Part shown: piece by piece, positions 1 to 64,000 of the stretch | How positions within the stretch are numbered: position 1 is the first letter of the stretch | Layout of the letters: each line of letters starts with the position of its first letter | Assembly: GCA_017470985.1 (NCBI GenBank) | Contig: JAFUXA010000002.1 | Location: 1-64,000 of the forward strand | Source: Lachnospiraceae bacterium | Lineage (GTDB): Bacteria; Bacillota; Clostridia; Lachnospirales; Lachnospiraceae | DNA: 64,000 bases | Direction of reading: 5' to 3' | Translations under genes and position numbers: made by a program | The notes under the pieces: model-generated | Told to the model about the DNA's origin: nothing | Seen by the model: only the letters and a program-made list of their open reading frames with translations | The model's database searches: none

Positions 1-140
1 AAAGACTGATAAGCAGTGGCTTCTATGATTTAGCCACAGCCTACCAGTCTGTGCACGTCAACTATTGAAAGCGCCGTATACCGAACGGTACGTACGGTGC
101 TGTGAGAGGACGGGAGCTAATCACTCCCTTCTACTTGATT
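1..140 (+). mobile_element. 3' end of a group II intron (domains V and VI)
   Basis: Positions 71-100 fold as a classic domain V: an 8-bp lower stem, a 2-nt CG bulge at 91-92 on the 3' side, a 4-bp upper stem and a GAAC loop. The lower stem carries a CGC-type catalytic triad. Positions 111-127 form a domain VI-like hairpin (GGGAG/CTCCC) with a CTAATCA loop holding the likely branch-point A. The segment ends in CTACTTGATT, like the 3' ends of bacterial group II introns, so the 3' splice site is placed near 140. The reverse transcriptase gene would lie upstream, outside the window. Whether the intron is still active cannot be judged from this fragment. Confidence 0.85.
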
Positions 141-213
141 GTAATATCTTGTAATTATCTTCTCATAATGAGATTATATATTTATAATATATGTAAGAGG
201 AAAATGTTGGAAT

Positions 214-1008
214 ATGGATATAATAACATCAACTTCCAATCAGGGAATCAAGAATGTGAAAACCTTGTTGGCAAAGGCTAGAGCAAGGCGTCAGCAGCAG
301 GTTTTTGTTGTGGAAGGACCGAGAATGGTTCTTGAGACTCCGGAGGAATATCTTAGAGAAGTATATATATCGCAATCTTATATTGAGAAGTCTCTGGAAT
401 CGATGGATGACCTAGAGATTCGTTTTGGTGATAAGCTTCGCGTGGTAAATGAAAACGTAATGAAGCATATGTCTGACACGGAGACACCTCAGGGAATTTT
501 AGCAGTTGTGACACAGCCTGCCTATGAATTGACAGATTTGATACAAGATGACAATCCGCTGCTTATGGTTTTGGAAAATGTACAGGATCCCGGAAATCTG
601 GGTACGATTTTCAGAACTGCAGAGGGAGCTGGCGTAAATGGCATAATAATGTCCTCAGATACTGTGGACATATTTAATCCTAAAACAGTCAGATCAACCA
701 TGGGAAGTTTATATCGCATGCCATTTGTTATATCTGCTGATCTGTCGGATACATTGAAGGAGTTGCAGCAGCAGGGTGTGAAATTCTATGCTGCACATTT
801 GGCCGGTGAGAAATATTATGATGGCTACGATTACACGAGCCCTACAGGTTTTCTAATTGGAAATGAGGGCAATGGTCTCACAGATGAGATTGCCGGGATT
901 GCGGATGAATATGTTAAAATACCAATGGGAGGTAAGTTGGAGTCTTTGAATGCTGCCATGGCAGCAGGAGTGTTGATGTATGAGGCTAATAGACAGAGAA
1001 GAATATGA
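214..1008 (+). CDS. TrmH/SpoU-family RNA 2'-O-methyltransferase
   Basis: A 264-residue SPOUT methyltransferase that would transfer a methyl group from S-adenosylmethionine to a ribose 2'-OH in rRNA or tRNA. The three SpoU motifs are present: ENVQDPGNLGTIFRT near residue 121, IGNEGNGL near 215, and IPMGGKLESLNAA near 236, which form the knotted cofactor site. The N-terminal ~100 residues match the substrate-binding domain of RlmB/YsgA-like members. The start is the ATG at 214 with AAGAGG at 195-200, a rather long spacing. A TTCTCA-N17-TATAAT promoter candidate sits at 160-188, just after the intron end. The stop overlaps the next start, so the two genes are coupled. The exact modified nucleotide is unknown. 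Confidence 0.88.
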   Translation: MDIITSTSNQGIKNVKTLLAKARARRQQQVFVVEGPRMVLETPEEYLREVYISQSYIEKSLESMDDLEIRFGDKLRVVNENVMKHMSDTETPQGILAVVTQPAYELTDLIQDDNPLLMVLENVQDPGNLGTIFRTAEGAGVNGIIMSSDTVDIFNPKTVRSTMGSLYRMPFVISADLSDTLKELQQQGVKFYAAHLAGEKYYDGYDYTSPTGFLIGNEGNGLTDEIAGIADEYVKIPMGGKLESLNAAMAAGVLMYEANRQRRI

Positions 1009-1268
1009 AGATATGGTTTAAACAGTGGAAGAACAATAGATTAGTGGGAGATTATGTAGTTGAAGATTTCAGTGATGAGACCAGAACCCACAAAGTGTTC
1101 AATGCTTTAGATGAGGCCTGTCATGAGATGGATGTGGCAAGACCTATATGGCTTGATTCCACAGTGAGAGATTTTAAACAATGTGCCAAAGCGCGATTCG
1201 GTGCGGATGCATTTGTTGAAGATATATATTTTGACTATTTGGAGATAGAAGTGTTAGAGGAAGACTAG
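1005..1268 (+). CDS. Small conserved hypothetical protein (87 aa)
   Basis: An 87-residue acidic, soluble protein with no signal peptide or membrane segment. Its ATG overlaps the last codons of the methyltransferase (ATGA arrangement), indicating translational coupling, and the alarmone synthetase follows closely. The sequence is rich in aromatic and acidic residues and contains a single CAKARFG stretch near the middle, but I recognise no catalytic motif. The tight packing between two conserved genes supports it being real. I do not recognise the family. Confidence 0.75.
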   Translation: MKIWFKQWKNNRLVGDYVVEDFSDETRTHKVFNALDEACHEMDVARPIWLDSTVRDFKQCAKARFGADAFVEDIYFDYLEIEVLEED

Positions 1269-1303
1269 TATTGACTGATAGACATAAAATACGGGGTGAG
1301 ATA

Positions 1304-1978
1304 ATGAGTGAGTTAGAGAGTAAGAATTATTTTGATGATTCAATTGAATCATGGAATGCGGTTATGTTGATATACCGCTCAGCTATCAAGGAGATGAATA
1401 CCAAGATTGAGATACTCAATGAGGAGTTCAAACATGTACATCAGTACAATCCTATCGAGTATGTGAAAACAAGAGTGAAAACTCCTGATAGTATTGTCAA
1501 GAAATTGAAGAGATACGGTTATGATGAAACTCTACAGAATATGATGGAGTATTGTAATGATATTGCCGGTGTTAGAATTGTATGTTCATTTACATCGGAT
1601 ATATATCGTCTGGCGGATATGATTGGAAGACAAAATGATGTTACTGTCATATCTGTAAAGGATTATATCAAGAATCCTAAGCCTAGCGGATACAAGAGTT
1701 ACCATATGATAGTTACTATTCCGGTATTCTTGTCCGATAGGGTTGTAGATACCAAGGTAGAGATACAGATTCGTACCATTGCAATGGATTTCTGGGCAAG
1801 TCTGGAGCATAAGATATATTATAAATTTGAAGGTCATGCACCGGAGTATATCAGTCATGATCTGCAGGAATGTTCTAAGATTGTATCAGAACTTGATGAG
1901 AGAATGCTTCTGTTAAATGAAGCTATTCAGAAAACCAAAGCAGAACAGGAAGAAGAACAAAATGAGCCACCAGTTTAA
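1304..1978 (+). CDS. relQ: Small alarmone synthetase, RelQ/YjbM type (p)ppGpp synthetase
   Basis: A single-domain RelA/SpoT synthetase of 224 residues that would make (p)ppGpp from ATP and GDP/GTP. Synthetase signatures are clear: a KTPDSIVKKLKRYG segment near residue 56, CNDIAGVRIVC near 84, PKPSGYKSYHMIV near 126, and VEIQIRT followed by an E-HKIYYKF element near 153-170. There is no HD hydrolase domain and no TGS/ACT regulatory part, and the length fits the RelQ class (about 210-230 aa). I prefer the ATG at 1304 because GGGGTGAG stands just upstream; a TTG at 1271 would add 11 residues without a good binding site. The stop lies in the loop of the terminator hairpin. Confidence 0.87.
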   Translation: MSELESKNYFDDSIESWNAVMLIYRSAIKEMNTKIEILNEEFKHVHQYNPIEYVKTRVKTPDSIVKKLKRYGYDETLQNMMEYCNDIAGVRIVCSFTSDIYRLADMIGRQNDVTVISVKDYIKNPKPSGYKSYHMIVTIPVFLSDRVVDTKVEIQIRTIAMDFWASLEHKIYYKFEGHAPEYISHDLQECSKIVSELDERMLLLNEAIQKTKAEQEEEQNEPPV

Positions 1979-1996
1979 TTGCTGGTGGCTCTTGTT
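1964..1996. terminator. Bidirectional intrinsic terminator
   Basis: GAGCCACCAG (1964-1973) and CTGGTGGCTC (1982-1991) form a perfect 10-bp stem followed by TTGTTT. On the minus strand the stem is followed by a T-rich run, so it can serve the convergent gene that ends at 2012. Confidence 0.8.
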
Positions 1997-2011
1997 TAAT
2001 CTGTTATTAAA

Positions 2012-2617
2012 TTATTCTCCGGCATTTACGCTGTTTTTCCAGTCATTGAATTTCTGCTCAACAGCTTCATATGTGCGCTTTGAAATATCAGGTAACTCAC
2101 GGCCCCAAGTTTTGGTTGCCTCTTGGAATCCCTTTACAAATGCGTCAAATAATTCGTCAGCCTTGGCTGGATCACCGCCGCTGAGTGCTTTGGCAAATTC
2201 TACAATACGATCTGAGGTCTGTTCAACACCCCAATATCCATCCTCTGCGATATCCTTTTTAGCCTGAGCAATTGCTTCCGGTGAAGCTTCGAAATCGCCG
2301 CTTGCCAAGATGTGCCAGATGTCATCTGAAGCACCGATGGCCTGACCTTGTCTTGTGATTTCATTTCTTACAATATTGAGAAGCTGAGCTTTGTTAGCTT
2401 CTGCATCTGCCTGCATCTGTGCTACAAGTGAAGCACGATCTGCTTTTGACATTTTTGCTGGATTTGCTGCCGGTTTTGATTTTTCATAAACTGCAGCTTC
2501 TTCGGAGAATTTAGTTTTGTCAACTGCTTCCTTGGCATCTTCAGCCTTCTTGTTATATTCAGGCTTTGATGTGGTGGAAATAGCAGAAGATATATTGCTT
2601 ACTAAATTAGTATCCAT
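2012..2617 (-). CDS. Conserved hypothetical soluble protein (201 aa)
   Basis: A cytoplasmic-looking protein with no signal peptide or membrane segment. The N-terminal ~60 residues are Ser/Thr/Lys-rich and probably disordered. The rest is helical and includes AEDGYWGVEQTSDRIVEFAK and a closing segment with TWGRELPDISKRTYEAV. I have seen similar proteins in motile Clostridia, but I do not know the function. The start is taken at the second in-frame ATG (2617), six bases after GGGAGGG; the ATG at 2623 abuts the binding site and would add MH. It is monocistronic, with its own promoter upstream and a shared terminator downstream. Confidence 0.75.
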   Translation of the reverse strand: MDTNLVSNISSAISTTSKPEYNKKAEDAKEAVDKTKFSEEAAVYEKSKPAANPAKMSKADRASLVAQMQADAEANKAQLLNIVRNEITRQGQAIGASDDIWHILASGDFEASPEAIAQAKKDIAEDGYWGVEQTSDRIVEFAKALSGGDPAKADELFDAFVKGFQEATKTWGRELPDISKRTYEAVEQKFNDWKNSVNAGE

Positions 2618-2710
2618 ATGCATCCCTCCCTGGTTAACTGGTGTGGGCTTCCTTGCCCACTACATTGATATAGTATCTTATAACTATATTCGGCATCCTT
2701 TCCTACTTTC

Positions 2711-2738
2711 ATTATATAGCATGAGTTTTAAATGTAAA
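2711..2738 (-). promoter_or_regulatory. Sigma-A-type promoter for the 201-aa hypothetical gene
   Basis: On the minus strand TTTACA (2738-2733) and TATAAT (2716-2711) are separated by 16 bases. It lies about 95 bases before the start codon. The leader contains a GTGGGC/GCCCAC hairpin near 2642-2659. Confidence 0.65.
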
Positions 2739-2771
2739 TGTATTTTGTTGTTTTTGAGATACAAGAAGTTC

Positions 2772-2800
2772 TTGATTATGCATGACGTATTTGTTACAAT
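2772..2800 (+). promoter_or_regulatory. Sigma-A-type promoter for ispE
   Basis: TTGATT (2772-2777) and TACAAT (2795-2800) have an ideal 17-base spacer and precede ispE. Nothing else is seen in this divergent spacer. Confidence 0.65.
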
Positions 2801-2864
2801 CGTATTGCACTAAAAATAATACAAAGTGCAAAGTGCACAAAAAATACAATTAGGGGAATATGAT

Positions 2865-3740
2865 TTGACTGAACAAAATGCAATTACTTTAAAGGCTTTG
2901 GCCAAAATCAATATCGGTTTAGATGTGACTGGAATCCGGGAAGATGGATATCATATGGTCAATATGATTATGCAGACGGTTCATATGTATGATGTAGTAA
3001 CCGTTGAGAAGGATACAGATGGCGGTATTTCCATGACAACCGATTCGGGTTTCTTACCTACTGATGATTCAAATTTATGTATCAAAGCTGCAAAGCTTAT
3101 GAAGGAAGCTTATCCACAGGTTCTGGGAGTGAAGATTCATCTTAAGAAGAATATCCCGGTGGCGGCAGGAATGGCCGGCGGAAGTTCAGATGCAGCAGCG
3201 GTATTATATGGAATTAATAGAATATATGAGTTGGGACTGTCTATAGAGGAACTTCAGAAGATTGGTGTGAAGATTGGAGCTGATGTGCCATATTGTCTTA
3301 TGCGTGGAACAGCATTGGCAGCAGGCATTGGTGAAAAACTAACCAGACTTCCGGCTATGATGAGATGTCCTGTGCTTATTGCAAAACCTGCGGTGTCTGT
3401 ATCTACCAAGGAAGTGTATCAGGCCCTGGATGCAATTGAAAATCCCAAGCATCCTGATATTGATGCCATGATTGAAGATATAGAAAATGGTGACTTGCAT
3501 GCTTTGGCATCTCACATGGGAAATATTTTGGAGGAAGTGACAATTCCTATGCATCCTGAGATTGCTGACATTAAGAGGGTGATGATGGAAAATGGCGCTG
3601 TTATTTCTATGATGAGTGGAAGCGGACCAACAGTATTTGGATTTTTTGATGATAATGATGCGATGATGGAAGCCAAGGAAGCTGTGGAAAAGAGCGGTTT
3701 GGCTAAGGTGGTTAGATATACAAGCATTTATAATGTGTAA
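2865..3740 (+). CDS. ispE: 4-diphosphocytidyl-2-C-methyl-D-erythritol kinase (IspE)
   Basis: A GHMP kinase that phosphorylates CDP-methylerythritol in the non-mevalonate (MEP) route to isoprenoids. The N-terminal AKINIGLDVTG and REDGYH signature is typical of IspE. The ATP-binding PVAAGMAGGSSDAAA motif is near residue 98, and the C-terminal MMSGSGPTVFGFF motif closes the fold. I place the start at TTG 2865, eight bases after AGGGG, which gives 291 residues, close to the usual length; a GTG at 2826 would add 13 residues with no clear binding site. It is transcribed from the promoter at 2772-2800 and is followed by a GntR regulator about 57 bases downstream. Confidence 0.93.
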   Translation: MTEQNAITLKALAKINIGLDVTGIREDGYHMVNMIMQTVHMYDVVTVEKDTDGGISMTTDSGFLPTDDSNLCIKAAKLMKEAYPQVLGVKIHLKKNIPVAAGMAGGSSDAAAVLYGINRIYELGLSIEELQKIGVKIGADVPYCLMRGTALAAGIGEKLTRLPAMMRCPVLIAKPAVSVSTKEVYQALDAIENPKHPDIDAMIEDIENGDLHALASHMGNILEEVTIPMHPEIADIKRVMMENGAVISMMSGSGPTVFGFFDDNDAMMEAKEAVEKSGLAKVVRYTSIYNV

Positions 3741-3797
3741 GCTAATGCATTAAAACGGGAAGTATAAATTTGTAAATGACAAGGAGTAGGATACAAA

Positions 3798-4469
3798 ATG
3801 GAAGAATTGAAATTGGATATGGATTCGAGATTGCCACTTAGGGATGTGGTTTATAATACTCTCAGAAATGCTATTTTAAGAGGTGACTTGAAGCCGGGGG
3901 ATAGACTTATGGAGATGCACTTGGCTAATAAGTTGGGGGTTAGCCGTACTCCGATTCGTGAGGCTATAAGACTTTTAGAGGACGAGGGACTGGCTATTAC
4001 AGTTCCTAGAAAAGGTGCTCAGGTTGCCAAGATGACAGAGAAAGACTTGAGAGACGTGTTGGAAATAAGAAATGCATTGGATGAGTTGGCAGTTTCTATG
4101 GCATGCACCAGAAAGAAGCCTGAGCAGGTTGACAAGCTTCGTGAAGCACTAGAGGCATTTAAGTTTGCTACAAAGAGCAAGGATCCTCGCAAGATTGCGG
4201 AGGAGGATGAGAAATTTCATAATGTGATTTATGAGATGGCAGATAATCCTAAGCTTACAAATATTGTTGTTAACTTAAGAGAGCAGATGTATCGATACAG
4301 ATATGAGTATGTGAAGGATAATGATACATACGAGGACTTGATTTCAGAACATCAGGCTATGATAGATGGTTTTGAGCAAAATGATGTGGATTTGCTGAAA
4401 AAGATTATGCATACACATCTTGCAAAACAGGTTGAGGGTGTAAGCGAGGTTATAAAAGAGCAGAACTGA
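3798..4469 (+). CDS. GntR-family transcriptional regulator with FCD domain
   Basis: A 223-residue FadR-type repressor. The N-terminal winged helix (about residues 10-75) contains NKLGVSRTPIREAIRLLE, the recognition-helix region, followed by an RKGAQVAKM wing. The C-terminal all-helical FCD ligand domain shows the D-x2-FH pattern (EEDEKFHNVI) and further His residues (EHQAM, HTHL) that commonly bind a metal or a carboxylate ligand in this class. AAGGAG lies 11 bases before the ATG. It follows ispE and precedes a DUF1934 gene in the same direction. Its effector and targets cannot be read from the sequence; regulation of ispE is not implied. Confidence 0.88.
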   Translation: MEELKLDMDSRLPLRDVVYNTLRNAILRGDLKPGDRLMEMHLANKLGVSRTPIREAIRLLEDEGLAITVPRKGAQVAKMTEKDLRDVLEIRNALDELAVSMACTRKKPEQVDKLREALEAFKFATKSKDPRKIAEEDEKFHNVIYEMADNPKLTNIVVNLREQMYRYRYEYVKDNDTYEDLISEHQAMIDGFEQNDVDLLKKIMHTHLAKQVEGVSEVIKEQN

Positions 4470-4522
4470 AATGAGACTTTATGTGAGACTTTAATGGGGC
4501 TTGTGTGGAAAGAGGTGGTTGT

Positions 4523-4948
4523 ATGGAAAAAAGGGAAGTATCTATCAAAATAAAAACTATACAAAGCACAGATGGACAGAGAGAAATAGTAGGTGGCGAA
4601 TATCCAGGTACCGCAGAGGTAAATGGTGACCAGATTATTGTTAAATATTCATCTGCTGATGAAAATGGCGAGTGTGAGTATGAGATAATTATGTCTCCGG
4701 CGGGATGTGCAGTTGCAACATCTGGAGCTATAGAACGATTGATGAAATATGAGCTGGGTAAGAGGAATGATTGCTCAATGAAAATATTTGCAGGAATTAT
4801 TCCTATGGAATGCAGTACCAATGAATATGTATACGAGGATAAATGGGATAAGATTGGCAGGGCCAGAGCTAGAATCAATTATGATTTGTTTAGTGGTAAA
4901 GAATTATTGTCTCACCAGGTGCTGAATATTATTGTAAAAGCGCGATAG
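4523..4948 (+). CDS. DUF1934 family protein (calycin-like beta barrel)
   Basis: A 141-residue protein with alternating beta-strand pattern matching the DUF1934/YwiB family, small lipocalin-like barrels of unknown role in Firmicutes. The strand-rich centre includes a YEIIMSPAGCAV segment, and the C-terminal part ends in a YDLFSGKELLSHQVLNI region typical of the family. The ATG at 4523 has AGAGGTGG just upstream; a GTG at 4505 would add MERGGC. It lies 53 bases after the GntR gene and may share its transcript. Family assignment is from memory of the pattern; the function is unknown. Confidence 0.7.
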   Translation: MEKREVSIKIKTIQSTDGQREIVGGEYPGTAEVNGDQIIVKYSSADENGECEYEIIMSPAGCAVATSGAIERLMKYELGKRNDCSMKIFAGIIPMECSTNEYVYEDKWDKIGRARARINYDLFSGKELLSHQVLNIIVKAR

Positions 4949-5121
4949 ATTTTTTCTATTGTATATGAAATTTATTTGAGAAAAGATGCCAAATTACAAA
5001 AAAATGTAAAAAAATTACAAAAAAAGGCAAAAAAATGAAAAATAATTTATGCTCTTTCATTATATAATGCAGTGTATATAAGTCTATAAAAAACTTAGAC
5101 CGGCATAGGAAGGAGCTTATT

Positions 5122-6912
5122 ATGGAAAAGAATATTAAGAAGCAGGGGGCTAATCTGACTTTTAAGATTATGCTCACATCAATCTTGCCAATTATTTTAA
5201 TTGGTGTAATGGCATACGTTGCTATGAATCAGGTTAGAGATTATGTGGCTGATTCAATGGTGCGGAAGGTGCTGGTGATTTCATCTCACGATTTGAGTAT
5301 GGCTTTTAGTGGTGGTTCATCTACCAAGGCACAAGAGAATTCGGATAAGGAATATTCAGATGAAGAGAGAGGAGATGTACTTGGTGACCTTCAGATTTCA
5401 ATGGATGAAGTAAAGAGTGCTACAGGTGCAGAATATGTATTGTATTATAATGATACAGCTCTTATTAATACATTTGACTCAGATATATCAGAAGTTGAGG
5501 GTGTAGGTGCTATAAGTGATGATATGCTGGCCCAATGGCAGACTGGCGAAGAGATTTATCAGACAGAGAAAATTAATGGTGAAACTTACTATACATACCT
5601 TAACAGAACAAGTCATAATGACGGATATGATATTTTTATCAAAGCATTTTTCCCTAAGTCAGAGGTAAAGGCTCTGACACAGTATGTGTTGACATATGTT
5701 TCCTATGGCTTGATCGGTTTCCTTTTGGTGGCTGTTATAATCAGCTATATTGTATGTAGAAAGATTACCAAGGCTATAGCTTCTGCGGTAAGTAATCTTG
5801 ACAACGTGGCAGATGGTGATTTGAATGTTAAACTTGATGACAGATTGCTTAACCGTGGGGATGAAGTGGGAAATATTGCCAGATCTGTGCAGACTTTGGT
5901 TTCTAATCTGTCTGATACAATTAAGCAGATAAATAAGACAACAGATGCTCTTGGAACATTCTCAGGAGAATTTAAGTACAACTTTGAAAATATTGATTCT
6001 TCTATTAGCGATGTAAATTCAGCAGTGGAAGATATTGCAAATGGTGCCACAAGCCAGGCCACAGAGACACAGAGTGTAAGCTTGCAGATGGATGGCATGG
6101 GAGAAGCTATTGGAGAAGCTTCAGAAGGAATGGACAGATTGCTTGAGAGCACTAATGAGATGAAGTCCAAGAACGATCTCATGGGCAAGACTTTGAAGCA
6201 GCTTATGGAAATCAGTGAGCAGACCAAGGTGTCTATTGATGAGGTCCATGAACAGACAAATGTCACAAACAGTTCGGTAACTGAGATTAGAAATGTTGTA
6301 GATTTGATTAGTGATATTGCAAATCAGACTAATTTGCTTTCCCTTAATGCTTCAATTGAAGCTGCCCGTGCTGGTGAGCAGGGTAAAGGATTTGCAGTTG
6401 TTGCCGACGAGGTTAGAAATCTTGCTGAGCAGTCAGCTGATTCAGCACAGAAGATTAGCGCTATTGTTGAAGAGTTGATTTCACAGTCAAATGTCAGCGT
6501 GGAAACAATGAATAGCGTTCTTGATGAGATTGATAGACAGAATGAGAAATTAGAGATGACTCAGCAGGTATTTAAAGAACTTGGTGATGGTATCGAAGAA
6601 GTGGCAGATGGAATCACTCAGTCTTCTGAGCAGATTACACAGCTTAATACTGTGAAGAAGCAGGTTGTAGATGCCTTGTCTTCTCTTGCATCTATTGCTG
6701 AGGAAAATGCTGCCTCTACCGAGGAGACATCAGCTACAATGATTCAGTTAGAGACTATTGTAAATGATTGTAATCAAGCCACAAACCAGCTGGTAGAGTT
6801 GGCTGATAGCTTACAGCAGAACATCAGCAAATTCGATTTAAAGACTCAGCTTGAGATGATGGATGAGACTCTCGGTCAAGCTGCCACCTCTGCTGATTCT
6901 GTTGAGGCGTAA
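5122..6912 (+). CDS. Methyl-accepting chemotaxis protein
   Basis: A 596-residue transmembrane chemoreceptor. It has a first membrane helix at about 13-35 and an extracellular Cache-like sensing region at about 36-188. A second helix lies at about 190-212, followed by a HAMP linker at 213-265 and a long signalling coiled coil. The signalling hairpin tip reads [20 protein letters not shown], the strongly conserved site that contacts CheA and CheW. Glu/Gln-rich helices either side carry candidate methylation sites. AGGAGC precedes the ATG. The upstream spacer is very A-rich with a TATAAT at 5063-5068 but no convincing -35. No chemotaxis or flagellar partner genes are in the window. The ligand is unknown. 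Confidence 0.95.
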
Positions 6913-6941
6913 TGATTTAATAGAATAGAGTAGAATGGATC

Positions 6942-7014
6942 AGGCTCTCCACCGGCCATATACGGCTCGAGGCTAAACGCTTAACCTCGCCTTAATATGA
7001 CCGGAGGAGAGCCT
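6942..7014 (-). repeat. Hairpin repeat copy A (reverse orientation)
   Basis: First of about ten copies of a ~70-bp palindromic family. Arms AGGCTCTCC (6942-6950) and GGAGAGCCT (7006-7014) pair and enclose the conserved core, here reading ATACGGCTCGAGG from left to right. The core carries one extra base in its apical loop. It lies in the 396-bp gene-free stretch after the chemoreceptor and could terminate its transcript, although no T-run follows. Confidence 0.85.
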
Positions 7015-7130
7015 TGCTAGTTTTAACGCAATTAATAGATGAAAAATCATACCGCTAAAAGAAGCAGAGGCTGGCACTGACCTCGAAGGGAGAGCCTTGC
7101 TAGTTCTAATGCGATTAAAGGATTGAAAAA
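7015..7130. repeat. Degenerate repeat remnant between copies A and B
   Basis: The segment GAGAGCCTTGCTAGTT that ends copy A (from 7007) occurs again at about 7091-7106, followed in both places by similar TAA-GC-ATTAA and GATGAAAAA/GATTGAAAAA text. The DNA between has lost the core, keeping only fragments such as GACCTCGAAGG. This looks like a decayed tandem duplication of the element. Confidence 0.55.
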
Positions 7131-7200
7131 GACTTCTCAGCAATCATATAAAGGCGAGGTTAAGCGTTAGCCTCGAGCCGTATATGATTGCTGGGAAGTC
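7131..7200 (+). repeat. Hairpin repeat copy B
   Basis: Left arm GACTTCTCAGCAATCATAT pairs with ATATGATTGCTGGGAAGTC at the right end, one wobble or mismatch aside. The core between is AAGGCGAGGTTAAGCGTTAG followed by CCTCGAGCCGT. The arm sequence is unrelated to copies A and C, yet it is self-complementary. Confidence 0.88.
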
Positions 7201-7221
7201 TTGATATATTATTAATTGAAA

Positions 7222-7293
7222 AAACTCCCCATCTACCATATAAAGGCGAGGTCAAGCGTTAGCCTCGAGCCGTATATGGTAGATGGGGAGTTT
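7222..7293 (+). repeat. Hairpin repeat copy C
   Basis: AAACTCCCCATCTACCATAT pairs perfectly with its mirror ending GGGGAGTTT. It sits 15 bases beyond the stop of the convergent minus-strand gene and is flanked by A/T runs, so it can act as a terminator. It is nearly identical, including flanking TAAATTAG, to copy G at 20962-21033. Confidence 0.88.
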
Positions 7294-7308
7294 AAATTAG
7301 TTATACCA

Positions 7309-7788
7309 TTATTTGCCAGAATACTCTTTCTGCTTTCGAAGTAACCAAGAACGAAATCCCTTCTTCTTACCTTCTTCTTCTTTCTTAATTTTACCATGCA
7401 GGCCACTTACACTTGTAATATAGATGCCGCTTACCTTTGCCTTTACTTCCTTCTTAACTGGAAGATCTTCAAAGATTGCACCGTCAGCGATTAATGTCAT
7501 AATCTGTGGTCCGACTTTAGCCTTTACTATCGGCAATTTTGCACGTCTTGAATACCATGGCACCTGATCGATCATCTGCTCAGGAAGTCCTGATTCTTTT
7601 AATCTGAGATACTTCTTGTCAATTATAAGCATTGATACGTTCTGGGATACTGCAGCCATCTGTTCTGCCTGCTCGTCCTGACGCTTCTGCGCTTTCTTAC
7701 CAAGGAAGTATAGTGCGATAGTTATTGCCAAAAGTATTGCTGTAACAACTAGTAAAACGATTGTCACTGTAGGAATTGCTAATAACAT
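7309..7788 (-). CDS. Conserved hypothetical membrane-anchored protein (159 aa)
   Basis: One N-terminal membrane helix (about residues 4-28, VTIVLLVVTAILLAITIALY) is followed by a charged coiled-coil segment (about 30-50). A soluble C-terminal domain ends in a very basic tail with KKEEEGKKKGF. The helix has no lipobox or signal-peptidase site, so the soluble part should face the cytoplasm. GAGGAG precedes the ATG. It is divergent from the SCIFF gene and ends beside hairpin copy C. I do not recognise a named family. Confidence 0.75.
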   Translation of the reverse strand: MLLAIPTVTIVLLVVTAILLAITIALYFLGKKAQKRQDEQAEQMAAVSQNVSMLIIDKKYLRLKESGLPEQMIDQVPWYSRRAKLPIVKAKVGPQIMTLIADGAIFEDLPVKKEVKAKVSGIYITSVSGLHGKIKKEEEGKKKGFRSWLLRKQKEYSGK

Positions 7789-7906
7789 AATACTTTCTCC
7801 TCATATAAAATTGAAACATAAAGCATTTTAACATTTATAAGGATAAAATGCAATAAATGAAGGAGGAAAAACCTAGTAAGAATGGGGCTTTCTCCCTAAA
7901 AAATAC

Positions 7907-7935
7907 TTTATATTTATTAATTACTGTGTTATAAT
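7907..7935 (+). promoter_or_regulatory. Sigma-A-type promoter for the SCIFF operon
   Basis: TTTATA (7907-7912) and TATAAT (7930-7935) are separated by 17 bases. A small TTCCTG/CAGGAA hairpin at 7948-7963 lies in the leader before the SCIFF start at 8001. Confidence 0.6.
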
Positions 7936-8000
7936 CATCCCTAGCAGTTCCTGTTGTCAGGAATGGGAAAATGAAAAATAAAATGTGAAGGAGATATATT

Positions 8001-8147
8001 ATGAAACACATTCAGACATTAAATACAAAGAAACTTCAGAACACAGTTAAAAAAGGTGGATGCGGTGAGTGCCAGACATCTTGCCAGTCAGCTTGCAAGA
8101 CTTCTTGTACAGTTGGAAATCAGAGCTGTGAGAACAAGAACAACTAA
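8001..8147 (+). CDS. scfA: SCIFF precursor peptide (six cysteines in forty-five)
   Basis: A 48-residue peptide beginning MKHIQTLNTKKLQNTVKK, a near-consensus SCIFF leader, followed by a core with six cysteines spaced C-x2-C-x3-C-x3-C-x3-C-x6-C. SCIFF peptides are the substrates of the radical SAM enzyme encoded next door, which installs Cys-to-Thr thioether bonds to give a ranthipeptide. GAAGGAG lies just before the ATG. The peptide is among the most conserved small genes of Clostridia, and its biological role is not settled. A hairpin separates it from scfB. It is too short for ordinary gene finders, but the sequence is unambiguous. Confidence 0.95.
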   Translation: MKHIQTLNTKKLQNTVKKGGCGECQTSCQSACKTSCTVGNQSCENKNN

Positions 8148-8179
8148 TTTATAAAAAAGAGAACAACGTTTCACAATAC

Positions 8180-8205
8180 GACCGTGCGCTTTATAGCGTT
8201 CGGTC
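8180..8205 (+). promoter_or_regulatory. Intercistronic hairpin between SCIFF and scfB
   Basis: GACCG (8180-8184) pairs with CGGTC (8201-8205), and CGCT/AGCG pairs inside around a TTAT loop. It has no immediate T-run, so a leaky terminator or RNA-stabilising 3' end for the abundant peptide message is a reasonable inference. Unequal expression of peptide and enzyme would follow. Confidence 0.55.
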
Positions 8206-8233
8206 ATTTGTGCGTTTTATAAGGAGGCATATT

Positions 8234-9607
8234 TTGGTTCATCAATACAAAATGGGAGGCTATAACATAGCCATTGATGTCAACAGTGGAGCAATCCATG
8301 TGCTTGATGATATGACTTATGATATGGTTGAGTTGTATGAAAAGAAGAGCCAGGAGGAAATCAAGTCAATTCTAGCAGACAGATATCCGGGACAGGCGGA
8401 TGAAATAGATGATGCTTGGAATGAGATACAAGAACTTATAGAGGCAGAAGAATTATTTACAACAGATAATTATGAGCCTTATATTACAGACTTTGCCAAG
8501 AGACCTACAGTGGTCAAGGCGCTGTGCTTACATATTTCACATGATTGCAATCTGGCTTGCAAGTACTGCTTCGCAGAAGAGGGCGAGTATCATGGTGGTA
8601 AGCGTGAGCTTATGAGTTACGAAGTTGGTAAGAAGGCTTTGGATTTCTTAGTGGCTAATTCAGGAAATCGCAGAAATCTTGAGGTTGATTTCTTTGGTGG
8701 AGAGCCACTTCTAAACTGGCAGGTAGTGAAGGATTTGGTTGCATATGGTCGCAGCCTTGAGGAAAAGCACAACAAGAACTTCCGATTTACTTTAACTACC
8801 AACGGTGTATTAATAAATGATGATGTTATTGAATTTGCCAACAAAGAGATGGCAAATGTAGTCTTGAGTATCGATGGTAGACCGGAGATACATAATCTTA
8901 TGAGACCTTTTAGAAAAGGTGCTCCAAGTTACGACATTATCGTTCCTAAATTCAAGGAATTTGCAGAGAGCAGAAATCAGGAGAAATACTATGTGCGAGG
9001 CACATTTACCAGAAATAATCTGGACTTCTCTAAGGATGTGCTTCATTTGGCAGATTTGGGATTTAAACAGATATCAGTTGAGCCTGTTGTAGCCAAGGAA
9101 ACAGACGATTATGCAATTCGCGAGGAAGACCTGGATGGATTGTATAAGGAGTATGAGGATTTGGCACAGGAAATGGTTCGTCGTCATGGTACTGATGAGG
9201 ATTTCAATTTCTTCCACTTTATGATTGATTTGGAAGGTGGTCCTTGTGTAGCCAAGCGTCTCTCAGGATGCGGCTCAGGTACAGAGTATCTGGCAGTTAC
9301 ACCAACTGGAGAATTATATCCATGTCACCAGTTCGTTGGAAACACAGATTTCATTATGGGAAATGTGGACGAAGGTGTTACTAGAACAGATATTATGGAT
9401 GAATTCAAAAGCTGTAATGTATATGCCAAGGATAAATGTAGAGAATGTTTTGCAAGATTCTACTGTAGTGGTGGATGTGCAGCCAACTCTTATAACTTCC
9501 ACGGTGATATTCATGATGCTTATGATGTGGGATGTGCGCTTCAGAAGAAGAGAGTGGAGTGTGCTATATATATTAAAGCAGCATTGGCTGCAAAAGAAGG
9601 AGAATAG
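8234..9607 (+). CDS. scfB: SCIFF radical SAM maturase (ScfB, SPASM domain)
   Basis: A 457-residue radical SAM enzyme that forms thioether links in the SCIFF peptide. The N-terminal ~90 residues form the peptide-binding RRE-like region and begin VHQYKMGGYNIAIDV. The radical SAM cluster motif CNLACKYC lies near residue 105. The C-terminal SPASM region has cysteines near 335-345 and the cluster CRECFARFYCSGGC near 402-415, which hold two auxiliary iron-sulfur clusters. The start is TTG at 8234 with AAGGAGG seven bases upstream; a GTG at 8210 would include the binding site as coding sequence. Five bases separate it from secDF, an order common in Clostridia. Confidence 0.95.
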   Translation: MVHQYKMGGYNIAIDVNSGAIHVLDDMTYDMVELYEKKSQEEIKSILADRYPGQADEIDDAWNEIQELIEAEELFTTDNYEPYITDFAKRPTVVKALCLHISHDCNLACKYCFAEEGEYHGGKRELMSYEVGKKALDFLVANSGNRRNLEVDFFGGEPLLNWQVVKDLVAYGRSLEEKHNKNFRFTLTTNGVLINDDVIEFANKEMANVVLSIDGRPEIHNLMRPFRKGAPSYDIIVPKFKEFAESRNQEKYYVRGTFTRNNLDFSKDVLHLADLGFKQISVEPVVAKETDDYAIREEDLDGLYKEYEDLAQEMVRRHGTDEDFNFFHFMIDLEGGPCVAKRLSGCGSGTEYLAVTPTGELYPCHQFVGNTDFIMGNVDEGVTRTDIMDEFKSCNVYAKDKCRECFARFYCSGGCAANSYNFHGDIHDAYDVGCALQKKRVECAIYIKAALAAKEGE

Positions 9608-9612
9608 TTATA

Positions 9613-11892
9613 ATGAAACGAATGAAAAAGGGGCAGGGAGTAGCATGGCTTGTAGTTATGCTAGCTGCATTGGTTGGTTTTGGTTACCTGGCTATAAATA
9701 TTGTGACAGGAACTATTACTAAGAGTGATGGAAACAAGTTAAAGTTGGGCCTTGATTTGGCCGGTGGTGTAAGTATTACTTATGAAGCTGTTGGGGATAC
9801 TCCTACAGAGGAACAGTTACAGGATACAATTACCAAGATCAAGAGTCGTATTGAAAATGATTTACAGTCAGATACAACTACTACAGAAGCTAGTGTATAT
9901 GCTGTAGGTGATGACAGAATCACAGTTGAGATTCCTGGTGTTACAGATGCCAATGCAATGTTAGAGCAGCTTGGTACACCTGGTACAATTTATTTCATTG
10001 CACAGAACGGATCTGATGGCACACCAAACTATCAGATTAATCAGCAGACTGGTGAATATGAATTAACCAAGGATATCGATGCAATAATTGCAGATGGTTC
10101 TATTGTAGTTTCTGGTACACAGATTAAGGGTGCCGAGGGTACATTTTATCAGAATCCAACTACAGGAGCATCTGAGCCTGTAGTTAGTCTTTCATTTACA
10201 GATGAGGGAACCAAGGCATTTGCTGAGGCTACAACCAAGGCTGCAGCAGCTAGTGAGTCAATCGGTATCTATTATGATGGAAAGTTTGTAAGTGTTCCTA
10301 GAGTAAAGGAAGCTATTACAAATGGTTCAGCACAGATTGATGGTATGAAGGATATTGATGAGGCTAAGAAGCTTGCATCATACATCAGAATTGGTGGACT
10401 TGATGTAGAACTTCAGGAATTACAGTCAGAGGTTGTAGGCGCTTCTCTTGGTAGCGATGCGTTAAAGACAAGTCTTATTGCTGCTGGTGTTGGTCTTGCT
10501 ATTGTAATTGTGTTTATGATTGCAATGTACTGGGGACCTGGAATTGCAGCATCTCTTGCACTTATGATTTATACAGCTCTTATGGTATTTATCCTCTGGG
10601 CATTTGATGTAACGCTTACATTGCCAGGTATCGCAGGTATCATTTTATCAATCGGTATGGCTGTAGATGCTAATGCAATTATATTTGCCCGTATCCGAGA
10701 GGAGATTGCAGCAGAGAAGAGTGTTGCAGCAGCAATCGATATCGGATTCAAGAAGGCTATGTCAGCCATTGTTGATGGAAATGTGACAACACTTATTGCA
10801 GCAGCAGTTCTTGGAATCTTTGGTTCAGGTACTGTCAAAGGTTTTGCTATTACATTGGCAATCGGTGTATTGCTTTCAATGTTTACAGCTTTAATCGTAT
10901 CCAGACTTCTTATTTATGCTCTGTATGCAGTTGGAATGAGAAATGTTAAGCTTTACGGTAAGGCAAAAGAGCGAAAAACAGTTAACTTCATTGCCAAGAG
11001 AAAAGTATTCTTTGTAGTTTCACTTGCATGTATCGTAGTTGGTTTTGCCGCTATGGGAGTGAATGCAGGTAAGGGTATGAAGTCATTGAATTACAGTCTG
11101 GAGTTCTTGGGTGGTACTTCAACAACAGTTCAGTTTGACAAGGCATATACACTTGATGAAGCTGAGAAGGAAATCGTTCCTTACATTTCTAAGGTTACAG
11201 GTGATAATGATATTCAGACACAGATTGTAGATGATGATAAGCAGATTATCTTCAAGACTCGCTCACTTGATTTGTCAGAGCGTGAAGCTTTGAATAAGAC
11301 ATTTGAAGATAACTTTGGGGTGAAGGAAACCAATATTCAGTCAACAAATATCGGCTCAAGTATCAGTAAAGAGATGAGAAGCGAATCTATGGTTGCCGTA
11401 GTAATTGCCGTGCTTTGCATGCTTGTATATATCTGGTTTAGATTCAAGGATATTAGATTTGCAACAAGTGCTATTATCGCTCTTGTGCATGATGTATTAG
11501 TAGTTCTTGCACTTTATGCAGTGGCAAGGCTTTCAGTTGGAAGTGCATTTATTGCATGTATGCTTACAGTAGTAGGTTATTCTGTAAATGATACAATTGT
11601 AATATTTGACAGAATTCGTGAGAATATGAAGACTCTGAAAAATGGTTCTGCAGAGGCTCTCGAAGATTTGGCAAATACAAGTATTACACAGACACTTTCT
11701 CGTACACTTTCAACATCATTTACCACACTTGTAATGGTACTTATGCTTCTTATTCTCGGTGTAACAAGCATCAGAGAATTTGCATTACCACTTCTTGTGG
11801 GTATGGCTTGTGGTACATATTCATCTATCTGCATCGCAACAGAGCTTTGGTATATTTTCAAAGTTCGTTTTGCAGGTAAGAAGAATAAGTAA
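9613..11892 (+). CDS. secDF: Fused SecD-SecF protein translocase subunit
   Basis: A 759-residue membrane protein combining SecD and SecF, which use the proton gradient to help SecYEG release exported proteins. The SecD half has an N-terminal helix, the [15 protein letters not shown] motif, a periplasmic-type P1 domain (about 50-270) and helices from about 290. The SecF half starts near residue 455, with [11 protein letters not shown] marking its repeat of the P-domain entry and [18 protein letters not shown] its RND signature. Many bacteria have two separate genes; the fusion is usual in Bacillus and Clostridia. It lies in one operon with SCIFF and scfB. Confidence 0.95.
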
Positions 11893-11933
11893 TATATAGT
11901 AACAAATTAATATTGAAAATAAGGAGGAGACAC

Positions 11934-13181
11934 ATGTACACACTAGACGATATCAAGGCAGTTGATCCGGAAATCGCAGACATTATCACAGAGGAATTTG
12001 AGCGACAATCAGACCATATCGAACTTATTGCTTCAGAGAACTGGGTTAGCCCAGCTGTAATGTCTACAATGGGATCTATTCTCACCAACAAATACGCTGA
12101 AGGCTATCCAGGCAAGAGATATTACGGCGGATGCGAAGTTGTTGATAAGGCTGAAGAGTTAGCTCGAGAGAGAGCAAAAGAACTATTTGGTTGTGAGTAT
12201 GTCAATGTACAGCCTCATTCAGGAGCTCAGGCAAACATGGCTGTGGAATATGCAGTACTTGAGCCGGGAGATACTGTTATGGGTATGAACCTTGATCACG
12301 GCGGACATTTAACACACGGTTCACCAGCTAATTTCTCAGGACACTATTTCAATATAGTGCCATATGGTGTAAATGATGATGGTGTAATCGATTATGAAAA
12401 TGTTGCAGCTATCGCAAGAGAATGTAAGCCGAAGTTGATTATCGCCGGTGCCTCTGCATATGCTAGAGCAATTGACTTCAAGAAGTTCAGAGAGATTGCT
12501 GATGAGGTTGGAGCAGTGCTTATGGTTGATATGGCTCATATTGCAGGTCTTGTTGCCGCAGGACTTCATGAGAATCCAGTACCATATGCTGATATTGTTA
12601 CAACAACAACACACAAGACTCTTCGTGGACCAAGAGGCGGTATGATTATGTCTACTGCAGAAGCTAATGAGAAGTATAACTTCAACAAGGCTATTTTCCC
12701 AGGAATTCAGGGTGGCCCACTTATGCATGTAGTTGCTGCCAAGGCAGTATGTTTCAAGGAAGCTTTGACTCCAGAATTTAAGGAGTATCAGCAGCAGATT
12801 ATCAAAAATGCTCAGGCTCTCTGTAAGGGATTGCAAAACCGCGGTGTGAAGATTGTATCAGATGGTACAGACAACCATTTGATGCTTGTGGATCTTACTC
12901 CTTTTGATTTAACAGGAAAGGCTGTGGAGAAGCTTTTGGATGAGGCTCATATTACAGCCAACAAGAATACTATTCCAAATGATCCTAAGTCACCATTTGT
13001 TACATCTGGTATCCGTCTTGGAACACCTGCTGCAACAAGTAGAGGATTAAAGGAAGATGATATGGATCAGGTGGCAGAAGCAATTGCTACAGTTATTAAA
13101 GAAGGCGAAGCCGGAGTAAAGAAGGCACGCGATATTATTGCTGAAATAGTAGCAAAGTATCCACTTAATGGTGCTTTTTAA
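11934..13181 (+). CDS. glyA: Serine hydroxymethyltransferase
   Basis: A 415-residue PLP enzyme interconverting serine plus tetrahydrofolate with glycine plus methylene-tetrahydrofolate, the main entry of one-carbon units. Family hallmarks include [39 protein letters not shown], and [14 protein letters not shown], in which the Lys binds PLP. The start is ATG 11934, with AAGGAGGAG eight bases before it. A TTG at 11913 is in frame but has no binding site. The gene sits 41 bases after secDF and only 13 bases before serS, so glyA and serS should be co-transcribed, linking serine use and charging. Confidence 0.97.
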
Positions 13182-13194
13182 GGAGTGAATAATT

Positions 13195-14484
13195 ATGATA
13201 GATATTAAATTCTTAAGAGAAAATCCTGATGTTGTTAAGGAAAATATTAAGAAGAAATTTCAGGAGCATAAGCTTGGACTTGTAGATGAAGTTATTGAAC
13301 TTGATGACAAGAGACGTGCTACTCAACAGGAGGCTGATGACCTGAGAGCCAAGATGAATCAGATCTCTAAGCAGATTGGTGCATTGATGGCACAGGGACA
13401 GAAGGATGAGGCTGAGAAGGTTAAAGCTGAGGTTGCTGAGATTAAGCAGAGAATCAAAGATTTGGAACCTGTTGAGAAAGAGCTCAACGACAAGGTTACT
13501 GAGATAATGATGAAGATTCCAAACATTATTGATCCATCAGTTCCAATCGGACCAGATGACTCATGTAATGTGGAAATTCAGAAGTATGGTGATCCTGTAG
13601 TTCCTGATTTTGAGATTCCATATCATACAGAGATTATGGAGAGATTTGATGGAATCGATATGGATGCAGCTGGTAAGGTGGCAGGAAATGGTTTCTACTA
13701 TCTTATGGGTGATATTGCAAGACTTCATTCAGCAGTTTTGTCTTATGCAAGAGATTTCATGATTGATAGAGGATTTACATATTGCATTCCTCCATATATG
13801 ATTCGTTCAAATGTTGTTACTGGTGTAATGAGCTTTGAGGAAATGGATGCAATGATGTACAAGATTGAGGGAGAGGATCTCTACCTTATTGGAACATCTG
13901 AGCATTCTATGATTGGTAAGTTTATTGATACATTAAATGATGAGGAGAAATTACCTTATACACTTACAAGTTATTCTCCATGCTTCAGAAAAGAGAAGGG
14001 TGCTCACGGTATCGAAGAGAGAGGTGTGTATAGAATCCATCAATTCGAGAAGCAGGAAATGATTGTTGTATGTAAGCCTGAGGAAGCTATGCATTGGTAT
14101 GACCAGTTGTGGCAGAATACAGTAGACTTGTTCAGAAGTCTTGATGTGCCTGTTCGTACACTTGAGTGTTGTTCAGGAGATTTGGCTGATCTGAAGGTTA
14201 AGTCTTGTGATGTGGAGGCTTGGTCGCCTAGACAGCAGAAATACTTCGAGGTTGGTTCATGTTCCAACTTGGGAGATGCGCAGGCTCGTAGACTTAAGAT
14301 CCGCGTGAAGGATAAGGATGGTAACAAGTATTTCGCTAATACATTAAATAATACTGTTGTTGCCCCTCCTCGTATGCTTATTGCATTCCTTGAGAACAAT
14401 TTAAACGCTGATGGTTCTATTAATATTCCAGAAGTCCTTCGACCTTATATGGGTGGCAAGGAGAAGCTGGTGCCAAAGAATTAA
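13195..14484 (+). CDS. serS: Seryl-tRNA synthetase
   Basis: A 429-residue class II aminoacyl-tRNA synthetase charging tRNA-Ser. The N-terminal ~110 residues form the long antiparallel coiled coil that grips the extra arm of tRNA-Ser. The catalytic core has the TSEHS serine-binding segment, motif 2 with FRKEKGAHG near 263, and motif 3 with NTVVAPPRMLIAFLENN near 382. AAGGAG precedes the ATG. There is no room for a T-box leader in the 13-base gap to glyA, so any control must act at the upstream promoter. The operon ends in the hairpin-repeat cluster. Confidence 0.97.
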   Translation: MIDIKFLRENPDVVKENIKKKFQEHKLGLVDEVIELDDKRRATQQEADDLRAKMNQISKQIGALMAQGQKDEAEKVKAEVAEIKQRIKDLEPVEKELNDKVTEIMMKIPNIIDPSVPIGPDDSCNVEIQKYGDPVVPDFEIPYHTEIMERFDGIDMDAAGKVAGNGFYYLMGDIARLHSAVLSYARDFMIDRGFTYCIPPYMIRSNVVTGVMSFEEMDAMMYKIEGEDLYLIGTSEHSMIGKFIDTLNDEEKLPYTLTSYSPCFRKEKGAHGIEERGVYRIHQFEKQEMIVVCKPEEAMHWYDQLWQNTVDLFRSLDVPVRTLECCSGDLADLKVKSCDVEAWSPRQQKYFEVGSCSNLGDAQARRLKIRVKDKDGNKYFANTLNNTVVAPPRMLIAFLENNLNADGSINIPEVLRPYMGGKEKLVPKN

Positions 14485-14513
14485 TGGCAGCATGATTATA
14501 TATCGATAAAGTC

Positions 14514-14583
14514 GAATAACCCTGTATCATATACGGCTCGAGGCTAACGCTTGACCTCGCCTTAATATGATACAGGGTTATTC
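14514..14583 (-). repeat. Hairpin repeat copy D (reverse orientation)
   Basis: GAATAACCCTGTATCATA pairs perfectly with TATGATACAGGGTTATTC, enclosing the conserved core in reverse (ACGGCTCGAGG to CCTCGCCTTA). It is the first of three copies in the 432-bp gene-free stretch after serS and may terminate the glyA-serS transcript. Confidence 0.88.
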
Positions 14584-14611
14584 TCGTAAATGGATATAAA
14601 TTAATGGTGTC

Positions 14612-14682
14612 GAATAACTCTTGCATCATATACGGCTCGAGGCTAACGCTTGACCTTGCCTAAGTATGATACAGGGTTATTC
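14612..14682 (-). repeat. Hairpin repeat copy E, decayed duplicate of D
   Basis: This copy starts 98 bases after D and shares D's flanking TCTCGTAAATGGATATA, so D and E are a tandem duplication. In E the left arm reads GAATAACTCTTGCATCATA and no longer fully pairs with its right arm, and the core has CCTTGCC for CCTCGCC. This shows an arm mutating without compensation. Confidence 0.8.
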
Positions 14683-14716
14683 TCGTAAATGGATATATAT
14701 TAATGGTATGAGAATA

Positions 14717-14786
14717 TCGCCCCTTGGCTGCCATACTGAGGCGAGGTTAAGCGTTAGCCTCGAGCCGGTATGGCAGCTAGGGGCGA
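14717..14786 (+). repeat. Hairpin repeat copy F
   Basis: TCGCCCCTTGGCTGCCATAC pairs with the right arm ending GGCAGCTAGGGGCGA. The core GAGGCGAGGTTAAGCGTTAG then CCTCGAGCCG is in forward orientation. The arms are GC-rich and unrelated to D/E. The remaining bases to 14916 show only A/T-rich leader sequence. Confidence 0.86.
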
Positions 14787-14916
14787 CGAATCTATATTAA
14801 TAACAGCTTCAAAAGATAGTATCATATATTGAACAAAGAGAGGTTAAAGGAGAACTTTCGGTTTGATTATATATGTTATATAATTGTGAAATAATAATAG
14901 ATAGGAGATAGATGAT

Positions 14917-15399
14917 ATGAAACAACCGGTTATAGGGAAAGATGTATTTATCGCGCCAGATGCAGATGTGCTTGATGATGTGACATTGGGAGATAATGTA
15001 AGTATCTGGTATCACGCAGTAGTTCGTGGAGATAGAAATAGCATTGTAATAGGTGATGATTCTAATATTCAGGACAATGCAGTGGTTCATGTATCAACAG
15101 TTGATCCTGTTGTAATTGGCAAAGGAGTAACAGTAGGCCATAGCGCTATCATCCATGGCTGTGAAATAGGAGACAATTCTCTTGTGGGAATGGGAGCAAT
15201 TGTAATGAATGGTGCTAAGGTTGGAACTAATTGTATTATCGGTGCAGGAGCTCTTGTGACAGAGGGTAAGGTCATACCTGATGGCTCGCTGGTAGTTGGA
15301 GTGCCTGGCAAAATCATAGGACAGGTTAGTCAGGAGCAAATCGAAGCCAACAAGCGCAATGCTGACTTGTATGTGCAGGAAGGTCATGCAGCTTTATAG
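14917..15399 (+). CDS. Gamma-class carbonic anhydrase-like hexapeptide-repeat protein
   Basis: A 160-residue left-handed beta-helix protein of the YrdA/PaaY/gamma-carbonic anhydrase family, built of I-G-D/N-type hexapeptide repeats from about residue 10 to 130. Three His residues in the expected places (AVVHVS, then GHSAIIHGCEIG) should bind zinc between subunits of the trimer. Some members hydrate CO2; others are thioesterases or of unknown role, so activity is not certain. ATAGGAGATAG precedes the ATG. It appears monocistronic, with hairpin repeats upstream and a strong terminator downstream. Confidence 0.88.
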   Translation: MKQPVIGKDVFIAPDADVLDDVTLGDNVSIWYHAVVRGDRNSIVIGDDSNIQDNAVVHVSTVDPVVIGKGVTVGHSAIIHGCEIGDNSLVGMGAIVMNGAKVGTNCIIGAGALVTEGKVIPDGSLVVGVPGKIIGQVSQEQIEANKRNADLYVQEGHAAL

Positions 15400-15483
15400 T
15401 TTTATGTACTGATAGTGATAGATATTCTATTGGCTGTTATAAAATCTATTAATAACTAATGCGAATAATAAAAATGCAAGTAT

Positions 15484-15514
15484 GCTCTCGGAGATTTCTC
15501 TGGGAGCTTTTTTT
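15484..15514 (+). terminator. Intrinsic terminator after the carbonic anhydrase-like gene
   Basis: An 11-bp stem starting GCTCTCGGAGA and ending TCTCTGGGAGC, including G-T pairs, has a TT loop and is followed by seven T residues. Confidence 0.85.
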
Positions 15515-15574
15515 GATTCATAAAACAGAAAGTTTATTATGAAATTATAAATATTTGTAATTGCCTGAAAATAA

Positions 15575-15603
15575 TTGACGCTAAAACCAAGCTGTGCGAT
15601 AAT
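15575..15603 (+). promoter_or_regulatory. Promoter of the TetR-kinase-aldolase operon
   Basis: TTGACG (15575-15580) and GATAAT (15598-15603) with a 17-base spacer precede the tetR start at 15648. As the regulator is the first gene, autoregulation near this site is likely but not shown. Confidence 0.55.
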
Positions 15604-15647
15604 AAACTTAGATTCGTGAATAGATATTCACAAGGATGAGGTAATAT

Positions 15648-16277
15648 ATGTACAAAAAACTTGAACCAGATGCATTGCAAGGCTTGATGGAAGCCGGAAT
15701 AGACGAATTTGCTGAAAATGGATTGGACAGGGCTGCCATGAATCGCATAGCTAAAAAAGCTGGTTTAAGTGTTGGAGTCATCTATAAGTACTACAAGGAT
15801 AAGGATGATTTTTTCCTTTCCTGTGTCAAGTATTCTCTTAGATTATTGGAGGAGACTATGACACAGGTTGCTGCAGAAGAATCAGATATGATGACTTGCA
15901 TCTCTAACCTAATACATACTCTTGTTAGAGAAGCATATAGACATCCGTCTTATTACAAACTCTACAATGAGATTACATCCGGTTCTTGTAAAAAGTATGC
16001 CAAGGAATTGGCAGACCAGATAGAGGCATCGACAGCAGGCATATATGAGGAGCTGATTCGTCGCGCCCAGAAGGAGGGGCGTATGGATTTTGCTGGGGAT
16101 CCGAAGATGACAGCTTTTTTCTTTGATAATCTATTGATGATGCTACAATTTTCTTTTTCATGCGATTATTATAAGCACCGCATGGAGATATTTTGCGGTG
16201 AGGAATCATTGAATCAACCGGAAGCGATTGGAGAGGAGATGATTCGCTTTATCGTGCAGACGTTAGGGGGAATGTGA
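15648..16277 (+). CDS. TetR/AcrR-family transcriptional regulator
   Basis: A 209-residue repressor-type protein. The N-terminal helix-turn-helix (about residues 10-57) reads MNRIAKKAGLSVGVIYKYYK, the family's recognition region, and the rest is a helical ligand domain (TetR_C) of variable sequence. GATGAGG lies before the ATG. Only one base separates its stop from the FGGY kinase start, so it leads the operon and probably controls it. The inducer should be the pathway substrate or a product, which is unknown. A sister TetR gene at 55.4 kb is unrelated in sequence beyond the DNA-binding part. Confidence 0.9.
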   Translation: MYKKLEPDALQGLMEAGIDEFAENGLDRAAMNRIAKKAGLSVGVIYKYYKDKDDFFLSCVKYSLRLLEETMTQVAAEESDMMTCISNLIHTLVREAYRHPSYYKLYNEITSGSCKKYAKELADQIEASTAGIYEELIRRAQKEGRMDFAGDPKMTAFFFDNLLMMLQFSFSCDYYKHRMEIFCGEESLNQPEAIGEEMIRFIVQTLGGM

Positions 16278-16278
16278 A

Positions 16279-17904
16279 ATGTACGCACTAACTTATGACA
16301 TCGGCACTACTGGCTTGAAATCATGTCTCTTTTCACTAGAAGACCAGATAAGGCAGGTGGCCGGACATTACGCGACCTACAATCTCTATATACTTGATAA
16401 TGGAGGCGCGGAACAGGATACAGAGGAATGGTGGGAAGCCATGGAAATCTGTACGCAAAATATTTTGAAGAAGACCGGTATAAGTCCGGATGAGATTCAA
16501 GGTATTGCATTTTGCTCTCAGATGCAGGGACTTGTCTTAGTGGATGAAAATGGCAAGGCTCTTAGAAGACCTATGTCTTATATGGATCAGAGAGCGGAAA
16601 CTGAGATGATGGAAACGGAGAATTTTGGACCAACGGTAGCAGGAGTGAATGCACGTATGCTGGCCAAAAGTTTGCGGATAACTCATGCAGCTTCGACTAG
16701 TGTAAAGGACCCTTTATGGAAATATAAATGGGTTCAGAAAAATGAACCTGACATATATGGCAGGATTCATAAGTGGCTGGATGTTAAAGAATATCTTATA
16801 GGCAGGATGACAGGTAAATATATTATGACGCCGGATTCCGCTTACGCGACATTTTTGTATGATTCGCGACCTGGCAGAAATTGTTGGAGTAAAGAATTAT
16901 GTCAAATGTATGGCGTGGACATGAGACATTTACCAGACATTGTTGATTGTGGTCAGGTGGTTGGCCCGCTTCTTGAGGAGCCGGGTGTGAGACTGGGACT
17001 TAAACCCGGTACTCCGGTATATGGAAGCGGCGGTGATGCGACACTGATTGGAATTGGTGCAGGATCTACATCCATAGGAGAGACTCATGTGTATTGGGGG
17101 ACTTCCGGATGGGTTGGCACAGTAATTGATAAGCAGTTGGTTGACTTGGGCAATATGATTGCCGGTATAGTTGGAGCTCAGAATGGTAAATATAATTATT
17201 TTGCAGAGATGGAGACAGCCGGTAAATGTTTTGAATGGGTCAAAGACCATCTGGTATTAGATGAGATAAATATTTATCTCCAAAAGACGGATGTGGAGCA
17301 TTCGGTAGAGGCTAAATATATAAGTCTTTACGACTACATGTCCAGTGAAGTAAATAAGGTTCCTCCTGGTTCCGGTGGTGTGGTTTTTACACCATGGCTT
17401 CATGGCAACAGATGTCCTTTTGAAGATCCGTATGCAGCTGGAATGTTTTTTAATATCAGACTTGATACCAAGAAGCGAGAGTTGATTAGAGCTGTTATAG
17501 AGGGTATATGCTATCACCTGAGATGGATGCTTGAATGTCAGGATCAAAAGATTAAGACATCCGAGACTATCAGATTTGTAGGTGGAGGTTCCCTGTCAGA
17601 GGTTACCAGTCAGATATTGGCAGATATTACAGGACGTAGGATTGAGACCATAAAGCAGGCTAAGGATGTGGGCGCCCTGGGAGCAGCAATGCTTGTTGCC
17701 AAGGGTTCAGGATATATGACAAGCTTAGAAAAGGCCAAGGATATGGTTGAAGTGGAGCGAGTCTATGAGCCAAATAAGGATAATCAATTTATCTATGATA
17801 GAGCTTATAGGACTTTTAAGCGTCTATATAAAACTAATCGGAAGAACTTCAGGTTGATGAATCGGGAAAAGGAGGATGCAGATGGAAGAAAGAGAAATTC
17901 GTAA
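16279..17904 (+). CDS. FGGY-family carbohydrate kinase
   Basis: A 541-residue sugar or polyol kinase with two actin-like ATPase lobes. Visible motifs are DIGTTGLKSCLF at residues 7-18 (phosphate 1), FCSQMQGLVLVD, MDQRA, a GSGGDATLIGIGAGS phosphate-2 loop near 250, and FVGGGSLSEVTSQI near 433 (adenosine site). It resembles xylulokinase/gluconokinase types but is somewhat longer than the usual ~500. The partner is a class II aldolase, so the expected product is a ketose 1-phosphate or a related phosphorylated sugar. It overlaps the aldolase gene by 23 bases, showing translational coupling. The substrate cannot be named from sequence. Confidence 0.9.
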   Translation: MYALTYDIGTTGLKSCLFSLEDQIRQVAGHYATYNLYILDNGGAEQDTEEWWEAMEICTQNILKKTGISPDEIQGIAFCSQMQGLVLVDENGKALRRPMSYMDQRAETEMMETENFGPTVAGVNARMLAKSLRITHAASTSVKDPLWKYKWVQKNEPDIYGRIHKWLDVKEYLIGRMTGKYIMTPDSAYATFLYDSRPGRNCWSKELCQMYGVDMRHLPDIVDCGQVVGPLLEEPGVRLGLKPGTPVYGSGGDATLIGIGAGSTSIGETHVYWGTSGWVGTVIDKQLVDLGNMIAGIVGAQNGKYNYFAEMETAGKCFEWVKDHLVLDEINIYLQKTDVEHSVEAKYISLYDYMSSEVNKVPPGSGGVVFTPWLHGNRCPFEDPYAAGMFFNIRLDTKKRELIRAVIEGICYHLRWMLECQDQKIKTSETIRFVGGGSLSEVTSQILADITGRRIETIKQAKDVGALGAAMLVAKGSGYMTSLEKAKDMVEVERVYEPNKDNQFIYDRAYRTFKRLYKTNRKNFRLMNREKEDADGRKRNS

Positions 17905-18886
17905 AGAGGTCACTGAGGTTGGTCGTCAGCTCCTAAAAGACGGACTGGTTGCCAGGACATGGGGCAATGTAAGTGCACGACTTGATAGTCAGCATTTTCT
18001 TATAACTCCAAGTGGATTGGACTATATGCAAACTAAGGATGAAGACTTGGCTTTATATAATCCCGCTGATAAGACTTGGACAGGGCCTCACAAACCATCC
18101 AGTGAAAAGGGAATACATGCTGCGGCATATGACATTTTTCCAGAGGTCAATTTTGTGATTCATACCCATCAGTCTTATGCATCAGCCATTGGTCTGGCTG
18201 GATTCGATTCATTGGATATAAGCGATGAGGAGTCCAAATTGTTAGGTGGTATAGCTCTGGCTGAATATGGATTGCCTGGCACATCAAAGTTGAAAAATGC
18301 TGTCACAAGCGCATTTAAAACAGGCGCCCATACAGTATTTATGAAACATCATGGTCTTGTTGTAACAGGTGCAGACAGGCAGGAGGCTTATAAGCGTGCC
18401 ATGCTTCTTGAAGACATATGCAAGCGTAATTGTAAAGCTCAGGGAACTGAAAATGTACTTGATGATAATACCGCCAATAAAAAGGATGTCATCTTAGATG
18501 AGGTCAGAGCCAAGTATCCATTGGCAGATTGGGTAGAGACTCAGGCTACTATTAGCTGGTCAGCCAATAATGACAAGTTATTTGCTCAGCTTGATGATAT
18601 GGCGCAGATGATTGGTAAGGAAATAATTACTGTGGAGCCTGATCCTGCTGAGATTTCAGTTAGATTTGCTCAAGGCTATAATGCTTTGTTTGTAAAGGGA
18701 ATGGGAGCGATAGTCTATGGTATGGATGAGGATGATACAGAAGCTCTCGGTATATTGGTAGACAAGGCAGCGGTTTCAGCGCTTCAGACCAAGGCTTATA
18801 AAGTTGGAGGCAGATTGGGCTGGTTTGACTGCAAGCTTATGCGATTTGTATATCAGCAGAAGTATTCAAAACAGAAGAACGGATAG
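17882..18886 (+). CDS. Class II aldolase with a degenerate second aldolase-like half
   Basis: A 334-residue protein. The first ~215 residues are a full class II aldolase/adducin domain related to L-fuculose- and L-ribulose-phosphate enzymes, with zinc ligands HTH at about 94-96 and the later His in KHHGLVVTG near 157. The last ~110 residues look like a repeat of the domain's C-terminal part: VKGMGAIVYGMDEDDTEAL aligns with MKHHGLVVTGADRQEAY but lacks the His pair. Normal members are 210-230 residues, so this is an internal duplication whose second part has lost metal binding. The ATG at 17882 is six bases after AAAAGGAGG. It would split a phosphorylated ketose into dihydroxyacetone phosphate and an aldehyde. 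Confidence 0.85.
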   Translation: MEEREIRKEVTEVGRQLLKDGLVARTWGNVSARLDSQHFLITPSGLDYMQTKDEDLALYNPADKTWTGPHKPSSEKGIHAAAYDIFPEVNFVIHTHQSYASAIGLAGFDSLDISDEESKLLGGIALAEYGLPGTSKLKNAVTSAFKTGAHTVFMKHHGLVVTGADRQEAYKRAMLLEDICKRNCKAQGTENVLDDNTANKKDVILDEVRAKYPLADWVETQATISWSANNDKLFAQLDDMAQMIGKEIITVEPDPAEISVRFAQGYNALFVKGMGAIVYGMDEDDTEALGILVDKAAVSALQTKAYKVGGRLGWFDCKLMRFVYQQKYSKQKNG

Positions 18887-18902
18887 ATGAGAGGGCGGAT
18901 TT

Positions 18903-19382
18903 ATGAGAGAGAACAAGAAGTTTACTGAAGCCCTTAGGGTTTTGAAGTTTGTGGGATTTTCTATATCGGCTGGTCTCATTGAGATAATTGCATTTACCCT
19001 CTTAGACCAGTTTACACCTTGGAGATATTGGCCTAAGTATCTCATTGCATTGGTTTTGTCAGTGCTTTGGAATTTTACTTTGAACAGGAAGTTTACATTT
19101 CAAAGCGCCAACAATGTGCCCAAGGCAATGGCGCTGGTGGCTTTGTTTTACATAGTCTTTACGCCTGTTACTACTTTACTGGGAGATTATCTGGCAGAGA
19201 CACTTATGTGGAATGAGTATTTGGTAACCGGCTTGAATATGGCACTGAATCTGTCTACAGAATACCTATATGACAGGTTCGTGGTATTTAGAGGTAGTAT
19301 TGATACCAATGATAGAGCGAAACAAAAAGAATATATAGAAAATGAAGTTAAGAGTGAGAAACAGGAGGTAACAAATGAATAA
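18903..19382 (+). CDS. GtrA-like integral membrane protein
   Basis: A 159-residue protein with four predicted membrane helices (about 14-33, 43-60, 72-92, 103-122), the pattern of the GtrA family. Members take part in moving polyprenyl-linked sugars across the membrane or in decorating teichoic acids and polysaccharides, though many are uncharacterised. Family features include the LSVLWNFTLNRKFTF segment between helices 2 and 3 and the YLYDRFVVF ending. The C-terminus is charged (about 30 residues). Its stop overlaps the aminotransferase start by eight bases, tying a membrane step to the neighbouring enzymes. Confidence 0.85.
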   Translation: MRENKKFTEALRVLKFVGFSISAGLIEIIAFTLLDQFTPWRYWPKYLIALVLSVLWNFTLNRKFTFQSANNVPKAMALVALFYIVFTPVTTLLGDYLAETLMWNEYLVTGLNMALNLSTEYLYDRFVVFRGSIDTNDRAKQKEYIENEVKSEKQEVTNE

Positions 19383-20868
19383 TTGTGGAATTTCAAGATG
19401 GGATGATCCAAACGAGATCAATGCAAAGCTTAAGAATCTGACTTCTCAGCCTATTTGGGAAGTAGATGATGACTACTATCAGAATACTATTTTGAAGTAT
19501 TATGATGAGAAATGTAAGGAGAGCTACGCAGTATTTGAGGAGTCACAGAAGTATATCCCTGGTGGTGTACAGCATAACCTGGCATTTAACAAGCCATTTC
19601 CTATGTGTATGTCCAAGGCTGAGGGGGCTTATCTCTATGACAAGGATGGCAACAAGTATATCGACTTCTTGCAGGCTGGTGGCCCTACAATTCTTGGAAG
19701 TAATTATGATGTGATCCGTCAAAGGGTTATCGAGCTTCTTAATGAGTGTGGTCCTGTAACAGGTCTTCTTCACGAGTCAGAGATGCTTATTGCCAGAGAG
19801 ATTAATAAGCATATGCCAAATGTAGAGATGTTTCGTATGCTTGGTTCAGGTACTGAGTCTGTAATGGCATCACTGCGTATTGCCCGTATTGCAACAGGCA
19901 ATAAGCATATCATCAAAATCGGTGGTGCTTATCATGGTTGGTCTGATCAGATGGTATATGGATTAAAGATTCCTGGAAGCCGTAATCTCTTGGAGTCACA
20001 TGGTATTCCTGGTTCTTGTTTTGGTAAGACAGATGAGGTTAGACCAAATGATTTGGATATGCTGGAGCGTATGCTTAAGCGCAATCGTTTAAGCGGTGGT
20101 ACAGCGGCTGTTATTCTTGAGCCTGTTGGACCGGAGAGTGGTACTCGTCCTGTAGCTCATGATTACAATAAGGGTGTAAGAGAACTCTGTGATAAGTATG
20201 GTGCTCTTCTTATCTTTGATGAGGTTGTAACAGGATTTAGAGTTGCTATGTCAGGTGCTCAGGGATACTTTGATGTAGTTCCTGATCTGACAATCTTTGG
20301 AAAGATTGTAGCTGGTGGTTATCCGGCAGCCGGAGGTGTCGGTGGTAAGAAAGAGTACGCTGGACTTATGGCAGCAGGTCTTGCAACAGGTAAGCACCGC
20401 GCATATGTAGGTGGTACATTGTCCGCGAATCCACTTTCATGTATCGCCGGTTACACTGCTATTCAGGAAATTGATAGAACCAATGCCTGTGAAGTTGCAG
20501 GTCGTATGGGTGATAGATTGTGTGATGGATTGAAGGAACTTATCGACAGATACGGACTTCCATTTGTAGCATACAATCAGGGCTCAATTGTGCACCTTGA
20601 GTGTACAGGAGCTATGAGTTTTGACTTCTCATCTATGTCATTTGCTAAGTCTGCAATTGGACTTCTCAAGCATAAGGATATGATGTATGTCAGAAAAGAT
20701 TCTATGGAGAGAATGGGTGCTGCTTATATGGCAAATGGTATTGTTACCCTGGCTGGAAGTAGATTGTATACTTCATTGTCAGATACACCTGAAATAATTG
20801 ATGAGGCACTTAATCGTTTTGAAGAAGTATTTAAACATGTGAAGAAGACAGATAAGGGATTATTATAA
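19375..20868 (+). CDS. Class III PLP-dependent aminotransferase (glutamate-1-semialdehyde aminomutase-like)
   Basis: A 497-residue fold-type I PLP enzyme related to glutamate-1-semialdehyde 2,1-aminomutase. It carries GSGTESVMASLRIAR and GGAYHGWSD (cofactor phosphate and ring contacts), ILEPVGPESG, the FDEVVTGFR Asp that holds the pyridine nitrogen, and FGKIVAGGYP with the PLP Lys near 310. A ~45-residue N-terminal extension precedes the usual fold start. Heme synthesis genes are absent around it; instead it ends an operon of sugar kinase, aldolase and GtrA, so an amino-sugar or amino-alcohol substrate is more likely. AACAGGAGGT precedes the ATG. Confidence 0.87.
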   Translation: MNNCGISRWDDPNEINAKLKNLTSQPIWEVDDDYYQNTILKYYDEKCKESYAVFEESQKYIPGGVQHNLAFNKPFPMCMSKAEGAYLYDKDGNKYIDFLQAGGPTILGSNYDVIRQRVIELLNECGPVTGLLHESEMLIAREINKHMPNVEMFRMLGSGTESVMASLRIARIATGNKHIIKIGGAYHGWSDQMVYGLKIPGSRNLLESHGIPGSCFGKTDEVRPNDLDMLERMLKRNRLSGGTAAVILEPVGPESGTRPVAHDYNKGVRELCDKYGALLIFDEVVTGFRVAMSGAQGYFDVVPDLTIFGKIVAGGYPAAGGVGGKKEYAGLMAAGLATGKHRAYVGGTLSANPLSCIAGYTAIQEIDRTNACEVAGRMGDRLCDGLKELIDRYGLPFVAYNQGSIVHLECTGAMSFDFSSMSFAKSAIGLLKHKDMMYVRKDSMERMGAAYMANGIVTLAGSRLYTSLSDTPEIIDEALNRFEEVFKHVKKTDKGLL

Positions 20869-20961
20869 TATGACTGAGATATCCATGGTTTTATAAGCAG
20901 ATTCATAAAGATAAGTCTATATTGATTTCTATTTAGTGAGAATTGAGAATTAAACTAAATA

Positions 20962-21033
20962 AAACTCCCCATCTATCATATTAAGGCGAGGTCAAGCGAT
21001 AGCCTCGAGCCGTATATGGTAGATGGGGAGTTT
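20962..21033 (+). repeat. Hairpin repeat copy G
   Basis: AAACTCCCCATCTATCATAT pairs with the right arm ending GGTAGATGGGGAGTTT. It differs from copy C, 13.7 kb away, at only a few bases and shares its TAAATTAG flank, so whole hairpins appear able to be copied. It opens the 460-bp gene-free stretch between the convergent aminotransferase and typA genes. Confidence 0.88.
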
Positions 21034-21052
21034 AAATTAGCTATAATGAATT

Positions 21053-21127
21053 AAAAAGCCCAACAATCATATTAAGGCGAGGTCAAGCGATATCTTCGAG
21101 GTGTATATGATGAATGGAGTTAATGTC
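21053..21127 (+). repeat. Hairpin repeat copy H (right half decayed)
   Basis: The left half AAAAAGCCCAACAATCATAT plus AAGGCGAGGTCAAGCGAT is intact. The right half reads TATCTTCGAGGTGTATATGA then TGAATGGAGTTAATG and no longer pairs with the left arm. The same altered right half recurs in copy I. Confidence 0.75.
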
Positions 21128-21131
21128 AAAT

Positions 21132-21206
21132 AAAAAGCCCTTCAATCATATTAAGGCGAGGTCAAGCGATATCTTCGAGGTGTATATGATGAATGGAGTT
21201 AATGTC
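21132..21206 (+). repeat. Hairpin repeat copy I (right half decayed)
   Basis: It begins 79 bases after H and shares H's altered right half and the AATGTCAA flank, so H and I are tandem duplicates. The left arm AAAAAGCCCTTCAATCATAT is identical to that of copy J. Confidence 0.75.
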
Positions 21207-21210
21207 AATT

Positions 21211-21282
21211 AAAAAGCCCTTCAATCATATTAAGGCGAGGTCAAGCGATAGCCTCGAGCCGTATATGATTGATGGGCTTTTT
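21211..21282. repeat. Hairpin repeat copy J, a bidirectional terminator
   Basis: AAAAAGCCCTTCAATCATAT pairs with ATATGATTGATGGGCTTTTT around an intact core. The A5 and T5 tails make it a textbook bidirectional intrinsic terminator for typA (minus strand) and the convergent operon. It starts 79 bases after copy I. Confidence 0.9.
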
Positions 21283-21328
21283 GCGTTAAATTTATTCTGC
21301 GTCAATCATCATCCGCAACCACTGCGAG

Positions 21329-23164
21329 TTATGAATTCTTTCTATTGTTAGCTCTCTTTCTCTCAAGTGGATCGAGAATTCTCTTACGAATTCTAAGAGA
21401 TTCTGGAGTAACCTCAAGCAACTCATCTGTATCAATGAAGTCGAGAGCCTGCTCAAGTGAGAGGATTCTAGGTGGTACAAGTGTAAGCGCCTCATCAGCA
21501 GATGAAGAACGAGTATTTGTCAGATGCTTCTTCTTACATACATTAAGCTCGATGTCTTCTGCTCTTGAGCAGCTACCAATTACCATTCCAGAGTATACCT
21601 TCTCGCCAGGTCCGATGAAGAGAGTACCTCTATCCTGAGCTGAGAATAATCCGTAAGTTACAGATTCGCCAGTTTCAAATGCGATAAGTGAACCAAGCTG
21701 TCTGTAAGAGATGTCACCCTTGTATGGAGCATATCCATCGAAGATTGTATTGATGATACCATTTCCCTTGGTGTCAGTCATGAACTCTCCACGATATCCA
21801 ATAAGTCCGCGGGAAGGGATGAGGAATTCAACTCTTGTAAATCCACCAGCGATAGGAGTCATGTTCTGAAGCTCACCCTTACGCATAGATAATTTCTCAA
21901 TAACAGCACCTGTGAATTCTTCTGGAACATCTACATATGCTCTTTCCATTGGCTCTAATTTATTGCCGTTTTCATCCTCCTTGTAGAGAACTTCTGCTTT
22001 GGATACAGCAAACTCGTATCCTTCACGACGCATATTCTCTATGAGAACTGATAAATGTAATTCTCCACGGCCTGATACTTTGAAGCTATCAGGGGAATCT
22101 GTATCTTCTACGCGAAGAGATACATCAGTATTTAATTCCTTGAAGAGTCTCTCGCGGATATGGCGAGATGTAACAAACTTACCTTCCTGACCAGCAAATG
22201 GACTGTCATTTACAATGAAGTTCATAGAGATTGTTGGCTCAGAAATCTTCTGAAATGGAATAGCTTCCGGATTATCTGTTCCACATACAGTATCACCTAC
22301 GTGGAGGTCAGAAATACCAGAGATTGCTACGATTGAACCAATGCTGGCTTCTGTAACTTCTACCTTGTTCAAACCATCGTATTCCATAAGCTTAGTGATA
22401 CGAACCTTCTGCTGTTTATCAGGATCATGATGATTTACAACAACAGCTTCCTGATTGAGTTTGAGGCAACCGTTATCTACTTTACCGATTCCGATTCTAC
22501 CTACGAATTCATTGTAATCGATTGTAGAAATCAGAAGCTGAGTGTTGGCCTCTGGATCACCTGTTGGAGCAGGGATGTAGTTGATGATTGTCTCGAAGAG
22601 AGGCATCATATCCTTTGACTCGTCAGCAAGATCAAGCTTTGCAAAACCTTCCTTAGCAGAAGCGTACACAAATGGGCAATCTAACTGCTCATCAGAAGCA
22701 TCCAAATCCATGAAGAGCTCTAATACTTCATCAACAACTTCTTCGCATCTTGCCTCTGGTCTATCGATTTTGTTGACACATACAATAACTGGCAAATCTA
22801 AGTCCAAAGCTTTCATAAGCACGAACTTAGTCTGTGGCATAGCGCCTTCAAAAGCGTCAACAACTAATACAACACCATCAACCATTTTCAGAACTCGCTC
22901 AACCTCACCACCGAAGTCAGCATGTCCTGGAGTATCAATAATATTTATCTTGGTATCTTTGTAATATACTGCTGTATTCTTGGATAAGATAGTGATTCCA
23001 CGCTCTCTTTCAATATCGTTGGAATCCATTACTCTTTCCTGTACTTCCTGATTGTCTCTAAATACACCTGATTGCTTTAAAAGCTCATCTACCAAAGTAG
23101 TTTTACCGTGGTCAACGTGAGCGATGATAGCAATATTTCTTATATCGTCTCTTGATTGAATCAT
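21329..23164 (-). CDS. typA: Ribosome-associated translational GTPase TypA/BipA
   Basis: A 611-residue EF-G-like GTPase that helps 50S assembly and stress adaptation. GTPase motifs are AHVDHGKTTLVDELL (15-29), DTPGHADFGGEV, and NKIDRPEA. A domain II barrel, EF-G-like domains III and V and the BipA-specific C-terminal domain follow, the last including RTLFIGPGEKVYSGMVIG-type sequence and KKKHLTNTRSS. The length matches the family. AAAGG stands before the ATG. A candidate promoter on the minus strand is TTGTAA (23246-23241) and TAAACT (23223-23218) with 17 bases between. The transcript ends at hairpin copy J. Confidence 0.96.
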   Translation of the reverse strand: MIQSRDDIRNIAIIAHVDHGKTTLVDELLKQSGVFRDNQEVQERVMDSNDIERERGITILSKNTAVYYKDTKINIIDTPGHADFGGEVERVLKMVDGVVLVVDAFEGAMPQTKFVLMKALDLDLPVIVCVNKIDRPEARCEEVVDEVLELFMDLDASDEQLDCPFVYASAKEGFAKLDLADESKDMMPLFETIINYIPAPTGDPEANTQLLISTIDYNEFVGRIGIGKVDNGCLKLNQEAVVVNHHDPDKQQKVRITKLMEYDGLNKVEVTEASIGSIVAISGISDLHVGDTVCGTDNPEAIPFQKISEPTISMNFIVNDSPFAGQEGKFVTSRHIRERLFKELNTDVSLRVEDTDSPDSFKVSGRGELHLSVLIENMRREGYEFAVSKAEVLYKEDENGNKLEPMERAYVDVPEEFTGAVIEKLSMRKGELQNMTPIAGGFTRVEFLIPSRGLIGYRGEFMTDTKGNGIINTIFDGYAPYKGDISYRQLGSLIAFETGESVTYGLFSAQDRGTLFIGPGEKVYSGMVIGSCSRAEDIELNVCKKKHLTNTRSSSADEALTLVPPRILSLEQALDFIDTDELLEVTPESLRIRKRILDPLERKRANNRKNS

Positions 23165-23371
23165 GATATAACCTTTCTTTTTATATATAAAATAATCTCA
23201 TTTGCACTAACTTACATAGTTTATCAACATTATTTGGAATTTACAATAAAAGAAATTAACCAAAATAACTACTTAATTAATACGAGAAAGGGAAAATGTG
23301 AACAATTGTATTTGCTTAAAAACCAAATCTATGCTAATATATCTCAAATTATGTATTCTTGTAGAAAGACA

Positions 23372-23400
23372 TTTAACATTTTAAAGAAATAGTCTATAAT
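23372..23400 (+). promoter_or_regulatory. Promoter of the cobalamin adenosyltransferase gene
   Basis: TTTAAC (23372-23377) and TATAAT (23395-23400) are 17 bases apart and 30 bases before the start codon. No cobalamin riboswitch is visible in the short leader. Confidence 0.55.
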
Positions 23401-23429
23401 AGGCAGTGCCTATGTAGGGAGGACTTGGA

Positions 23430-23909
23430 ATGGAAAAAGGTATTATACAGATTTATTATGGCGAAGGAAGAGGCAAGACCTCTGCTGCTTTGGGCAATGC
23501 CATAAAATTTGCAAGCGTAGGCAAGAGTGTATATGTGGTGCAATTCATGAAAGGACAGCTCAACAGCGAATTTCTGAATAGACTTGAGCCGGATATCAAG
23601 ATTTTCAGATTTGAGAGAAGAGATGAAGGCTTTGATGAATTGAGTGAAGAAGAACGCCAGGAGCAGAGACAGAACATTCAGAATGGATTGATGTTTGCCA
23701 AGAAAGCTTTGGTTACAGGCGAGTGTGATGTGCTGGTTTTGGATGAGATTCTAGGTCTTGTGGAGGAAGATATGGCAACAGCAGATCAGTTGGTTGATCT
23801 GTTGCAGGCTAAATCACTGTACACAGACATTATTCTTACAGGTAGAAATGCTGTACCAGAGGTATTTGATATAGCTGATAATATTTTAAATATTGTAAAT
23901 GAGAAATAG
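23430..23909 (+). CDS. Cob(I)yrinic acid a,c-diamide adenosyltransferase, CobO/BtuR type
   Basis: A 159-residue P-loop ATPase that transfers the adenosyl group of ATP to cob(I)alamin, making coenzyme B12. The Walker A-like loop GEGRGKTSAALG is at residues 11-22, the Walker B-like VLVLDEILGLV is near 105, and the late ILTGRNAVPEVFDIAD motif is typical of CobO/CobA. It is slightly shorter than enterobacterial BtuR (~196 aa), which has an N-terminal extension. GGGAGGAC precedes the ATG. The dapA gene follows within 30 bases, probably on the same transcript; no other cobalamin gene is near. Confidence 0.9.
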   Translation: MEKGIIQIYYGEGRGKTSAALGNAIKFASVGKSVYVVQFMKGQLNSEFLNRLEPDIKIFRFERRDEGFDELSEEERQEQRQNIQNGLMFAKKALVTGECDVLVLDEILGLVEEDMATADQLVDLLQAKSLYTDIILTGRNAVPEVFDIADNILNIVNEK

Positions 23910-23935
23910 GTTTAATGCGGATTAGGAGGACTGAT

Positions 23936-24820
23936 ATGTCAATATTCACAGGTTCAGGTGTTGCTATTGTCACACCAATGAAAGACAATTATGAAGTGAA
24001 TTATGATAAGCTCGAAGAACTTATTAATTTTCATGTTGATAATGGAACTGATTCTATTATTATTGCAGGAACAACAGGCGAGGGCTCTACTCTTTCAATG
24101 AAGGAGCACAGAGATGTAATCAAGGCTGCTGTTGAATTTACTAAGCATAGAATTCCAGTTGTTGCTGGAACTGGTTCCAACAATACCAAGACAGCTATCC
24201 AGTTGACTAAGGAAGCTGAGGAAGATGGGGCAGATGCTGCTCTTATTGTGACACCATATTACAACAAGGCTACACAGAAAGGTCTTATCAGTCATTATGG
24301 TCAGATTGCATCAGAGACCAAGCTGCCAATTATCTTATATAATGTGCCAGGTCGTACAGGTTGCAATTTACTTCCTGAGACAGTTGCTACATTGGTTAAG
24401 GAAAATGATAATATCGTAGGTTTGAAGGAAGCAACAGGCAATATGGCTCAGGCTTCCAAGACAATGTATCTCACAGATGGCAATCTTGAATTATATTCAG
24501 GTGAGGATGGATTGGTTGTTCCATTGATGTCTATCGGTGCCATTGGTGTAATTTCTGTTATTGCAAATATTGCACCTGCACAGACACATGAAATGTGTGC
24601 TGCATATTTATCAGGGGATACTAAGAAGGCTGCAGAGATGCAGTTGAAGTCATTGCCACTTGTGGATGCACTTTTCTCAGAAGTGAATCCAATTCCTGTT
24701 AAGAAGGCGCTTAACCTTATGGGAATGAATGTAGGACCACTTCGCTCACCACTTTGTGAGATGGAAGAGGAGCATGCTGCAGTTTTACAGCAGGCAATGA
24801 AGGAATTCGGTATTTTATAA
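23936..24820 (+). CDS. dapA: 4-hydroxy-tetrahydrodipicolinate synthase
   Basis: A 294-residue (beta/alpha)8 aldolase that condenses pyruvate with aspartate semialdehyde, the first step committed to lysine and diaminopimelate. Key segments are AGTTGEGSTLS (pyruvate carboxylate site), VTPYYNKATQKG, YNVPGRTGCN with the catalytic Tyr near 133, and GLKEATG with the Schiff-base Lys near 163. The ATG at 23936 follows TAGGAGG. The next gene is dapB, the following enzyme in the pathway, but a terminator-like hairpin stands between them. Confidence 0.96.
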   Translation: MSIFTGSGVAIVTPMKDNYEVNYDKLEELINFHVDNGTDSIIIAGTTGEGSTLSMKEHRDVIKAAVEFTKHRIPVVAGTGSNNTKTAIQLTKEAEEDGADAALIVTPYYNKATQKGLISHYGQIASETKLPIILYNVPGRTGCNLLPETVATLVKENDNIVGLKEATGNMAQASKTMYLTDGNLELYSGEDGLVVPLMSIGAIGVISVIANIAPAQTHEMCAAYLSGDTKKAAEMQLKSLPLVDALFSEVNPIPVKKALNLMGMNVGPLRSPLCEMEEEHAAVLQQAMKEFGIL

Positions 24821-24838
24821 TTTATAAATGTGTATTTA

Positions 24839-24875
24839 ATGCCATCGAGGATTCATATTTTCGATGGCATTTTTA
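24839..24875 (+). terminator. Terminator-like hairpin between dapA and dapB
   Basis: ATGCCATCGA (24839-24848) pairs perfectly with TCGATGGCAT (24861-24870), followed by TTTT. Placed between consecutive pathway genes, it should reduce read-through into dapB or act as an attenuator. Confidence 0.7.
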
Positions 24876-24892
24876 GAAAGAAGGAGACGAAT

Positions 24893-25654
24893 ATGACTAG
24901 AGTAATTATGCATGGATGTAACGGACATATGGGTAGAGTTATTACTGAGATTTGTGCTCAGGATAATGACATTGAGATTGTGGCAGGCGTAGATCCTTAT
25001 ACAGGTGTGGAAAATGCTTATCCTGTATTTGCTACAATTGATGAATGTGATGTTGAAGCAGATGCTATAATTGATTTTTCAAACGCCAAGGCAGTGGATG
25101 CTTTGATTGACTACAGCGTGAGCAAAAATGTGCCGGTTGTACTCTGCACTACAGGATTATCTGATGAGCAGATTGCCAAGGCAAAGAGTGCAAGTGAGAA
25201 GGTTGCTGTTCTTCGTTCGGCAAATATGTCTCTTGGAATTAATACACTTATGGATTTGTTGAAGAAGGCTGCCAAGGTATTTGCACCGGCAGGATTTGAT
25301 ATTGAAATAGTTGAGAAGCATCATAATCAGAAGTTGGATGCTCCATCAGGAACAGCTATTGCTCTTGCAGATTCTATCAATGAAGAGATGGATAATGAAT
25401 ATCATTATATCTACGATAGAAGCACTAAGCGTGAGAAGAGAGATGCCAAGGAAATTGGAATCTCAGCAGTTCGTGGTGGCAATATTGTAGGAGAGCATGA
25501 AGTTATTTTCGCAGGATTGGATGAGGTGATTACTTTCCAGCATACTGCTTATTCCAAGTCAGTATTTGCAAAGGGTGCAGTTGAAGCTGCTAAATTCCTC
25601 GCTGGAAAATCTGCTGGTATGTATGATATGGCAGATGTCATTGCTGCAAAATAG
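24893..25654 (+). CDS. dapB: 4-hydroxy-tetrahydrodipicolinate reductase
   Basis: A 253-residue NAD(P)H enzyme reducing the DapA product in lysine/diaminopimelate synthesis. The N-terminal Rossmann loop reads GCNGHMGRVI near residue 8, and the family signature EIVEKHHNQKLDAPSGTA, with the catalytic His pair and Lys, lies near 138. A late FAGLDEVITFQHTAYSK segment belongs to the tetramer and substrate part. AAGGAGACG precedes the ATG at 24893. Expression depends on read-through of the hairpin before it or an unseen promoter. A bidirectional terminator follows. Confidence 0.96.
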   Translation: MTRVIMHGCNGHMGRVITEICAQDNDIEIVAGVDPYTGVENAYPVFATIDECDVEADAIIDFSNAKAVDALIDYSVSKNVPVVLCTTGLSDEQIAKAKSASEKVAVLRSANMSLGINTLMDLLKKAAKVFAPAGFDIEIVEKHHNQKLDAPSGTAIALADSINEEMDNEYHYIYDRSTKREKRDAKEIGISAVRGGNIVGEHEVIFAGLDEVITFQHTAYSKSVFAKGAVEAAKFLAGKSAGMYDMADVIAAK

Positions 25655-25661
25655 TTAATAA

Positions 25662-25695
25662 AAGAGAGTTCTGTAATTAAATACAGAACTCTCTT
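25662..25695. terminator. Bidirectional terminator between dapB and the convergent hydrolase
   Basis: AAGAGAGTTCTGTA (25662-25675) pairs perfectly with TACAGAACTCTCTT (25682-25695) with a six-base loop. A-rich and T-rich sides let it serve both strands, and the hydrolase stop codon lies in the loop. Confidence 0.85.
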
Positions 25696-26333
25696 ATTGT
25701 ATCCGTCAATAAATCTGAATTCACAATATAACTTGAGTGGTCGTGGCCTTCCATTATAATAAGCTTGCTATTGCTTATGTTGGCTGCGATTCTCTTGGTT
25801 TCCTTGTCTTTGATCATATCTTTGGAACCTGCCATTATAATGGCGGGAACCTGAATATTTCTCAAATCAGACTCATTAATATTTGGCTCATCCATCATCA
25901 TTTTGATTATAGGATTAGGATCAAGCTTGTACATTTTCTTGATATCACTTCGAGCGCCAAAGGTTAATCCCTTTGGGGATAGGTTGGCACCACAACTTAT
26001 GATACCATTTATCAGATCACCTCTTGCCATGGCAACCATCAAAGCGACAATGGCACCATCGGAAAATCCAAGTATATAAGGGTGATCTAAATGCAGGGCC
26101 TCTATAAAATTTATTACATCTCCAGCCATATCACTATAATGATACTCCTTGGCGGTGGAACTTCCGCCATGACCTCTTGAGTCTAGAGCATATATCTCAT
26201 ATTCATCTGTAAGAGCGGCAGACAGACTATCAAATATATGATGGTCCTCACCGTTTCCGTGAAGCATAATAACAGGCTTGCCTTCACCGGATTTCTCGTA
26301 GAATAGAACCTGCCCATCTAATTGTATAAACAT
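25677..26333 (-). CDS. Alpha/beta-fold hydrolase
   Basis: A 218-residue soluble hydrolase. The oxyanion region MLHGNGEDHHIF is near residue 24, the nucleophile elbow GFSDGAIVA near 93, the acid in AGSKDMIKD near 168, and the catalytic His in EGHDHSSYI near 196: a complete Ser-Asp-His triad. It is short for the superfamily because the cap domain is small. AAGGAGGTTGATG precedes the start. It stands alone, convergent to dapB. An esterase or C-C hydrolase activity is expected, but the substrate is unknown. Confidence 0.85.
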   Translation of the reverse strand: MFIQLDGQVLFYEKSGEGKPVIMLHGNGEDHHIFDSLSAALTDEYEIYALDSRGHGGSSTAKEYHYSDMAGDVINFIEALHLDHPYILGFSDGAIVALMVAMARGDLINGIISCGANLSPKGLTFGARSDIKKMYKLDPNPIIKMMMDEPNINESDLRNIQVPAIIMAGSKDMIKDKETKRIAANISNSKLIIMEGHDHSSYIVNSDLLTDTIREFCI

Positions 26334-26428
26334 ATCATCAACCTCCTTAAGCCGACATTAGAAGTGTAGCATTTATACAGTGAAAATGTCTATGTATTTA
26401 TGAGTATTTATTGGCTTTTTTCTTTGCC

Positions 26429-26457
26429 TTAACACTGTAAGTCTGATAAAATATATT
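26429..26457 (+). promoter_or_regulatory. Promoter of the SLC45-like MFS gene
   Basis: TTAACA (26429-26434) and TATATT (26452-26457) have a 17-base spacer. The leader then has a small AAAGCC/GGCTTT hairpin with a GGGG loop at about 26468-26483. Confidence 0.5.
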
Positions 26458-26504
26458 CATATTTTATAAAGCCGGGGGGCTTTTACATTAGGGGGTAAAA
26501 TTAT

Positions 26505-27857
26505 ATGAAACTTAAGACTGGGCAGACTATTAGAATAGGATTTGCCTTCCTATCAATTTGTGCATTTTGGCAGATGTACAATGGAATCGTGCCACTGATC
26601 CTTAGCAACACATTTCACTTGAATGAGACAATCTCAGGAGTGATTATGGCGTTGGATAATATTCTGGGATTGTTCTTATTACCATTTTTCGGTGGAGTCT
26701 CCGACAAGTGTAATAGCAAAATAGGTAGACGTAAACCATTTATTTTGTTTGGTACAATCGCAGCAGTTATTCTGATGATGATGTTGCCACTGATTGATAA
26801 CAGCTATTATGAGAATCCTACAATGATGAAAGAGATTTTATTCATTGGAATTCTCGGTGCACTTCTTGTGGTTATGGGTACTTACAGAAGTCCTGCAGTT
26901 GCTTTGATGCCAGATTGTACACCGAAGCCACTGAGATCTCAGGGCAATGCCATAATTAATTTGATGGGTGCTGTTGGTGGAATTTTATATCTGGCTATTT
27001 CATCTGTATTGTACAATTCGAAATCAGCAAGAACACAGGTTGAACATGTAAACTATCTGCTTTTATTTGCAGTTGTTTCAGGAATTATGCTTCTGGCTCT
27101 TGTTATTGTAATGACAACAGTTAACGAAGTGAAGATTACTCACGAGATGGCTGAACTTGAGAAGGAGCATCCTGAATGGAACCTGGCACAGGAAGATGAG
27201 TCAGGCAATGAGAAACTTCCTGCTGATGTCAAGAGATCACTTCTGTTTATTCTTGCATCTGTTGCATTATGGTTCATTGCTTACAATGCTTTGGAGACCT
27301 GGTTTACAACATTTGCAAATCGCGAGTGGGGCATGGCTTTGGGAAATGCTAATATGTGCCTGACAATTGCTACAGGAGGAGCAATTCTCACTTATGTACC
27401 ATCAGGTGCCCTTTCTGCTAAGATTGGCAGAAAGAAGACAATCCTTACAGGAGTTGCTATGATGACAATATGTTTCCTGGCAGCATTTGTATACTATCTC
27501 ACATTTGATGGTAGTTTCGGTGGAATGGATACATATCTCTTCTATGTATTGCTATTCATAATTGGTATGGGTTGGGCATTTATCAATGTAAATTCACTTC
27601 CAATGGTTATTGAGATGTGTAAAGGTTCAGATGTGGGTAAATTTACAGGTTATTACTATACATTCTCTATGGCAGCGCAGATTGTTACACCTATTCTCTG
27701 TGGAGCTTTGATGAGATATGTAGGTTACTGGGTATTCTTCCCTTATGCTGTTATATTTATGGGAGCAGCATTTGTCACAATGCAGTTTGTAAAGCACGGT
27801 GATGCCAAGGGTGAGAAGAAGTCATTTATGGAATCTATGGCAGACATGGATGATTAA
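26505..27857 (+). CDS. MFS transporter, GPH/SLC45-like sugar carrier
   Basis: A 450-residue membrane protein with about 12 helices in two six-helix halves, separated by a charged loop near 215-245. The motif GGVSDKCNSKIGRRKPFI after helix 2 is the extended MFS motif A of sucrose/maltose (SLC45) and GPH-type cation-sugar symporters, and a second copy, GALSAKIGRKKTIL, opens the second half. The carrier probably imports a di- or oligosaccharide with protons or sodium. AGGGGG lies before the ATG. It is monocistronic, ended by a strong terminator; a second, unrelated MFS gene of drug-efflux type is at 51.2 kb. Confidence 0.88.
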   Translation: MKLKTGQTIRIGFAFLSICAFWQMYNGIVPLILSNTFHLNETISGVIMALDNILGLFLLPFFGGVSDKCNSKIGRRKPFILFGTIAAVILMMMLPLIDNSYYENPTMMKEILFIGILGALLVVMGTYRSPAVALMPDCTPKPLRSQGNAIINLMGAVGGILYLAISSVLYNSKSARTQVEHVNYLLLFAVVSGIMLLALVIVMTTVNEVKITHEMAELEKEHPEWNLAQEDESGNEKLPADVKRSLLFILASVALWFIAYNALETWFTTFANREWGMALGNANMCLTIATGGAILTYVPSGALSAKIGRKKTILTGVAMMTICFLAAFVYYLTFDGSFGGMDTYLFYVLLFIIGMGWAFINVNSLPMVIEMCKGSDVGKFTGYYYTFSMAAQIVTPILCGALMRYVGYWVFFPYAVIFMGAAFVTMQFVKHGDAKGEKKSFMESMADMDD

Positions 27858-27878
27858 TAAATTAATATTGTAGAAACT

Positions 27879-27912
27879 AAAATGGGTGTGCCTCTTGCTC
27901 ACCCATTTTATT
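27879..27912 (+). terminator. Intrinsic terminator after the MFS gene
   Basis: AAAATGGGTG (27879-27888) pairs with CACCCATTTT (27900-27909), followed by ATTATT. A TTGACA at 27915-27920 may be the -35 of the next gene, but I see no matching -10. Confidence 0.8.
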
Positions 27913-28021
27913 ATTTGACAAACATTGAAGCAGTCTTATGGGATATGAGATTATTGCATAAATGCAACTGTGCTGATTGCGAGAATGTTTCAAGGAATGT
28001 TTTATTACTGTGAAGGGAACA

Positions 28022-29023
28022 ATGGACTGGAAAAAGATGGAGAATTTTAGCATTGATATGATAGCCGGGGAAGATGATTTTCCGGAAATGATGGAAGAGA
28101 AAATATTGCCTTGGGCCGGAGCGTATCTTAAGGATGGTTATTTTGAGAGCTTCGATGGCAGGAGAATACATTATGCCAGAGCTATAAATGAAAATGAGAG
28201 AGCTACAGTTGTAGTATCACATGGCTTCTGTGAATTTATTCCGAAATATTATGAGGTGCTATATTACTTCTATAATATGGGTTATTCGGTTTTTATGCTG
28301 GAATACAGAGGGCATGGATTCTCCCAGAGAGCCACTGAGGCTTTGGAACAGGAACTGGATAAGGTCTATGTGAGAAATTATAGAGAGTATGTGGAGGACC
28401 TCCATGGGTTTATGGATCAGGTGGTCTGTAAGGAAAGCCTCACAGGGGAAAATATACTGTTTGCCCATTCCATGGGAGGATGTATAGCTTCCCTCTTTCT
28501 TGAGGAATATCCTAAATATTTCAGGAAAGCGATTCTGTCCTCGCCTTTGCATGAGATGAATTTCAGAGGGACATCCTCTCTTGCGGTAAATGCATTATTT
28601 ATCCTGTCCAAAATATTACATTGGGATATGAAATATGTGCCGGGGCAGCATGGCTTTGATGATGTATACGCTTTTGACCATAGCAGTTGCCTGTCGGAAA
28701 ACAGATACAAGTATATATTTGGCTGTAGAGAGAAGGAACCAAGATATACCACTTATGGCGGGTGCTATGCCTGGACCAGAGCTTCGGTGGCTGCCACAAA
28801 ACAGGTTGTGAGAAATGCTTCCAAGATAACCATACCTGTTTTGCTATTTCAGGCAGGACTTGATACAATGGTAGAGGCTAACGGCCAAAATGTATTTGCG
28901 GGAAGAGCTTCAAATGTGGAATTAGTCAGATATGATGAGTCCAAACATGAAGTGTTTAATTCTCTGGATTATATTCGCAGAGATTATTACAAAAAAATAA
29001 TTGATTTTCTTGGTGATATGTAA
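28022..29023 (+). CDS. Alpha/beta hydrolase, monoacylglycerol lipase/lysophospholipase-like
   Basis: A 333-residue hydrolase. The oxyanion segment VVSHGFCEF is near residue 65, a YRGHGFSQR loop typical of the lysophospholipase/monoglyceride lipase branch is near 97, and the nucleophile elbow FAHSMGGC is near 148. An acid in QAGLDTMV and a His in SKHEVFN lie in the last 50 residues. I choose ATG 28022 after AAGGGA; an upstream ATG at 27977 adds 15 residues without a binding site. There is no signal peptide, so it acts in the cytoplasm or at the inner membrane face. The substrate is probably an acylglycerol or other ester. Confidence 0.82.
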   Translation: MDWKKMENFSIDMIAGEDDFPEMMEEKILPWAGAYLKDGYFESFDGRRIHYARAINENERATVVVSHGFCEFIPKYYEVLYYFYNMGYSVFMLEYRGHGFSQRATEALEQELDKVYVRNYREYVEDLHGFMDQVVCKESLTGENILFAHSMGGCIASLFLEEYPKYFRKAILSSPLHEMNFRGTSSLAVNALFILSKILHWDMKYVPGQHGFDDVYAFDHSSCLSENRYKYIFGCREKEPRYTTYGGCYAWTRASVAATKQVVRNASKITIPVLLFQAGLDTMVEANGQNVFAGRASNVELVRYDESKHEVFNSLDYIRRDYYKKIIDFLGDM

Positions 29024-29108
29024 TATATATATCAATAATATTTCAAATAATATAAGAGAGAACTGTTGAAGGCTGGGGGAGACTTACAGCATAGAAAGAG
29101 AGATAAAT

Positions 29109-30743
29109 ATGGCTACAAAAGATACAGATTTTCGTGAAGTTGTAAATGAAAATGAGACAGAAGAGAATACGGATGTGATTGACGAGAGAGATGCTCAGAC
29201 AGAGGATGTAAAGGAAGTTGATGATTCATCCAAGGATAACAATGAATTCGAGGATGTATGTTCCATCTGCTATAGACCAGAATCTGTTGCGGGCAAGATG
29301 ATACATATAACTGACCAGTTGTGCGTATGTACTGATTGTATGCAGAGAACATTTGATACAATGGGAGGCATGGGAATGCCTATGGATTCACTCCTTGGAA
29401 ATCCTTTTGCAGGAATGAATATGCCTATGCCGACTAATTCTACCCCTGATGATAAGGGTGGCAATCCATCTCCAAAGCTTCCGGGGCAGACTCCGGTAGA
29501 TGGAGAGGGAACAAAGGATGATAATGTAAATAATGTGGATAATGCCGGCAAAGGTCCTACTATAAGTTTCTTGAACCTGGGTGCTCCTGGTTTTGGACTT
29601 GATTCTCTATTTGGAGCCGGAGTGCCACAGTCACAGAAGCTGAAGAAGAAGAAGGAAGAGAAGAAGAAGATTCAACCGGTATTTGATATTAATCATATAC
29701 CTGCGCCACATAATATCAAAGCGAAGCTTGACGATTATGTAATCGGTCAGGACTATGCCAAGAAGGTTATGTCAGTGGCAGTATATAATCACTATAAGAG
29801 AATCGCGGCTGGTGAGAAGGCTGATGATATAGAAATTGAGAAGTCTAATATGCTTATGATTGGACCGACAGGAAGTGGTAAGACTTATTTGGTCAAGACT
29901 CTGGCCAGACTTTTGGATGTGCCACTTGCAATTACTGATGCAACTTCTCTTACAGAAGCAGGATACATCGGTGACGATATTGAAAGTGTGGTTTCCAAGC
30001 TGCTTGCTGCTGCAGACAATGATGTGGAGAAGGCTGAGAAGGGAATCATTTTCATCGATGAGATAGACAAGCTCGCCAAGAAGAAGAATACTAATCAGCG
30101 TGATGTGAGTGGTGAGTCAGTGCAGCAGGGAATGCTTAAGCTTCTAGAAGGTGCTGAGGTAGAGGTACCTGTTGGTGCCAGCAGCAAGAATGCCATGGTT
30201 CCTATGACAACTATTGATACTACCAACATACTATTTATCTGTGGCGGTGCTTTCCCGGATTTGGAAAATGTAATTAAGGAGAGATTGAACAAATCATCTT
30301 CTATGGGATTCATGGCTGATTTGAAGGATAAATATGATGATGATGAGAATCTGCTTATGAAGGTTACAGTGGAAGATCTGAAGAAGTTCGGTATGATTCC
30401 AGAGTTTTTGGGTAGATTGCCTATTATTTTCTCTCTGGAAAGCCTGACTGAGGATATGTTGGTTCAGATTCTCAAGGAGCCAAAGAATGCAATTCTGAAG
30501 CAGTATCATAAATTGCTAGAACTGGATGAGGTAGATCTGGAATTTACAGATGGAGCTCTTCTTGCCATTGCCAGAGCGGCAAAGGAGAGGGATTTGGGAG
30601 CCAGAGCCCTTCGAGCAATTATTGAGGAATTTATGCTGGATATAATGTATGAGATTCCAAAGGATGAAAACATTGGCAAAGTGGTAATTACTGAGGACTA
30701 TATTGAGAAAAAGGGTGGACCTCAGATATTGATGAGAGGATAG
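29109..30743 (+). CDS. ClpX-like AAA+ unfoldase with extended N-terminus
   Basis: A 544-residue ClpX-family ATPase; ordinary ClpX has ~420. Residues 1-48 are acidic. A zinc finger with C51, C54, C74 and C77 follows, then a ~110-residue Gly/Pro/Met/Asn-rich linker and a Lys-rich stretch. The AAA+ core has Walker A GPTGSGKT (252-259), pore loop GYIGDD, Walker B IIFIDEID near 313, and sensor-2 GARALR. Two functional loops differ from standard ClpX: the RKH pore motif is replaced by SKNAMVP near 360, and the ClpP-docking IGF is MGF near 398. No clpP or tig is adjacent. It may be a paralogue with altered substrate choice. Confidence 0.85.
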   Translation: MATKDTDFREVVNENETEENTDVIDERDAQTEDVKEVDDSSKDNNEFEDVCSICYRPESVAGKMIHITDQLCVCTDCMQRTFDTMGGMGMPMDSLLGNPFAGMNMPMPTNSTPDDKGGNPSPKLPGQTPVDGEGTKDDNVNNVDNAGKGPTISFLNLGAPGFGLDSLFGAGVPQSQKLKKKKEEKKKIQPVFDINHIPAPHNIKAKLDDYVIGQDYAKKVMSVAVYNHYKRIAAGEKADDIEIEKSNMLMIGPTGSGKTYLVKTLARLLDVPLAITDATSLTEAGYIGDDIESVVSKLLAAADNDVEKAEKGIIFIDEIDKLAKKKNTNQRDVSGESVQQGMLKLLEGAEVEVPVGASSKNAMVPMTTIDTTNILFICGGAFPDLENVIKERLNKSSSMGFMADLKDKYDDDENLLMKVTVEDLKKFGMIPEFLGRLPIIFSLESLTEDMLVQILKEPKNAILKQYHKLLELDEVDLEFTDGALLAIARAAKERDLGARALRAIIEEFMLDIMYEIPKDENIGKVVITEDYIEKKGGPQILMRG

Positions 30744-30747
30744 TCTA

Positions 30748-31239
30748 TTGATCGCATTAGAGATTTTAGATGTGAAAAAGTGCATGTCGGATATGTTAGC
30801 AGGGGAAGCCTTTGATGGCTTCCTTTTGCGCGAGGCCAGTATTACTACAGGCAACAATTTCCTTATAGATGGTACCCTGGTGGAAGATTTCTATGATGAA
30901 AATGATAGAGCTATCAACCAGATTGATGAAGGATATATGCCGTATAAGTTGGAACGGGGCATATGCTTTGAGATTATCAAGGGTAAGAGAACCCCTCACA
31001 GTTTTCGATTTACATTTCTTGCAAGCAAGAGAGAGTATGAAGGTATTCTGGGAGAAATTGCATCACAGGATATTGCTAACATGACTTTGAATATATTATA
31101 TGCAAATGGCAAGCTGACAGCCACAACAGCAGTTACGCATAGAGGCTTTTCCATGGATAAATCTGCAGAACTTGCCTGGGATAAATGGGTTAGAGATTTC
31201 TTTCGACAGTTGGAGATTGCTGTCAGTGATATGATTTAG
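30748..31239 (+). CDS. DUF5721-like conserved protein
   Basis: A 163-residue soluble protein beginning, at TTG 30748, five bases after the clpX-like stop. GAGAGGA inside the end of that gene serves as the binding site, so the two genes are translationally coupled. It has no membrane segment; the middle is beta-rich (YKLERGICFEIIKGKRTP) and the C-terminus helical, with an AWDKWVRDFFRQLE ending. I associate it with the DUF5721 family of Lachnospiraceae, from memory. Its tie to the ClpX-like gene suggests an adaptor or a commonly regulated partner, which is inference only. Confidence 0.65.
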   Translation: MIALEILDVKKCMSDMLAGEAFDGFLLREASITTGNNFLIDGTLVEDFYDENDRAINQIDEGYMPYKLERGICFEIIKGKRTPHSFRFTFLASKREYEGILGEIASQDIANMTLNILYANGKLTATTAVTHRGFSMDKSAELAWDKWVRDFFRQLEIAVSDMI

Positions 31240-31265
31240 TAACTATTGGCTTAGCTTTTGGGGGA

Positions 31266-32459
31266 ATGGTAATTATTATGAGCAAGAACAGTAGCAGATG
31301 CAGAAGTATGCTGCGGAAAATATTTGCCATAAATCTGATAATTGTATTATTGGGACTAACTGCCTGTGGTATGCCTGAAGCCATTAGGGGTATAAGCGCT
31401 GGAATCAGAGACGAACTGGCTGAGGAAGCCCGGGAGGCCAATGCCAATAATAATCGTGATGTGACATCTGTATCTATGGAGTGCTATGGTTACAACCAAT
31501 TGAATCCGGAAGAGCAGCTTGTATATGATGAGATCGTAGATTGCTTATTAAATCATCTGGACAAGGTGGATGTATCTACTACAGATACAGATGAATTGTA
31601 CAAGGTTTTCTCCATTGTAATGGCAGATCATGGTGGGATTTTCTGGGTATCAGGCTATCAATACAACACTTATTCTCTGTTTGGACGGGTTACTTCCATT
31701 GAATTTGAGCCTAATTATACTTTCAGTCAGCAGGAAGTGCTGCAGCTGCAGCAGCAGATTGACGAGGTGGTATTAGGATGGATGTCAGGAATATCTGTCA
31801 CAGATAGTGATTATAACAAGGCGAAATATATATTTGAGAAGCTTATTCAAAATGTGGATTATGATTTGAATAGCGAGAATAATCAAAATATTTTAAGTGT
31901 GTTTTTGGGGGGCAAAACTGTATGCCAGGGCTATGCCTGCGCTACCCAATATTTATTTAACTACCTGGGAATGAATTCCATGGTTGTCACGGGAGTGGCA
32001 GGGAAAGAGGCACATGCCTGGAATCTGATTCAGTTGGATGGACAATACTATTATATGGATACCACCTGGGGGAATTCTAAATATTTAAGCGAGGAAATGT
32101 CCAGTGAGAAATATATTAATTATGCATTTATGGCTTGTACTTCAGAGGAGATAAATAGAACTCATGAGCCTCAGATGCAGATAGAACTTCCAGAAGCCAC
32201 AGCAACTGATAATGATTATTTCCATAGAGAAGGATTGTTCTTCGATACATATGACAAGAATGCTATAGGTGAGACTGTGGCATCAGCCTGGTACAGAGGG
32301 GCAGACAGAGTCGCTATCAAGATGGGAAATGATGAGCTATATCAGGAAGTGAAGAAATATATGGTAGAAGATGGGGCCATATTTGATTGGTGCGTAGGCT
32401 TGAGAAGCATCAATTATATAGAGAATACTGAGGAGTGTATATTGAATTTTCAATTCTAA
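31266..32459 (+). CDS. Transglutaminase-like lipoprotein
   Basis: A 397-residue exported lipoprotein. A basic N-terminus and hydrophobic stretch end in the lipobox LTAC, with the lipidated Cys near 34. The transglutaminase-like core has its catalytic triad intact: Cys in GKTVCQGYA near 220, His in EAHAWN near 250 and Asp in MDTTWG near 264. Such proteins act on the cell surface as peptidases or cross-linking enzymes; the substrate is unknown. The ~120-residue C-terminal part after the core is not recognised. GGGGG is only one base from ATG 31266 and 13 bases from ATG 31278, so the exact start is uncertain. Confidence 0.82.
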   Translation: MVIIMSKNSSRCRSMLRKIFAINLIIVLLGLTACGMPEAIRGISAGIRDELAEEAREANANNNRDVTSVSMECYGYNQLNPEEQLVYDEIVDCLLNHLDKVDVSTTDTDELYKVFSIVMADHGGIFWVSGYQYNTYSLFGRVTSIEFEPNYTFSQQEVLQLQQQIDEVVLGWMSGISVTDSDYNKAKYIFEKLIQNVDYDLNSENNQNILSVFLGGKTVCQGYACATQYLFNYLGMNSMVVTGVAGKEAHAWNLIQLDGQYYYMDTTWGNSKYLSEEMSSEKYINYAFMACTSEEINRTHEPQMQIELPEATATDNDYFHREGLFFDTYDKNAIGETVASAWYRGADRVAIKMGNDELYQEVKKYMVEDGAIFDWCVGLRSINYIENTEECILNFQF

Positions 32460-32559
32460 TCTCCTACTAGACAAGAAGACGGTAATGTATTACTATATAT
32501 GTAGTAATGAAAACTACATGTTTGGAATTACAAAACTATTACCTTTAGGAGATATTAAT

Positions 32560-33396
32560 ATGTACAAGGTTATAATTGATAGTTGTGGAGAACTCACACC
32601 TGAGATGAAGGCAAGTGGTAATTTTGTCAATGTGCCACTTACTTTGACAGTGGATGGTGTAGATATTATAGATGATGATACATTTGACCAGGCTGATTTC
32701 TTGCGCAAGGTTGAAGCCAGCCCGGCTGGTCCTAAGTCAGCATGCCCTTCTCCGGATGCTTATATGCAGGAGATGGATTGTGAAGCGGAAAATGTATATG
32801 TTATTACTTTGTCAGCCCAGCTTAGTGGGTCTTATAACAGTGCATGCCTGGCAAAGGATTTATATTTAGAAGACAATGATGAGAAAAATATTGCTATCAT
32901 TGATTCTAAGTCAGCTTCCATTGGGCAGACATTGATTGGTGGTAAGATTGCTGAATTTGAGGAAGCTGGAATGAGCTTCACAGAGGTTGTGGAAGCTATT
33001 GATAAATATATTGAGAGTCAGCATACTTTCTTCGTGCTAGAGAGTCTTGAGACTTTGAGAAAAGCTGGAAGATTAAGCAATTTGAAGGCTATGATTGCAA
33101 GTACATTAAATATTAAGCCTATTATGGGTTCAACTGATATTGGTTCAATTCAGCAGTTGGGTCAGGCACGAGGTATTGTGAAGGCCCTGGATCAGATGGT
33201 TAATTGCATGCTTGAAGTTACAGAAAATACAACAGAGAAGACATTGGCAATTTCTCATTGCAACTGTCCTCAGCGTGCTTTACAATTGAAGGAGAAAATT
33301 GAGAAAAAGGCTTCCTTCAAGGATATATATATACTGGATACTCATGGAGTGAGTAGTATGTACGCCAATGATGGAGGCATCATAATGGTGGTCTAG
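32560..33396 (+). CDS. DegV family fatty-acid-binding protein (FakB-like)
   Basis: A 278-residue two-domain protein of the DegV/FakB family, which binds a fatty acid and can present it to FakA kinase for phospholipid synthesis. The N-terminal MYKVIIDSCGELTP, the SACPSPDAYMQ ligand loop, LSAQLSGSYNSA, and the later FVLESLETLRKAGRLS are all family signatures. The start is ATG 32560, eight bases after TTTAGGAG; a longer frame from 32485 lacks a binding site. The folC gene begins five bases after its stop, so both are likely in one operon. No fakA is in the window. Confidence 0.88.
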   Translation: MYKVIIDSCGELTPEMKASGNFVNVPLTLTVDGVDIIDDDTFDQADFLRKVEASPAGPKSACPSPDAYMQEMDCEAENVYVITLSAQLSGSYNSACLAKDLYLEDNDEKNIAIIDSKSASIGQTLIGGKIAEFEEAGMSFTEVVEAIDKYIESQHTFFVLESLETLRKAGRLSNLKAMIASTLNIKPIMGSTDIGSIQQLGQARGIVKALDQMVNCMLEVTENTTEKTLAISHCNCPQRALQLKEKIEKKASFKDIYILDTHGVSSMYANDGGIIMVV

Positions 33397-33400
33397 TTAA

Positions 33401-34735
33401 ATGAATTATGAAGAGATAATTAATAAAATTCAATCACAGAAACGATTTGGTAAGGCATACGGCAGAGATGTAACTGCTGAGATGATGGATTTGTTAGGAC
33501 ATCCTGAGAAGGATATGAATATAATCCATATTGCCGGAACCAATGGTAAGGGATCAACGGCAGCGTTTGTAAGTTCTATCTTACAGGCTGCCGATTTTGT
33601 TGTAGGTCAGTTTACCTCGCCGCACCTGGTGAGATTTACAGAGAGAATCAAGGTGTCTGGCGTGGAGATTGATCAGGAATCTGTTGTAACCTATGCCCAG
33701 CAGATTATGGCTTTACCTATGGAAAATGAGCCTACCATGTTTGATATATGTCTGGGAATTGCAATTTTATATTTTAAGGATATGAATTGTGATTTTGTAG
33801 TATTAGAAACCGGCCTTGGTGGTGCAAAGGATTCTACAGCAGGATTGTCTGTTGTACCACTGGTATGTGCTTTCACCAATATAGGATTTGATCATACAGC
33901 AATACTAGGTGATACTATTGAAGCTATTGCTTCAGAGAAAGCGGGCATATTAAAAAGTGGTACTGAAGCAGTCGTTGGAGTCATGGATACCAGAGCCTCA
34001 GAAGTGATAGAAAATGTGGCTTTAAGCATGGGGGTGGAAATTCATTTTGTGGATAACTTGTTGACAAATATTTCAACGTACAAAATAGGCTTAAAGGGCG
34101 AGTTTCAAAGGGAAAACGCTGCTTTGGCTACAGGTATTGTGGAAACAGTTTTCAACATAAAAAGTGGATATCTTTTGGATAAGTTTTTTGAGATTTCAAA
34201 GAGCAGAAATAATGAGAAATGCACTACAAAATGTAATGGGATCTGCCAGGAGTGTGAAGAGGAGTATAATCCATATTCGGATTTTGTCACATGGAAGGAA
34301 TATGTGATAAAGACAGGCTTGGCGAGAGCTTATTGGCCAGGAAGGATGGAAATCATTTCTCAAAATCCATTTATTATGGTGGATGGAGCACATAATCCGC
34401 AGGGAGTTGAAGCGTTATTCAACTCACTTAAAATCGATTATCCGGATGAGAAATTTACATTTATAACGGCAGTGATGGCAGATAAGGACTATATGGAGAT
34501 GATGTCTATCATGAAACCTATTGCCAGACGTTTTATTACTGCTACTGTAGATTACAGCAGAAGCAAACAGGGACAGGACTTGGCTGAAGAGTTAAAGGCT
34601 ATGGGCTGCGAAGCTACATGTAGAGAAGATTTTGCAGATGCATTAAAGCTGGCTATGGAATATAATGAGAAAATAATAATATTTGGATCCTTATATTTTG
34701 TGGGAGAGGTATTGGAGCAATATGCCAAAGATTAA
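33401..34735 (+). CDS. folC: Folylpolyglutamate synthase/dihydrofolate synthase with a Cys-rich insertion
   Basis: A 444-residue Mur-ligase-type enzyme that adds glutamate to folates. The P-loop HIAGTNGKGSTAAFV is near residue 43, TSPHLVRFTERIKV is near 74, the ATPase centre LETGLGGAKDSTA is near 139, and the C-terminal domain opens with YWPGRMEII. Between the two domains, around residues 260-305, an insertion carries C274-x3-C278-x3-C282-x2-C285, an arrangement able to bind zinc or an Fe-S cluster and not part of the standard fold. It overlaps the J-domain gene by 14 bases. Confidence 0.92.
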   Translation: MNYEEIINKIQSQKRFGKAYGRDVTAEMMDLLGHPEKDMNIIHIAGTNGKGSTAAFVSSILQAADFVVGQFTSPHLVRFTERIKVSGVEIDQESVVTYAQQIMALPMENEPTMFDICLGIAILYFKDMNCDFVVLETGLGGAKDSTAGLSVVPLVCAFTNIGFDHTAILGDTIEAIASEKAGILKSGTEAVVGVMDTRASEVIENVALSMGVEIHFVDNLLTNISTYKIGLKGEFQRENAALATGIVETVFNIKSGYLLDKFFEISKSRNNEKCTTKCNGICQECEEEYNPYSDFVTWKEYVIKTGLARAYWPGRMEIISQNPFIMVDGAHNPQGVEALFNSLKIDYPDEKFTFITAVMADKDYMEMMSIMKPIARRFITATVDYSRSKQGQDLAEELKAMGCEATCREDFADALKLAMEYNEKIIIFGSLYFVGEVLEQYAKD

Positions 34736-35288
34736 TAGTAGATATTCTGCTTTGCAGGTGCTGGGATTGCCGCCAAATGCAGATGAAGAGGCTGTAAAAA
34801 GTGCATACAAGAAACTGGTGAAGATGTATCATCCGGATTCTCAGGAGGATGGCAGGCTTCATTGGCAGTATTATGATATAGTAGAAGCCTATGAATATCT
34901 CCAGTTGCATCCTGTTGAAATGAATGAAACAGGAGGAAATGGCGTTAACATTTCTCAAAGTGAGACTTCAAATGTTGCTCCGGAGATTAAGCCAGTTCGT
35001 CCAGCCAAGGTTTTCGGAGGAGGAAATAGCGGTCAAATATCATATGGTCACGACAGATATGCTCAGGAGCGTGAATTTGCCAACTGGTCAAAGCGTCAGA
35101 AAAAGGAGAAGAAAGAACGTATAAAAAAGCGTGAATTGGAACTTCAGCAGATGGAACGCCAGAAGATAGAACGGGATGCATTGGCTGAGGCTGCCTATGA
35201 GGAGGCAATGCGCAAGATAAATATTATTCGAACAGCCAGAGCTATAGAGAATCTAATGGGACGGGCAATAGATGAAGACAATAAGTAG
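34722..35288 (+). CDS. J-domain (DnaJ-like) protein
   Basis: A 188-residue protein with an N-terminal J-domain (about residues 5-70) including YSALQVLGLPPNAD, the helix II segment VKSAYKKLVKMY and the required HPD tripeptide at MYHPDS. J-domains stimulate the ATPase of a DnaK partner. The remainder is a low-complexity linker and a Lys/Glu-rich coiled-coil helix (about 115-185); there is no zinc-finger or DnaJ C-terminal domain, so it is a specialised class III J-protein. The ATG at 34722 lies inside the end of folC. Client and DnaK partner are unknown. Confidence 0.82.
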   Translation: MPKINSRYSALQVLGLPPNADEEAVKSAYKKLVKMYHPDSQEDGRLHWQYYDIVEAYEYLQLHPVEMNETGGNGVNISQSETSNVAPEIKPVRPAKVFGGGNSGQISYGHDRYAQEREFANWSKRQKKEKKERIKKRELELQQMERQKIERDALAEAAYEEAMRKINIIRTARAIENLMGRAIDEDNK

Positions 35289-35367
35289 AATTCATATGAT
35301 TGGTGAGACTTCATATTATATGCAGAATTTCATGTAATAAGAAAACACTTTATATTTTTAGACAAAA

Positions 35368-35398
35368 AAAGAACATGTCTTGCGGGCACATGTTCTTT
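35368..35398 (+). terminator. Terminator-like hairpin after the folC/J-domain operon
   Basis: AAAGAACATGT (35368-35378) pairs perfectly with ACATGTTCTTT (35388-35398). The T-run is short, so strength is uncertain. The preceding A7 run could serve the other strand. Confidence 0.7.
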
Positions 35399-35413
35399 AA
35401 TAAAAGGGGAGTT

Positions 35414-35485
35414 ATGAAAAAGTTTTGTCTTTCGACATGTTCTATACTACAAGGAAATTGTGACTACTTTTTGAACAAAGGGTAA
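35414..35485 (+). CDS. Possible 23-residue Cys-containing peptide
   Basis: ATG at 35414 is preceded by AAAAGGGGAG and opens a 23-codon frame encoding MKKFCLSTCSILQGNCDYF plus LNKG, with three cysteines. It lies alone after a terminator hairpin and 44 bases before the TPR lipoprotein gene. It could be a leader peptide or a chance frame. The close spacing of the binding site and the small size keep confidence low. Confidence 0.3.
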   Translation: MKKFCLSTCSILQGNCDYFLNKG

Positions 35486-35529
35486 AAGAAGAATAAACAA
35501 TTATTAAATAAAAAGGAAAAGAAAAAGAT

Positions 35530-36498
35530 ATGTTAATAAAGAAAAAGTCAGCAATACTGATGGCAGCAATGGTTATAAGTACTTCCCTTTTGGTTACAGG
35601 TTGTGGCCAGAAGAAGCAGGAAGAATTAAGTCAATATAAGCAGCAGGGCATTGAAGCTATGAATGCGGGAAATTATGAGGATGCTGTAAAAGCATTTGAC
35701 GAAGCGCTGAAATTACAGGGAACCGGTATAGATGAAGGCACTTTGGATTTGTGCTATTACAAGGCAGCAGCAATGTATAATTCAGGTCAACCTGCGGAAG
35801 CTATAGATTTGTATACAGCAATTATTAAATATGATGAGAGTGTAGCTGATCCTTACTATCTGAGAGGAAGTGTGTATCTGAAGGAAGGTGAGGAAGAGAA
35901 GATGCTGGCAGATTATGAGCTGGCAATCGAGTTGGCGGAGAACCCTTATGAAATGGCTATTATGATATCTACCAATCTGTCTGCTTCAGGATATGATGCT
36001 CAGGGACGCACATTCTTGCAGGAGACTCTTGATATGAAGGGAAAATCTGGAGATGACTATGTAGGTAGAGGTAGAGTATACCTGGCTCTGAAGGAGTATG
36101 ATAAAGCAGAGACTGAACTTCAGGAAGCTGCTTCGAAGAAGGGAAAAAATGCCAAGATTTATCTGGCTCAGGCTTACGAGATGCAGGGGCAGAAAGATGA
36201 AGCGGACAAGATATTATCTGAGTATCTCAAGGATGATAATCCATCCAGCGAGGCTCTTGAGGCTTTGGGCAATATGAAGTTGGAAGGTGGAGATTATGAG
36301 TCCGCCTTGAAATACTACCAGTCAGGATTGGGGTGTAAAACTGTTGCCAATGAGCAAAGCCTGCTTAGAGGTGAGATTGCAGCCTATGAATATATGGGTG
36401 ATTACGATACTGCCAAGGCCAAGATGATAGAGTATCTGGCTAAGTATCCAGGGGATGCCGGGGCTGCTAGAGAAAATACATTTTTACAGACCAGATAG
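35530..36498 (+). CDS. TPR-repeat lipoprotein
   Basis: A 322-residue exported lipoprotein with a Lys-rich start, a hydrophobic stretch and a lipobox LVTGC whose Cys is near residue 25. The rest is a series of about seven tetratricopeptide repeats (for example YKQQGIEAMNAGNYEDAVKA and AEAIDLYTAIIKYDESVADP), a scaffold for protein-protein contacts. Repeats are well preserved in the first half and the last third. AAAAGGAAAAG precedes the ATG. It is monocistronic, facing nrdD downstream. The partner is unknown; a role at the outer face of the membrane is inferred from the lipobox. Confidence 0.85.
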   Translation: MLIKKKSAILMAAMVISTSLLVTGCGQKKQEELSQYKQQGIEAMNAGNYEDAVKAFDEALKLQGTGIDEGTLDLCYYKAAAMYNSGQPAEAIDLYTAIIKYDESVADPYYLRGSVYLKEGEEEKMLADYELAIELAENPYEMAIMISTNLSASGYDAQGRTFLQETLDMKGKSGDDYVGRGRVYLALKEYDKAETELQEAASKKGKNAKIYLAQAYEMQGQKDEADKILSEYLKDDNPSSEALEALGNMKLEGGDYESALKYYQSGLGCKTVANEQSLLRGEIAAYEYMGDYDTAKAKMIEYLAKYPGDAGAARENTFLQTR

Positions 36499-36565
36499 AA
36501 CGTTAATTTTATCACAAAAATTATTACAAATGCTGATATTGATATTTGGCAATAGCGACGAAAAA

Positions 36566-36613
36566 CCACAAGATATAGTGAATGACAATTGAAAGACACA
36601 CATTATTTTGATA
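36566..36613 (+). promoter_or_regulatory. Tandem NrdR boxes upstream of nrdD
   Basis: CCACAAGATATAGTGA (36566-36581) matches the 16-base NrdR consensus ACACWATATATWGTGT at 13 positions, and ACACATTATTTTGATA (36598-36613) matches at 11. They are 32 bases apart, about three helical turns, the usual arrangement for NrdR. The second box covers the spacer and -10 of the nrdD promoter, so binding would block transcription. Confidence 0.72.
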
Positions 36614-36617
36614 CAAT
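36589..36617 (+). promoter_or_regulatory. nrdD promoter
   Basis: TTGAAA (36589-36594) and TACAAT (36612-36617) with a 17-base spacer lie between and across the two NrdR boxes. The leader to the start at 36717 is about 95 bases and contains AGGGAGG-like text that does not decide the start. Confidence 0.68.
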
Positions 36618-36716
36618 GACTTTACTGATGGCGAATGGACTTGGAGTTTAAATAAACCCTGTATAACAGGGAGGTATATTAATTCCATTGTTGGGGGAAA
36701 GGTAGAGTTTTAGACC

Positions 36717-39113
36717 ATGATTAGAGTTATCAAAAGAGATGGAGAAGTAGCGAAATTTGACATGGGCAAGATTAGCGATGCGATCGAGCGCGCTTTTCAG
36801 GCTACAGAGATGTCATACACTGGGGAAATTATCGATTTACTTACTTTGAGAGTATCTGCAAATTTCCAGAACAAGATTCAGGATGGCAAGATTAGTGTGG
36901 AAGCCATTCAGGATAGTGTGGAAGTTGTCTTGGAGCAGGCCGGTTATACAGATGTGGCCAAAGCTTATATTTTATATCGTAAACAGCGCGAGAAGATGCG
37001 TAATATGAAATCCACCATTTTGGATTATAAGGATGTCATCAATAGTTATGTGAAGGTGGAGGACTGGAGAGTAAAAGAGAATTCTACTGTAACATATTCT
37101 GTCGGTGGTCTTATTTTGAGTAATTCCGGAGCAGTTACTGCTAATTACTGGCTGTCAGAAATCTATGACGAGGAGATTGCCAATGCTCATAGAAATGCTG
37201 ATATTCATATTCATGATTTGTCTATGTTAATGGGATATTGTGCTGGTTGGTCCTTGAAGCAACTAATCCAGGAAGGCCTTGGTGGCATTGTTGGAAGAAT
37301 CACATCGGCACCGGCAGCACATTTATCAGTGTTGTGTAATCAGATGGTGAATTTCCTTGGAATCATGCAGAATGAGTGGGCTGGAGCTCAAGCCTTTTCA
37401 TCTTTTGATACTTATCTGGCACCATTTGTAAAAGTAGATAATTTGAATTATGACCAGGTGAAGAAATGTATTGAGTCATTTGTATATGGAGTGAATACAC
37501 CTAGCCGCTGGGGAACCCAGGCACCATTTTCTAATATTACTTTAGATTGGACTGTTCCAAATGATTTGGCAGAACTTCCTGCTATTGTAGGCGGCAAGGA
37601 GATGGACTTCAAATACAAGGATTGCAAGAAAGAGATGGACATGGTCAACAAGGCATTTCTTGAAGTTATGATAGAAGGAGATGCTGAGGGTAGAGGATTT
37701 CAATATCCTATTCCTACATATTCTATTACAAGAGATTTTGACTGGTCAGATACAGAGAACAACCGTCTCTTATTTGAAATGACAGCCAAATATGGTACTC
37801 CATATTTCTCAAATTATATTAATAGTGATATGGAGCCTAGTGATGTCCGTTCAATGTGCTGCAGACTTCGCCTTGATTTGAGAGAGCTTCGCAAGAAGTC
37901 AGGAGGATATTTCGGCTCAGGAGAGAGCACTGGTTCTGTGGGAGTTGTTACAATCAATTTACCTAGAATAGCATATCTGGCATCAGATGAAGCTGATTTC
38001 TACAAGAGACTTGATCGTATGATGGATATTGCCGCCAGATCTTTGAAGATTAAGCGTGGTGTAATTACAAAACTTCTTGAGGAGGGATTATATCCATATA
38101 CCAAGAGATATTTAGGAACATTCAACAATCACTTCTCAACCATAGGATTGGTTGGTATGAATGAAGTGGGATTGAATGCAAAATGGCTTGGTGAAGATTT
38201 GACGCATGAAAGTACTCAGGAATTTGCCAAGGATGTATTGAATCATATGAGAGACAGACTTTCTGATTATCAGGAAGAATATGGTGATTTATATAATCTT
38301 GAGGCGACTCCTGCTGAGTCCACTTCATATAGACTGGCTAAGCATGATGTGGCAAAATTTTCTGATATTAAGACTGCCGGTAAACCAGGTGATGTACCGT
38401 TTTATACCAATAGTTCTCATTTGCCGGTTGAATATACATCAGATATTTTCGATGCACTTGATATTCAGGATGAGCTGCAGACCTTATATACATCAGGAAC
38501 AGTATTCCATGCTTTCCTTGGAGAGAAGTTGGATTCCTGGGATGCGGCAGCCAAATTGGTAAAGACTATAGCAGAGAATTATAAGATTCCATATTATACA
38601 TTATCTCCTACATATTCTGTATGTAAGGAACATGGCTATATTGCCGGGGAACATTTCACCTGTCCTCATTGCGGTCGCAAGGCAGAGGTGTATAGTAGAA
38701 TAACCGGATATTACAGACCGGTTCAGAATTGGAATGAAGGTAAGACTCAGGAATATAAGAATAGAAAATTATATGATATCAGTCATTCTATATTGAAGAA
38801 GTCAGATAGAATTAAAGCCGCTAAGAAGGTAGAAGCAACAGCTGGCAGTGCTGATGAGTCACAGAATTCATATGATGGGGCAGGCGGCCAATTGAGATAT
38901 TTGTTTACAACCAAGACTTGCCCTAATTGTGAAATTGCCAAAGAGATACTTGAGGATGAAGACTACATCCTGGTTGATGCGCAGGAAGATGTAGAACTTA
39001 CTAAGAAATATGGAGTGATGCAGGCTCCAACCCTGGTGGTAGTTAATGGAATTGAAACTACCAAATATGTGAACGCATCAAATATTCAGAGGTATGTTGA
39101 CGATTTGTTATAA
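36717..39113 (+). CDS. nrdD: Anaerobic (class III) ribonucleoside-triphosphate reductase with C-terminal thioredoxin-like domain
   Basis: A 798-residue glycyl-radical enzyme making deoxynucleotides without oxygen. Residues 1-90 form the ATP-cone. The catalytic barrel includes NADIHIHDLSMLMGYCAGWS and VGLNEVG-like text (LVGMNEVGLN). A zinc site uses a Cys pair plus CPHC near 648, and the radical loop SRITGYYRP near 660 contains the Gly. After a ~50-residue linker, the last 80 residues are a thioredoxin/glutaredoxin-like domain with CPNC near 734-737 and a cis-Pro in APTLVVV. This gives the enzyme its own thiol reductant. The activase nrdG is not adjacent. Confidence 0.95.
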   Translation: MIRVIKRDGEVAKFDMGKISDAIERAFQATEMSYTGEIIDLLTLRVSANFQNKIQDGKISVEAIQDSVEVVLEQAGYTDVAKAYILYRKQREKMRNMKSTILDYKDVINSYVKVEDWRVKENSTVTYSVGGLILSNSGAVTANYWLSEIYDEEIANAHRNADIHIHDLSMLMGYCAGWSLKQLIQEGLGGIVGRITSAPAAHLSVLCNQMVNFLGIMQNEWAGAQAFSSFDTYLAPFVKVDNLNYDQVKKCIESFVYGVNTPSRWGTQAPFSNITLDWTVPNDLAELPAIVGGKEMDFKYKDCKKEMDMVNKAFLEVMIEGDAEGRGFQYPIPTYSITRDFDWSDTENNRLLFEMTAKYGTPYFSNYINSDMEPSDVRSMCCRLRLDLRELRKKSGGYFGSGESTGSVGVVTINLPRIAYLASDEADFYKRLDRMMDIAARSLKIKRGVITKLLEEGLYPYTKRYLGTFNNHFSTIGLVGMNEVGLNAKWLGEDLTHESTQEFAKDVLNHMRDRLSDYQEEYGDLYNLEATPAESTSYRLAKHDVAKFSDIKTAGKPGDVPFYTNSSHLPVEYTSDIFDALDIQDELQTLYTSGTVFHAFLGEKLDSWDAAAKLVKTIAENYKIPYYTLSPTYSVCKEHGYIAGEHFTCPHCGRKAEVYSRITGYYRPVQNWNEGKTQEYKNRKLYDISHSILKKSDRIKAAKKVEATAGSADESQNSYDGAGGQLRYLFTTKTCPNCEIAKEILEDEDYILVDAQEDVELTKKYGVMQAPTLVVVNGIETTKYVNASNIQRYVDDLL

Positions 39114-39140
39114 GCCATATCGAATCCTTTCTAACGGGAA

Positions 39141-39167
39141 AAGCCACTCTTGAGGGGTGGCTTTTTT
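39141..39167 (+). terminator. Intrinsic terminator after nrdD
   Basis: AAGCCACTC pairs with GGGGTGGCTT around a TTGA loop and is followed by six T residues. Confidence 0.88.
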
Positions 39168-39318
39168 CGTGGAGCAAAACTTGTTGATTTTGACATCATT
39201 TATTGGAGATTTTGGCTGGCAATATTGTGGGTTTGTATATAGATACTGAGTTTGGTCTATGCTATAATAGCCTAGGTCGAAAATTTACAATATTATATGG
39301 TATTGACAGGAGAGGCAT

Positions 39319-40266
39319 ATGATAAACATTTTAAATGACAAGATTAAAAAGACTGGAGCACCAATTGTAGTTGGACTTGATCCAATGCTTAACTATCTGC
39401 CAAAGCATCTGCTTGATGCTGCGATTGCAGAGAAGGGAGAGAGTCTTGAGGCTGTTGCAGATGCTATATTTGCCTATAACAAAGCTATTGTGGATGCAAC
39501 ATATGATTTGATTCCTGCTGTTAAGCCACAGATTGCTATGTACGAACAGTTTGGATTGCCTGGACTTGAGGCTTTCAAGAAAACAGTGGACTATTGTCAT
39601 GAGAAGGATTTGGTTGTCATTGGAGATGTGAAGCGTGGAGATATTGGTTCTACGTCTGCAGCTTATGCTACTGCTCATTTGGGAAATGTAACTGTTGGTT
39701 CACAGACATTTACACCATTTGGGGAGGATTTCGCTACTGTCAATCCTTATTTGGGAAGTGATGGAATCAATCCATTTGTTGATGTATGCAAGAAGGAGCG
39801 TAAGGGATTATTTATCCTTGTGAAGACTTCTAATCCATCAAGTGGAGAATTCCAGGATAAATTAATTAAGACAGAGGATGGAAGAGAGATTCCTCTATAT
39901 GAATATGTAGGAGCTATGGTTGATAAATGGGGCAGCGATTGTATGGGAGATGAGTTCTCTTACATCGGTGCTGTTGTTGGTGCGACTTACCCTGAGATGG
40001 GCAAGGTTTTGCGTGATATTATGCCTCATTCATACATTCTTGTTCCAGGCTATGGAGCACAGGGTGGCAAGGGCGCTGATTTGGTAAACTTCTTCAATGA
40101 AGATGGTCTTGGAGCTATTGTTAATTCCTCTCGTGGAATTATTGCAGCTTATACCAAGGATGAATACAAGGCGCAGGGTATCACTGACACTAATTTTGCA
40201 GACGCTTCTCGTCTTGCAGTTGAGGATATGATTGTAGATATCTCTACTGCGTTAAATAACAGGTAA
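39319..40266 (+). CDS. pyrF: Orotidine 5'-phosphate decarboxylase, type 2
   Basis: A 315-residue TIM-barrel enzyme converting OMP to UMP, the last step of pyrimidine synthesis. The longer length marks the type 2 group (usual type 1 is ~235). The catalytic VVIGDVKRGDIGSTSAAYA segment near 94 supplies the Asp-Lys-Asp residues. Other sites are IVVGLDPMLNYLP near 16, VKTSNPSSGE near 173 and PGYGAQGG near 238. GGAGAGG precedes the ATG. A TATAAT at 39263-39268 is a likely -10, though its -35 is weak. It leads the pyrF-pyrK-pyrD-GNAT-pyrE run, separated from pyrK by a hairpin. Confidence 0.95.
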   Translation: MINILNDKIKKTGAPIVVGLDPMLNYLPKHLLDAAIAEKGESLEAVADAIFAYNKAIVDATYDLIPAVKPQIAMYEQFGLPGLEAFKKTVDYCHEKDLVVIGDVKRGDIGSTSAAYATAHLGNVTVGSQTFTPFGEDFATVNPYLGSDGINPFVDVCKKERKGLFILVKTSNPSSGEFQDKLIKTEDGREIPLYEYVGAMVDKWGSDCMGDEFSYIGAVVGATYPEMGKVLRDIMPHSYILVPGYGAQGGKGADLVNFFNEDGLGAIVNSSRGIIAAYTKDEYKAQGITDTNFADASRLAVEDMIVDISTALNNR

Positions 40267-40269
40267 TAA

Positions 40270-40302
40270 CTAGGCATCTAATCATTTGGGTTAGATGCCT
40301 AG
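40270..40302 (+). promoter_or_regulatory. Strong hairpin between pyrF and pyrK
   Basis: CTAGGCATCTAA (40270-40281) pairs perfectly with TTAGATGCCTAG (40291-40302). The following bases are ATTTGC, so it is not a clean terminator; an RNA-stabilising or partial-attenuation role is more likely. Confidence 0.6.
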
Positions 40303-40341
40303 ATTTGCATTATTTAATAAATGGAAGTTGGATTTTGAGAA

Positions 40342-41115
40342 ATGAGTAAGGTAAAAGAAAAAGCAAAAGTATTAAAACAGGAGTGCATTGCTCCTGGTAT
40401 ATATAGTCTGTGGTTGCAGACGACAGCAGCAGATAGTGCCCGAAGAGGTCAGTTCGTATCACTTTATTGTAAAGAGCATAGCAGAGTGTTGCCTAGACCT
40501 ATTAGTATATGTGAAATTGATAGTGCGAATCATATACTTCGCCTGGTTTACAGAGTGGCTGGAGCTGGCACTGAGGAATTCTCTAAACTTGAAGCTGGAG
40601 ATGAGGTTGAGCTTATGGGGCCTCTGGGCAATGGCTTTGAGATAGAAGGCAAGATTCCTGTGGTAATCGGTGGAGGAATCGGTGTACCACCTATGTTGCA
40701 GCTTGCCAGAGATTTGAAAGAGTCTGGCGCAGATGTGCACTCAGTCATGGGTTATAGAGACAGCAATCTGTTTCTGGAAAATGAATTGAGAGCTACATCT
40801 ACACTTCATATTGCTACAGATGATGGTTCCATAGGATGTCATGGAACAGTAGTAGATGCATTGAAGGAGGCGGATTTTATTCCTGATGTAATCTATGCCT
40901 GCGGACCGAAGCCAATGCTTCGTGCCTTGAAGGAATATGCCATGGAACAGAATATTCGATGCTATATATCTATGGAAGAGAGAATGGCCTGCGGAGTTGG
41001 CGCTTGTCTGGGATGCGTATGTCAGACTACAGGAGTGGATGATCATTCCAAGGTTCACAATACCAGAGTATGCAAGGACGGCCCGGTATTTTTGGCACAG
41101 GAGGTGGAACTGTAA
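40342..41115 (+). CDS. pyrK: Dihydroorotate dehydrogenase electron-transfer subunit
   Basis: A 257-residue FAD/[2Fe-2S] protein that passes electrons from PyrD to NAD+. The N-terminal barrel has RPISICE for FAD, the middle has GGGIGVPPML for NAD, and the C-terminal cluster ligands are CGVGACLGC near 217-225 plus RVCKD near 243. The length matches class 1B PyrK proteins. Its stop codon TAA shares a base with the pyrD start (TAATG), so the two subunits are translationally coupled. It pairs with the following gene to form the PyrDK heterotetramer. Confidence 0.94.
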   Translation: MSKVKEKAKVLKQECIAPGIYSLWLQTTAADSARRGQFVSLYCKEHSRVLPRPISICEIDSANHILRLVYRVAGAGTEEFSKLEAGDEVELMGPLGNGFEIEGKIPVVIGGGIGVPPMLQLARDLKESGADVHSVMGYRDSNLFLENELRATSTLHIATDDGSIGCHGTVVDALKEADFIPDVIYACGPKPMLRALKEYAMEQNIRCYISMEERMACGVGACLGCVCQTTGVDDHSKVHNTRVCKDGPVFLAQEVEL

Positions 41116-42029
41116 TGGATATTAATACACAGGTAAATCTGGCTGGAGTGGTATTACAGAATCCGGTTATGGAAGCCTCTGGTACCTTTGGTTCAGGAAT
41201 GGAATACAGTGAATTCGTAGATTTAAATCAGCTGGGAGCTGTGGTTACCAAGGGTGTGGCAAATGTGCCATTGCCTGGAAATCCAACACCTAGAGTGGCA
41301 GAAGTTAGAAGTGGTATGCTCAATGCCATTGGATTGCAAAATCCGGGAGTTGAGGTTTTCTGTCAGAGAGATCTGAAGTTTCTGGAGGATTACAACAAGA
41401 CCAAGGTTGTGGTAAATGTATGTGGAAAGAGCGAGAGGGATTATCTCGATGTGGTTGAGAGACTGGCTGATGAGAAGCGAGTTGATATGCTTGAGATAAA
41501 TATTTCCTGTCCTAATGTAAAAGAAGGTGGAATTGCTTTCGGTCAGGATCCAAAGGCAGTGGAGACCATTACTTCCAAGGTGAAGGAAGTGGCCAAGCAA
41601 CCTGTCATTATGAAGCTTAGTCCAAATGTTACAGATATTGCTACAATGGCTCGTGCTGCGGAGGCTGGTGGAGCAGATGTGATTTCCCTTATTAATACTT
41701 TGACTGGAATGAAGATTGACGTGGAGAGACAGACATTTGTATTGGCTAATAAGACTGGTGGTATGTCAGGCCCTGCTGTTCATCCAATAGCAGTTCGTAT
41801 GGTATATCAGGTGGCACAGGCAGTAAATATTCCTATTATCGGAATGGGTGGAATAGAGACAGCAGAGGATGCTATTGAAATGATTCTGGCAGGAGCCAAT
41901 GCAATATCAGTTGGAACTGCTAATTTCTATAATCCGACAGCAACCATTGATATCAAAAATGGAATTGAAGATTATATGAGACGCCACAGTGTGGCTGATA
42001 TTAATGACCTGGTAGGAGCGGTTCATTAG
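41115..42029 (+). CDS. pyrD: Dihydroorotate dehydrogenase, catalytic subunit (class 1B)
   Basis: A 304-residue FMN enzyme oxidising dihydroorotate to orotate. Features are NPVMEASGTFGSG near residue 16, the NAIGLQNPG substrate loop, EINISCPNVKEGG near 124 with the catalytic Cys typical of class 1, KLSPNVTDI, and GMGGIETAEDA near 242 for the FMN phosphate. The ATG at 41115 overlaps the pyrK stop and has GAGGTGG in front; a longer frame from 41070 reads into pyrK and is not credible. It requires PyrK to use NAD+. Confidence 0.95.
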   Translation: MDINTQVNLAGVVLQNPVMEASGTFGSGMEYSEFVDLNQLGAVVTKGVANVPLPGNPTPRVAEVRSGMLNAIGLQNPGVEVFCQRDLKFLEDYNKTKVVVNVCGKSERDYLDVVERLADEKRVDMLEINISCPNVKEGGIAFGQDPKAVETITSKVKEVAKQPVIMKLSPNVTDIATMARAAEAGGADVISLINTLTGMKIDVERQTFVLANKTGGMSGPAVHPIAVRMVYQVAQAVNIPIIGMGGIETAEDAIEMILAGANAISVGTANFYNPTATIDIKNGIEDYMRRHSVADINDLVGAVH

Positions 42030-42142
42030 TAGCGACGTGGATTTGAAGAATGAATCAGATTATTTTGAGATGAAATGTTGATTAATGAATCAAACTACAC
42101 AGGGATGCGATGAAGTAAAAGTTATAGATTGTTGAAAAGAGG

Positions 42143-42733
42143 ATGAAGAAAGTGGAAAACAGGGAGGTATCCCTTAGATGCGCTAAGGTGGAAGATGCTG
42201 CTAGATTGGTGGAGATTTATAGTAGCTATGTATTAGACACAGCAGTCACCTTTGAGACAGATGTGCCGTCTGTTGCGGAGTTTGAGAGACGAATCAAGGA
42301 AGTCCTTGAGATGTATCCATACCTGGTGGCAGAGTTAGATGGTGAGATTGCAGGTTATGCATATGCTCACAGATACAGAGAGAGAGCAGCCTTTGACTGG
42401 ACAGTTGAGGTTAGCATATATGTGGATGAGAGATTCAAGAAACATGGTATAGGTCGCATGCTTTATACCAAGTTGGAAGAATTATTACAGGCTCAGGGAA
42501 TTACTAATCTCTATGCCTGTGTGGCAGAGCCAAATGGAGAGGATCCGCATTTGACTATGGCAAGCCCAATATTTCACAAGAAGATGAAATATGACTTGGT
42601 AGGACGCCACAATGAAGCAGGATATAAATTTGGCCGTTGGTATAATCTGTTAGTGTTCGAAAAATTTGTAAATGAACACCCAAATGATATGAAACCAATA
42701 AAGCCATTTAACCAATTGCAAATTGATTTATAA
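42143..42733 (+). CDS. GNAT N-acetyltransferase (phosphinothricin acetyltransferase-like)
   Basis: A 196-residue acetyl-CoA-dependent transferase. The strand LVAELDGEIAGYAYAHRYRE leads to motif A with VDERFKKHGIGRMLYTKL near residue 93 (pyrophosphate loop HGIGRM). The acceptor side resembles the Pat/Bar and YwnH group that acetylates amino acids or analogues. The ATG at 42143 is preceded by AGAGGATG. It sits between pyrD and pyrE, an uncommon insertion in a pyrimidine operon, with 113 bases upstream and 56 downstream. Its substrate is unknown. Confidence 0.85.
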   Translation: MKKVENREVSLRCAKVEDAARLVEIYSSYVLDTAVTFETDVPSVAEFERRIKEVLEMYPYLVAELDGEIAGYAYAHRYRERAAFDWTVEVSIYVDERFKKHGIGRMLYTKLEELLQAQGITNLYACVAEPNGEDPHLTMASPIFHKKMKYDLVGRHNEAGYKFGRWYNLLVFEKFVNEHPNDMKPIKPFNQLQIDL

Positions 42734-42789
42734 ACTTAGTCTATGATAGACTTAAGAATAATGGAAAGTAGGATTAGGAGGATTATAAA

Positions 42790-43470
42790 ATGGAAGCTTA
42801 CAAGCAGGAATTTATCGAATTTATGGTGGAAAGCAATGTGTTGAAATTCGGAGATTTCACATTGAAGAGCGGCAGAAAGTCTCCATTTTTTATGAATGCA
42901 GGAGCATATGTAACCGGCTCTCAGCTGAAGAGATTGGGAGAGTACTATGCCAAGGCTATACATGACAATTACGGCGACGAGTTTGATGTATTATTTGGAC
43001 CGGCATACAAGGGTATCCCTCTAGCTGTAGTTACAGCAATTGCTTATAGCGAGCTATACGGCAAGGAAGTGAAGTACTGCTGCGATAGAAAAGAGGTCAA
43101 GGACCATGGCGCTGACAAGGGCGGTTTACTTGGAGCTACTCTATCTGACGGTGACAGAGTGGTTATGATTGAAGATGTAACAACATCAGGCAAATCCATG
43201 GAAGAGACTGTGCCAAAGGTTAGAAATGCGGCAAATGTAGAAATCGTAGGTCTTATGGTATCACTTAACCGTATGGAAGTAGGTCTTGGTGGCAAGGTTA
43301 GTGCTCTTGAAGAGATTAAGGAAAAATATGGATTTGAAGGTCGCGCTATTGTAACAATGGAGGATGTGGTAGAGCATCTGTATAACAATCCTTGTCAGGG
43401 TAGAGTCATCATTGATGATGATATGAAAGCGGCTATTGACGCTTATTATGATGAGTATGGTGTAAAATAA
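42790..43470 (+). CDS. pyrE: Orotate phosphoribosyltransferase
   Basis: A 226-residue type I phosphoribosyltransferase joining orotate to PRPP. The PRPP-binding motif VVMIEDVTTSGKSM lies near residue 122, the flexible catalytic loop with KEVKDHGADKG near 100, and the N-terminal LKFGDFTLKSGRKSPFF near 17. The length fits the Clostridia group (~220-230). TAGGAGGA precedes the ATG. The next gene starts one base after its stop, so a small membrane protein is co-translated with it. Confidence 0.96.
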   Translation: MEAYKQEFIEFMVESNVLKFGDFTLKSGRKSPFFMNAGAYVTGSQLKRLGEYYAKAIHDNYGDEFDVLFGPAYKGIPLAVVTAIAYSELYGKEVKYCCDRKEVKDHGADKGGLLGATLSDGDRVVMIEDVTTSGKSMEETVPKVRNAANVEIVGLMVSLNRMEVGLGGKVSALEEIKEKYGFEGRAIVTMEDVVEHLYNNPCQGRVIIDDDMKAAIDAYYDEYGVK

Positions 43471-43471
43471 T

Positions 43472-43801
43472 ATGGCAAGAAATCGTAGAAACAATTTTAG
43501 AGAAAAGAAGAAACCTTATGCAACAGAGAGCTTAATAGGAATTGGTGTTGGAGCATTTTCTATGATTCTATTTATAGGATTTGTCTTTTGTGCAGCACTT
43601 ACTGGTGGAAGCGTAGGTAAGCTTGTGGCTGCATTGTCTGTAATATGTTTTATTGCAGCTATAGTTGCCTTTTTCAAAGCTTATAAAATGAAAGACAATG
43701 ATAATTTCAGCAAGGCTTTCCGTGTGGCAGGAATAGTAACCCCTGCAGTGGCAGTTGCATGTTGGTTGATTCTATATATTATAGGTATTATTGTCGCTTA
43801 A
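43472..43801 (+). CDS. Small membrane protein of unknown function (109 aa)
   Basis: A 109-residue protein with a basic N-terminus (MARNRRNNFREKKKPY) and three predicted membrane helices: about 19-42, 49-68 and 83-107. There is no catalytic motif. It begins one base after the pyrE stop and is followed by the aminopeptidase gene 24 bases later, so it is probably translated as part of the pyr transcript. It resembles small membrane families found beside pyrE in Lachnospiraceae, but I cannot name one with confidence. Confidence 0.75.
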   Translation: MARNRRNNFREKKKPYATESLIGIGVGAFSMILFIGFVFCAALTGGSVGKLVAALSVICFIAAIVAFFKAYKMKDNDNFSKAFRVAGIVTPAVAVACWLILYIIGIIVA

Positions 43802-43825
43802 TAAGGGTTTATATGGAGATATAGT

Positions 43826-45928
43826 ATGAGAGACATAGATAAAATGGAAGAAATGATAAATGAATATGATGAGAGATATCAATTGATGCTTGATAGAGTT
43901 ACTGACATTTCTCAGGAAAATATTTTACCTGAACCTTATGGTAGATATTTCGCAGAGGTTGCTACATTCATTCGTGATGTAATGGAAGTATATGAGCAGG
44001 CTTCTCAGAGACTTCTGGTAAATGATTGTGATAATAAATGTAAGAAATATCATGATAAATTCTTTGGCAGACTTATGACTGAGAATTATGAGGATTCTTT
44101 CCTGAATCCAACTTATTCAGTATCTGTTATGGGCAAGGACATGGGACAGATTATGTCAGCGCTTTATGCGGATATTATGTCTCTGATTTCTGCTGCTTAC
44201 GAGCAGAGAATGGATTACATCTGTGTATGGAGTGAACTTTTTGTACAGGTTTATGGATGCTTCCTTCAGGAACTAGAGGAGAAAGAGACATTGGAGGAGG
44301 AAGATTTCCAGTGGATCTATAAGAATGTAAAAGATGCCATGTACTGGTTCTATCACGATTATACAGAGATATTTGTAGCAGATAATGTGCGTGCTTATAT
44401 TGATACAGAATATGATTTCATGTATGACATGATTATGTTCTCAGATTTGTCCAACAACAATTACCTGTATAGATACGGTTTACCAATCGGGGTAAATGAA
44501 ACTGGAATAGCAGATTATCTGAGAAAGTTGCCACAGGAAGAAATTGATGCAATGGCAGCTACATATACCAATGGTTACCGCAAGGGATTTGAGGTGACAG
44601 GCAGAGACTTAAGCAAGAAGAAGACGGTGAAAATTGAGGCGCCAGTTGGATTTGAGAGAGTTGTGAGAGCAGCTATTAAGCAGTTTAAGGAAATGGGCCT
44701 TCATGCCACATTTAACAGAGAACCATCAAGCTCAATTACAGGAAGAGGAAGCAAGAGAGGCATATATTCTACTTCTGTAAATCCGCAGTTCGATTATGAC
44801 CATAAGGATGACAAGGCAATCTATTTTGATAAATCCTATGTGGAGAGACGATTAGAAGTTCTCAAAGATGTGTATGAGAAGAATAAGGACAAGGCAGCAG
44901 TCTATGGTGGACCTGCAGTAATTGAAGTCTTTGGTCAGGTACCATTTTCACCAAAGTCCAAGGCAGAAAATATAGCATTTACTGATAAGCAGAATTCTTT
45001 GAGCGTATATTTCGCATCGGAGGGCGGTCAGATTGTAAATCAGTATATTCCTGGTGAGGAGTACAGCTTTACAATTATTGCCTATCCATTGCCTGAGATT
45101 GGTGACAAATTTGAAGAAATATTTGCCAAAACTGTAGAGATAAATAATCTGGATTATGAATTGTATGAGAAGGTGCAGGCCAAGATTATTGATGTGCTGG
45201 ATCAGGGTGAATATGCCCATGTAACCGGAAGAAATGGAAATCATACAGATATTTATGTGCATTTACATGAGCTTCCAAATCCGGATGAGCAGACAATTTT
45301 TGAAAACTGTGTTGCTGATGTAAATATTCCTGTTGGTGAGGTATTTACTTCTCCTGTGTTGGAAGGAACACGAGGTGTCCTTCATGTGAAGCAGGTATAT
45401 CTCATGGAGTATAACTACAAAGATCTGGAATTTGTATTCGAAGATGGTTGTGTAAAATCATATTCTTGTGCGAACTTTGAAAGTGAAGAGGAAAACAAGA
45501 AATACATATTTGATAATATTTTACACAAGCATGAGACACTTCCTATTGGCGAGTTTGCCATAGGAACCAATACAATTGCATATAAGATGGGAAGAGATTT
45601 TGAAATTCAGGATAAGCTTCCTATATTGATTGCAGAAAAGACAGGACCTCATTTTGCAGTGGGAGATACATGTTATTCTCATGCGGAGGATGTTGCAGTA
45701 TACAATCAAAATGGCAAGGAGATTATTGCTAGAGAGAATACATTTTCTCTGAAGCGTCATGAGGATATGTCTCAGGCATATTTCAACTGCCATACTGATA
45801 TTACTATTCCTTATGATGAGCTGGGGGATATAACAGTTCTTACAGCTGATGGCAGAGAATTGCCAATTATCAAGGATGGTAGATTCGTAGTGCCTGGCAC
45901 AGAAGTGCTGAATGAGGTATTGGATTAA
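43826..45928 (+). CDS. M29-type metallo-aminopeptidase with a large N-terminal extension
   Basis: A 700-residue protein. The C-terminal ~420 residues match the thermophilic aminopeptidase M29 (AmpS/PepS) family: VPVGEVFTSP near 502, HETLPIGEFAIGTN near 568 and GPHFAVGDTCYS near 606 hold the Glu and His residues that bind two metal ions. Known M29 enzymes have ~370-410 residues, so the first ~280, helical and Tyr/Asp/Glu-rich, form an extra domain I do not recognise. It removes N-terminal residues from peptides in the cytoplasm (no signal peptide). The start codon at 43826 lies 24 bases after the small membrane protein. An AGGGATTATGATCCC-type hairpin follows its stop. Confidence 0.82.
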   Translation: MRDIDKMEEMINEYDERYQLMLDRVTDISQENILPEPYGRYFAEVATFIRDVMEVYEQASQRLLVNDCDNKCKKYHDKFFGRLMTENYEDSFLNPTYSVSVMGKDMGQIMSALYADIMSLISAAYEQRMDYICVWSELFVQVYGCFLQELEEKETLEEEDFQWIYKNVKDAMYWFYHDYTEIFVADNVRAYIDTEYDFMYDMIMFSDLSNNNYLYRYGLPIGVNETGIADYLRKLPQEEIDAMAATYTNGYRKGFEVTGRDLSKKKTVKIEAPVGFERVVRAAIKQFKEMGLHATFNREPSSSITGRGSKRGIYSTSVNPQFDYDHKDDKAIYFDKSYVERRLEVLKDVYEKNKDKAAVYGGPAVIEVFGQVPFSPKSKAENIAFTDKQNSLSVYFASEGGQIVNQYIPGEEYSFTIIAYPLPEIGDKFEEIFAKTVEINNLDYELYEKVQAKIIDVLDQGEYAHVTGRNGNHTDIYVHLHELPNPDEQTIFENCVADVNIPVGEVFTSPVLEGTRGVLHVKQVYLMEYNYKDLEFVFEDGCVKSYSCANFESEEENKKYIFDNILHKHETLPIGEFAIGTNTIAYKMGRDFEIQDKLPILIAEKTGPHFAVGDTCYSHAEDVAVYNQNGKEIIARENTFSLKRHEDMSQAYFNCHTDITIPYDELGDITVLTADGRELPIIKDGRFVVPGTEVLNEVLD

Positions 45929-46026
45929 TCCAGGGATTATGATCCCGGTTGATAGAAATTGTGCGCTAAGCCTATTCCCCGAATGAAAACGGGTTATAGA
46001 TAAATAAAGAATAAAAGGAGACTATC

Positions 46027-46530
46027 ATGGCAAAAGTAGGTATTGTGATGGGCAGCGACTCAGATATGCCAGTAATGGCAAAGGCTGCAGAGATTTTGGA
46101 GAAATTTGGTATTGAGTATGAGATGACAATTATCTCAGCACACAGAGAACCGGATGTGTTTTTTGAGTACGCTAAGACAGCAGAGGAGAAGGGCTTTAAG
46201 CTTATTATTGCAGGAGCAGGTAAGGCTGCACATCTTCCTGGAATGTGCGCAGCGATTTTTCCAATGCCAGTAATTGGTATTCCAATGAAGACTTCGGATT
46301 TAGGCGGAGTTGATTCATTATATTCTATTGTACAGATGCCTACAGGTATTCCTGTTGCAACAGTTGCAATTAATGGTGGAGCAAATGCCGGAATACTTGC
46401 AGCCAAGATTTTGGCTACATCGGATGATTCACTTCTTCAGAAGGTGAAGGACTACAGTGTAGAGCTGAAAGAACAGGTAGAGGCCAAGGATGCTAAGTTA
46501 CAGAAGGAAGGCTATAAAGCATTTCTGTAA
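46027..46530 (+). CDS. purE: N5-carboxyaminoimidazole ribonucleotide mutase, class I
   Basis: A 167-residue enzyme moving a carboxyl group within the purine intermediate N5-CAIR to give CAIR. The VGIVMGSDSDMPVM loop near residue 4, SAHREPD near 38 with the catalytic His, GAGKAAHLPGM near 65 and the INGGANAG element are all class I signatures. AAGGAGACT precedes the ATG. It is the first of the purE-purM-purN-purD series. The 98-base leader holds a CCCG/CGGG hairpin but no purine riboswitch. The purK partner is not in the window. Confidence 0.96.
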   Translation: MAKVGIVMGSDSDMPVMAKAAEILEKFGIEYEMTIISAHREPDVFFEYAKTAEEKGFKLIIAGAGKAAHLPGMCAAIFPMPVIGIPMKTSDLGGVDSLYSIVQMPTGIPVATVAINGGANAGILAAKILATSDDSLLQKVKDYSVELKEQVEAKDAKLQKEGYKAFL

Positions 46531-46585
46531 ATGATAGTTTATCAACATTTATTTATATATTATTGAATATCCAAGGAGGAACAAA

Positions 46586-47611
46586 ATGGATTACAAGAGC
46601 GCAGGAGTTGATATTGAAGCAGGTTACGAGTCAGTTGAACTTATGAAGAAGTTCGTCAAGGGAACCATGAGACCAGAAGTACTTGGTGGACTTGGTGGTT
46701 TCTCTGGAGCATTTTCTCTTGAAAAGATTAAGGAGATGGATGATCCAGTGCTTCTGTCAGGAACTGATGGATGTGGAACCAAGGTACAACTAGCATATAT
46801 TATGGATAAGCACGATACAATCGGTATCGATGCAGTTGCTATGTGTGTAAATGATGTAGCATGTGCTGGTGGAGAGCCACTTTTCTTCTTAGATTATATT
46901 GCTTGTGGTAAGAACTATCCTGAGAAGATCGCAACAATTGTAAGCGGTGTTGCAGAGGGATGTAAGCAGTCTGGTGCTGCACTTATTGGTGGAGAGACAG
47001 CAGAACATCCAGGTCTTATGCCAGAGGAAGAATATGATTTGGCAGGATTCGCTGTAGGTATTGTAGATAGAAAAGATATCATTACCGGAGAAAATTTGAA
47101 GGACGGAGATGTACTTATAGGTATGGCAAGTACAGGTGTACATTCTAATGGATTCTCTCTTGTAAGAAAGATTTTCAAGATGGACAAGGCCAGCCTTGAC
47201 ACATATTATGATGAGCTAGGTACAACTCTTGGAGAAGCTCTTATTGCTCCAACCAGAATCTATGTTGGTGCTATGAAGTCTATTAAGGACGCTGGAGTTA
47301 CTGTAAAAGCTTGTTCTCATATTACAGGTGGCGGTTTCTATGAGAATATTCCACGTATGCTTCCAGAAGGCAAGCATGCAGTTGTAGAGAAGGATTCATA
47401 TGAGATTCCTCCAATCTTTAAGCTTATGGCTCGTGAGGGAAATGTTGATGAGCAGATGATGTACAACACTTACAACATGGGTCTTGGAATGATTGTTGCA
47501 GTTGATCCGGCAGATGTAGACAAGACTATGGAAGCTATCAAGGCAGCAGGTGATACACCTTATGTAGTTGGAAAGATTACTGATGGGGACAAGGGTGTGA
47601 CTTTAGTTTAA
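46586..47611 (+). CDS. purM: Phosphoribosylformylglycinamidine cyclo-ligase (AIR synthetase)
   Basis: A 341-residue ATP-dependent enzyme that closes the imidazole ring. Family signatures are YKSAGVDIEAGYESVELMK at the start, LLSGTDGCGTKVQLAY near 54, MCVNDVACAGGEPLFFLDY near 88, LIGGETAEHPG near 134 and the HITGGGFYENIPRMLP segment near 245. AAGGAGGAAC precedes the ATG. It follows purE by 55 bases. An imperfect 15-bp hairpin after its stop separates it from purN. Confidence 0.97.
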   Translation: MDYKSAGVDIEAGYESVELMKKFVKGTMRPEVLGGLGGFSGAFSLEKIKEMDDPVLLSGTDGCGTKVQLAYIMDKHDTIGIDAVAMCVNDVACAGGEPLFFLDYIACGKNYPEKIATIVSGVAEGCKQSGAALIGGETAEHPGLMPEEEYDLAGFAVGIVDRKDIITGENLKDGDVLIGMASTGVHSNGFSLVRKIFKMDKASLDTYYDELGTTLGEALIAPTRIYVGAMKSIKDAGVTVKACSHITGGGFYENIPRMLPEGKHAVVEKDSYEIPPIFKLMAREGNVDEQMMYNTYNMGLGMIVAVDPADVDKTMEAIKAAGDTPYVVGKITDGDKGVTLV

Positions 47612-47625
47612 TAATTATTATGACG

Positions 47626-47665
47626 AAGCCAAGGTATTGTAGCAGATGCGACAATGCCCTGGCTT
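47626..47665 (+). terminator. Imperfect hairpin after purM
   Basis: AAGCCAAGGTATTGT (47626-47640) pairs with ACAATGCCCTGGCTT (47651-47665) with one mismatch and one G-T pair, followed by TGGTTGGTTT. The tail is only partly T-rich, so a leaky terminator inside the pur cluster is likely. Confidence 0.6.
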
Positions 47666-47764
47666 TGGTTGGTTTATTAGAAATAAGAATGGCTTGTAAT
47701 TATAAGCTTGTAACAAATCATGCTTAACGATGGTTAATTTTAATTAAATGGAAAAGGAAATGAA

Positions 47765-48385
47765 ATGAAGATAGCAGTTTTAGTATCAGGAGGAGGAACA
47801 AACCTCCAGGCTATTATTGATAAAATTGCCGATGGAAGTATCTCCAATACAGAGATTGCTCTTGTTATTGCCAATAATGAGGGTGCTTACGCTTTGGAGA
47901 GAGCGGCTAAAGCAGGTATTCCTGCGGAGTGTATATCTCCCAAGAATTATGATAGTCGTGATGAGTTCAATGTGGCATTGACTAACAGGCTTGTGGAATC
48001 AGGAGTTGATCTGGTGGTTTTGGCAGGTTTTTTGGTAAATATTCCACCTATGATGGTGGAAAAATTCCCAAATAGAATTATTAATATTCATCCATCTCTT
48101 ATTCCAAGTTTCTGTGGAAAAGGATTCTATGGATTACATGTACACGAGGGTGTGTTGGCGAGAGGTGTCAAGGTGACTGGTGCTACAGTACATTTTGTGG
48201 ATGATGGAACAGATACAGGCCCAATCATTTTACAGAAGGCTGTAGAAGTAAGACAGGATGATGATCCAAAGAGTTTGCAGCTTCGTGTGATGGAGCAGGC
48301 TGAGTGGAACATCTTACCTCAGGCCATTGATATGATTGCCAATGGTAAGGTCTCAGTAGTGGATGGTCGAGTGATAATCGCTTAA
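47765..48385 (+). CDS. purN: Phosphoribosylglycinamide formyltransferase
   Basis: A 206-residue enzyme transferring a formyl group from 10-formyl-tetrahydrofolate to GAR. The N-terminal VLVSGGGTNLQAIID, the NIHPSLIPSFCGKGFYGLHVHEG stretch (catalytic Asn-His region near 105) and GATVHFVDDGTDTGPI near 139, with the catalytic Asp, are diagnostic. GGAAAAGGAAATGAA precedes the ATG. In many Firmicutes purH follows purN; here purD follows after a structured 125-base spacer. Confidence 0.96.
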   Translation: MKIAVLVSGGGTNLQAIIDKIADGSISNTEIALVIANNEGAYALERAAKAGIPAECISPKNYDSRDEFNVALTNRLVESGVDLVVLAGFLVNIPPMMVEKFPNRIINIHPSLIPSFCGKGFYGLHVHEGVLARGVKVTGATVHFVDDGTDTGPIILQKAVEVRQDDDPKSLQLRVMEQAEWNILPQAIDMIANGKVSVVDGRVIIA

Positions 48386-48412
48386 GCTATTATTTATGAA
48401 TTAAAGCGAAAT

Positions 48413-48480
48413 CAGCCGACGCGAGTATCGTTCTAAAGGATTTCATGTAGAAATCCGTAGAATGATACGGGAGGAGGCTG
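48413..48480 (+). ncRNA. Structured spacer RNA between purN and purD
   Basis: A three-tier fold: CAGCC (48413-48417) with GGCTG (48476-48480), then GTATCGTTCTA with TAGAATGATAC, then GGATTTC with GAAATCC around an ATGTA loop. There is no T-run. It could be a processing or stability element, a regulatory leader for purD, or a small dispersed repeat; I do not recognise it. Confidence 0.5.
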
Positions 48481-48510
48481 TCAGTAAATTAAAACTAATG
48501 GAGGAACAAC

Positions 48511-49785
48511 ATGAAGGTATTAGTAGTTGGAAGTGGTGGTAGAGAACATGCGATTTGTACAGCAGTTGCAAAAAGTAAACGTGTAGATAAAATCTACTGC
48601 GCCCCAGGCAATGCAGGAATAGCATCTCTTGCAGAATGTGTTGCAATCGGAGCAATGGAATTCGATAAACTGGTAGCATTTGCCAAAGAGAAGGAAATTG
48701 ATTTCACAATCATCGGAATGGATGATCCTTTGGTAGGTGGAATTGTTGATAGATTTGAAGCTGAAGGCTTGAAGTGCTTCGGACCACGTGAGAATGCAGC
48801 TATTTTGGAAGGATCCAAAGCATTTTCCAAGGATTTGATGAAGAAATACAATATCCCAACAGCAGGATATGAGAATTTCACAGACCCTGAGGAGGCTTTG
48901 AAGTATTTGGAGACAGCCAAGATGCCAATCGTATTGAAGGCAGACGGCTTGGCACTTGGTAAAGGTGTACTTATCTGTGAGACTCTTGAGGAGGCCAAGG
49001 CTGGCGTCAAGGAGATTATGGAGGATAAGAAGTTTGGAACTGCTGGAAACACAATGGTTGTTGAAGAGTTCATGACAGGTCGAGAAGTGTCAGTTCTTTC
49101 CTTCGTAGATGGTAAGACAATCAAGATTATGGATTCAGCTCAGGATCACAAGCGTGCCGGAGATGGAGATACTGGACTTAACACTGGTGGTATGGGTAAC
49201 TTCTCACCAAGTCCATTTTACACACCAGAGGTAGATGAGTTCTGCCAGAAGTACATATTCCAGCCAACAGTTGATGCTATGGCTGCAGAAGGAAGAGAAT
49301 TCAAAGGAGTAATTTTCTTTGGACTTATGCTCACAGAGGATGGCCCAAAGGTGCTTGAATATAATGCCAGATTTGGTGATCCTGAGGCACAGGTTGTACT
49401 TCCAAGACTTGAGAATGACATAATTGATGTAATGGAAGCTTGTGTTGACGGAACTCTTGATCAGATTGATTTGAAGTTTGAAGACAGAGCAACAGTGTGT
49501 GTGGTTTTAGCTTCAGACGGATATCCGGTTGCTTATGAGAAGGGCAAGAAGATTACAGGACTTGAGAACTTTGATGGCAAGAAAGATTACTATTGTTTCC
49601 ATGCTGGAACTAAGTTCGATGTGAATGGAGATATAGTAACAAATGGTGGTAGAGTGTTAGGCGTTACAGCAACAGCTGACACATTGAAGGAAGCTCGAGC
49701 AAAGGCATATGAGGCAACTGAGTGGGTGAACTTTGACAATAAGTATATGCGTCACGATATTGGCAAGGCTATCGACGAAGCATAG
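48511..49785 (+). CDS. purD: Phosphoribosylamine-glycine ligase
   Basis: A 424-residue ATP-grasp enzyme making GAR from phosphoribosylamine and glycine. The N-terminal VLVVGSGGREHAI, CAPGNAGI near 30, the ATP-grasp LKADGLALGKGVLI near 146, the NTGGMGNFSPSP loop near 228 and the metal-binding EYNARFGDPEAQ near 287 are all present. ATGGAGGAAC precedes the ATG. It ends the pur cluster and is followed by a very strong terminator. Confidence 0.97.
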   Translation: MKVLVVGSGGREHAICTAVAKSKRVDKIYCAPGNAGIASLAECVAIGAMEFDKLVAFAKEKEIDFTIIGMDDPLVGGIVDRFEAEGLKCFGPRENAAILEGSKAFSKDLMKKYNIPTAGYENFTDPEEALKYLETAKMPIVLKADGLALGKGVLICETLEEAKAGVKEIMEDKKFGTAGNTMVVEEFMTGREVSVLSFVDGKTIKIMDSAQDHKRAGDGDTGLNTGGMGNFSPSPFYTPEVDEFCQKYIFQPTVDAMAAEGREFKGVIFFGLMLTEDGPKVLEYNARFGDPEAQVVLPRLENDIIDVMEACVDGTLDQIDLKFEDRATVCVVLASDGYPVAYEKGKKITGLENFDGKKDYYCFHAGTKFDVNGDIVTNGGRVLGVTATADTLKEARAKAYEATEWVNFDNKYMRHDIGKAIDEA

Positions 49786-49793
49786 ATTTCATG

Positions 49794-49837
49794 CAAACAT
49801 ACACACAAGCTGAACTTGTTGTGTATGTTTGTTTTTT
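49794..49837 (+). terminator. Strong terminator after purD
   Basis: CAAACATACACACAAG (49794-49809) pairs with CTTGTTGTGTATGTTTG (49815-49831), followed by six T residues. Confidence 0.9.
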
Positions 49838-49876
49838 ATTGCGGAGAGAGGCTGTATAAGTGATGCTAGTGCCTTC

Positions 49877-50262
49877 CCGGCTACCAAATAGCCTGAAATT
49901 AACGAATTTGGTAGCCGGGAAGGGTTGTAACGAAGAGGAAAGAAAGCACCCCGGCTACCAAATAGTCTGAAATTAACGAATTTGGTAGCCGGGAAGGGCT
50001 AGAACGAAGAGGAAAGAAAGCAATCCGGCTACCAAATAGCTTGGAATTAATGAATTTGGTAGCCGGGAAGGGCTAGAACGAAGATGAAAGAAAGCAATCC
50101 GGCTACCAAATGGCTTGGAATTAATGAATTTGGTAGCCGGGAAGGACTGCAACGAAGAGGAAAGAAAGCAACCCGGCTACCAAATAGCCTGGAATCAACG
50201 TATTTGGTAGCCGGGAAGGGCTAGAACGAGAGAAGAAGAAAGCAATCCGGCTACCAAATCAA
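49877..50262. repeat. Tandem array of 74-bp hairpin units
   Basis: CCGGCTACCAAAT starts at 49877, 49951, 50025, 50099, 50173 and 50247, exactly 74 bases apart, giving five full units and a partial sixth. Each unit contains CCGGCTACCAAAT, a ~17-base loop and ATTTGGTAGCCGG, a 13-bp stem, followed by a conserved AAGG-AACGAAG-AAAGAAAGCA linker. Loops and linkers vary by a few bases; the stem hardly varies. It fills the 517-bp stretch between purD and the next gene. 74 is not a multiple of three, so it is not a coding repeat. Confidence 0.93.
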
Positions 50263-50302
50263 TAAAACAGCTGAATTAGTAAAAGGAGGGGCGGGTGAAA
50301 TT

Positions 50303-50812
50303 ATGGAAAAAGACAATAATAAGTATTTCACACAAGCTCTCGCTAGATTTGTGAAAGAAGTTGCATCTGATGGCGCCATTCGTCATTTGGCTGATTTGGG
50401 TTACACGCCAAAACAGATTCAAAAGAAGCTGGATTATCCCACAAGTTTAGAGCATATTGGTGAAGTGATGTGGGAACATTTTACAAAGCAAGGGATAATA
50501 GTCTATGACAATCCTGATGAGAATGCATGCACAGAGGAAGTTCGTTATGTGAAGGAAAATGGAACTTATGGTAGAACTACATTTAGACGCATTGTAGAAA
50601 AGATTGAAAGACCAAATCGAGATTATATTCTGGTAGATTTTGGTAAACGCATGTACAAGGATAGAACCGGCTTCGAAAAACAATTGGAAGGCTTGTCAGA
50701 GGATGATAGAGATTATGTTTTGGGGCTACCCTGGGAGTTAAAACCTGTGTATCATGTAGCTGACGAACGCATGATGCGTATTGCTGAAATTACTAATAAT
50801 AAAAGGACATGA
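50303..50812 (+). CDS. Conserved hypothetical protein (169 aa)
   Basis: A soluble, charged 169-residue protein with no signal peptide or membrane helix. The N-terminal half includes AIRHLADLGYTPKQIQKKLD, which looks like a helix-turn-helix, and the second half is strand-rich with YILVDFGKRMYKD and a PWELKPVYHV ending. A DNA- or RNA-binding role is possible from the helical segment but not shown. AAAGGAGGGGCGGGTGA precedes the ATG at 50303. It starts 40 bases after the hairpin array. I do not recognise the family. Confidence 0.65.
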   Translation: MEKDNNKYFTQALARFVKEVASDGAIRHLADLGYTPKQIQKKLDYPTSLEHIGEVMWEHFTKQGIIVYDNPDENACTEEVRYVKENGTYGRTTFRRIVEKIERPNRDYILVDFGKRMYKDRTGFEKQLEGLSEDDRDYVLGLPWELKPVYHVADERMMRIAEITNNKRT

Positions 50813-50926
50813 TGGCAATGTTTTTATGAAACAAAGTGATGATCTCTATAATTACTGACTAACTGGCGAAATGTTGTGAAGCCTGATAATACGGAGGCTA
50901 TTGTTAAATAGATAATACCAAGGCTG

Positions 50927-50955
50927 TTTACATTAATGATTCACTATGCTAAACT
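50927..50955 (+). promoter_or_regulatory. Promoter of the leader peptide/MFS exporter unit
   Basis: TTTACA (50927-50932) and TAAACT (50950-50955) with 17 bases between precede the leader peptide at 51002. Confidence 0.5.
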
Positions 50956-51001
50956 GATGCAGGTAATAAACTATAAAAAATGAAAGAAAGGAGGGCGTGC
51001 T

Positions 51002-51088
51002 ATGAATTGGAAAACAGTTAATATTCATTTGATGAAAGGTTCTATTCGAGTCTATGACGGGGATAGTGCGCCTTTTTTTATGGGATAA
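51002..51088 (+). CDS. 28-residue putative leader peptide
   Basis: AAAGGAGGGCGTGCT gives a near-perfect binding site before ATG 51002. The 28 codons encode MNWKTVNIHLMKGSIRVYDG followed by DSAPFFMG. The stop lies 49 bases before a terminator-type hairpin that overlaps the binding site of the MFS exporter. This layout matches ribosome-sensing leader peptides of inducible resistance genes. The peptide should be compared with leaders of tet and macrolide-resistance genes; I could not do that here. Confidence 0.6.
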   Translation: MNWKTVNIHLMKGSIRVYDGDSAPFFMG

Positions 51089-51118
51089 ATATTATCGCTT
51101 ATAATGATAAATATTATC
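51084..51118. promoter_or_regulatory. Two 22-bp-spaced near-palindromes
   Basis: GATAAATATTATC occurs at 51084-51096 and 51106-51118, and each copy is followed by a similar YTYATAAT. Each is an imperfect inverted repeat, and the 22-base period places them on the same DNA face. They could be a regulator's operator or alternative RNA stems that compete with the attenuator. Confidence 0.5.
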
Positions 51119-51136
51119 ACTCATAATATGGTCACT

Positions 51137-51178
51137 ATCTCCTGATTCTAACAAAAATAGAATGAAGGAGATTTTTTT
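51137..51178 (+). terminator. Attenuator hairpin overlapping the exporter's ribosome binding site
   Basis: ATCTCCT (51137-51143) pairs with AGGAGAT (51166-51172), and ATTCTA pairs with TAGAAT inside; seven T residues (51172-51178) follow and run directly into the ATG at 51179. The hairpin both resembles an intrinsic terminator and hides AAGGAG, so it should shut off the exporter unless opened. Confidence 0.75.
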
Positions 51179-52267
51179 ATGCAGAAAATAAATATAAAAA
51201 CACAAATTAGAAAGTTGTATTGTATTGATAGCTTTGGGGCAATGATGATTGCCGGGGCGTCATGGGTTGCACTTCTTGCAGCCAGAGGTTTTTCCACAAT
51301 TGAAATTGGATTCTTTGAGAGTATATTTCACATTGTAAGTATGACTTGTGAGATACCTACCGGCGCTATTGCAGATGTATTTGGCCGAAAGAAAACCATG
51401 GTAATGGCCCAGATTATGTCCATGTTTTCAGCCTTGATAATGATATTTACAGGTTCATTTTGGACAATTGCTATTGCAATGGCAGTGAGTGCATTGAGTT
51501 ATAATCTGGCATCGGGAACCCGTGAGGCATTGGCCTATGATAGCATGAAGCTGGCAGGTGTGGAAAATGATTATGAGAAGTTCTCTTCAAGAGACTTCAT
51601 TATTTATGAGATTTTCAGTTCAATGGCTACGTTGCTTGCCGGTGTAGCTTTGATGTTAGGTTACCGGAAGGCTTACCTGATTGATATCTTAATGGGAGGT
51701 ATAGCTTTATTATTTGCACTGTCCCTACAGGAAGTTCACGCCAGCGGTCATGAATCCATGTCCGTGAAATCCAGATTCAGGGATGTTGCGCTGGGAAGTG
51801 TGAAATTTATCAGAGAGAATCGTAAAGCCAGGCTTATCATTTTATATAATGCCGGTATTGGAGCAGTGGCGGTTTTGATAGGATTTTTCCTTCAGGCGAA
51901 GCTTCCTGAAGTAGGACTGCATGCAGTTTTCTTGGGGCCGGCATTATTTGTTATAGGAATTTCAGGGGCAGTAGGAGCCAAGGCAGTTACCATATTTAAT
52001 AAAATGGGATATAAAATGGTTGGAGGAATATCCCTTGTGGGAGTAATTCTTGCGACAATGTCCGTGTTTACAGGCAATCCATATGTAATGATTGCCGGGG
52101 CTTGTCTTGGGTCATTTTCTGATAGCTTTCTGGAAGTTCGATCAGATGTTGTATTAAATAATATGATTCCATCAGGTCAGCGCGCCACACTCATGTCCAT
52201 AAATTCATTTGCATACTCAGTGGTGATGATTGTGCTGTCGCCATTGTTTGGATGGATTTTTCGATAG
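51179..52267 (+). CDS. MFS drug-efflux-type transporter
   Basis: A 362-residue major facilitator. Helix 2 is followed by an EIPTGAIADVFGRKKTM motif A, and a SGTREALAYDS segment lies near helix 4-5; both fit the drug-proton antiporter group. I count about 11 helices: the frame stops at FGWIFR just after helix 11, whereas relatives usually continue ~40 residues through helix 12, so the C-terminus may be truncated. Its binding site AAGGAG sits in the attenuator stem, and a 28-residue leader peptide precedes it, so antibiotic-induced expression is likely. The exported drug is unknown. Confidence 0.82.
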   Translation: MQKINIKTQIRKLYCIDSFGAMMIAGASWVALLAARGFSTIEIGFFESIFHIVSMTCEIPTGAIADVFGRKKTMVMAQIMSMFSALIMIFTGSFWTIAIAMAVSALSYNLASGTREALAYDSMKLAGVENDYEKFSSRDFIIYEIFSSMATLLAGVALMLGYRKAYLIDILMGGIALLFALSLQEVHASGHESMSVKSRFRDVALGSVKFIRENRKARLIILYNAGIGAVAVLIGFFLQAKLPEVGLHAVFLGPALFVIGISGAVGAKAVTIFNKMGYKMVGGISLVGVILATMSVFTGNPYVMIAGACLGSFSDSFLEVRSDVVLNNMIPSGQRATLMSINSFAYSVVMIVLSPLFGWIFR

Positions 52268-52347
52268 GTTAACTATAGAAGTTTTAGATTTTAAAACATT
52301 GCATAAATATTTGCCAAAATAATAATTAACCAGGAGGTACATACAAG

Positions 52348-52893
52348 ATGCATTACGAAGAAAAAATAACTTTGAAAAACGGGAGAGAAGCACTTATTAG
52401 AAATGCTGCCAGAGAAGATGGCAAGGATGTGCTTGATATATACAATATCACTCATGAAGAGACAGATTTTCTGCTTTCGTATCCAGATGAGAAAGGGTTT
52501 GATTTGAGTCAGGAAGAGGAATATTTAGAAGAAAAGGCAGAAAGTGAAAGAGAAGTGGAGCTTATTGCTATTGTTGATGGTAAAGCCGTTGGAATAGCAG
52601 GTATATCAGCTATAGGTGATAAATATAAGCTGAAGCATAGAGCTTCATTTGGCATTAGTATTGTGAGAGATTTCTGGGGGCTTGGAATTGGCAAAGCATT
52701 ATCAAATGCCTGTATAAAATGTGCGTTAGAAGCTGGCTATGAGCAATTGGAATTAGATGTAGTTGGTGAAAATGAAGCCGCATTATCCTTGTATAAGAGT
52801 TTGGGCTATGTGGAATTTGGACGAAATCCTAGAGGCTTTAAATCCAGAATAACAGGATATCAGGAACTGATTTACATGATGTTACAGCTGTAG
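52348..52893 (+). CDS. GNAT N-acetyltransferase
   Basis: A 181-residue acetyltransferase of the RimI/ribosomal-protein-type group. Acetyl-CoA motif A is seen as VRDFWGLGIGKALSNACIKC near residue 110, and motif B as NEAALSLYKSLGYVEFGRNP near 148. Acceptor residues are not identifiable. CAGGAGGTAC precedes the ATG. It follows the exporter by 80 bases in the same direction and may share its transcript, which would fit a drug-resistance pair, but this is inference. A two-part terminator closes the unit. Confidence 0.85.
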   Translation: MHYEEKITLKNGREALIRNAAREDGKDVLDIYNITHEETDFLLSYPDEKGFDLSQEEEYLEEKAESEREVELIAIVDGKAVGIAGISAIGDKYKLKHRASFGISIVRDFWGLGIGKALSNACIKCALEAGYEQLELDVVGENEAALSLYKSLGYVEFGRNPRGFKSRITGYQELIYMMLQL

Positions 52894-52900
52894 ATATAGT

Positions 52901-52963
52901 AAAAGAGGTGACTTTAGGTCAATATCATCAACTTGATGATATGCCCAAAGGTCACCTCTTTTT
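52901..52963. terminator. Two-tier bidirectional terminator
   Basis: AAAAGAGGTGACTTT pairs with AAAGGTCACCTCTTTTT, with an inner ATATCATCA/TGATGATAT stem. A-rich and T-rich ends allow use by the GNAT gene and by the convergent lipoprotein gene. Confidence 0.85.
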
Positions 52964-52995
52964 GTAAAGAAAAGGAAGGTATATATTATAGAATA

Positions 52996-54696
52996 TTATT
53001 CAATGACAACTGGTGTTGGCAACTTGTTGTCTTCATAAGTCCAGTTATCACCGAGAATATCTTTTAGCTTTGTACCGTATAAATCATCTTTTGAATTATA
53101 AGCATATGTACCATCTACATTTTCAAAATGATATACAGAATTCAGGTATACAACGCCACTTGTATTATAGCTTGGCATAGAATCCTCTGAGAGAAACATT
53201 TTCAACATAGGATTTTCATTTCCTTCAGGAGATTTTGATACAGCAGGACCTACGAGTATTTCATCTCGGCTATAGGTATCATTTATATTAATGCTTCCAA
53301 GTACAATTGCGTTTTTAATATCATTTTTCACAATGCCGCTCATGGCGCCAATCATGCCATATACTCCTGTGTTGTAGCTTCCAACCACTCCGCCGGCGTA
53401 TACAGTTTTGCCATCGCGGATTGATATGTCCACCTGAGAAATATTATCCTCAATGCTATCGTATCTTGCCTGTCCTACTATACCACCAGCATTAATAGAA
53501 GATACACCTTTTGCTTTGCTGATGGATACATCTATAGAACCTTTGGCAGTGCAGTTCTTTACTACAGTTGCGGCACCCTGCATTCCGCCAACATATACAT
53601 CCGTGTGCTGATCTGTCTCTGCAACAGGTTTTGCATCAGAATTTACATCTACTACGATATTCATATCTGTCTGGCAATTATAGGTTTGAGTATAACCTTC
53701 GCCGTTAATTCCACCGATATTTATCTCACTTCCGTTTGGAACATTTATGTTGGCTTTGATAGTGCCAGTAGCGCTACAATTTCGGATGACCCCGCCCCAG
53801 CAGCCGGCTGTGAGACCTGTGATTCCACAATATACCATATCGTCTTCGGAATTATCCACCTTTAAATCAATAGTGCCGCTGGTGTGGCAGTTTTCTATCA
53901 ATGTATCATTTCCTAATCCAAAGCCTAGAAGAGGGCATGTGTATACGCTTTTTTTACTGCTTCCGGATATTGTGTAATTTTCAATTGTTACATTTTTGAT
54001 GGTAGCATTTCCAGCTGCTGCTATTAGAGCAGAACCGTTTTGAGGATTTGTAATATTCAGGCCTGTGATTTTGTGGCCATTTCCGTCAAATGTGCCTCTG
54101 AAACCTTCGAACCACCACTGAGGATTAGTCATTTCATATTCCGGCAAATAGGTGCCGATTGGTGTCCAATTATCATACTCTGACAAATCGATATCATCAG
54201 TTAGAATATAGTATCCAGAGAGGTCCTCTCTGACTTTATCTAAATCGGATGCTTTGGAAATTTCAACTGGCTTGGCCCATCTAGCATATAAGTCCAGGCT
54301 TTCTGTAATAGGCATAGAATCAGGTTCATCATCCTCTGGAGGAGTTGCTCCATATTGTAAATATTTATCACCATACACCCACTCATTTTCGTATTGACCG
54401 TCAGAATGTTTTGGCTTTTTTTCAGTGTACCAGCCTGCAAAAGAGTAACCTTCTCTAGATACCTGTGGAATCAGATCTTCTCCAACTACAGCGTCCTTGT
54501 CAACGATTACAGGATCCAATTCTTCTGCACCGGAATAATTCTGGTGAAATACAACTGCAACTTTTCCATTTTCAGTCTGCACATCTGCTGCTTTGGTATC
54601 TGAGTCAATCAGAGTACATCCACTAAGCAGGCTTGTAGCCATTGTTGCCCCTAGCAACAAGCCCAACATTTTGTTTTTTGTAAAAACCTTGTTCAT
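52996..54696 (-). CDS. Surface lipoprotein with InlB-type and GLUG-like repeats
   Basis: A 566-residue exported lipoprotein; lipobox LLSGC with Cys near residue 27. Residues ~45-120 hold a Listeria-Bacteroides (InlB B-type) repeat with GYSFAGWYTEKKP. From ~150 onward there is a beta-helix-like series of short repeats of the form GG-x-GG/I-N-C, for example KNCTAKGSIDVSI and INAGGIVGQARYD, the pattern of GLUG or right-handed helix adhesins. Several Cys recur at the repeat turns. AAAAGGAG is six bases before ATG 54696. It stands alone, divergent from msrA. A role in surface attachment or polysaccharide contact is inferred. Confidence 0.82.
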   Translation of the reverse strand: MNKVFTKNKMLGLLLGATMATSLLSGCTLIDSDTKAADVQTENGKVAVVFHQNYSGAEELDPVIVDKDAVVGEDLIPQVSREGYSFAGWYTEKKPKHSDGQYENEWVYGDKYLQYGATPPEDDEPDSMPITESLDLYARWAKPVEISKASDLDKVREDLSGYYILTDDIDLSEYDNWTPIGTYLPEYEMTNPQWWFEGFRGTFDGNGHKITGLNITNPQNGSALIAAAGNATIKNVTIENYTISGSSKKSVYTCPLLGFGLGNDTLIENCHTSGTIDLKVDNSEDDMVYCGITGLTAGCWGGVIRNCSATGTIKANINVPNGSEINIGGINGEGYTQTYNCQTDMNIVVDVNSDAKPVAETDQHTDVYVGGMQGAATVVKNCTAKGSIDVSISKAKGVSSINAGGIVGQARYDSIEDNISQVDISIRDGKTVYAGGVVGSYNTGVYGMIGAMSGIVKNDIKNAIVLGSININDTYSRDEILVGPAVSKSPEGNENPMLKMFLSEDSMPSYNTSGVVYLNSVYHFENVDGTYAYNSKDDLYGTKLKDILGDNWTYEDNKLPTPVVIE

Positions 54697-54827
54697 CACT
54701 TTCTCCTTTTGATAAATAATGTATTTACCAAAATATAATAAAAAGCGGTTATGCTTTTTTTGGCAAATGTTTTCATTTTTGTAGTTTTGTTTAAATATTT
54801 TTCACCAATATAGACCTGTGGATTTCG

Positions 54828-54856
54828 TTGATTAAACCTATCTCATAGGATATAAT
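54828..54856 (+). promoter_or_regulatory. msrA promoter
   Basis: TTGATT (54828-54833) and TATAAT (54851-54856) with an exact 17-base spacer precede msrA by about 36 bases. Confidence 0.75.
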
Positions 54857-54892
54857 CATGCTAAATATTAGACAGCCATGGAGGAAAGACAG

Positions 54893-55378
54893 ATGAACGC
54901 TTATTTTGCAGGAGGATGTTTCTGGTGTGTAACACCTATTTATAAAATGTATGGTGTGGATAAGGTTATATGTGGATATTCAGGTGGCGATGAAGAAAAT
55001 CCTACCTATGAAGATGTGAAATCCCAAAAGACCGGTCATAGAGAGACTATTAAGCTTGAATATGATCCTGAGAAAGTATCTTATGATAAATTGTTGGATA
55101 TTTATTTTGCAAATGTTGATCCTTTTGATGGAGAAGGTCAGTTTATAGATAATGGCTTCTCATACACTCTTGCAATTTATTATAATTCGGAAGAGGAAAT
55201 GAGGCTTGCTCGGGAGAAAATCAATCAACTGGAAGCAAAGTCGCAGCGTCAAGTCCATGTGGAATTGGAACCATTTAAGAACTTCTATGAGGCTGAGGAA
55301 TATCATCAGGATTATTATTTGAAAAATCCTGAGGCATTTGAAAAAGAACTTATTGAGTCGGGCAGAAAGAAAGCTTAG
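54893..55378 (+). CDS. msrA: Peptide-methionine (S)-S-oxide reductase
   Basis: A 161-residue enzyme repairing oxidised methionine. The catalytic Cys is in AGGCFWC near residue 10, followed by GYSGGDEENPTYEDV and TGHRETIKLEYDP, and the conserved YHQDYY closes the active site near 139. The usual resolving Cys pair of long MsrA proteins is absent at the C-terminus, but GCFWC contains a second Cys. The start is ATG 54893, after GGAGG; the ATG at 54878 overlaps that site. It is monocistronic and may help survival during oxygen exposure. Confidence 0.94.
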   Translation: MNAYFAGGCFWCVTPIYKMYGVDKVICGYSGGDEENPTYEDVKSQKTGHRETIKLEYDPEKVSYDKLLDIYFANVDPFDGEGQFIDNGFSYTLAIYYNSEEEMRLAREKINQLEAKSQRQVHVELEPFKNFYEAEEYHQDYYLKNPEAFEKELIESGRKKA

Positions 55379-55414
55379 CCATAACAGCATTCATATATGC
55401 TTCAGGACATTTTT

Positions 55415-56026
55415 TTAGTTTATATTGTGCGGACGTACACAATGTATAATTGCGTTTATAACATGCTCCGGTGAGTCATTACATTCTTCTGAAATCCACT
55501 GTTGAATTATGGCATTTACTCCATATAGATAAAATGCAATCCAATATGATTGTTCATCTTTAGGTATATTGAACTTATTCATTATAGGGAGCATGATATA
55601 TTTTTTTATATTATTAAAATGTAAATCGGTCTGCATGGCAGATGGATTTTTGCTTGCAGCAAAAAAGACTTTTTGATTGTCCTTTACAAATTGTAAATAA
55701 GGCATCAGGAAGTCTTTGTTTATAATAATTAATTCATTGGCATCGGCTTGTTGAATTTTTTTCATAAATTCTGTGGCTTCCATCTTATAGTAGTTATACA
55801 GTTCTTGATTTAGACCTTCTATGGTCTCGGACAGTAGGTCTTGCATTCCTTCATAGTGTAAATAGAAAGTTGAGCGATTAACACCGGCTTTATCGCACAC
55901 TTCCTTTACAGTAATAAACTCATAGGCCTTGATTTCCAACAATGAAATCAAGGCCTCGTTCATGAGTTTTGAGGTATGAAAATATTTACTATTCATTTTT
56001 TTAGAAGATGTATTATTCTTCTGCAT
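55415..56026 (-). CDS. TetR/AcrR-family regulator
   Basis: A 203-residue regulator with the helix-turn-helix TVKEVCDKAGVNRSTFYLHY at about residues 38-57 and a helical TetR_C_7-like ligand domain. It is the last gene of a minus-strand trio with a two-helix membrane protein and an NTF2-like protein. Its start overlaps the membrane protein gene by 14 bases, so the three are co-translated and it probably regulates them. The ligand is unknown. It is not close to the TetR at 15.6 kb. Confidence 0.88.
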   Translation of the reverse strand: MQKNNTSSKKMNSKYFHTSKLMNEALISLLEIKAYEFITVKEVCDKAGVNRSTFYLHYEGMQDLLSETIEGLNQELYNYYKMEATEFMKKIQQADANELIIINKDFLMPYLQFVKDNQKVFFAASKNPSAMQTDLHFNNIKKYIMLPIMNKFNIPKDEQSYWIAFYLYGVNAIIQQWISEECNDSPEHVINAIIHCVRPHNIN

Positions 56027-56375
56027 TTTTGATTATTTCCTTTGCCAATTCAGTAATATCAAAAGCATATTTCGCTTTTCTTTTTGATAATATCATATTG
56101 TATAGAGGATAGTTAATACTTATACCTATAATTCCAATTAGTCCGATTATTGTTCCTGTTATGATAAATTGGATAGAACCATTACCAATAATGCCCATGC
56201 CCAAACATAATCCCACGCCGAGTATCAGAGTCATTATGGATCCCAGAATTATGGAAAAAACAAGAGCGGGTCTCTTTGCTGCTCGATCAAGTTTTTTGAG
56301 TGCAGTCAGTTTAGATGCTTCTTTGGGTGCATACTGGCTGGCGATGGATTCTGCATATATTTTATCAGTGTTCAT
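56013..56375 (-). CDS. Small two-helix membrane protein of unknown function
   Basis: A 120-residue protein with soluble ends and two central membrane helices (about 38-60 and 66-88) that are Gly/Ile-rich. The N-terminal ESIASQYAPKEASKLTALKK segment matches a clostridial family sometimes labelled dihydropteridine reductase in databases, a name I would not trust, as no enzyme motif is visible. I use ATG 56375, after AAGGAGAT, in place of a longer frame. It lies between the NTF2-like and TetR genes of one operon. Confidence 0.75.
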   Translation of the reverse strand: MNTDKIYAESIASQYAPKEASKLTALKKLDRAAKRPALVFSIILGSIMTLILGVGLCLGMGIIGNGSIQFIITGTIIGLIGIIGISINYPLYNMILSKRKAKYAFDITELAKEIIKNAEE

Positions 56376-56397
56376 GTTAATCTCCTTACTGTAATTT

Positions 56398-56880
56398 TTA
56401 GTGCTGTGGCATATTTCCACCATCAGTATATAAGTCTAATCTTGTGACCATAAGTTTGCCATCTACGGTTTCAAATTTATTAAACTCTGTAACTGTCATT
56501 TTAAATACTGGTGGATTATCCATTCCCTTTGGAATTAAATACATATCATAGATAAGGGCCACGGTATCTTCGCTAACAATAGATTGTAGAATCGGTCCCA
56601 TTTCCATTGAACAACGATCTCTTTGATCTTTCATGCTGACTCTATAATCAGAGTAAATCTGCTCGCCACCAATTGCATTGATAATAGCATTTGGAGCATA
56701 TAGGCTGTCTGCGCATTTTAACCAACCTTCATAGTCTGGCTGCCATGTTCCCCACCAATCGTACATCCTTTTTTCCATTTCATCCTGAATAGAAGTGATA
56801 GGTTTGGCATCATATTCGTGCATTGCTTTCTCTCTCAATGCCTTTGAATTTTCCATAGTTGCTGTTTCAGTTAATCTCAT
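56398..56880 (-). CDS. NTF2/SnoaL-like fold protein
   Basis: A 160-residue protein with the size and strand-helix pattern of SnoaL/NTF2-type proteins, which form a cone-shaped pocket for small molecules. The helix has MYDWWGTWQPDYEGWLKCAD, typical of a SnoaL start, followed by strands with KMTVTEFNKFE and ending in YTDGG. No catalytic residues can be assigned. GGAGG stands 11 bases before ATG 56880. It leads the minus-strand trio with the membrane protein and TetR; a ligand-binding or detoxification role is a guess from the fold. Confidence 0.7.
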   Translation of the reverse strand: MRLTETATMENSKALREKAMHEYDAKPITSIQDEMEKRMYDWWGTWQPDYEGWLKCADSLYAPNAIINAIGGEQIYSDYRVSMKDQRDRCSMEMGPILQSIVSEDTVALIYDMYLIPKGMDNPPVFKMTVTEFNKFETVDGKLMVTRLDLYTDGGNMPQH

Positions 56881-57162
56881 AATTATTACCTCCAATGTGT
56901 TTGTTATGGCTATAGTTTACCTGTTAAATAATGGTGAAAGAACAACATGTTTGGAATAATCTGTTGATTTTTGAAAATATAAAGTAAAACAGGAAAAGGA
57001 TATATTATTATTTGCAGGATTAATAGAATAGAAATTAACTCTGTTAAAAATGCCTAAAACAAGATAGAATAATTGCAGATAATCTTATTTTATGTTTAAT
57101 AAAAATAGTGTATAATTCTACGGTTGAGTAAGAAGAGAGATTAGAGAAGAGGAGAGAATCAT

Positions 57163-58590
57163 ATGGGTGATTATAGAAGAAAAACCAAGATTGTATGTAC
57201 ACTTGGACCAGCCAGTGAAGGTGAAGAGGTAATGCGTAAGCTTATGCTTGCGGGAATGAATGTTGCTAGATTTAACTTCTCACATGGTGAGCATGATGAG
57301 CAGAGAAATAAGTTTAATACATTGAAGAAGCTGAGAGAAGAGTTAAATCTTCCGGTTGCAGCTCTTCTTGATACAAAGGGACCTGAAATCCGTCTTAGAA
57401 CTTTTGAAAATGAATCTGTAGTTTTGGAGGAAGGTCAGACATTTACACTTACAACAGACCAGGATGTAATTGGCGATGAGACCAAAGTTGCTGTCAGCTA
57501 TGAGGATTTGACAGAGGATGTACACGCAGGTACACATATCCTTATTGATGACGGTTTGATTGAGATGATTGTTACAGATGTTCATGACAAGGATATCGTA
57601 TGTAAGGTGTTAAATGGTGGTAAGATTTCCAATAAGAAGGGTGTAAATGTGCCAAATGCAAACCTTTCAATGGAATTTATCAGCCCTAAGGATAAGAAGG
57701 ATTTGATCTTCGCAGTTCAGGAAGGATTCGATTTCGTTGCTGCATCATTTACAAGAACAGCTGACGATATTATGGCAATCCGCGACGTGTTAAATGAGTA
57801 CGGCGGAGAGAAGATCAAGATTATTGCCAAGATTGAGAACAATCAGGGTATTGAAAATATTGATGATATCATTGCAGTATCTGATGGTGTAATGGTTGCC
57901 CGTGGTGACATGGGTGTAGAAGTTCCTATGGAGGAAGTTCCTGTCATTCAGAAGATGCTTATCAAAAAGGTATATCAGGCTGGTAAGATTGTAATTACTG
58001 CAACACAGATGCTTGACTCTATGATGAGCCATCCAAGACCAACCAGAGCTGAGGTTGCCGATGTGGCAAATGCTATTTATGATGGTACTTCAGCAATTAT
58101 GCTTTCAGGTGAGTCTGCTGCTGGTAAATATCCGGTTGATGCTGTAAAGACAATGGATAGAATTGCCAAGAGAATTGAGCAGGATATTAATTACACTCAT
58201 AGACTTCAGCAGAGAGAGGATGTTAAGCCAAATATTACAGATGCGGTTTCACATTCTACATGTCTTCTTGCAGCTGACTTGAATGCGACAGCAATTGTTA
58301 CTGTAACAAAGTCAGGAAGAACAGCTCAGATGATTAATAAATATCGTCCGGCTTCACCTATTATTGCTGGATGTATTGATGAGCAGGTATGGCGCCAGAT
58401 GGGAATGTGCTGGGGCGTTACACCGATTCTTGTAGAAGAGCAGGATGACGCTGAGAAGTTATTTGACCATGCATTGGAGAGATCCAAGGCAGCTCATCTT
58501 GTAAAAGAGGGAGATGTGGCAGTGCTTACAGCTGGAGTTCCAGTTGGAATTTCCGGTACAACAAACCTTATCAAGGCTGTTGAAGTTTAA
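57163..58590 (+). CDS. pyk: Pyruvate kinase
   Basis: A 475-residue enzyme making pyruvate and ATP from phosphoenolpyruvate in glycolysis. Motifs include KIVCTLGPASEGEE near 4, MNVARFNFSHGEHDE near 33, DTKGPEIR near 70, IIAKIENNQGIENID near 220 (catalytic Lys), MVARGDMGVEVPMEEVP near 244 and the ITATQMLDSM loop near 285. It lacks the extra C-terminal PEP-utiliser domain found in Bacillus Pyk (~585 aa). GAGGAGAG precedes the ATG. TATAAT at 57111-57116 is the probable -10, with a poor -35. A strong terminator follows. Confidence 0.97.
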   Translation: MGDYRRKTKIVCTLGPASEGEEVMRKLMLAGMNVARFNFSHGEHDEQRNKFNTLKKLREELNLPVAALLDTKGPEIRLRTFENESVVLEEGQTFTLTTDQDVIGDETKVAVSYEDLTEDVHAGTHILIDDGLIEMIVTDVHDKDIVCKVLNGGKISNKKGVNVPNANLSMEFISPKDKKDLIFAVQEGFDFVAASFTRTADDIMAIRDVLNEYGGEKIKIIAKIENNQGIENIDDIIAVSDGVMVARGDMGVEVPMEEVPVIQKMLIKKVYQAGKIVITATQMLDSMMSHPRPTRAEVADVANAIYDGTSAIMLSGESAAGKYPVDAVKTMDRIAKRIEQDINYTHRLQQREDVKPNITDAVSHSTCLLAADLNATAIVTVTKSGRTAQMINKYRPASPIIAGCIDEQVWRQMGMCWGVTPILVEEQDDAEKLFDHALERSKAAHLVKEGDVAVLTAGVPVGISGTTNLIKAVEV

Positions 58591-58617
58591 TATTAGAATA
58601 AATATGTAATTTGAAAT

Positions 58618-58649
58618 GGATGCTTCCAGTTGATGGGGCATCCTTTTTT
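58618..58649 (+). terminator. Intrinsic terminator after pyk
   Basis: GGATGC (58618-58623) pairs with GCATCC (58638-58643), followed by six T residues. Confidence 0.85.
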
Positions 58650-58672
58650 GTATGTAAGAAAAGTAGTAAAGA

Positions 58673-58780
58673 CCAGTAAAAGAATTTAAAACCAGTAAAA
58701 ACTAGTAAAGACCAGTAAAGACTAGTAAAAGAATTTAAAACCAGTAAAAACTAGTAAAGACTAGTAAAAACCAGTAAAAG
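58673..58780 (+). repeat. Helically phased CYAGTAAA repeats
   Basis: CCAGTAAA or CTAGTAAA occurs nine times, at 58673, 58692, 58702, 58712, 58722, 58741, 58751, 58761 and 58771. Spacing is 10 bases within groups, with two 19-base gaps filled by AGAATTTAAA. The pattern 19-10-10-10 repeats, so a 49-bp unit is present about twice. A-tracts at helical phase should bend DNA and may bind a regulator of the ATPase gene starting 50 bases later. Iteron-like, but no replication gene is near. Confidence 0.85.
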
Positions 58781-58830
58781 ATGATATGATAAATAATCAT
58801 ATAATAATGTTATTATTTATGGAGGCGCGT

Positions 58831-59871
58831 ATGAAGAAAAATCCATATACATTGCTTTTTGGCAAGGAACCTAAGCAGAACATAAATCGTTTTTCAGAGA
58901 GTAGTACTGTGCTGGGGAATTTTACTGATGAAGATTATTCGGAACAATTATATATAGTTACAGGTGTCAGAGGTGCTGGTAAGACGGTATTTATGACAGA
59001 AGTGGCAAATAAGTTGAGAGAAAATGAAGATTGGATTGTAATTGAGCTAAATTCTGAGGCAGACTTAATGACCGATTTGGCTTCAAAACTATCCAGTGAG
59101 CAAAAACTTGCTGAGATATTTAGAAAGGCAAAGATAAATCTATCTTTCTGGGGATTTGGTCTTGAAGTTGATGGTGCGGCACCAATTACAAATTTAGAAA
59201 CTGCTATTACCAAAATGCTTGAGAGTATAAGGAAGCAGAATAAGCGAGTGTTAGTTACAATTGATGAGGTTGTTAGTAATAAGTCTATGAGCGAGTTTGC
59301 CAGTGCTTTCCAGATTTTTATTAGACAAGAACTGCCAATCTTTCTATTGATGACTGGATTGTATCAAAACATAGAAGAACTTCAGAATAGAAAGAATCTG
59401 ACATTCTTATTACGAGCACCAAAGATTACATTGAAGCCGTTGAATTTACGTATGATGGCGGAGAGCTATGAAAAGAATCTGGAAGTATCACCAGAGGATG
59501 CTAATGAAATGAGTCGATTAACCAAGGGCTATCCTTTTGCATTTCAGGTGTTGGGCTATATGACTTGGGAAAATAAAGGAGACTATAAGAAAGCTTTAAG
59601 TGAATTTAGACAACAACTTGAGGATTTGGTATATGACAAAATCTGGTCTGAGTTATCAGAGAATGATAAGGTTGTAGCAACTGCAATTGCAAAGTCAGAA
59701 AATGAGAAAGTGTCTGAGATAAGAGAAATATTGAATATTACAAATAACCAGTTTAATCCATATAAGAAACGACTTCTAAAAAAAGGATTGATTACTGATG
59801 AATATGGTTATGCCAGATTCACATTACCAATGTTTAAGGAGTATGTGCTGACGGTAAGTGAATCATTATAG
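58831..59871 (+). CDS. P-loop ATPase (archaeal-type ATPase/STAND-like)
   Basis: A 346-residue ATP-binding protein of a type common in Firmicutes. The Walker A TGVRGAGKTVF is near residue 45, the Walker B RVLVTIDEV near 141, and a sensor-like LLMTGLYQN near 172. The final ~70 residues resemble a winged helix, with SEIREILNITNNQFNPYKKR suggesting DNA binding. ATGGAGGCGCG gives a strong binding site for ATG 58831; an upstream ATG at 58786 lacks one. It is monocistronic with an unusual repeat-bearing promoter. The function is unknown; related proteins occur near mobile or conflict genes, but none are visible here. Confidence 0.8.
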   Translation: MKKNPYTLLFGKEPKQNINRFSESSTVLGNFTDEDYSEQLYIVTGVRGAGKTVFMTEVANKLRENEDWIVIELNSEADLMTDLASKLSSEQKLAEIFRKAKINLSFWGFGLEVDGAAPITNLETAITKMLESIRKQNKRVLVTIDEVVSNKSMSEFASAFQIFIRQELPIFLLMTGLYQNIEELQNRKNLTFLLRAPKITLKPLNLRMMAESYEKNLEVSPEDANEMSRLTKGYPFAFQVLGYMTWENKGDYKKALSEFRQQLEDLVYDKIWSELSENDKVVATAIAKSENEKVSEIREILNITNNQFNPYKKRLLKKGLITDEYGYARFTLPMFKEYVLTVSESL

Positions 59872-59875
59872 ATTT

Positions 59876-60052
59876 TTACTTGAACTGATTTAATTCTGCT
59901 TTATATTTATAATCAATTTCAGCTAAATCTTTGATGATCTGTTCCTTGTCGACACCTTCGCTTTCACACAGTTCATCCAAACTGCTATATTTATCTCTCA
60001 ATGCTGTATTGATTACGCTGAGTAGCATTACTTTATCTTTTGGTAAGTTCAT
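59876..60052 (-). CDS. DUF4250 family small protein (58 aa)
   Basis: A 58-residue minus-strand frame starting MNLPKDKVMLLSVINTALRD and containing YSSLDELCESEGVDK. This matches the DUF4250 pattern known from Lachnospiraceae (N-terminal NLPKDP-MLLS-VN and a mid YSSLDELC). AAAGAGG lies five bases before the ATG. It converges on the ATPase gene with only a few bases between stops. It is too short for many gene callers but clearly real from family resemblance. The function is unknown; a small DNA-binding helical protein is possible. Confidence 0.85.
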   Translation of the reverse strand: MNLPKDKVMLLSVINTALRDKYSSLDELCESEGVDKEQIIKDLAEIDYKYKAELNQFK

Positions 60053-60096
60053 ATTTAACCTCTTTCTATTAATATATTTATTTTTAAATTACACCA

Positions 60097-60236
60097 ATAT
60101 CATCAGGTAGAAACTACTTTAAGCAAAAACATGGAAAACGCCGGCACTTAATGAGCAATTTATTGCGAATTTAGTACCGCTGCGTTTTCCCTGTAGCGCA
60201 AGCGTTTTTGCGAAAGTGGTTTCTGCCGGATGATAT
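60097..60236. repeat. 140-bp imperfect palindrome (MITE-like)
   Basis: The left arm from ATATCATCAGGTAGAAACTA pairs with the right arm ending GGTTTCTGCCGGATGATAT. Inner blocks GCAAAAAC/GTTTTTGC, GGAAAACGC/GCGTTTTCC and CGG-ACT-AAT/ATT-AGT-CCG continue the pairing to an AATTTATT tip. Mismatches and a ~12-base bulge on the right arm are present. It lies between the DUF4250 gene and the pta promoter. The size and structure suggest a small non-autonomous element. Confidence 0.7.
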
Positions 60237-60280
60237 GGATTGTTCAATCAAAATGATATGGACTGTTCAACTTGATATGG
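60231..60280 (+). promoter_or_regulatory. Direct repeats upstream of pta
   Basis: TGATATGGAYTGTTCAA occurs at 60231-60247 and 60254-60270 (23 bases apart), and TGATATGG again at 60273-60280. The block lies 30 bases before the pta -35 and looks like a regulator binding site, or a duplication at the edge of the palindrome. Confidence 0.55.
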
Positions 60281-60310
60281 CGTATACCACATTGTTCTAC
60301 AATAAATACT

Positions 60311-60338
60311 TTGAAAAACAATGTCAAGGTGTTAGAAT
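60311..60338 (+). promoter_or_regulatory. pta promoter
   Basis: TTGAAA (60311-60316) and TAGAAT (60333-60338) with 16 bases between lie about 40 bases before the start codon. Confidence 0.6.
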
Positions 60339-60379
60339 TGAAAACGGAAATATACTTTATTTATAAAGGAGTAAAATTT

Positions 60380-61363
60380 ATGTTTGGTTTTGGACAATTG
60401 ATTGACATCCTTAAAAAGGATCCAAAGAAAATCGTATTCACAGAGGGTACAGATCCTCGTATCCTTGAAGCTTCATCTCGTCTTTTGGCAGGAACATTCC
60501 TTAAGCCAATCCTTATTGGAAATGTAGATGAGGTTAAGAAGGCAGCAGAAGAAGCCGGATTTAACATCAACGGTGCTACAATTATCGATCCACTTAACTA
60601 TGACAAGATGGATGAGATGGTAGAGATGTTCTGCGAGCTTCGTAAGAGCAAAGGTGTAACACCTGAGCAGGCAAGAGAGACATTGAAGGCTGCTAACTAC
60701 TTCGGAACAATGCTTGTGAAGATGGGTGAGGCAGATTCACTTCTCGGTGGAGCTACTTATTCTACAGCTGATACAGTTCGTCCTGCATTACAGCTTATTA
60801 AGACAAAGCCTGGTAACAAGATTGTATCTTCATGCTTTATCATGGTACGTCCTGGTGCTACAGGTGAGAATGAAGTTCTTGCAATGGCTGACTGTGCTAT
60901 CAATATCAAGCCATCTGAGGATGATTTGGTTGAAATCGCATCTGAGACAGCTGATTGTGCTAAGATCTTCGGTGTTGATCCAAAGATTGCATTCCTTAGC
61001 TACTCAACATTTGGTTCTGGAAAGGGCGAGGATGTTGATAAGATGAGAAATGCATGTGAGAAGGCTAAGGCTGCAAGACCTGATCTTGCTATTGATGGTG
61101 AGTTACAGTTCGATGCTGCAGTTTCTCCAAGAGTTGCTCGCACTAAGTGTCCAAACTCTGAGGTTGCAGGTTATGCTAACACATTCATTTTCCCTGATAT
61201 CAACGCAGGAAATATTGGATACAAGATCGCACAGAGACTTGGTAACTTTGAAGCATATGGTCCTATCTTACTTGGACTTAATGCTCCTGTTAATGACCTT
61301 TCTCGTGGATGTAACGCTGGTGAAGTATACTCAATGGCTATCATTACAGCAGCACTTGCATAA
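60380..61363 (+). CDS. pta: Phosphate acetyltransferase
   Basis: A 327-residue enzyme interconverting acetyl-CoA and acetyl phosphate, used with acetate kinase to make ATP during fermentation. Signatures are KIVFTEGTDPRILEAS near residue 18, ESDSLLGG-like text (GEADSLLGGATYSTADTVRP) near 117, FSSFGS-type LSYSTFGSGKGED near 210, ELQFDAAVSPRVA near 245 and the C-terminal NDLSRGCNAGEVYSM. The length matches the short Pta class, without the N-terminal regulatory domain. AAAGGAG precedes ATG 60380. ackA, the usual neighbour, is absent: a terminator follows and a minus-strand gene comes next. Confidence 0.96.
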   Translation: MFGFGQLIDILKKDPKKIVFTEGTDPRILEASSRLLAGTFLKPILIGNVDEVKKAAEEAGFNINGATIIDPLNYDKMDEMVEMFCELRKSKGVTPEQARETLKAANYFGTMLVKMGEADSLLGGATYSTADTVRPALQLIKTKPGNKIVSSCFIMVRPGATGENEVLAMADCAINIKPSEDDLVEIASETADCAKIFGVDPKIAFLSYSTFGSGKGEDVDKMRNACEKAKAARPDLAIDGELQFDAAVSPRVARTKCPNSEVAGYANTFIFPDINAGNIGYKIAQRLGNFEAYGPILLGLNAPVNDLSRGCNAGEVYSMAIITAALA

Positions 61364-61403
61364 GACGAAACATTTTATATAATAAAGGAATATCTATAGG
61401 AAT

Positions 61404-61441
61404 TAAAAAACTCAGAACCCATTGTGGATTCTGAGTTTTTT
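61404..61441. terminator. Bidirectional terminator after pta
   Basis: CTCAGAACCCA pairs with TGGATTCTGAG around a TTG loop (61411-61435), flanked by A6 on the left and T6 on the right, so it can serve pta and the convergent araC-type gene. Confidence 0.85.
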
Positions 61442-61476
61442 CGATATAGAAAATAATCCTGTAAATATGTTTTGCG

Positions 61477-62301
61477 CTATGACCATCTTTTTTCCTTATA
61501 ATTCGACTTGAATTCTGATGGAGTTACACCTGTAACAGCTTTGAAGGTTCTTCCAAAATGTGTACATGATGCAAATCCACATTCAGCAGCTATTTCAGTG
61601 AAATTGAGGTTATTGTCCATTATTTTCTGCTGGGCATATAGAATTCTGGTTGTATTAATATACTGATTGATAGTTCGGTTGGTATATTTTTTGAATTCGT
61701 GACATAGGTAGTATTTGCTTATATAGAAATAATCTGCCAGATCATCTAGTTTAATATCATTCATGTAATTCCTATCAATGTAGTCAATGACCTTTCCAAC
61801 TAAGGTTTGGGATTCCGGCTTATTCTCCTGAATACCAGATTTGAGCAGAGAAATTACAATAATATTTAACAGAGCCTTCATAGAAGCATTGCGTAAATCG
61901 TCCTGATTGTCCTGCTCCATTAGCAGCATGCCCAACATACTATGTATATATTGTCCGACCTTCTTATCTACATGGTATAAGCCGCTTTGGAACTTTAGCT
62001 TTTTCAGAACAATGGGATCTTCAATTGATTCAGGTGTAAAATATAATGCAATCCTTTTGAAGTCAGTGTTGGCTTTTTTGGAGTATGAGTGATGCATGAT
62101 AAATGGTGCAAATAGCATTATATCGCCTGGGTCAGTTTGATATATATCATTTTCCAACATATGAAGTCTCGTTCCTTCTTCCAGGTAATACAATTCAAAA
62201 TGTGGATGGTAGTGTGACTGATACATGTTGCTATTGTCATATACTCTTTCTGCGGCAATTGCTGCTCCCTGCTGCATTAGCATATTTGCCTTATCAACCA
62301 T
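61477..62301 (-). CDS. AraC-family regulator with cupin sensing domain
   Basis: A 274-residue transcription factor. The N-terminal ~140 residues form an AraC-type cupin with YQSHYHPHFELYYLEEGTRL and PGDIMLFAPFIMHHS, probably a sugar sensor. The C-terminal two helix-turn-helix domain has YFYISKYYLCHEFKKYTN and AAECGFASCTHFGRTFK with GVTPSEFK. I prefer ATG 62301, after AGGGGGG, over a longer frame to 62409. It is divergent from the GH31 gene, the usual layout for an activator of a glycoside-utilisation operon. Confidence 0.9.
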   Translation of the reverse strand: MVDKANMLMQQGAAIAAERVYDNSNMYQSHYHPHFELYYLEEGTRLHMLENDIYQTDPGDIMLFAPFIMHHSYSKKANTDFKRIALYFTPESIEDPIVLKKLKFQSGLYHVDKKVGQYIHSMLGMLLMEQDNQDDLRNASMKALLNIIVISLLKSGIQENKPESQTLVGKVIDYIDRNYMNDIKLDDLADYFYISKYYLCHEFKKYTNRTINQYINTTRILYAQQKIMDNNLNFTEIAAECGFASCTHFGRTFKAVTGVTPSEFKSNYKEKRWS

Positions 62302-62496
62302 TAGATTACCCCCCTCTATGAATTTATTTGTGAAATGTAAAATAATATTTCTCAAGATATAATCAGAGTATACCACAAGATTTGTTGAAAAACGCATTAT
62401 TTTACGCAAAATATGTAAAGTCTTGCTGTGGATGATTGGCTAATATTATAGGTGTTGGAGAATTAAATACAATAAGTCACTGTAGGGGGGCGGAAA

Positions 62497-64000
62497 ATGA
62501 AGATAGCAAGAAAGATTGAAAGAATTGAAAATATTAACAATGTGGTATCTATTCAGACCAATGCTGTAGAGATTAGAATTTATGGACTGACAGATAATAT
62601 TCTTAGAATCAGAGCCGGATTTGATGGTGACTTTGCAGAGGAGTCCTATGATCTGACAATGACCGCCTGGGATGACCGAATGGATGAGTATATGTCGGAT
62701 TACAGAACTCGTGTGAAGCTGCAGAATATAGAGGTTAATTCTGCAGGGGAAAATGTATCAGAAATCAAGACTGGCAACTTCAGAATAGAAGCAATTCATG
62801 AACCTTTTATGCTGAAGGTCTATGATATGGATGAAAATCTGTTGCATGAGGATATTCCTGAGAGAGGCTGGTTAAATGATTCCAATAATAGAAGGATTCA
62901 TACATGCGTCTTGGATGCCAATGATCATTTCTACGGATTCGGCGAGAGAACCGGTGAGCTGGATAAGAGGAATAAATTCATGGCAATGGCGCCGGGAGAC
63001 ACCATGGGATATAACCCGGTTGAGACTGATCCGCTTTATAAGCATATTCCATTTTATATTAAGGTAAATGATAAGACTAAGCAGGCTGTAGGTTATTTCT
63101 ATCACAATACATATGAATGTGATTTCAATATGGGACGAAGCCATAGCAATTATGTAAAACATCACAGTACCTATAGAACAGATGGTGGAGATATTGATTT
63201 ATTCCTGATTGCAGGTCCACAGGTCAGAGATGTTGTAAAGCGTTATACGGATTTGACAGGTAAGAGCGCCATGCTTCCAAAAGCAGCATTGGGATACCTA
63301 GGCAGTTCGATGTATTATGCCGAACTTCCTGTGGATGCTGACGAAGCAATTTTGGATTTCATTGATACAGCCAGAGAAGAGGACATTCCTATTGATGGTT
63401 TCCAATTGTCAAGTGGTTACTGCAATATAGAAACAGAAGAAGGAATGAAGAGATGTACATTTACATGGAATAATAAGAGATTTAAGGATCCGGCTGATTT
63501 CTATAATAGAATGACTCAAAAAGGTATTACAGTTTCTTCAAATGTAAAACCTGGAATGCTTCTTTCACATCCTCTCAAGGATGAGATGATAGCTAAGAAT
63601 TTCTTTGTTAAATCTTCTGAATCAGATGAGCCTGCTGTTGGATTATGGTGGGGTGGAAATGGTCATTATGTTGATTACACAAGTCAGGCCAACAGAGAAC
63701 AGTGGAAGAAATATTTGCGTGAAAATGTGCTTGATTATGGAACGACCTCAGTGTGGAATGATAATTGTGAGTATGATGGCTTGGCTGACAAAGATGCAAG
63801 AGTTTCCTTTGAAGGAAAAGGTGGAACCATTGGACAGATAAAATCGGAAATGGCCAATATCATGTGTCATATTGCAAATGAAGCTGTACAGGAATCCCAT
63901 CCGAATATGAGACCTTTTGTGGTATGCAGAAGTGGTCATGCAGGTATTCAGAGATACGCCCAGACCTGGGCTGGAGACAATTATACCAGCTGGGAGACAT
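62497..64000 (+). CDS. Glycoside hydrolase family 31 alpha-glycosidase (5' part)
   Basis: An open frame of 501 codons that runs off the window end. It starts at ATG 62497, after a GGGGGGCGG binding site. It has the GH31 N-terminal beta-sandwich, FYGFGERTGELDKR near residue 146, TDPLYKHIPFYI, GFQLSSGYC near 303, the nucleophile segment VWNDNCEYDG near 420 and the RSGHAGIQRYAQTWAGDNYT segment near 478-497 that carries an acid/base Asp. There is no signal peptide, so it acts inside the cell on imported oligosaccharides, as an alpha-glucosidase or alpha-xylosidase. The divergent AraC gene probably controls it. Confidence 0.92.
   Translation, partial: MKIARKIERIENINNVVSIQTNAVEIRIYGLTDNILRIRAGFDGDFAEESYDLTMTAWDDRMDEYMSDYRTRVKLQNIEVNSAGENVSEIKTGNFRIEAIHEPFMLKVYDMDENLLHEDIPERGWLNDSNNRRIHTCVLDANDHFYGFGERTGELDKRNKFMAMAPGDTMGYNPVETDPLYKHIPFYIKVNDKTKQAVGYFYHNTYECDFNMGRSHSNYVKHHSTYRTDGGDIDLFLIAGPQVRDVVKRYTDLTGKSAMLPKAALGYLGSSMYYAELPVDADEAILDFIDTAREEDIPIDGFQLSSGYCNIETEEGMKRCTFTWNNKRFKDPADFYNRMTQKGITVSSNVKPGMLLSHPLKDEMIAKNFFVKSSESDEPAVGLWWGGNGHYVDYTSQANREQWKKYLRENVLDYGTTSVWNDNCEYDGLADKDARVSFEGKGGTIGQIKSEMANIMCHIANEAVQESHPNMRPFVVCRSGHAGIQRYAQTWAGDNYTSWET

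Follow-up and report, generated by a model that had tools for sequence, protein, structure and literature searches.

Some gut Lachnospiraceae carry hairpins at the 3' ends of genes in which an asymmetric apical tip of 31 nt is conserved, while the stems of about 20 bp below it vary by locus and yet remain self-complementary. We put the chances about evenly for and against these hairpins being a new family of small repetitive 3'-end elements, REP-like and composed of a recognised tip and local arms. The best reading of them is as a REP-like family in reverse, with the tip fixed and the arms local. They were found in a window of 64,000 nucleotides, the whole stretch of DNA that was analysed, and were then followed into other genomes of the family.

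Tip hairpins in the window

An earlier, sequence-only reading of the window had counted about ten hairpins in both orientations. The count stands: the core AAGGCGAGGTYAAGCGWTAG, with at most 3 mismatches, has 10 matches in the window and none in 100 shuffles. The ten hairpins are grouped in three intergenic clusters, whose neighbouring genes were identified with Pfam.

The first cluster (6.94-7.29 kb) lies 3' of a chemotaxis-receptor gene. Hairpin A (6942..7014, minus strand) differs from the 20-mer core at 2 positions and its loop is longer by one T (TTTAG), hairpin B (7129..7202, plus) was recognised by core match and folding, and hairpin C (7222..7293, plus) has arms and a right flank in common with hairpin G of the third cluster. 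Between A and B, at about 7046..7095 on the minus strand, a decayed tip-like remnant can be made out by eye, and the same stretch, read in inverse orientation, resembles the 3' end of the receptor's coding sequence. Beyond this cluster, at about 8001-8147 (+), the window contains a frame for a 48-aa cysteine-rich peptide (MKHIQTLNTKKL...) upstream of a radical-SAM-like protein (8210-9607), a pair that we take to resemble a SCIFF-type peptide with its maturase.

The second cluster (14.51-14.79 kb), 3' of serS, consists of hairpin D (14514..14583, minus), its tandem copy E (14612..14682, minus) and hairpin F (14717..14786, plus) in the opposite orientation. The third (20.96-21.28 kb) lies 3' of typA and has four hairpins, all on the plus strand: G (20962..21033), with the arms of C, H (21053..21123), I (21132..21202) and J (21211..21282), the one closest to the 3' end of typA. 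The right half of the tip is altered and degenerate in H and I, each of which has lost 7 of its 19 outer pairs; E has lost 6. About 5.5 kb of genes, at 15.4-20.9 kb, separate a hexapeptide protein from typA in the window (a regulator, a kinase, and aldolase-like, GtrA-like and aminotransferase genes); the interval is about 0.5 kb in a second genome of the genus, G001, and almost nothing on contig C37 of a third, G002.

The window's genome assembly (2.38 Mb in 35 contigs, 88.8% complete) yielded no further copy, either to the 20-mer with up to 2 mismatches or to the covariance model R1 at E<=1, whose extra matches were the same places on the opposite strand. All copies in this genome sit inside 14.3 kb of a single contig, which local duplication fits as well as mobility does. 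The expectation of further copies genome-wide failed within this incomplete genome; it succeeded outside it, with 10 copies in G001, 2 in G002 and others in five further genera.

A fixed tip on local arms

Folding of the well-kept copies gave arms of about 20 bp, a GGC/GCC helix, a GA bulge on the 3' side, a GAGG/CCTC helix and a loop of about 11 nt. This is the core fold drawn from the window's sequence, and it holds for those copies; the loop of A is one T longer, and E, H and I are degenerate. In outline the tip consists of a short lower stem, GAGG, the loop, CCTC, a bulge of GA or GGA and the partner of the lower stem. The loop reads YYAAGCG plus 3-4 bases in most copies, and one lower-stem pair alternates between G-C (11) and C-G (10).

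Compared between 14 loci, identity is 73% in the 31-nt tip and 29% in the 22-nt arms, which bears out the proposal of a conserved tip on non-conserved, self-complementary stems. Among the four loci of one genome, G228, the figures are 83% for the tip and 33% for the arms, which are local and unrelated. When the arms of 13 loci were paired with their own partners the scores were 12-21, against a mean of 1.6 for pairings across loci; the highest cross-locus score, 12, was between two copies of the same genome, G037. Another genome, G126, has a variant tip common to its 7 copies, with outer arms that are largely different and nearly all paired; the arms of two copies are the same.

Covariation of the arms was examined in 23 copies out of three genomes. 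Pairing cells made up 87.9% compared with 77.4% in shuffles, and 15 of the 19 outer pairs had changes on both sides, counts that are not of independent events, as the copies are related. The covariation score was 0.323, against 0.146 +/- 0.013 after shuffling and at most 0.125 with slid partners, so the predicted arm covariation is present, with the same caveat of relatedness. No pair of the inner helix had changes on both sides in this set. Pairing is also kept between orthologues: hairpin B and its G001 orthologue have CAAT/ATTG and CCAT/ATGG respectively, and the typA hairpins of G002 contigs C37 and C1 differ in sequence with their pairing intact. Two causes had been offered for stable pairing with changing sequence, selection on the structure or a copying mechanism that rebuilds stems. 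The kept pairing of orthologues supports the first, and the second has some support from the inverted similarity past the stem described below.

Distribution in Lachnospiraceae

Tips were found in all three genomes examined from the window's genus. The two congener records are Lachnospiraceae MAGs, one of them out of water deer rumen. The 10 tips of G001 are at loci orthologous to the window's, and the 2 of G002 are each at a typA 3' end, so that typA has a tip hairpin in each of the three. The G002 bin has two typA loci, on C37 (L029) and C1 (L030). Identity to the window is about 90% and 86% for C37 and 79-81% for C1, and as C37 is the closer of the two it may come from another species.

In a sample of 397 genomes from 334 genera of the family, a 19-mer with at most 1 mismatch matched 4 genomes (3 genera), and the reversed 19-mer, used as a control, matched 3 genomes once each. 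The tip model R2 at E<=0.01 gave matches in 9 genomes (8 genera) and R3 at E<=0.02 in 14 genomes (14 genera). We removed eight genomes for want of a tip-centred stem (G054, G062, G161, G190, G210, G227, G347 and G414), with their loci L108 (G062), L109 (G054), which is additionally inside an ORF, and L163-L168 (the other six), and for the same reason the weak loci L169 and L171 of G232. A tip with a tip-centred stem and unrelated self-complementary arms then remained in 6 of the 334 sampled genera, a lower bound because the filters of the large searches lose weak matches. The carriers are the window's genus, G037 (16 copies), G059 (2), G228 (4), G232 (1 of its 3 matches) and G126 (7).

Model R1, run on 98 relatives, found no tip in the 38 genomes from other families of the order. 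Within the carrier genera we did not find the tip in G391 and G436, congeners of G037, or in G406, a congener of G059, and the family is therefore patchy. Exact scans of viral contigs with 4 patterns gave no match, and neither did blastn of window positions 7125-7300 against phages and plasmids.

The probability that chance or assembly produced these hairpins is close to nil. Such an origin might draw on the two congener records being MAGs and on C37, which seems nearer than C1 to the window's species; but the core has no match in shuffles and G037, with 16 copies, is assembled as one contig of 2.77 Mb. The recurrence of the same loci in independent assemblies refutes it.

Gene context and transcription

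At the 17 loci where both neighbouring genes are known, hand counting gave 10 convergent, 7 tandem and no divergent pairs. The count leaves aside L116 and L172, each with one unknown neighbour, the MITE-like copies of G037, and the two G002 typA loci, which correspond to the typA locus already counted in the window. By hand count too, the 54 gene pairs of the window itself are 7 convergent, 41 tandem and 6 divergent. At the window's rate of 7/54 the probability of at least 10 convergent pairs in 17 is 1e-5, and at a rate of 25% it is 0.003; the probability of finding no divergent pair is 0.14.

These 3'-end positions, with the covariation of the arms, could mean that the hairpins are structured RNA elements, in which the tip, at the 3' end of an mRNA, binds a protein or confers stability, the arms are terminators selected for pairing, and spread has been vertical and by ordinary duplication. 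We think this rather improbable. In its favour, the complement of the tip is in the upstream mRNA at 5 of the 7 tandem loci, and the frequent T/C changes in the loop preserve pairing, in the form of G-U, only in the RNA that is the complement of the tip. However, L174 has the reverse orientation and serS is mixed (D and E against F), and even with serS put with the majority the lean is 6 of 7, which is not significant (p 0.06). Wobbles in the arms favour the other strand, that of the tip, by 14 to 3. Loop and arms contradict each other, and G-U pairs give no consistent guide to the transcribed strand. Two further points against an RNA element are the arrays of at least four hairpins, which have no evident use as terminators, and the tip's being beside different genes in most genera: it is at oadA 3' ends in G037 only and at typA in the window's genus only.

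The hairpins resemble bidirectional intrinsic terminators in their place between convergent genes and in the T-tracts beside several of them (J, L101 and L120). They differ in their long stems and conserved 31-nt tip, and by eye most copies in G126 have no U-tract. A terminator scan limited to loops of 3-8 nt called none of the ten window hairpins.

How copies arise

Hairpins C and G have their arms and the right flank TTTAAATTAGYTATA in common, and at least one dispersed copy therefore took its arms along. Other copies record exchange. At the receptor locus G001 has two hairpins that combine a C-like left arm with a B-like right arm, the outcome expected of an unequal exchange inside the tip, and at its serS locus one arm pair is divided between two adjacent hairpins. 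The tandem arrays and these chimeras show exchange inside the shared tip.

Of the 16 copies in G037, 14 belong to a MITE-like repeat, whole or in part: a stretch of about 440-480 nt is common to 12 of them, another shares about 230 nt, and the last is a shortened form. The TIR-like ends of this repeat resemble AAATTCAGGTTTGT. The remaining two copies are at aroC-udk and oadA. TIR-like ends are also common to four loci of G126; the window's genus and G228 showed none. At the same four G126 loci (L110, L172, L174 and L175), the tip is flanked on each side, at a distance of about 50 nt, by GGGACTGTTGCAAAAT-like sequences, which we take to resemble the ends of IS6-family elements.

At serS and at the orthologue of 7309, G002 has unrelated, ordinary hairpins and the tip is absent, which means either gain in the other genomes or loss in G002. 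At aroC-udk (L157, L151) and oadA (L133), G436 (both places) and G391 (aroC-udk) have tipless palindromes with GGCC-rich arms, a TTTTTAAAAA centre and a similar flank, AATTGAAAA..CCCTGTCCC; this is perhaps a second repeat family standing where G037 has a tip hairpin. At tkt, G406 and G059 have homologous arms whose differences compensate each other. We had considered that the tip was inserted into the loop of an existing terminator. The unrelated hairpins of G002 and the unrelated palindromes of G436 and G391 leave this unsupported, and the tkt centre in G406 is diverged and longer, so it makes no clean case for tip insertion.

Inverted similarity past the stem

If stems were built by copying, similarity between the two sides might extend beyond the paired arms. 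We skipped the 28, 32 or 36 nt adjoining the tip and compared inverted similarity at a hairpin's own locus with that of permuted pairings. Across 23 loci it was above the permuted level, with p 0.0002, the smallest possible value, and the 9 loci that belong neither to the window's genus nor to G126 gave p 0.0002-0.0024. This fits template switching or fold-back copying, and is suggestive of them without being proof. PMC8794818 describes template switching as able both to create and to repair stems.

A stronger form of the copying idea is that the tip templates its own stem. The 31-nt tip would arrive alone and its folded-back end would prime copying of the adjoining flank, whether that is the 3' end of a gene or an IS or MITE end; the stem would be an inverted local duplication, of which the inner part is kept and the outer part decays. 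We regard this as doubtful, at about the same level as the RNA element. Besides the similarity past the stem and the known capacities of template switching, it would account for the arms of G228, local and unrelated at four loci whose tips are so alike. Inverted near-copies of coding 3' ends, lying across the tip, were found with p<=0.05, uncorrected for multiple tests, at 4 of 13 loci: the MCP (0.0007), nitroreductase (0.0003), pfl (0.048) and aroC (0.048) genes. At the other 9 of 13, however, no significant copy of the coding end was seen, and the MCP alignment runs partly through the decayed tip, which resembles coding sequence by chance. The outer similarity at the four G126 loci is TIR-like sequence common to those loci, C and G brought their arms along when they moved, and an empty site matching one arm was not found.

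Comparison with known elements

The earlier statement that no named family fits has been upheld at Rfam, which has no match at any tip hairpin, in the window at gathering scores or at 7 loci with E up to 1. Rfam's only match in the window is a group II intron at 69-139 (+; RF00029, 43.9 bits). Among the titles and abstract openings listed in literature searches, none describes the tip-hairpin family.

The nearest likeness is to REP, BIME and REPIN elements as PMC3116915 defines them. Both are short non-coding extragenic hairpins in both orientations and in arrays, and both would be non-autonomous if the tip hairpins require a factor in trans. In REP the whole palindrome is conserved and is tied to RAYT, whereas in the tip hairpins the tip alone is conserved and the arms are local. 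We saw no RAYT link in the window's genus. The suggestion that a RAYT-type Y1 transposase is the source, which would make the hairpins REP or REPIN elements mobilised by it, draws on their intergenic gene-end places, orientations and arrays. In the window's genus it was not supported, and we consider it very improbable: each of the three genomes has one Y1_Tnp match, those of G001 and G002 partial. That of the window's genome adjoins a TnpB-like ORF, looks IS200/IS605-like by eye and is on a contig without a tip. The Y1 transposases of this genus, judged from the window genome's match, show no sign of RAYT, and for the genus we set that origin aside.

Other comparisons fit in part. The ~480-bp repeat of G037, with its TIR-like ends, and the ends shared by the four G126 loci are MITE-like, but copies in the window's genus, G228, G059 and G232 share their centre and no common ends were seen. 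Integron attC sites likewise stand at gene ends and fold into imperfect hairpins with bulges, and in them the base of the stem is conserved; the tip hairpins, compared with this general description, are similar in bulges and place and differ in that the tip, not the base, is conserved. The template-switch hairpins of PMC8794818 are alike in their perfect stems, multi-base compensatory change and inverted copies of neighbouring DNA. There, however, the mutation occurs at any site, whereas in the tip hairpins one conserved tip recurs at the centre.

What the hairpins may do

We detected neither a factor nor a copy in the act of moving, which counts against the REP-like reading, as do the confinement of the window genome's copies to one contig, the patchy distribution and the outcome of the terminator scan. 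That reading, with tip fixed and arms local, suggests how the hairpins would work. The tip would be the part recognised by a putative factor, on single-stranded DNA or RNA, and would be conserved because of that recognition. The arms would need only to pair, and selection, combined with template switching in replication, could maintain or restore their complementarity. Where a U-tract follows, the hairpin may also terminate transcription, in many cases that of both genes of a convergent pair. Such elements would work like REP and BIME, as non-autonomous 3'-end hairpins served by a trans-acting factor, with the tip as the conserved part.

Covariation is the usual proof of functional RNA structure. 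If the tip does template its own stem, it would be a mobile seed and among the smallest mobile DNA modules, its arms built at each site, and the covarying stems would be a by-product of copying and not of selection. With many independent stems on one fixed tip, selection and template-switch copying could be separated by sequencing strains. The family points to a putative factor in Lachnospiraceae that recognises the tip of a hairpin, and to a route by which new 3'-end hairpins arise.
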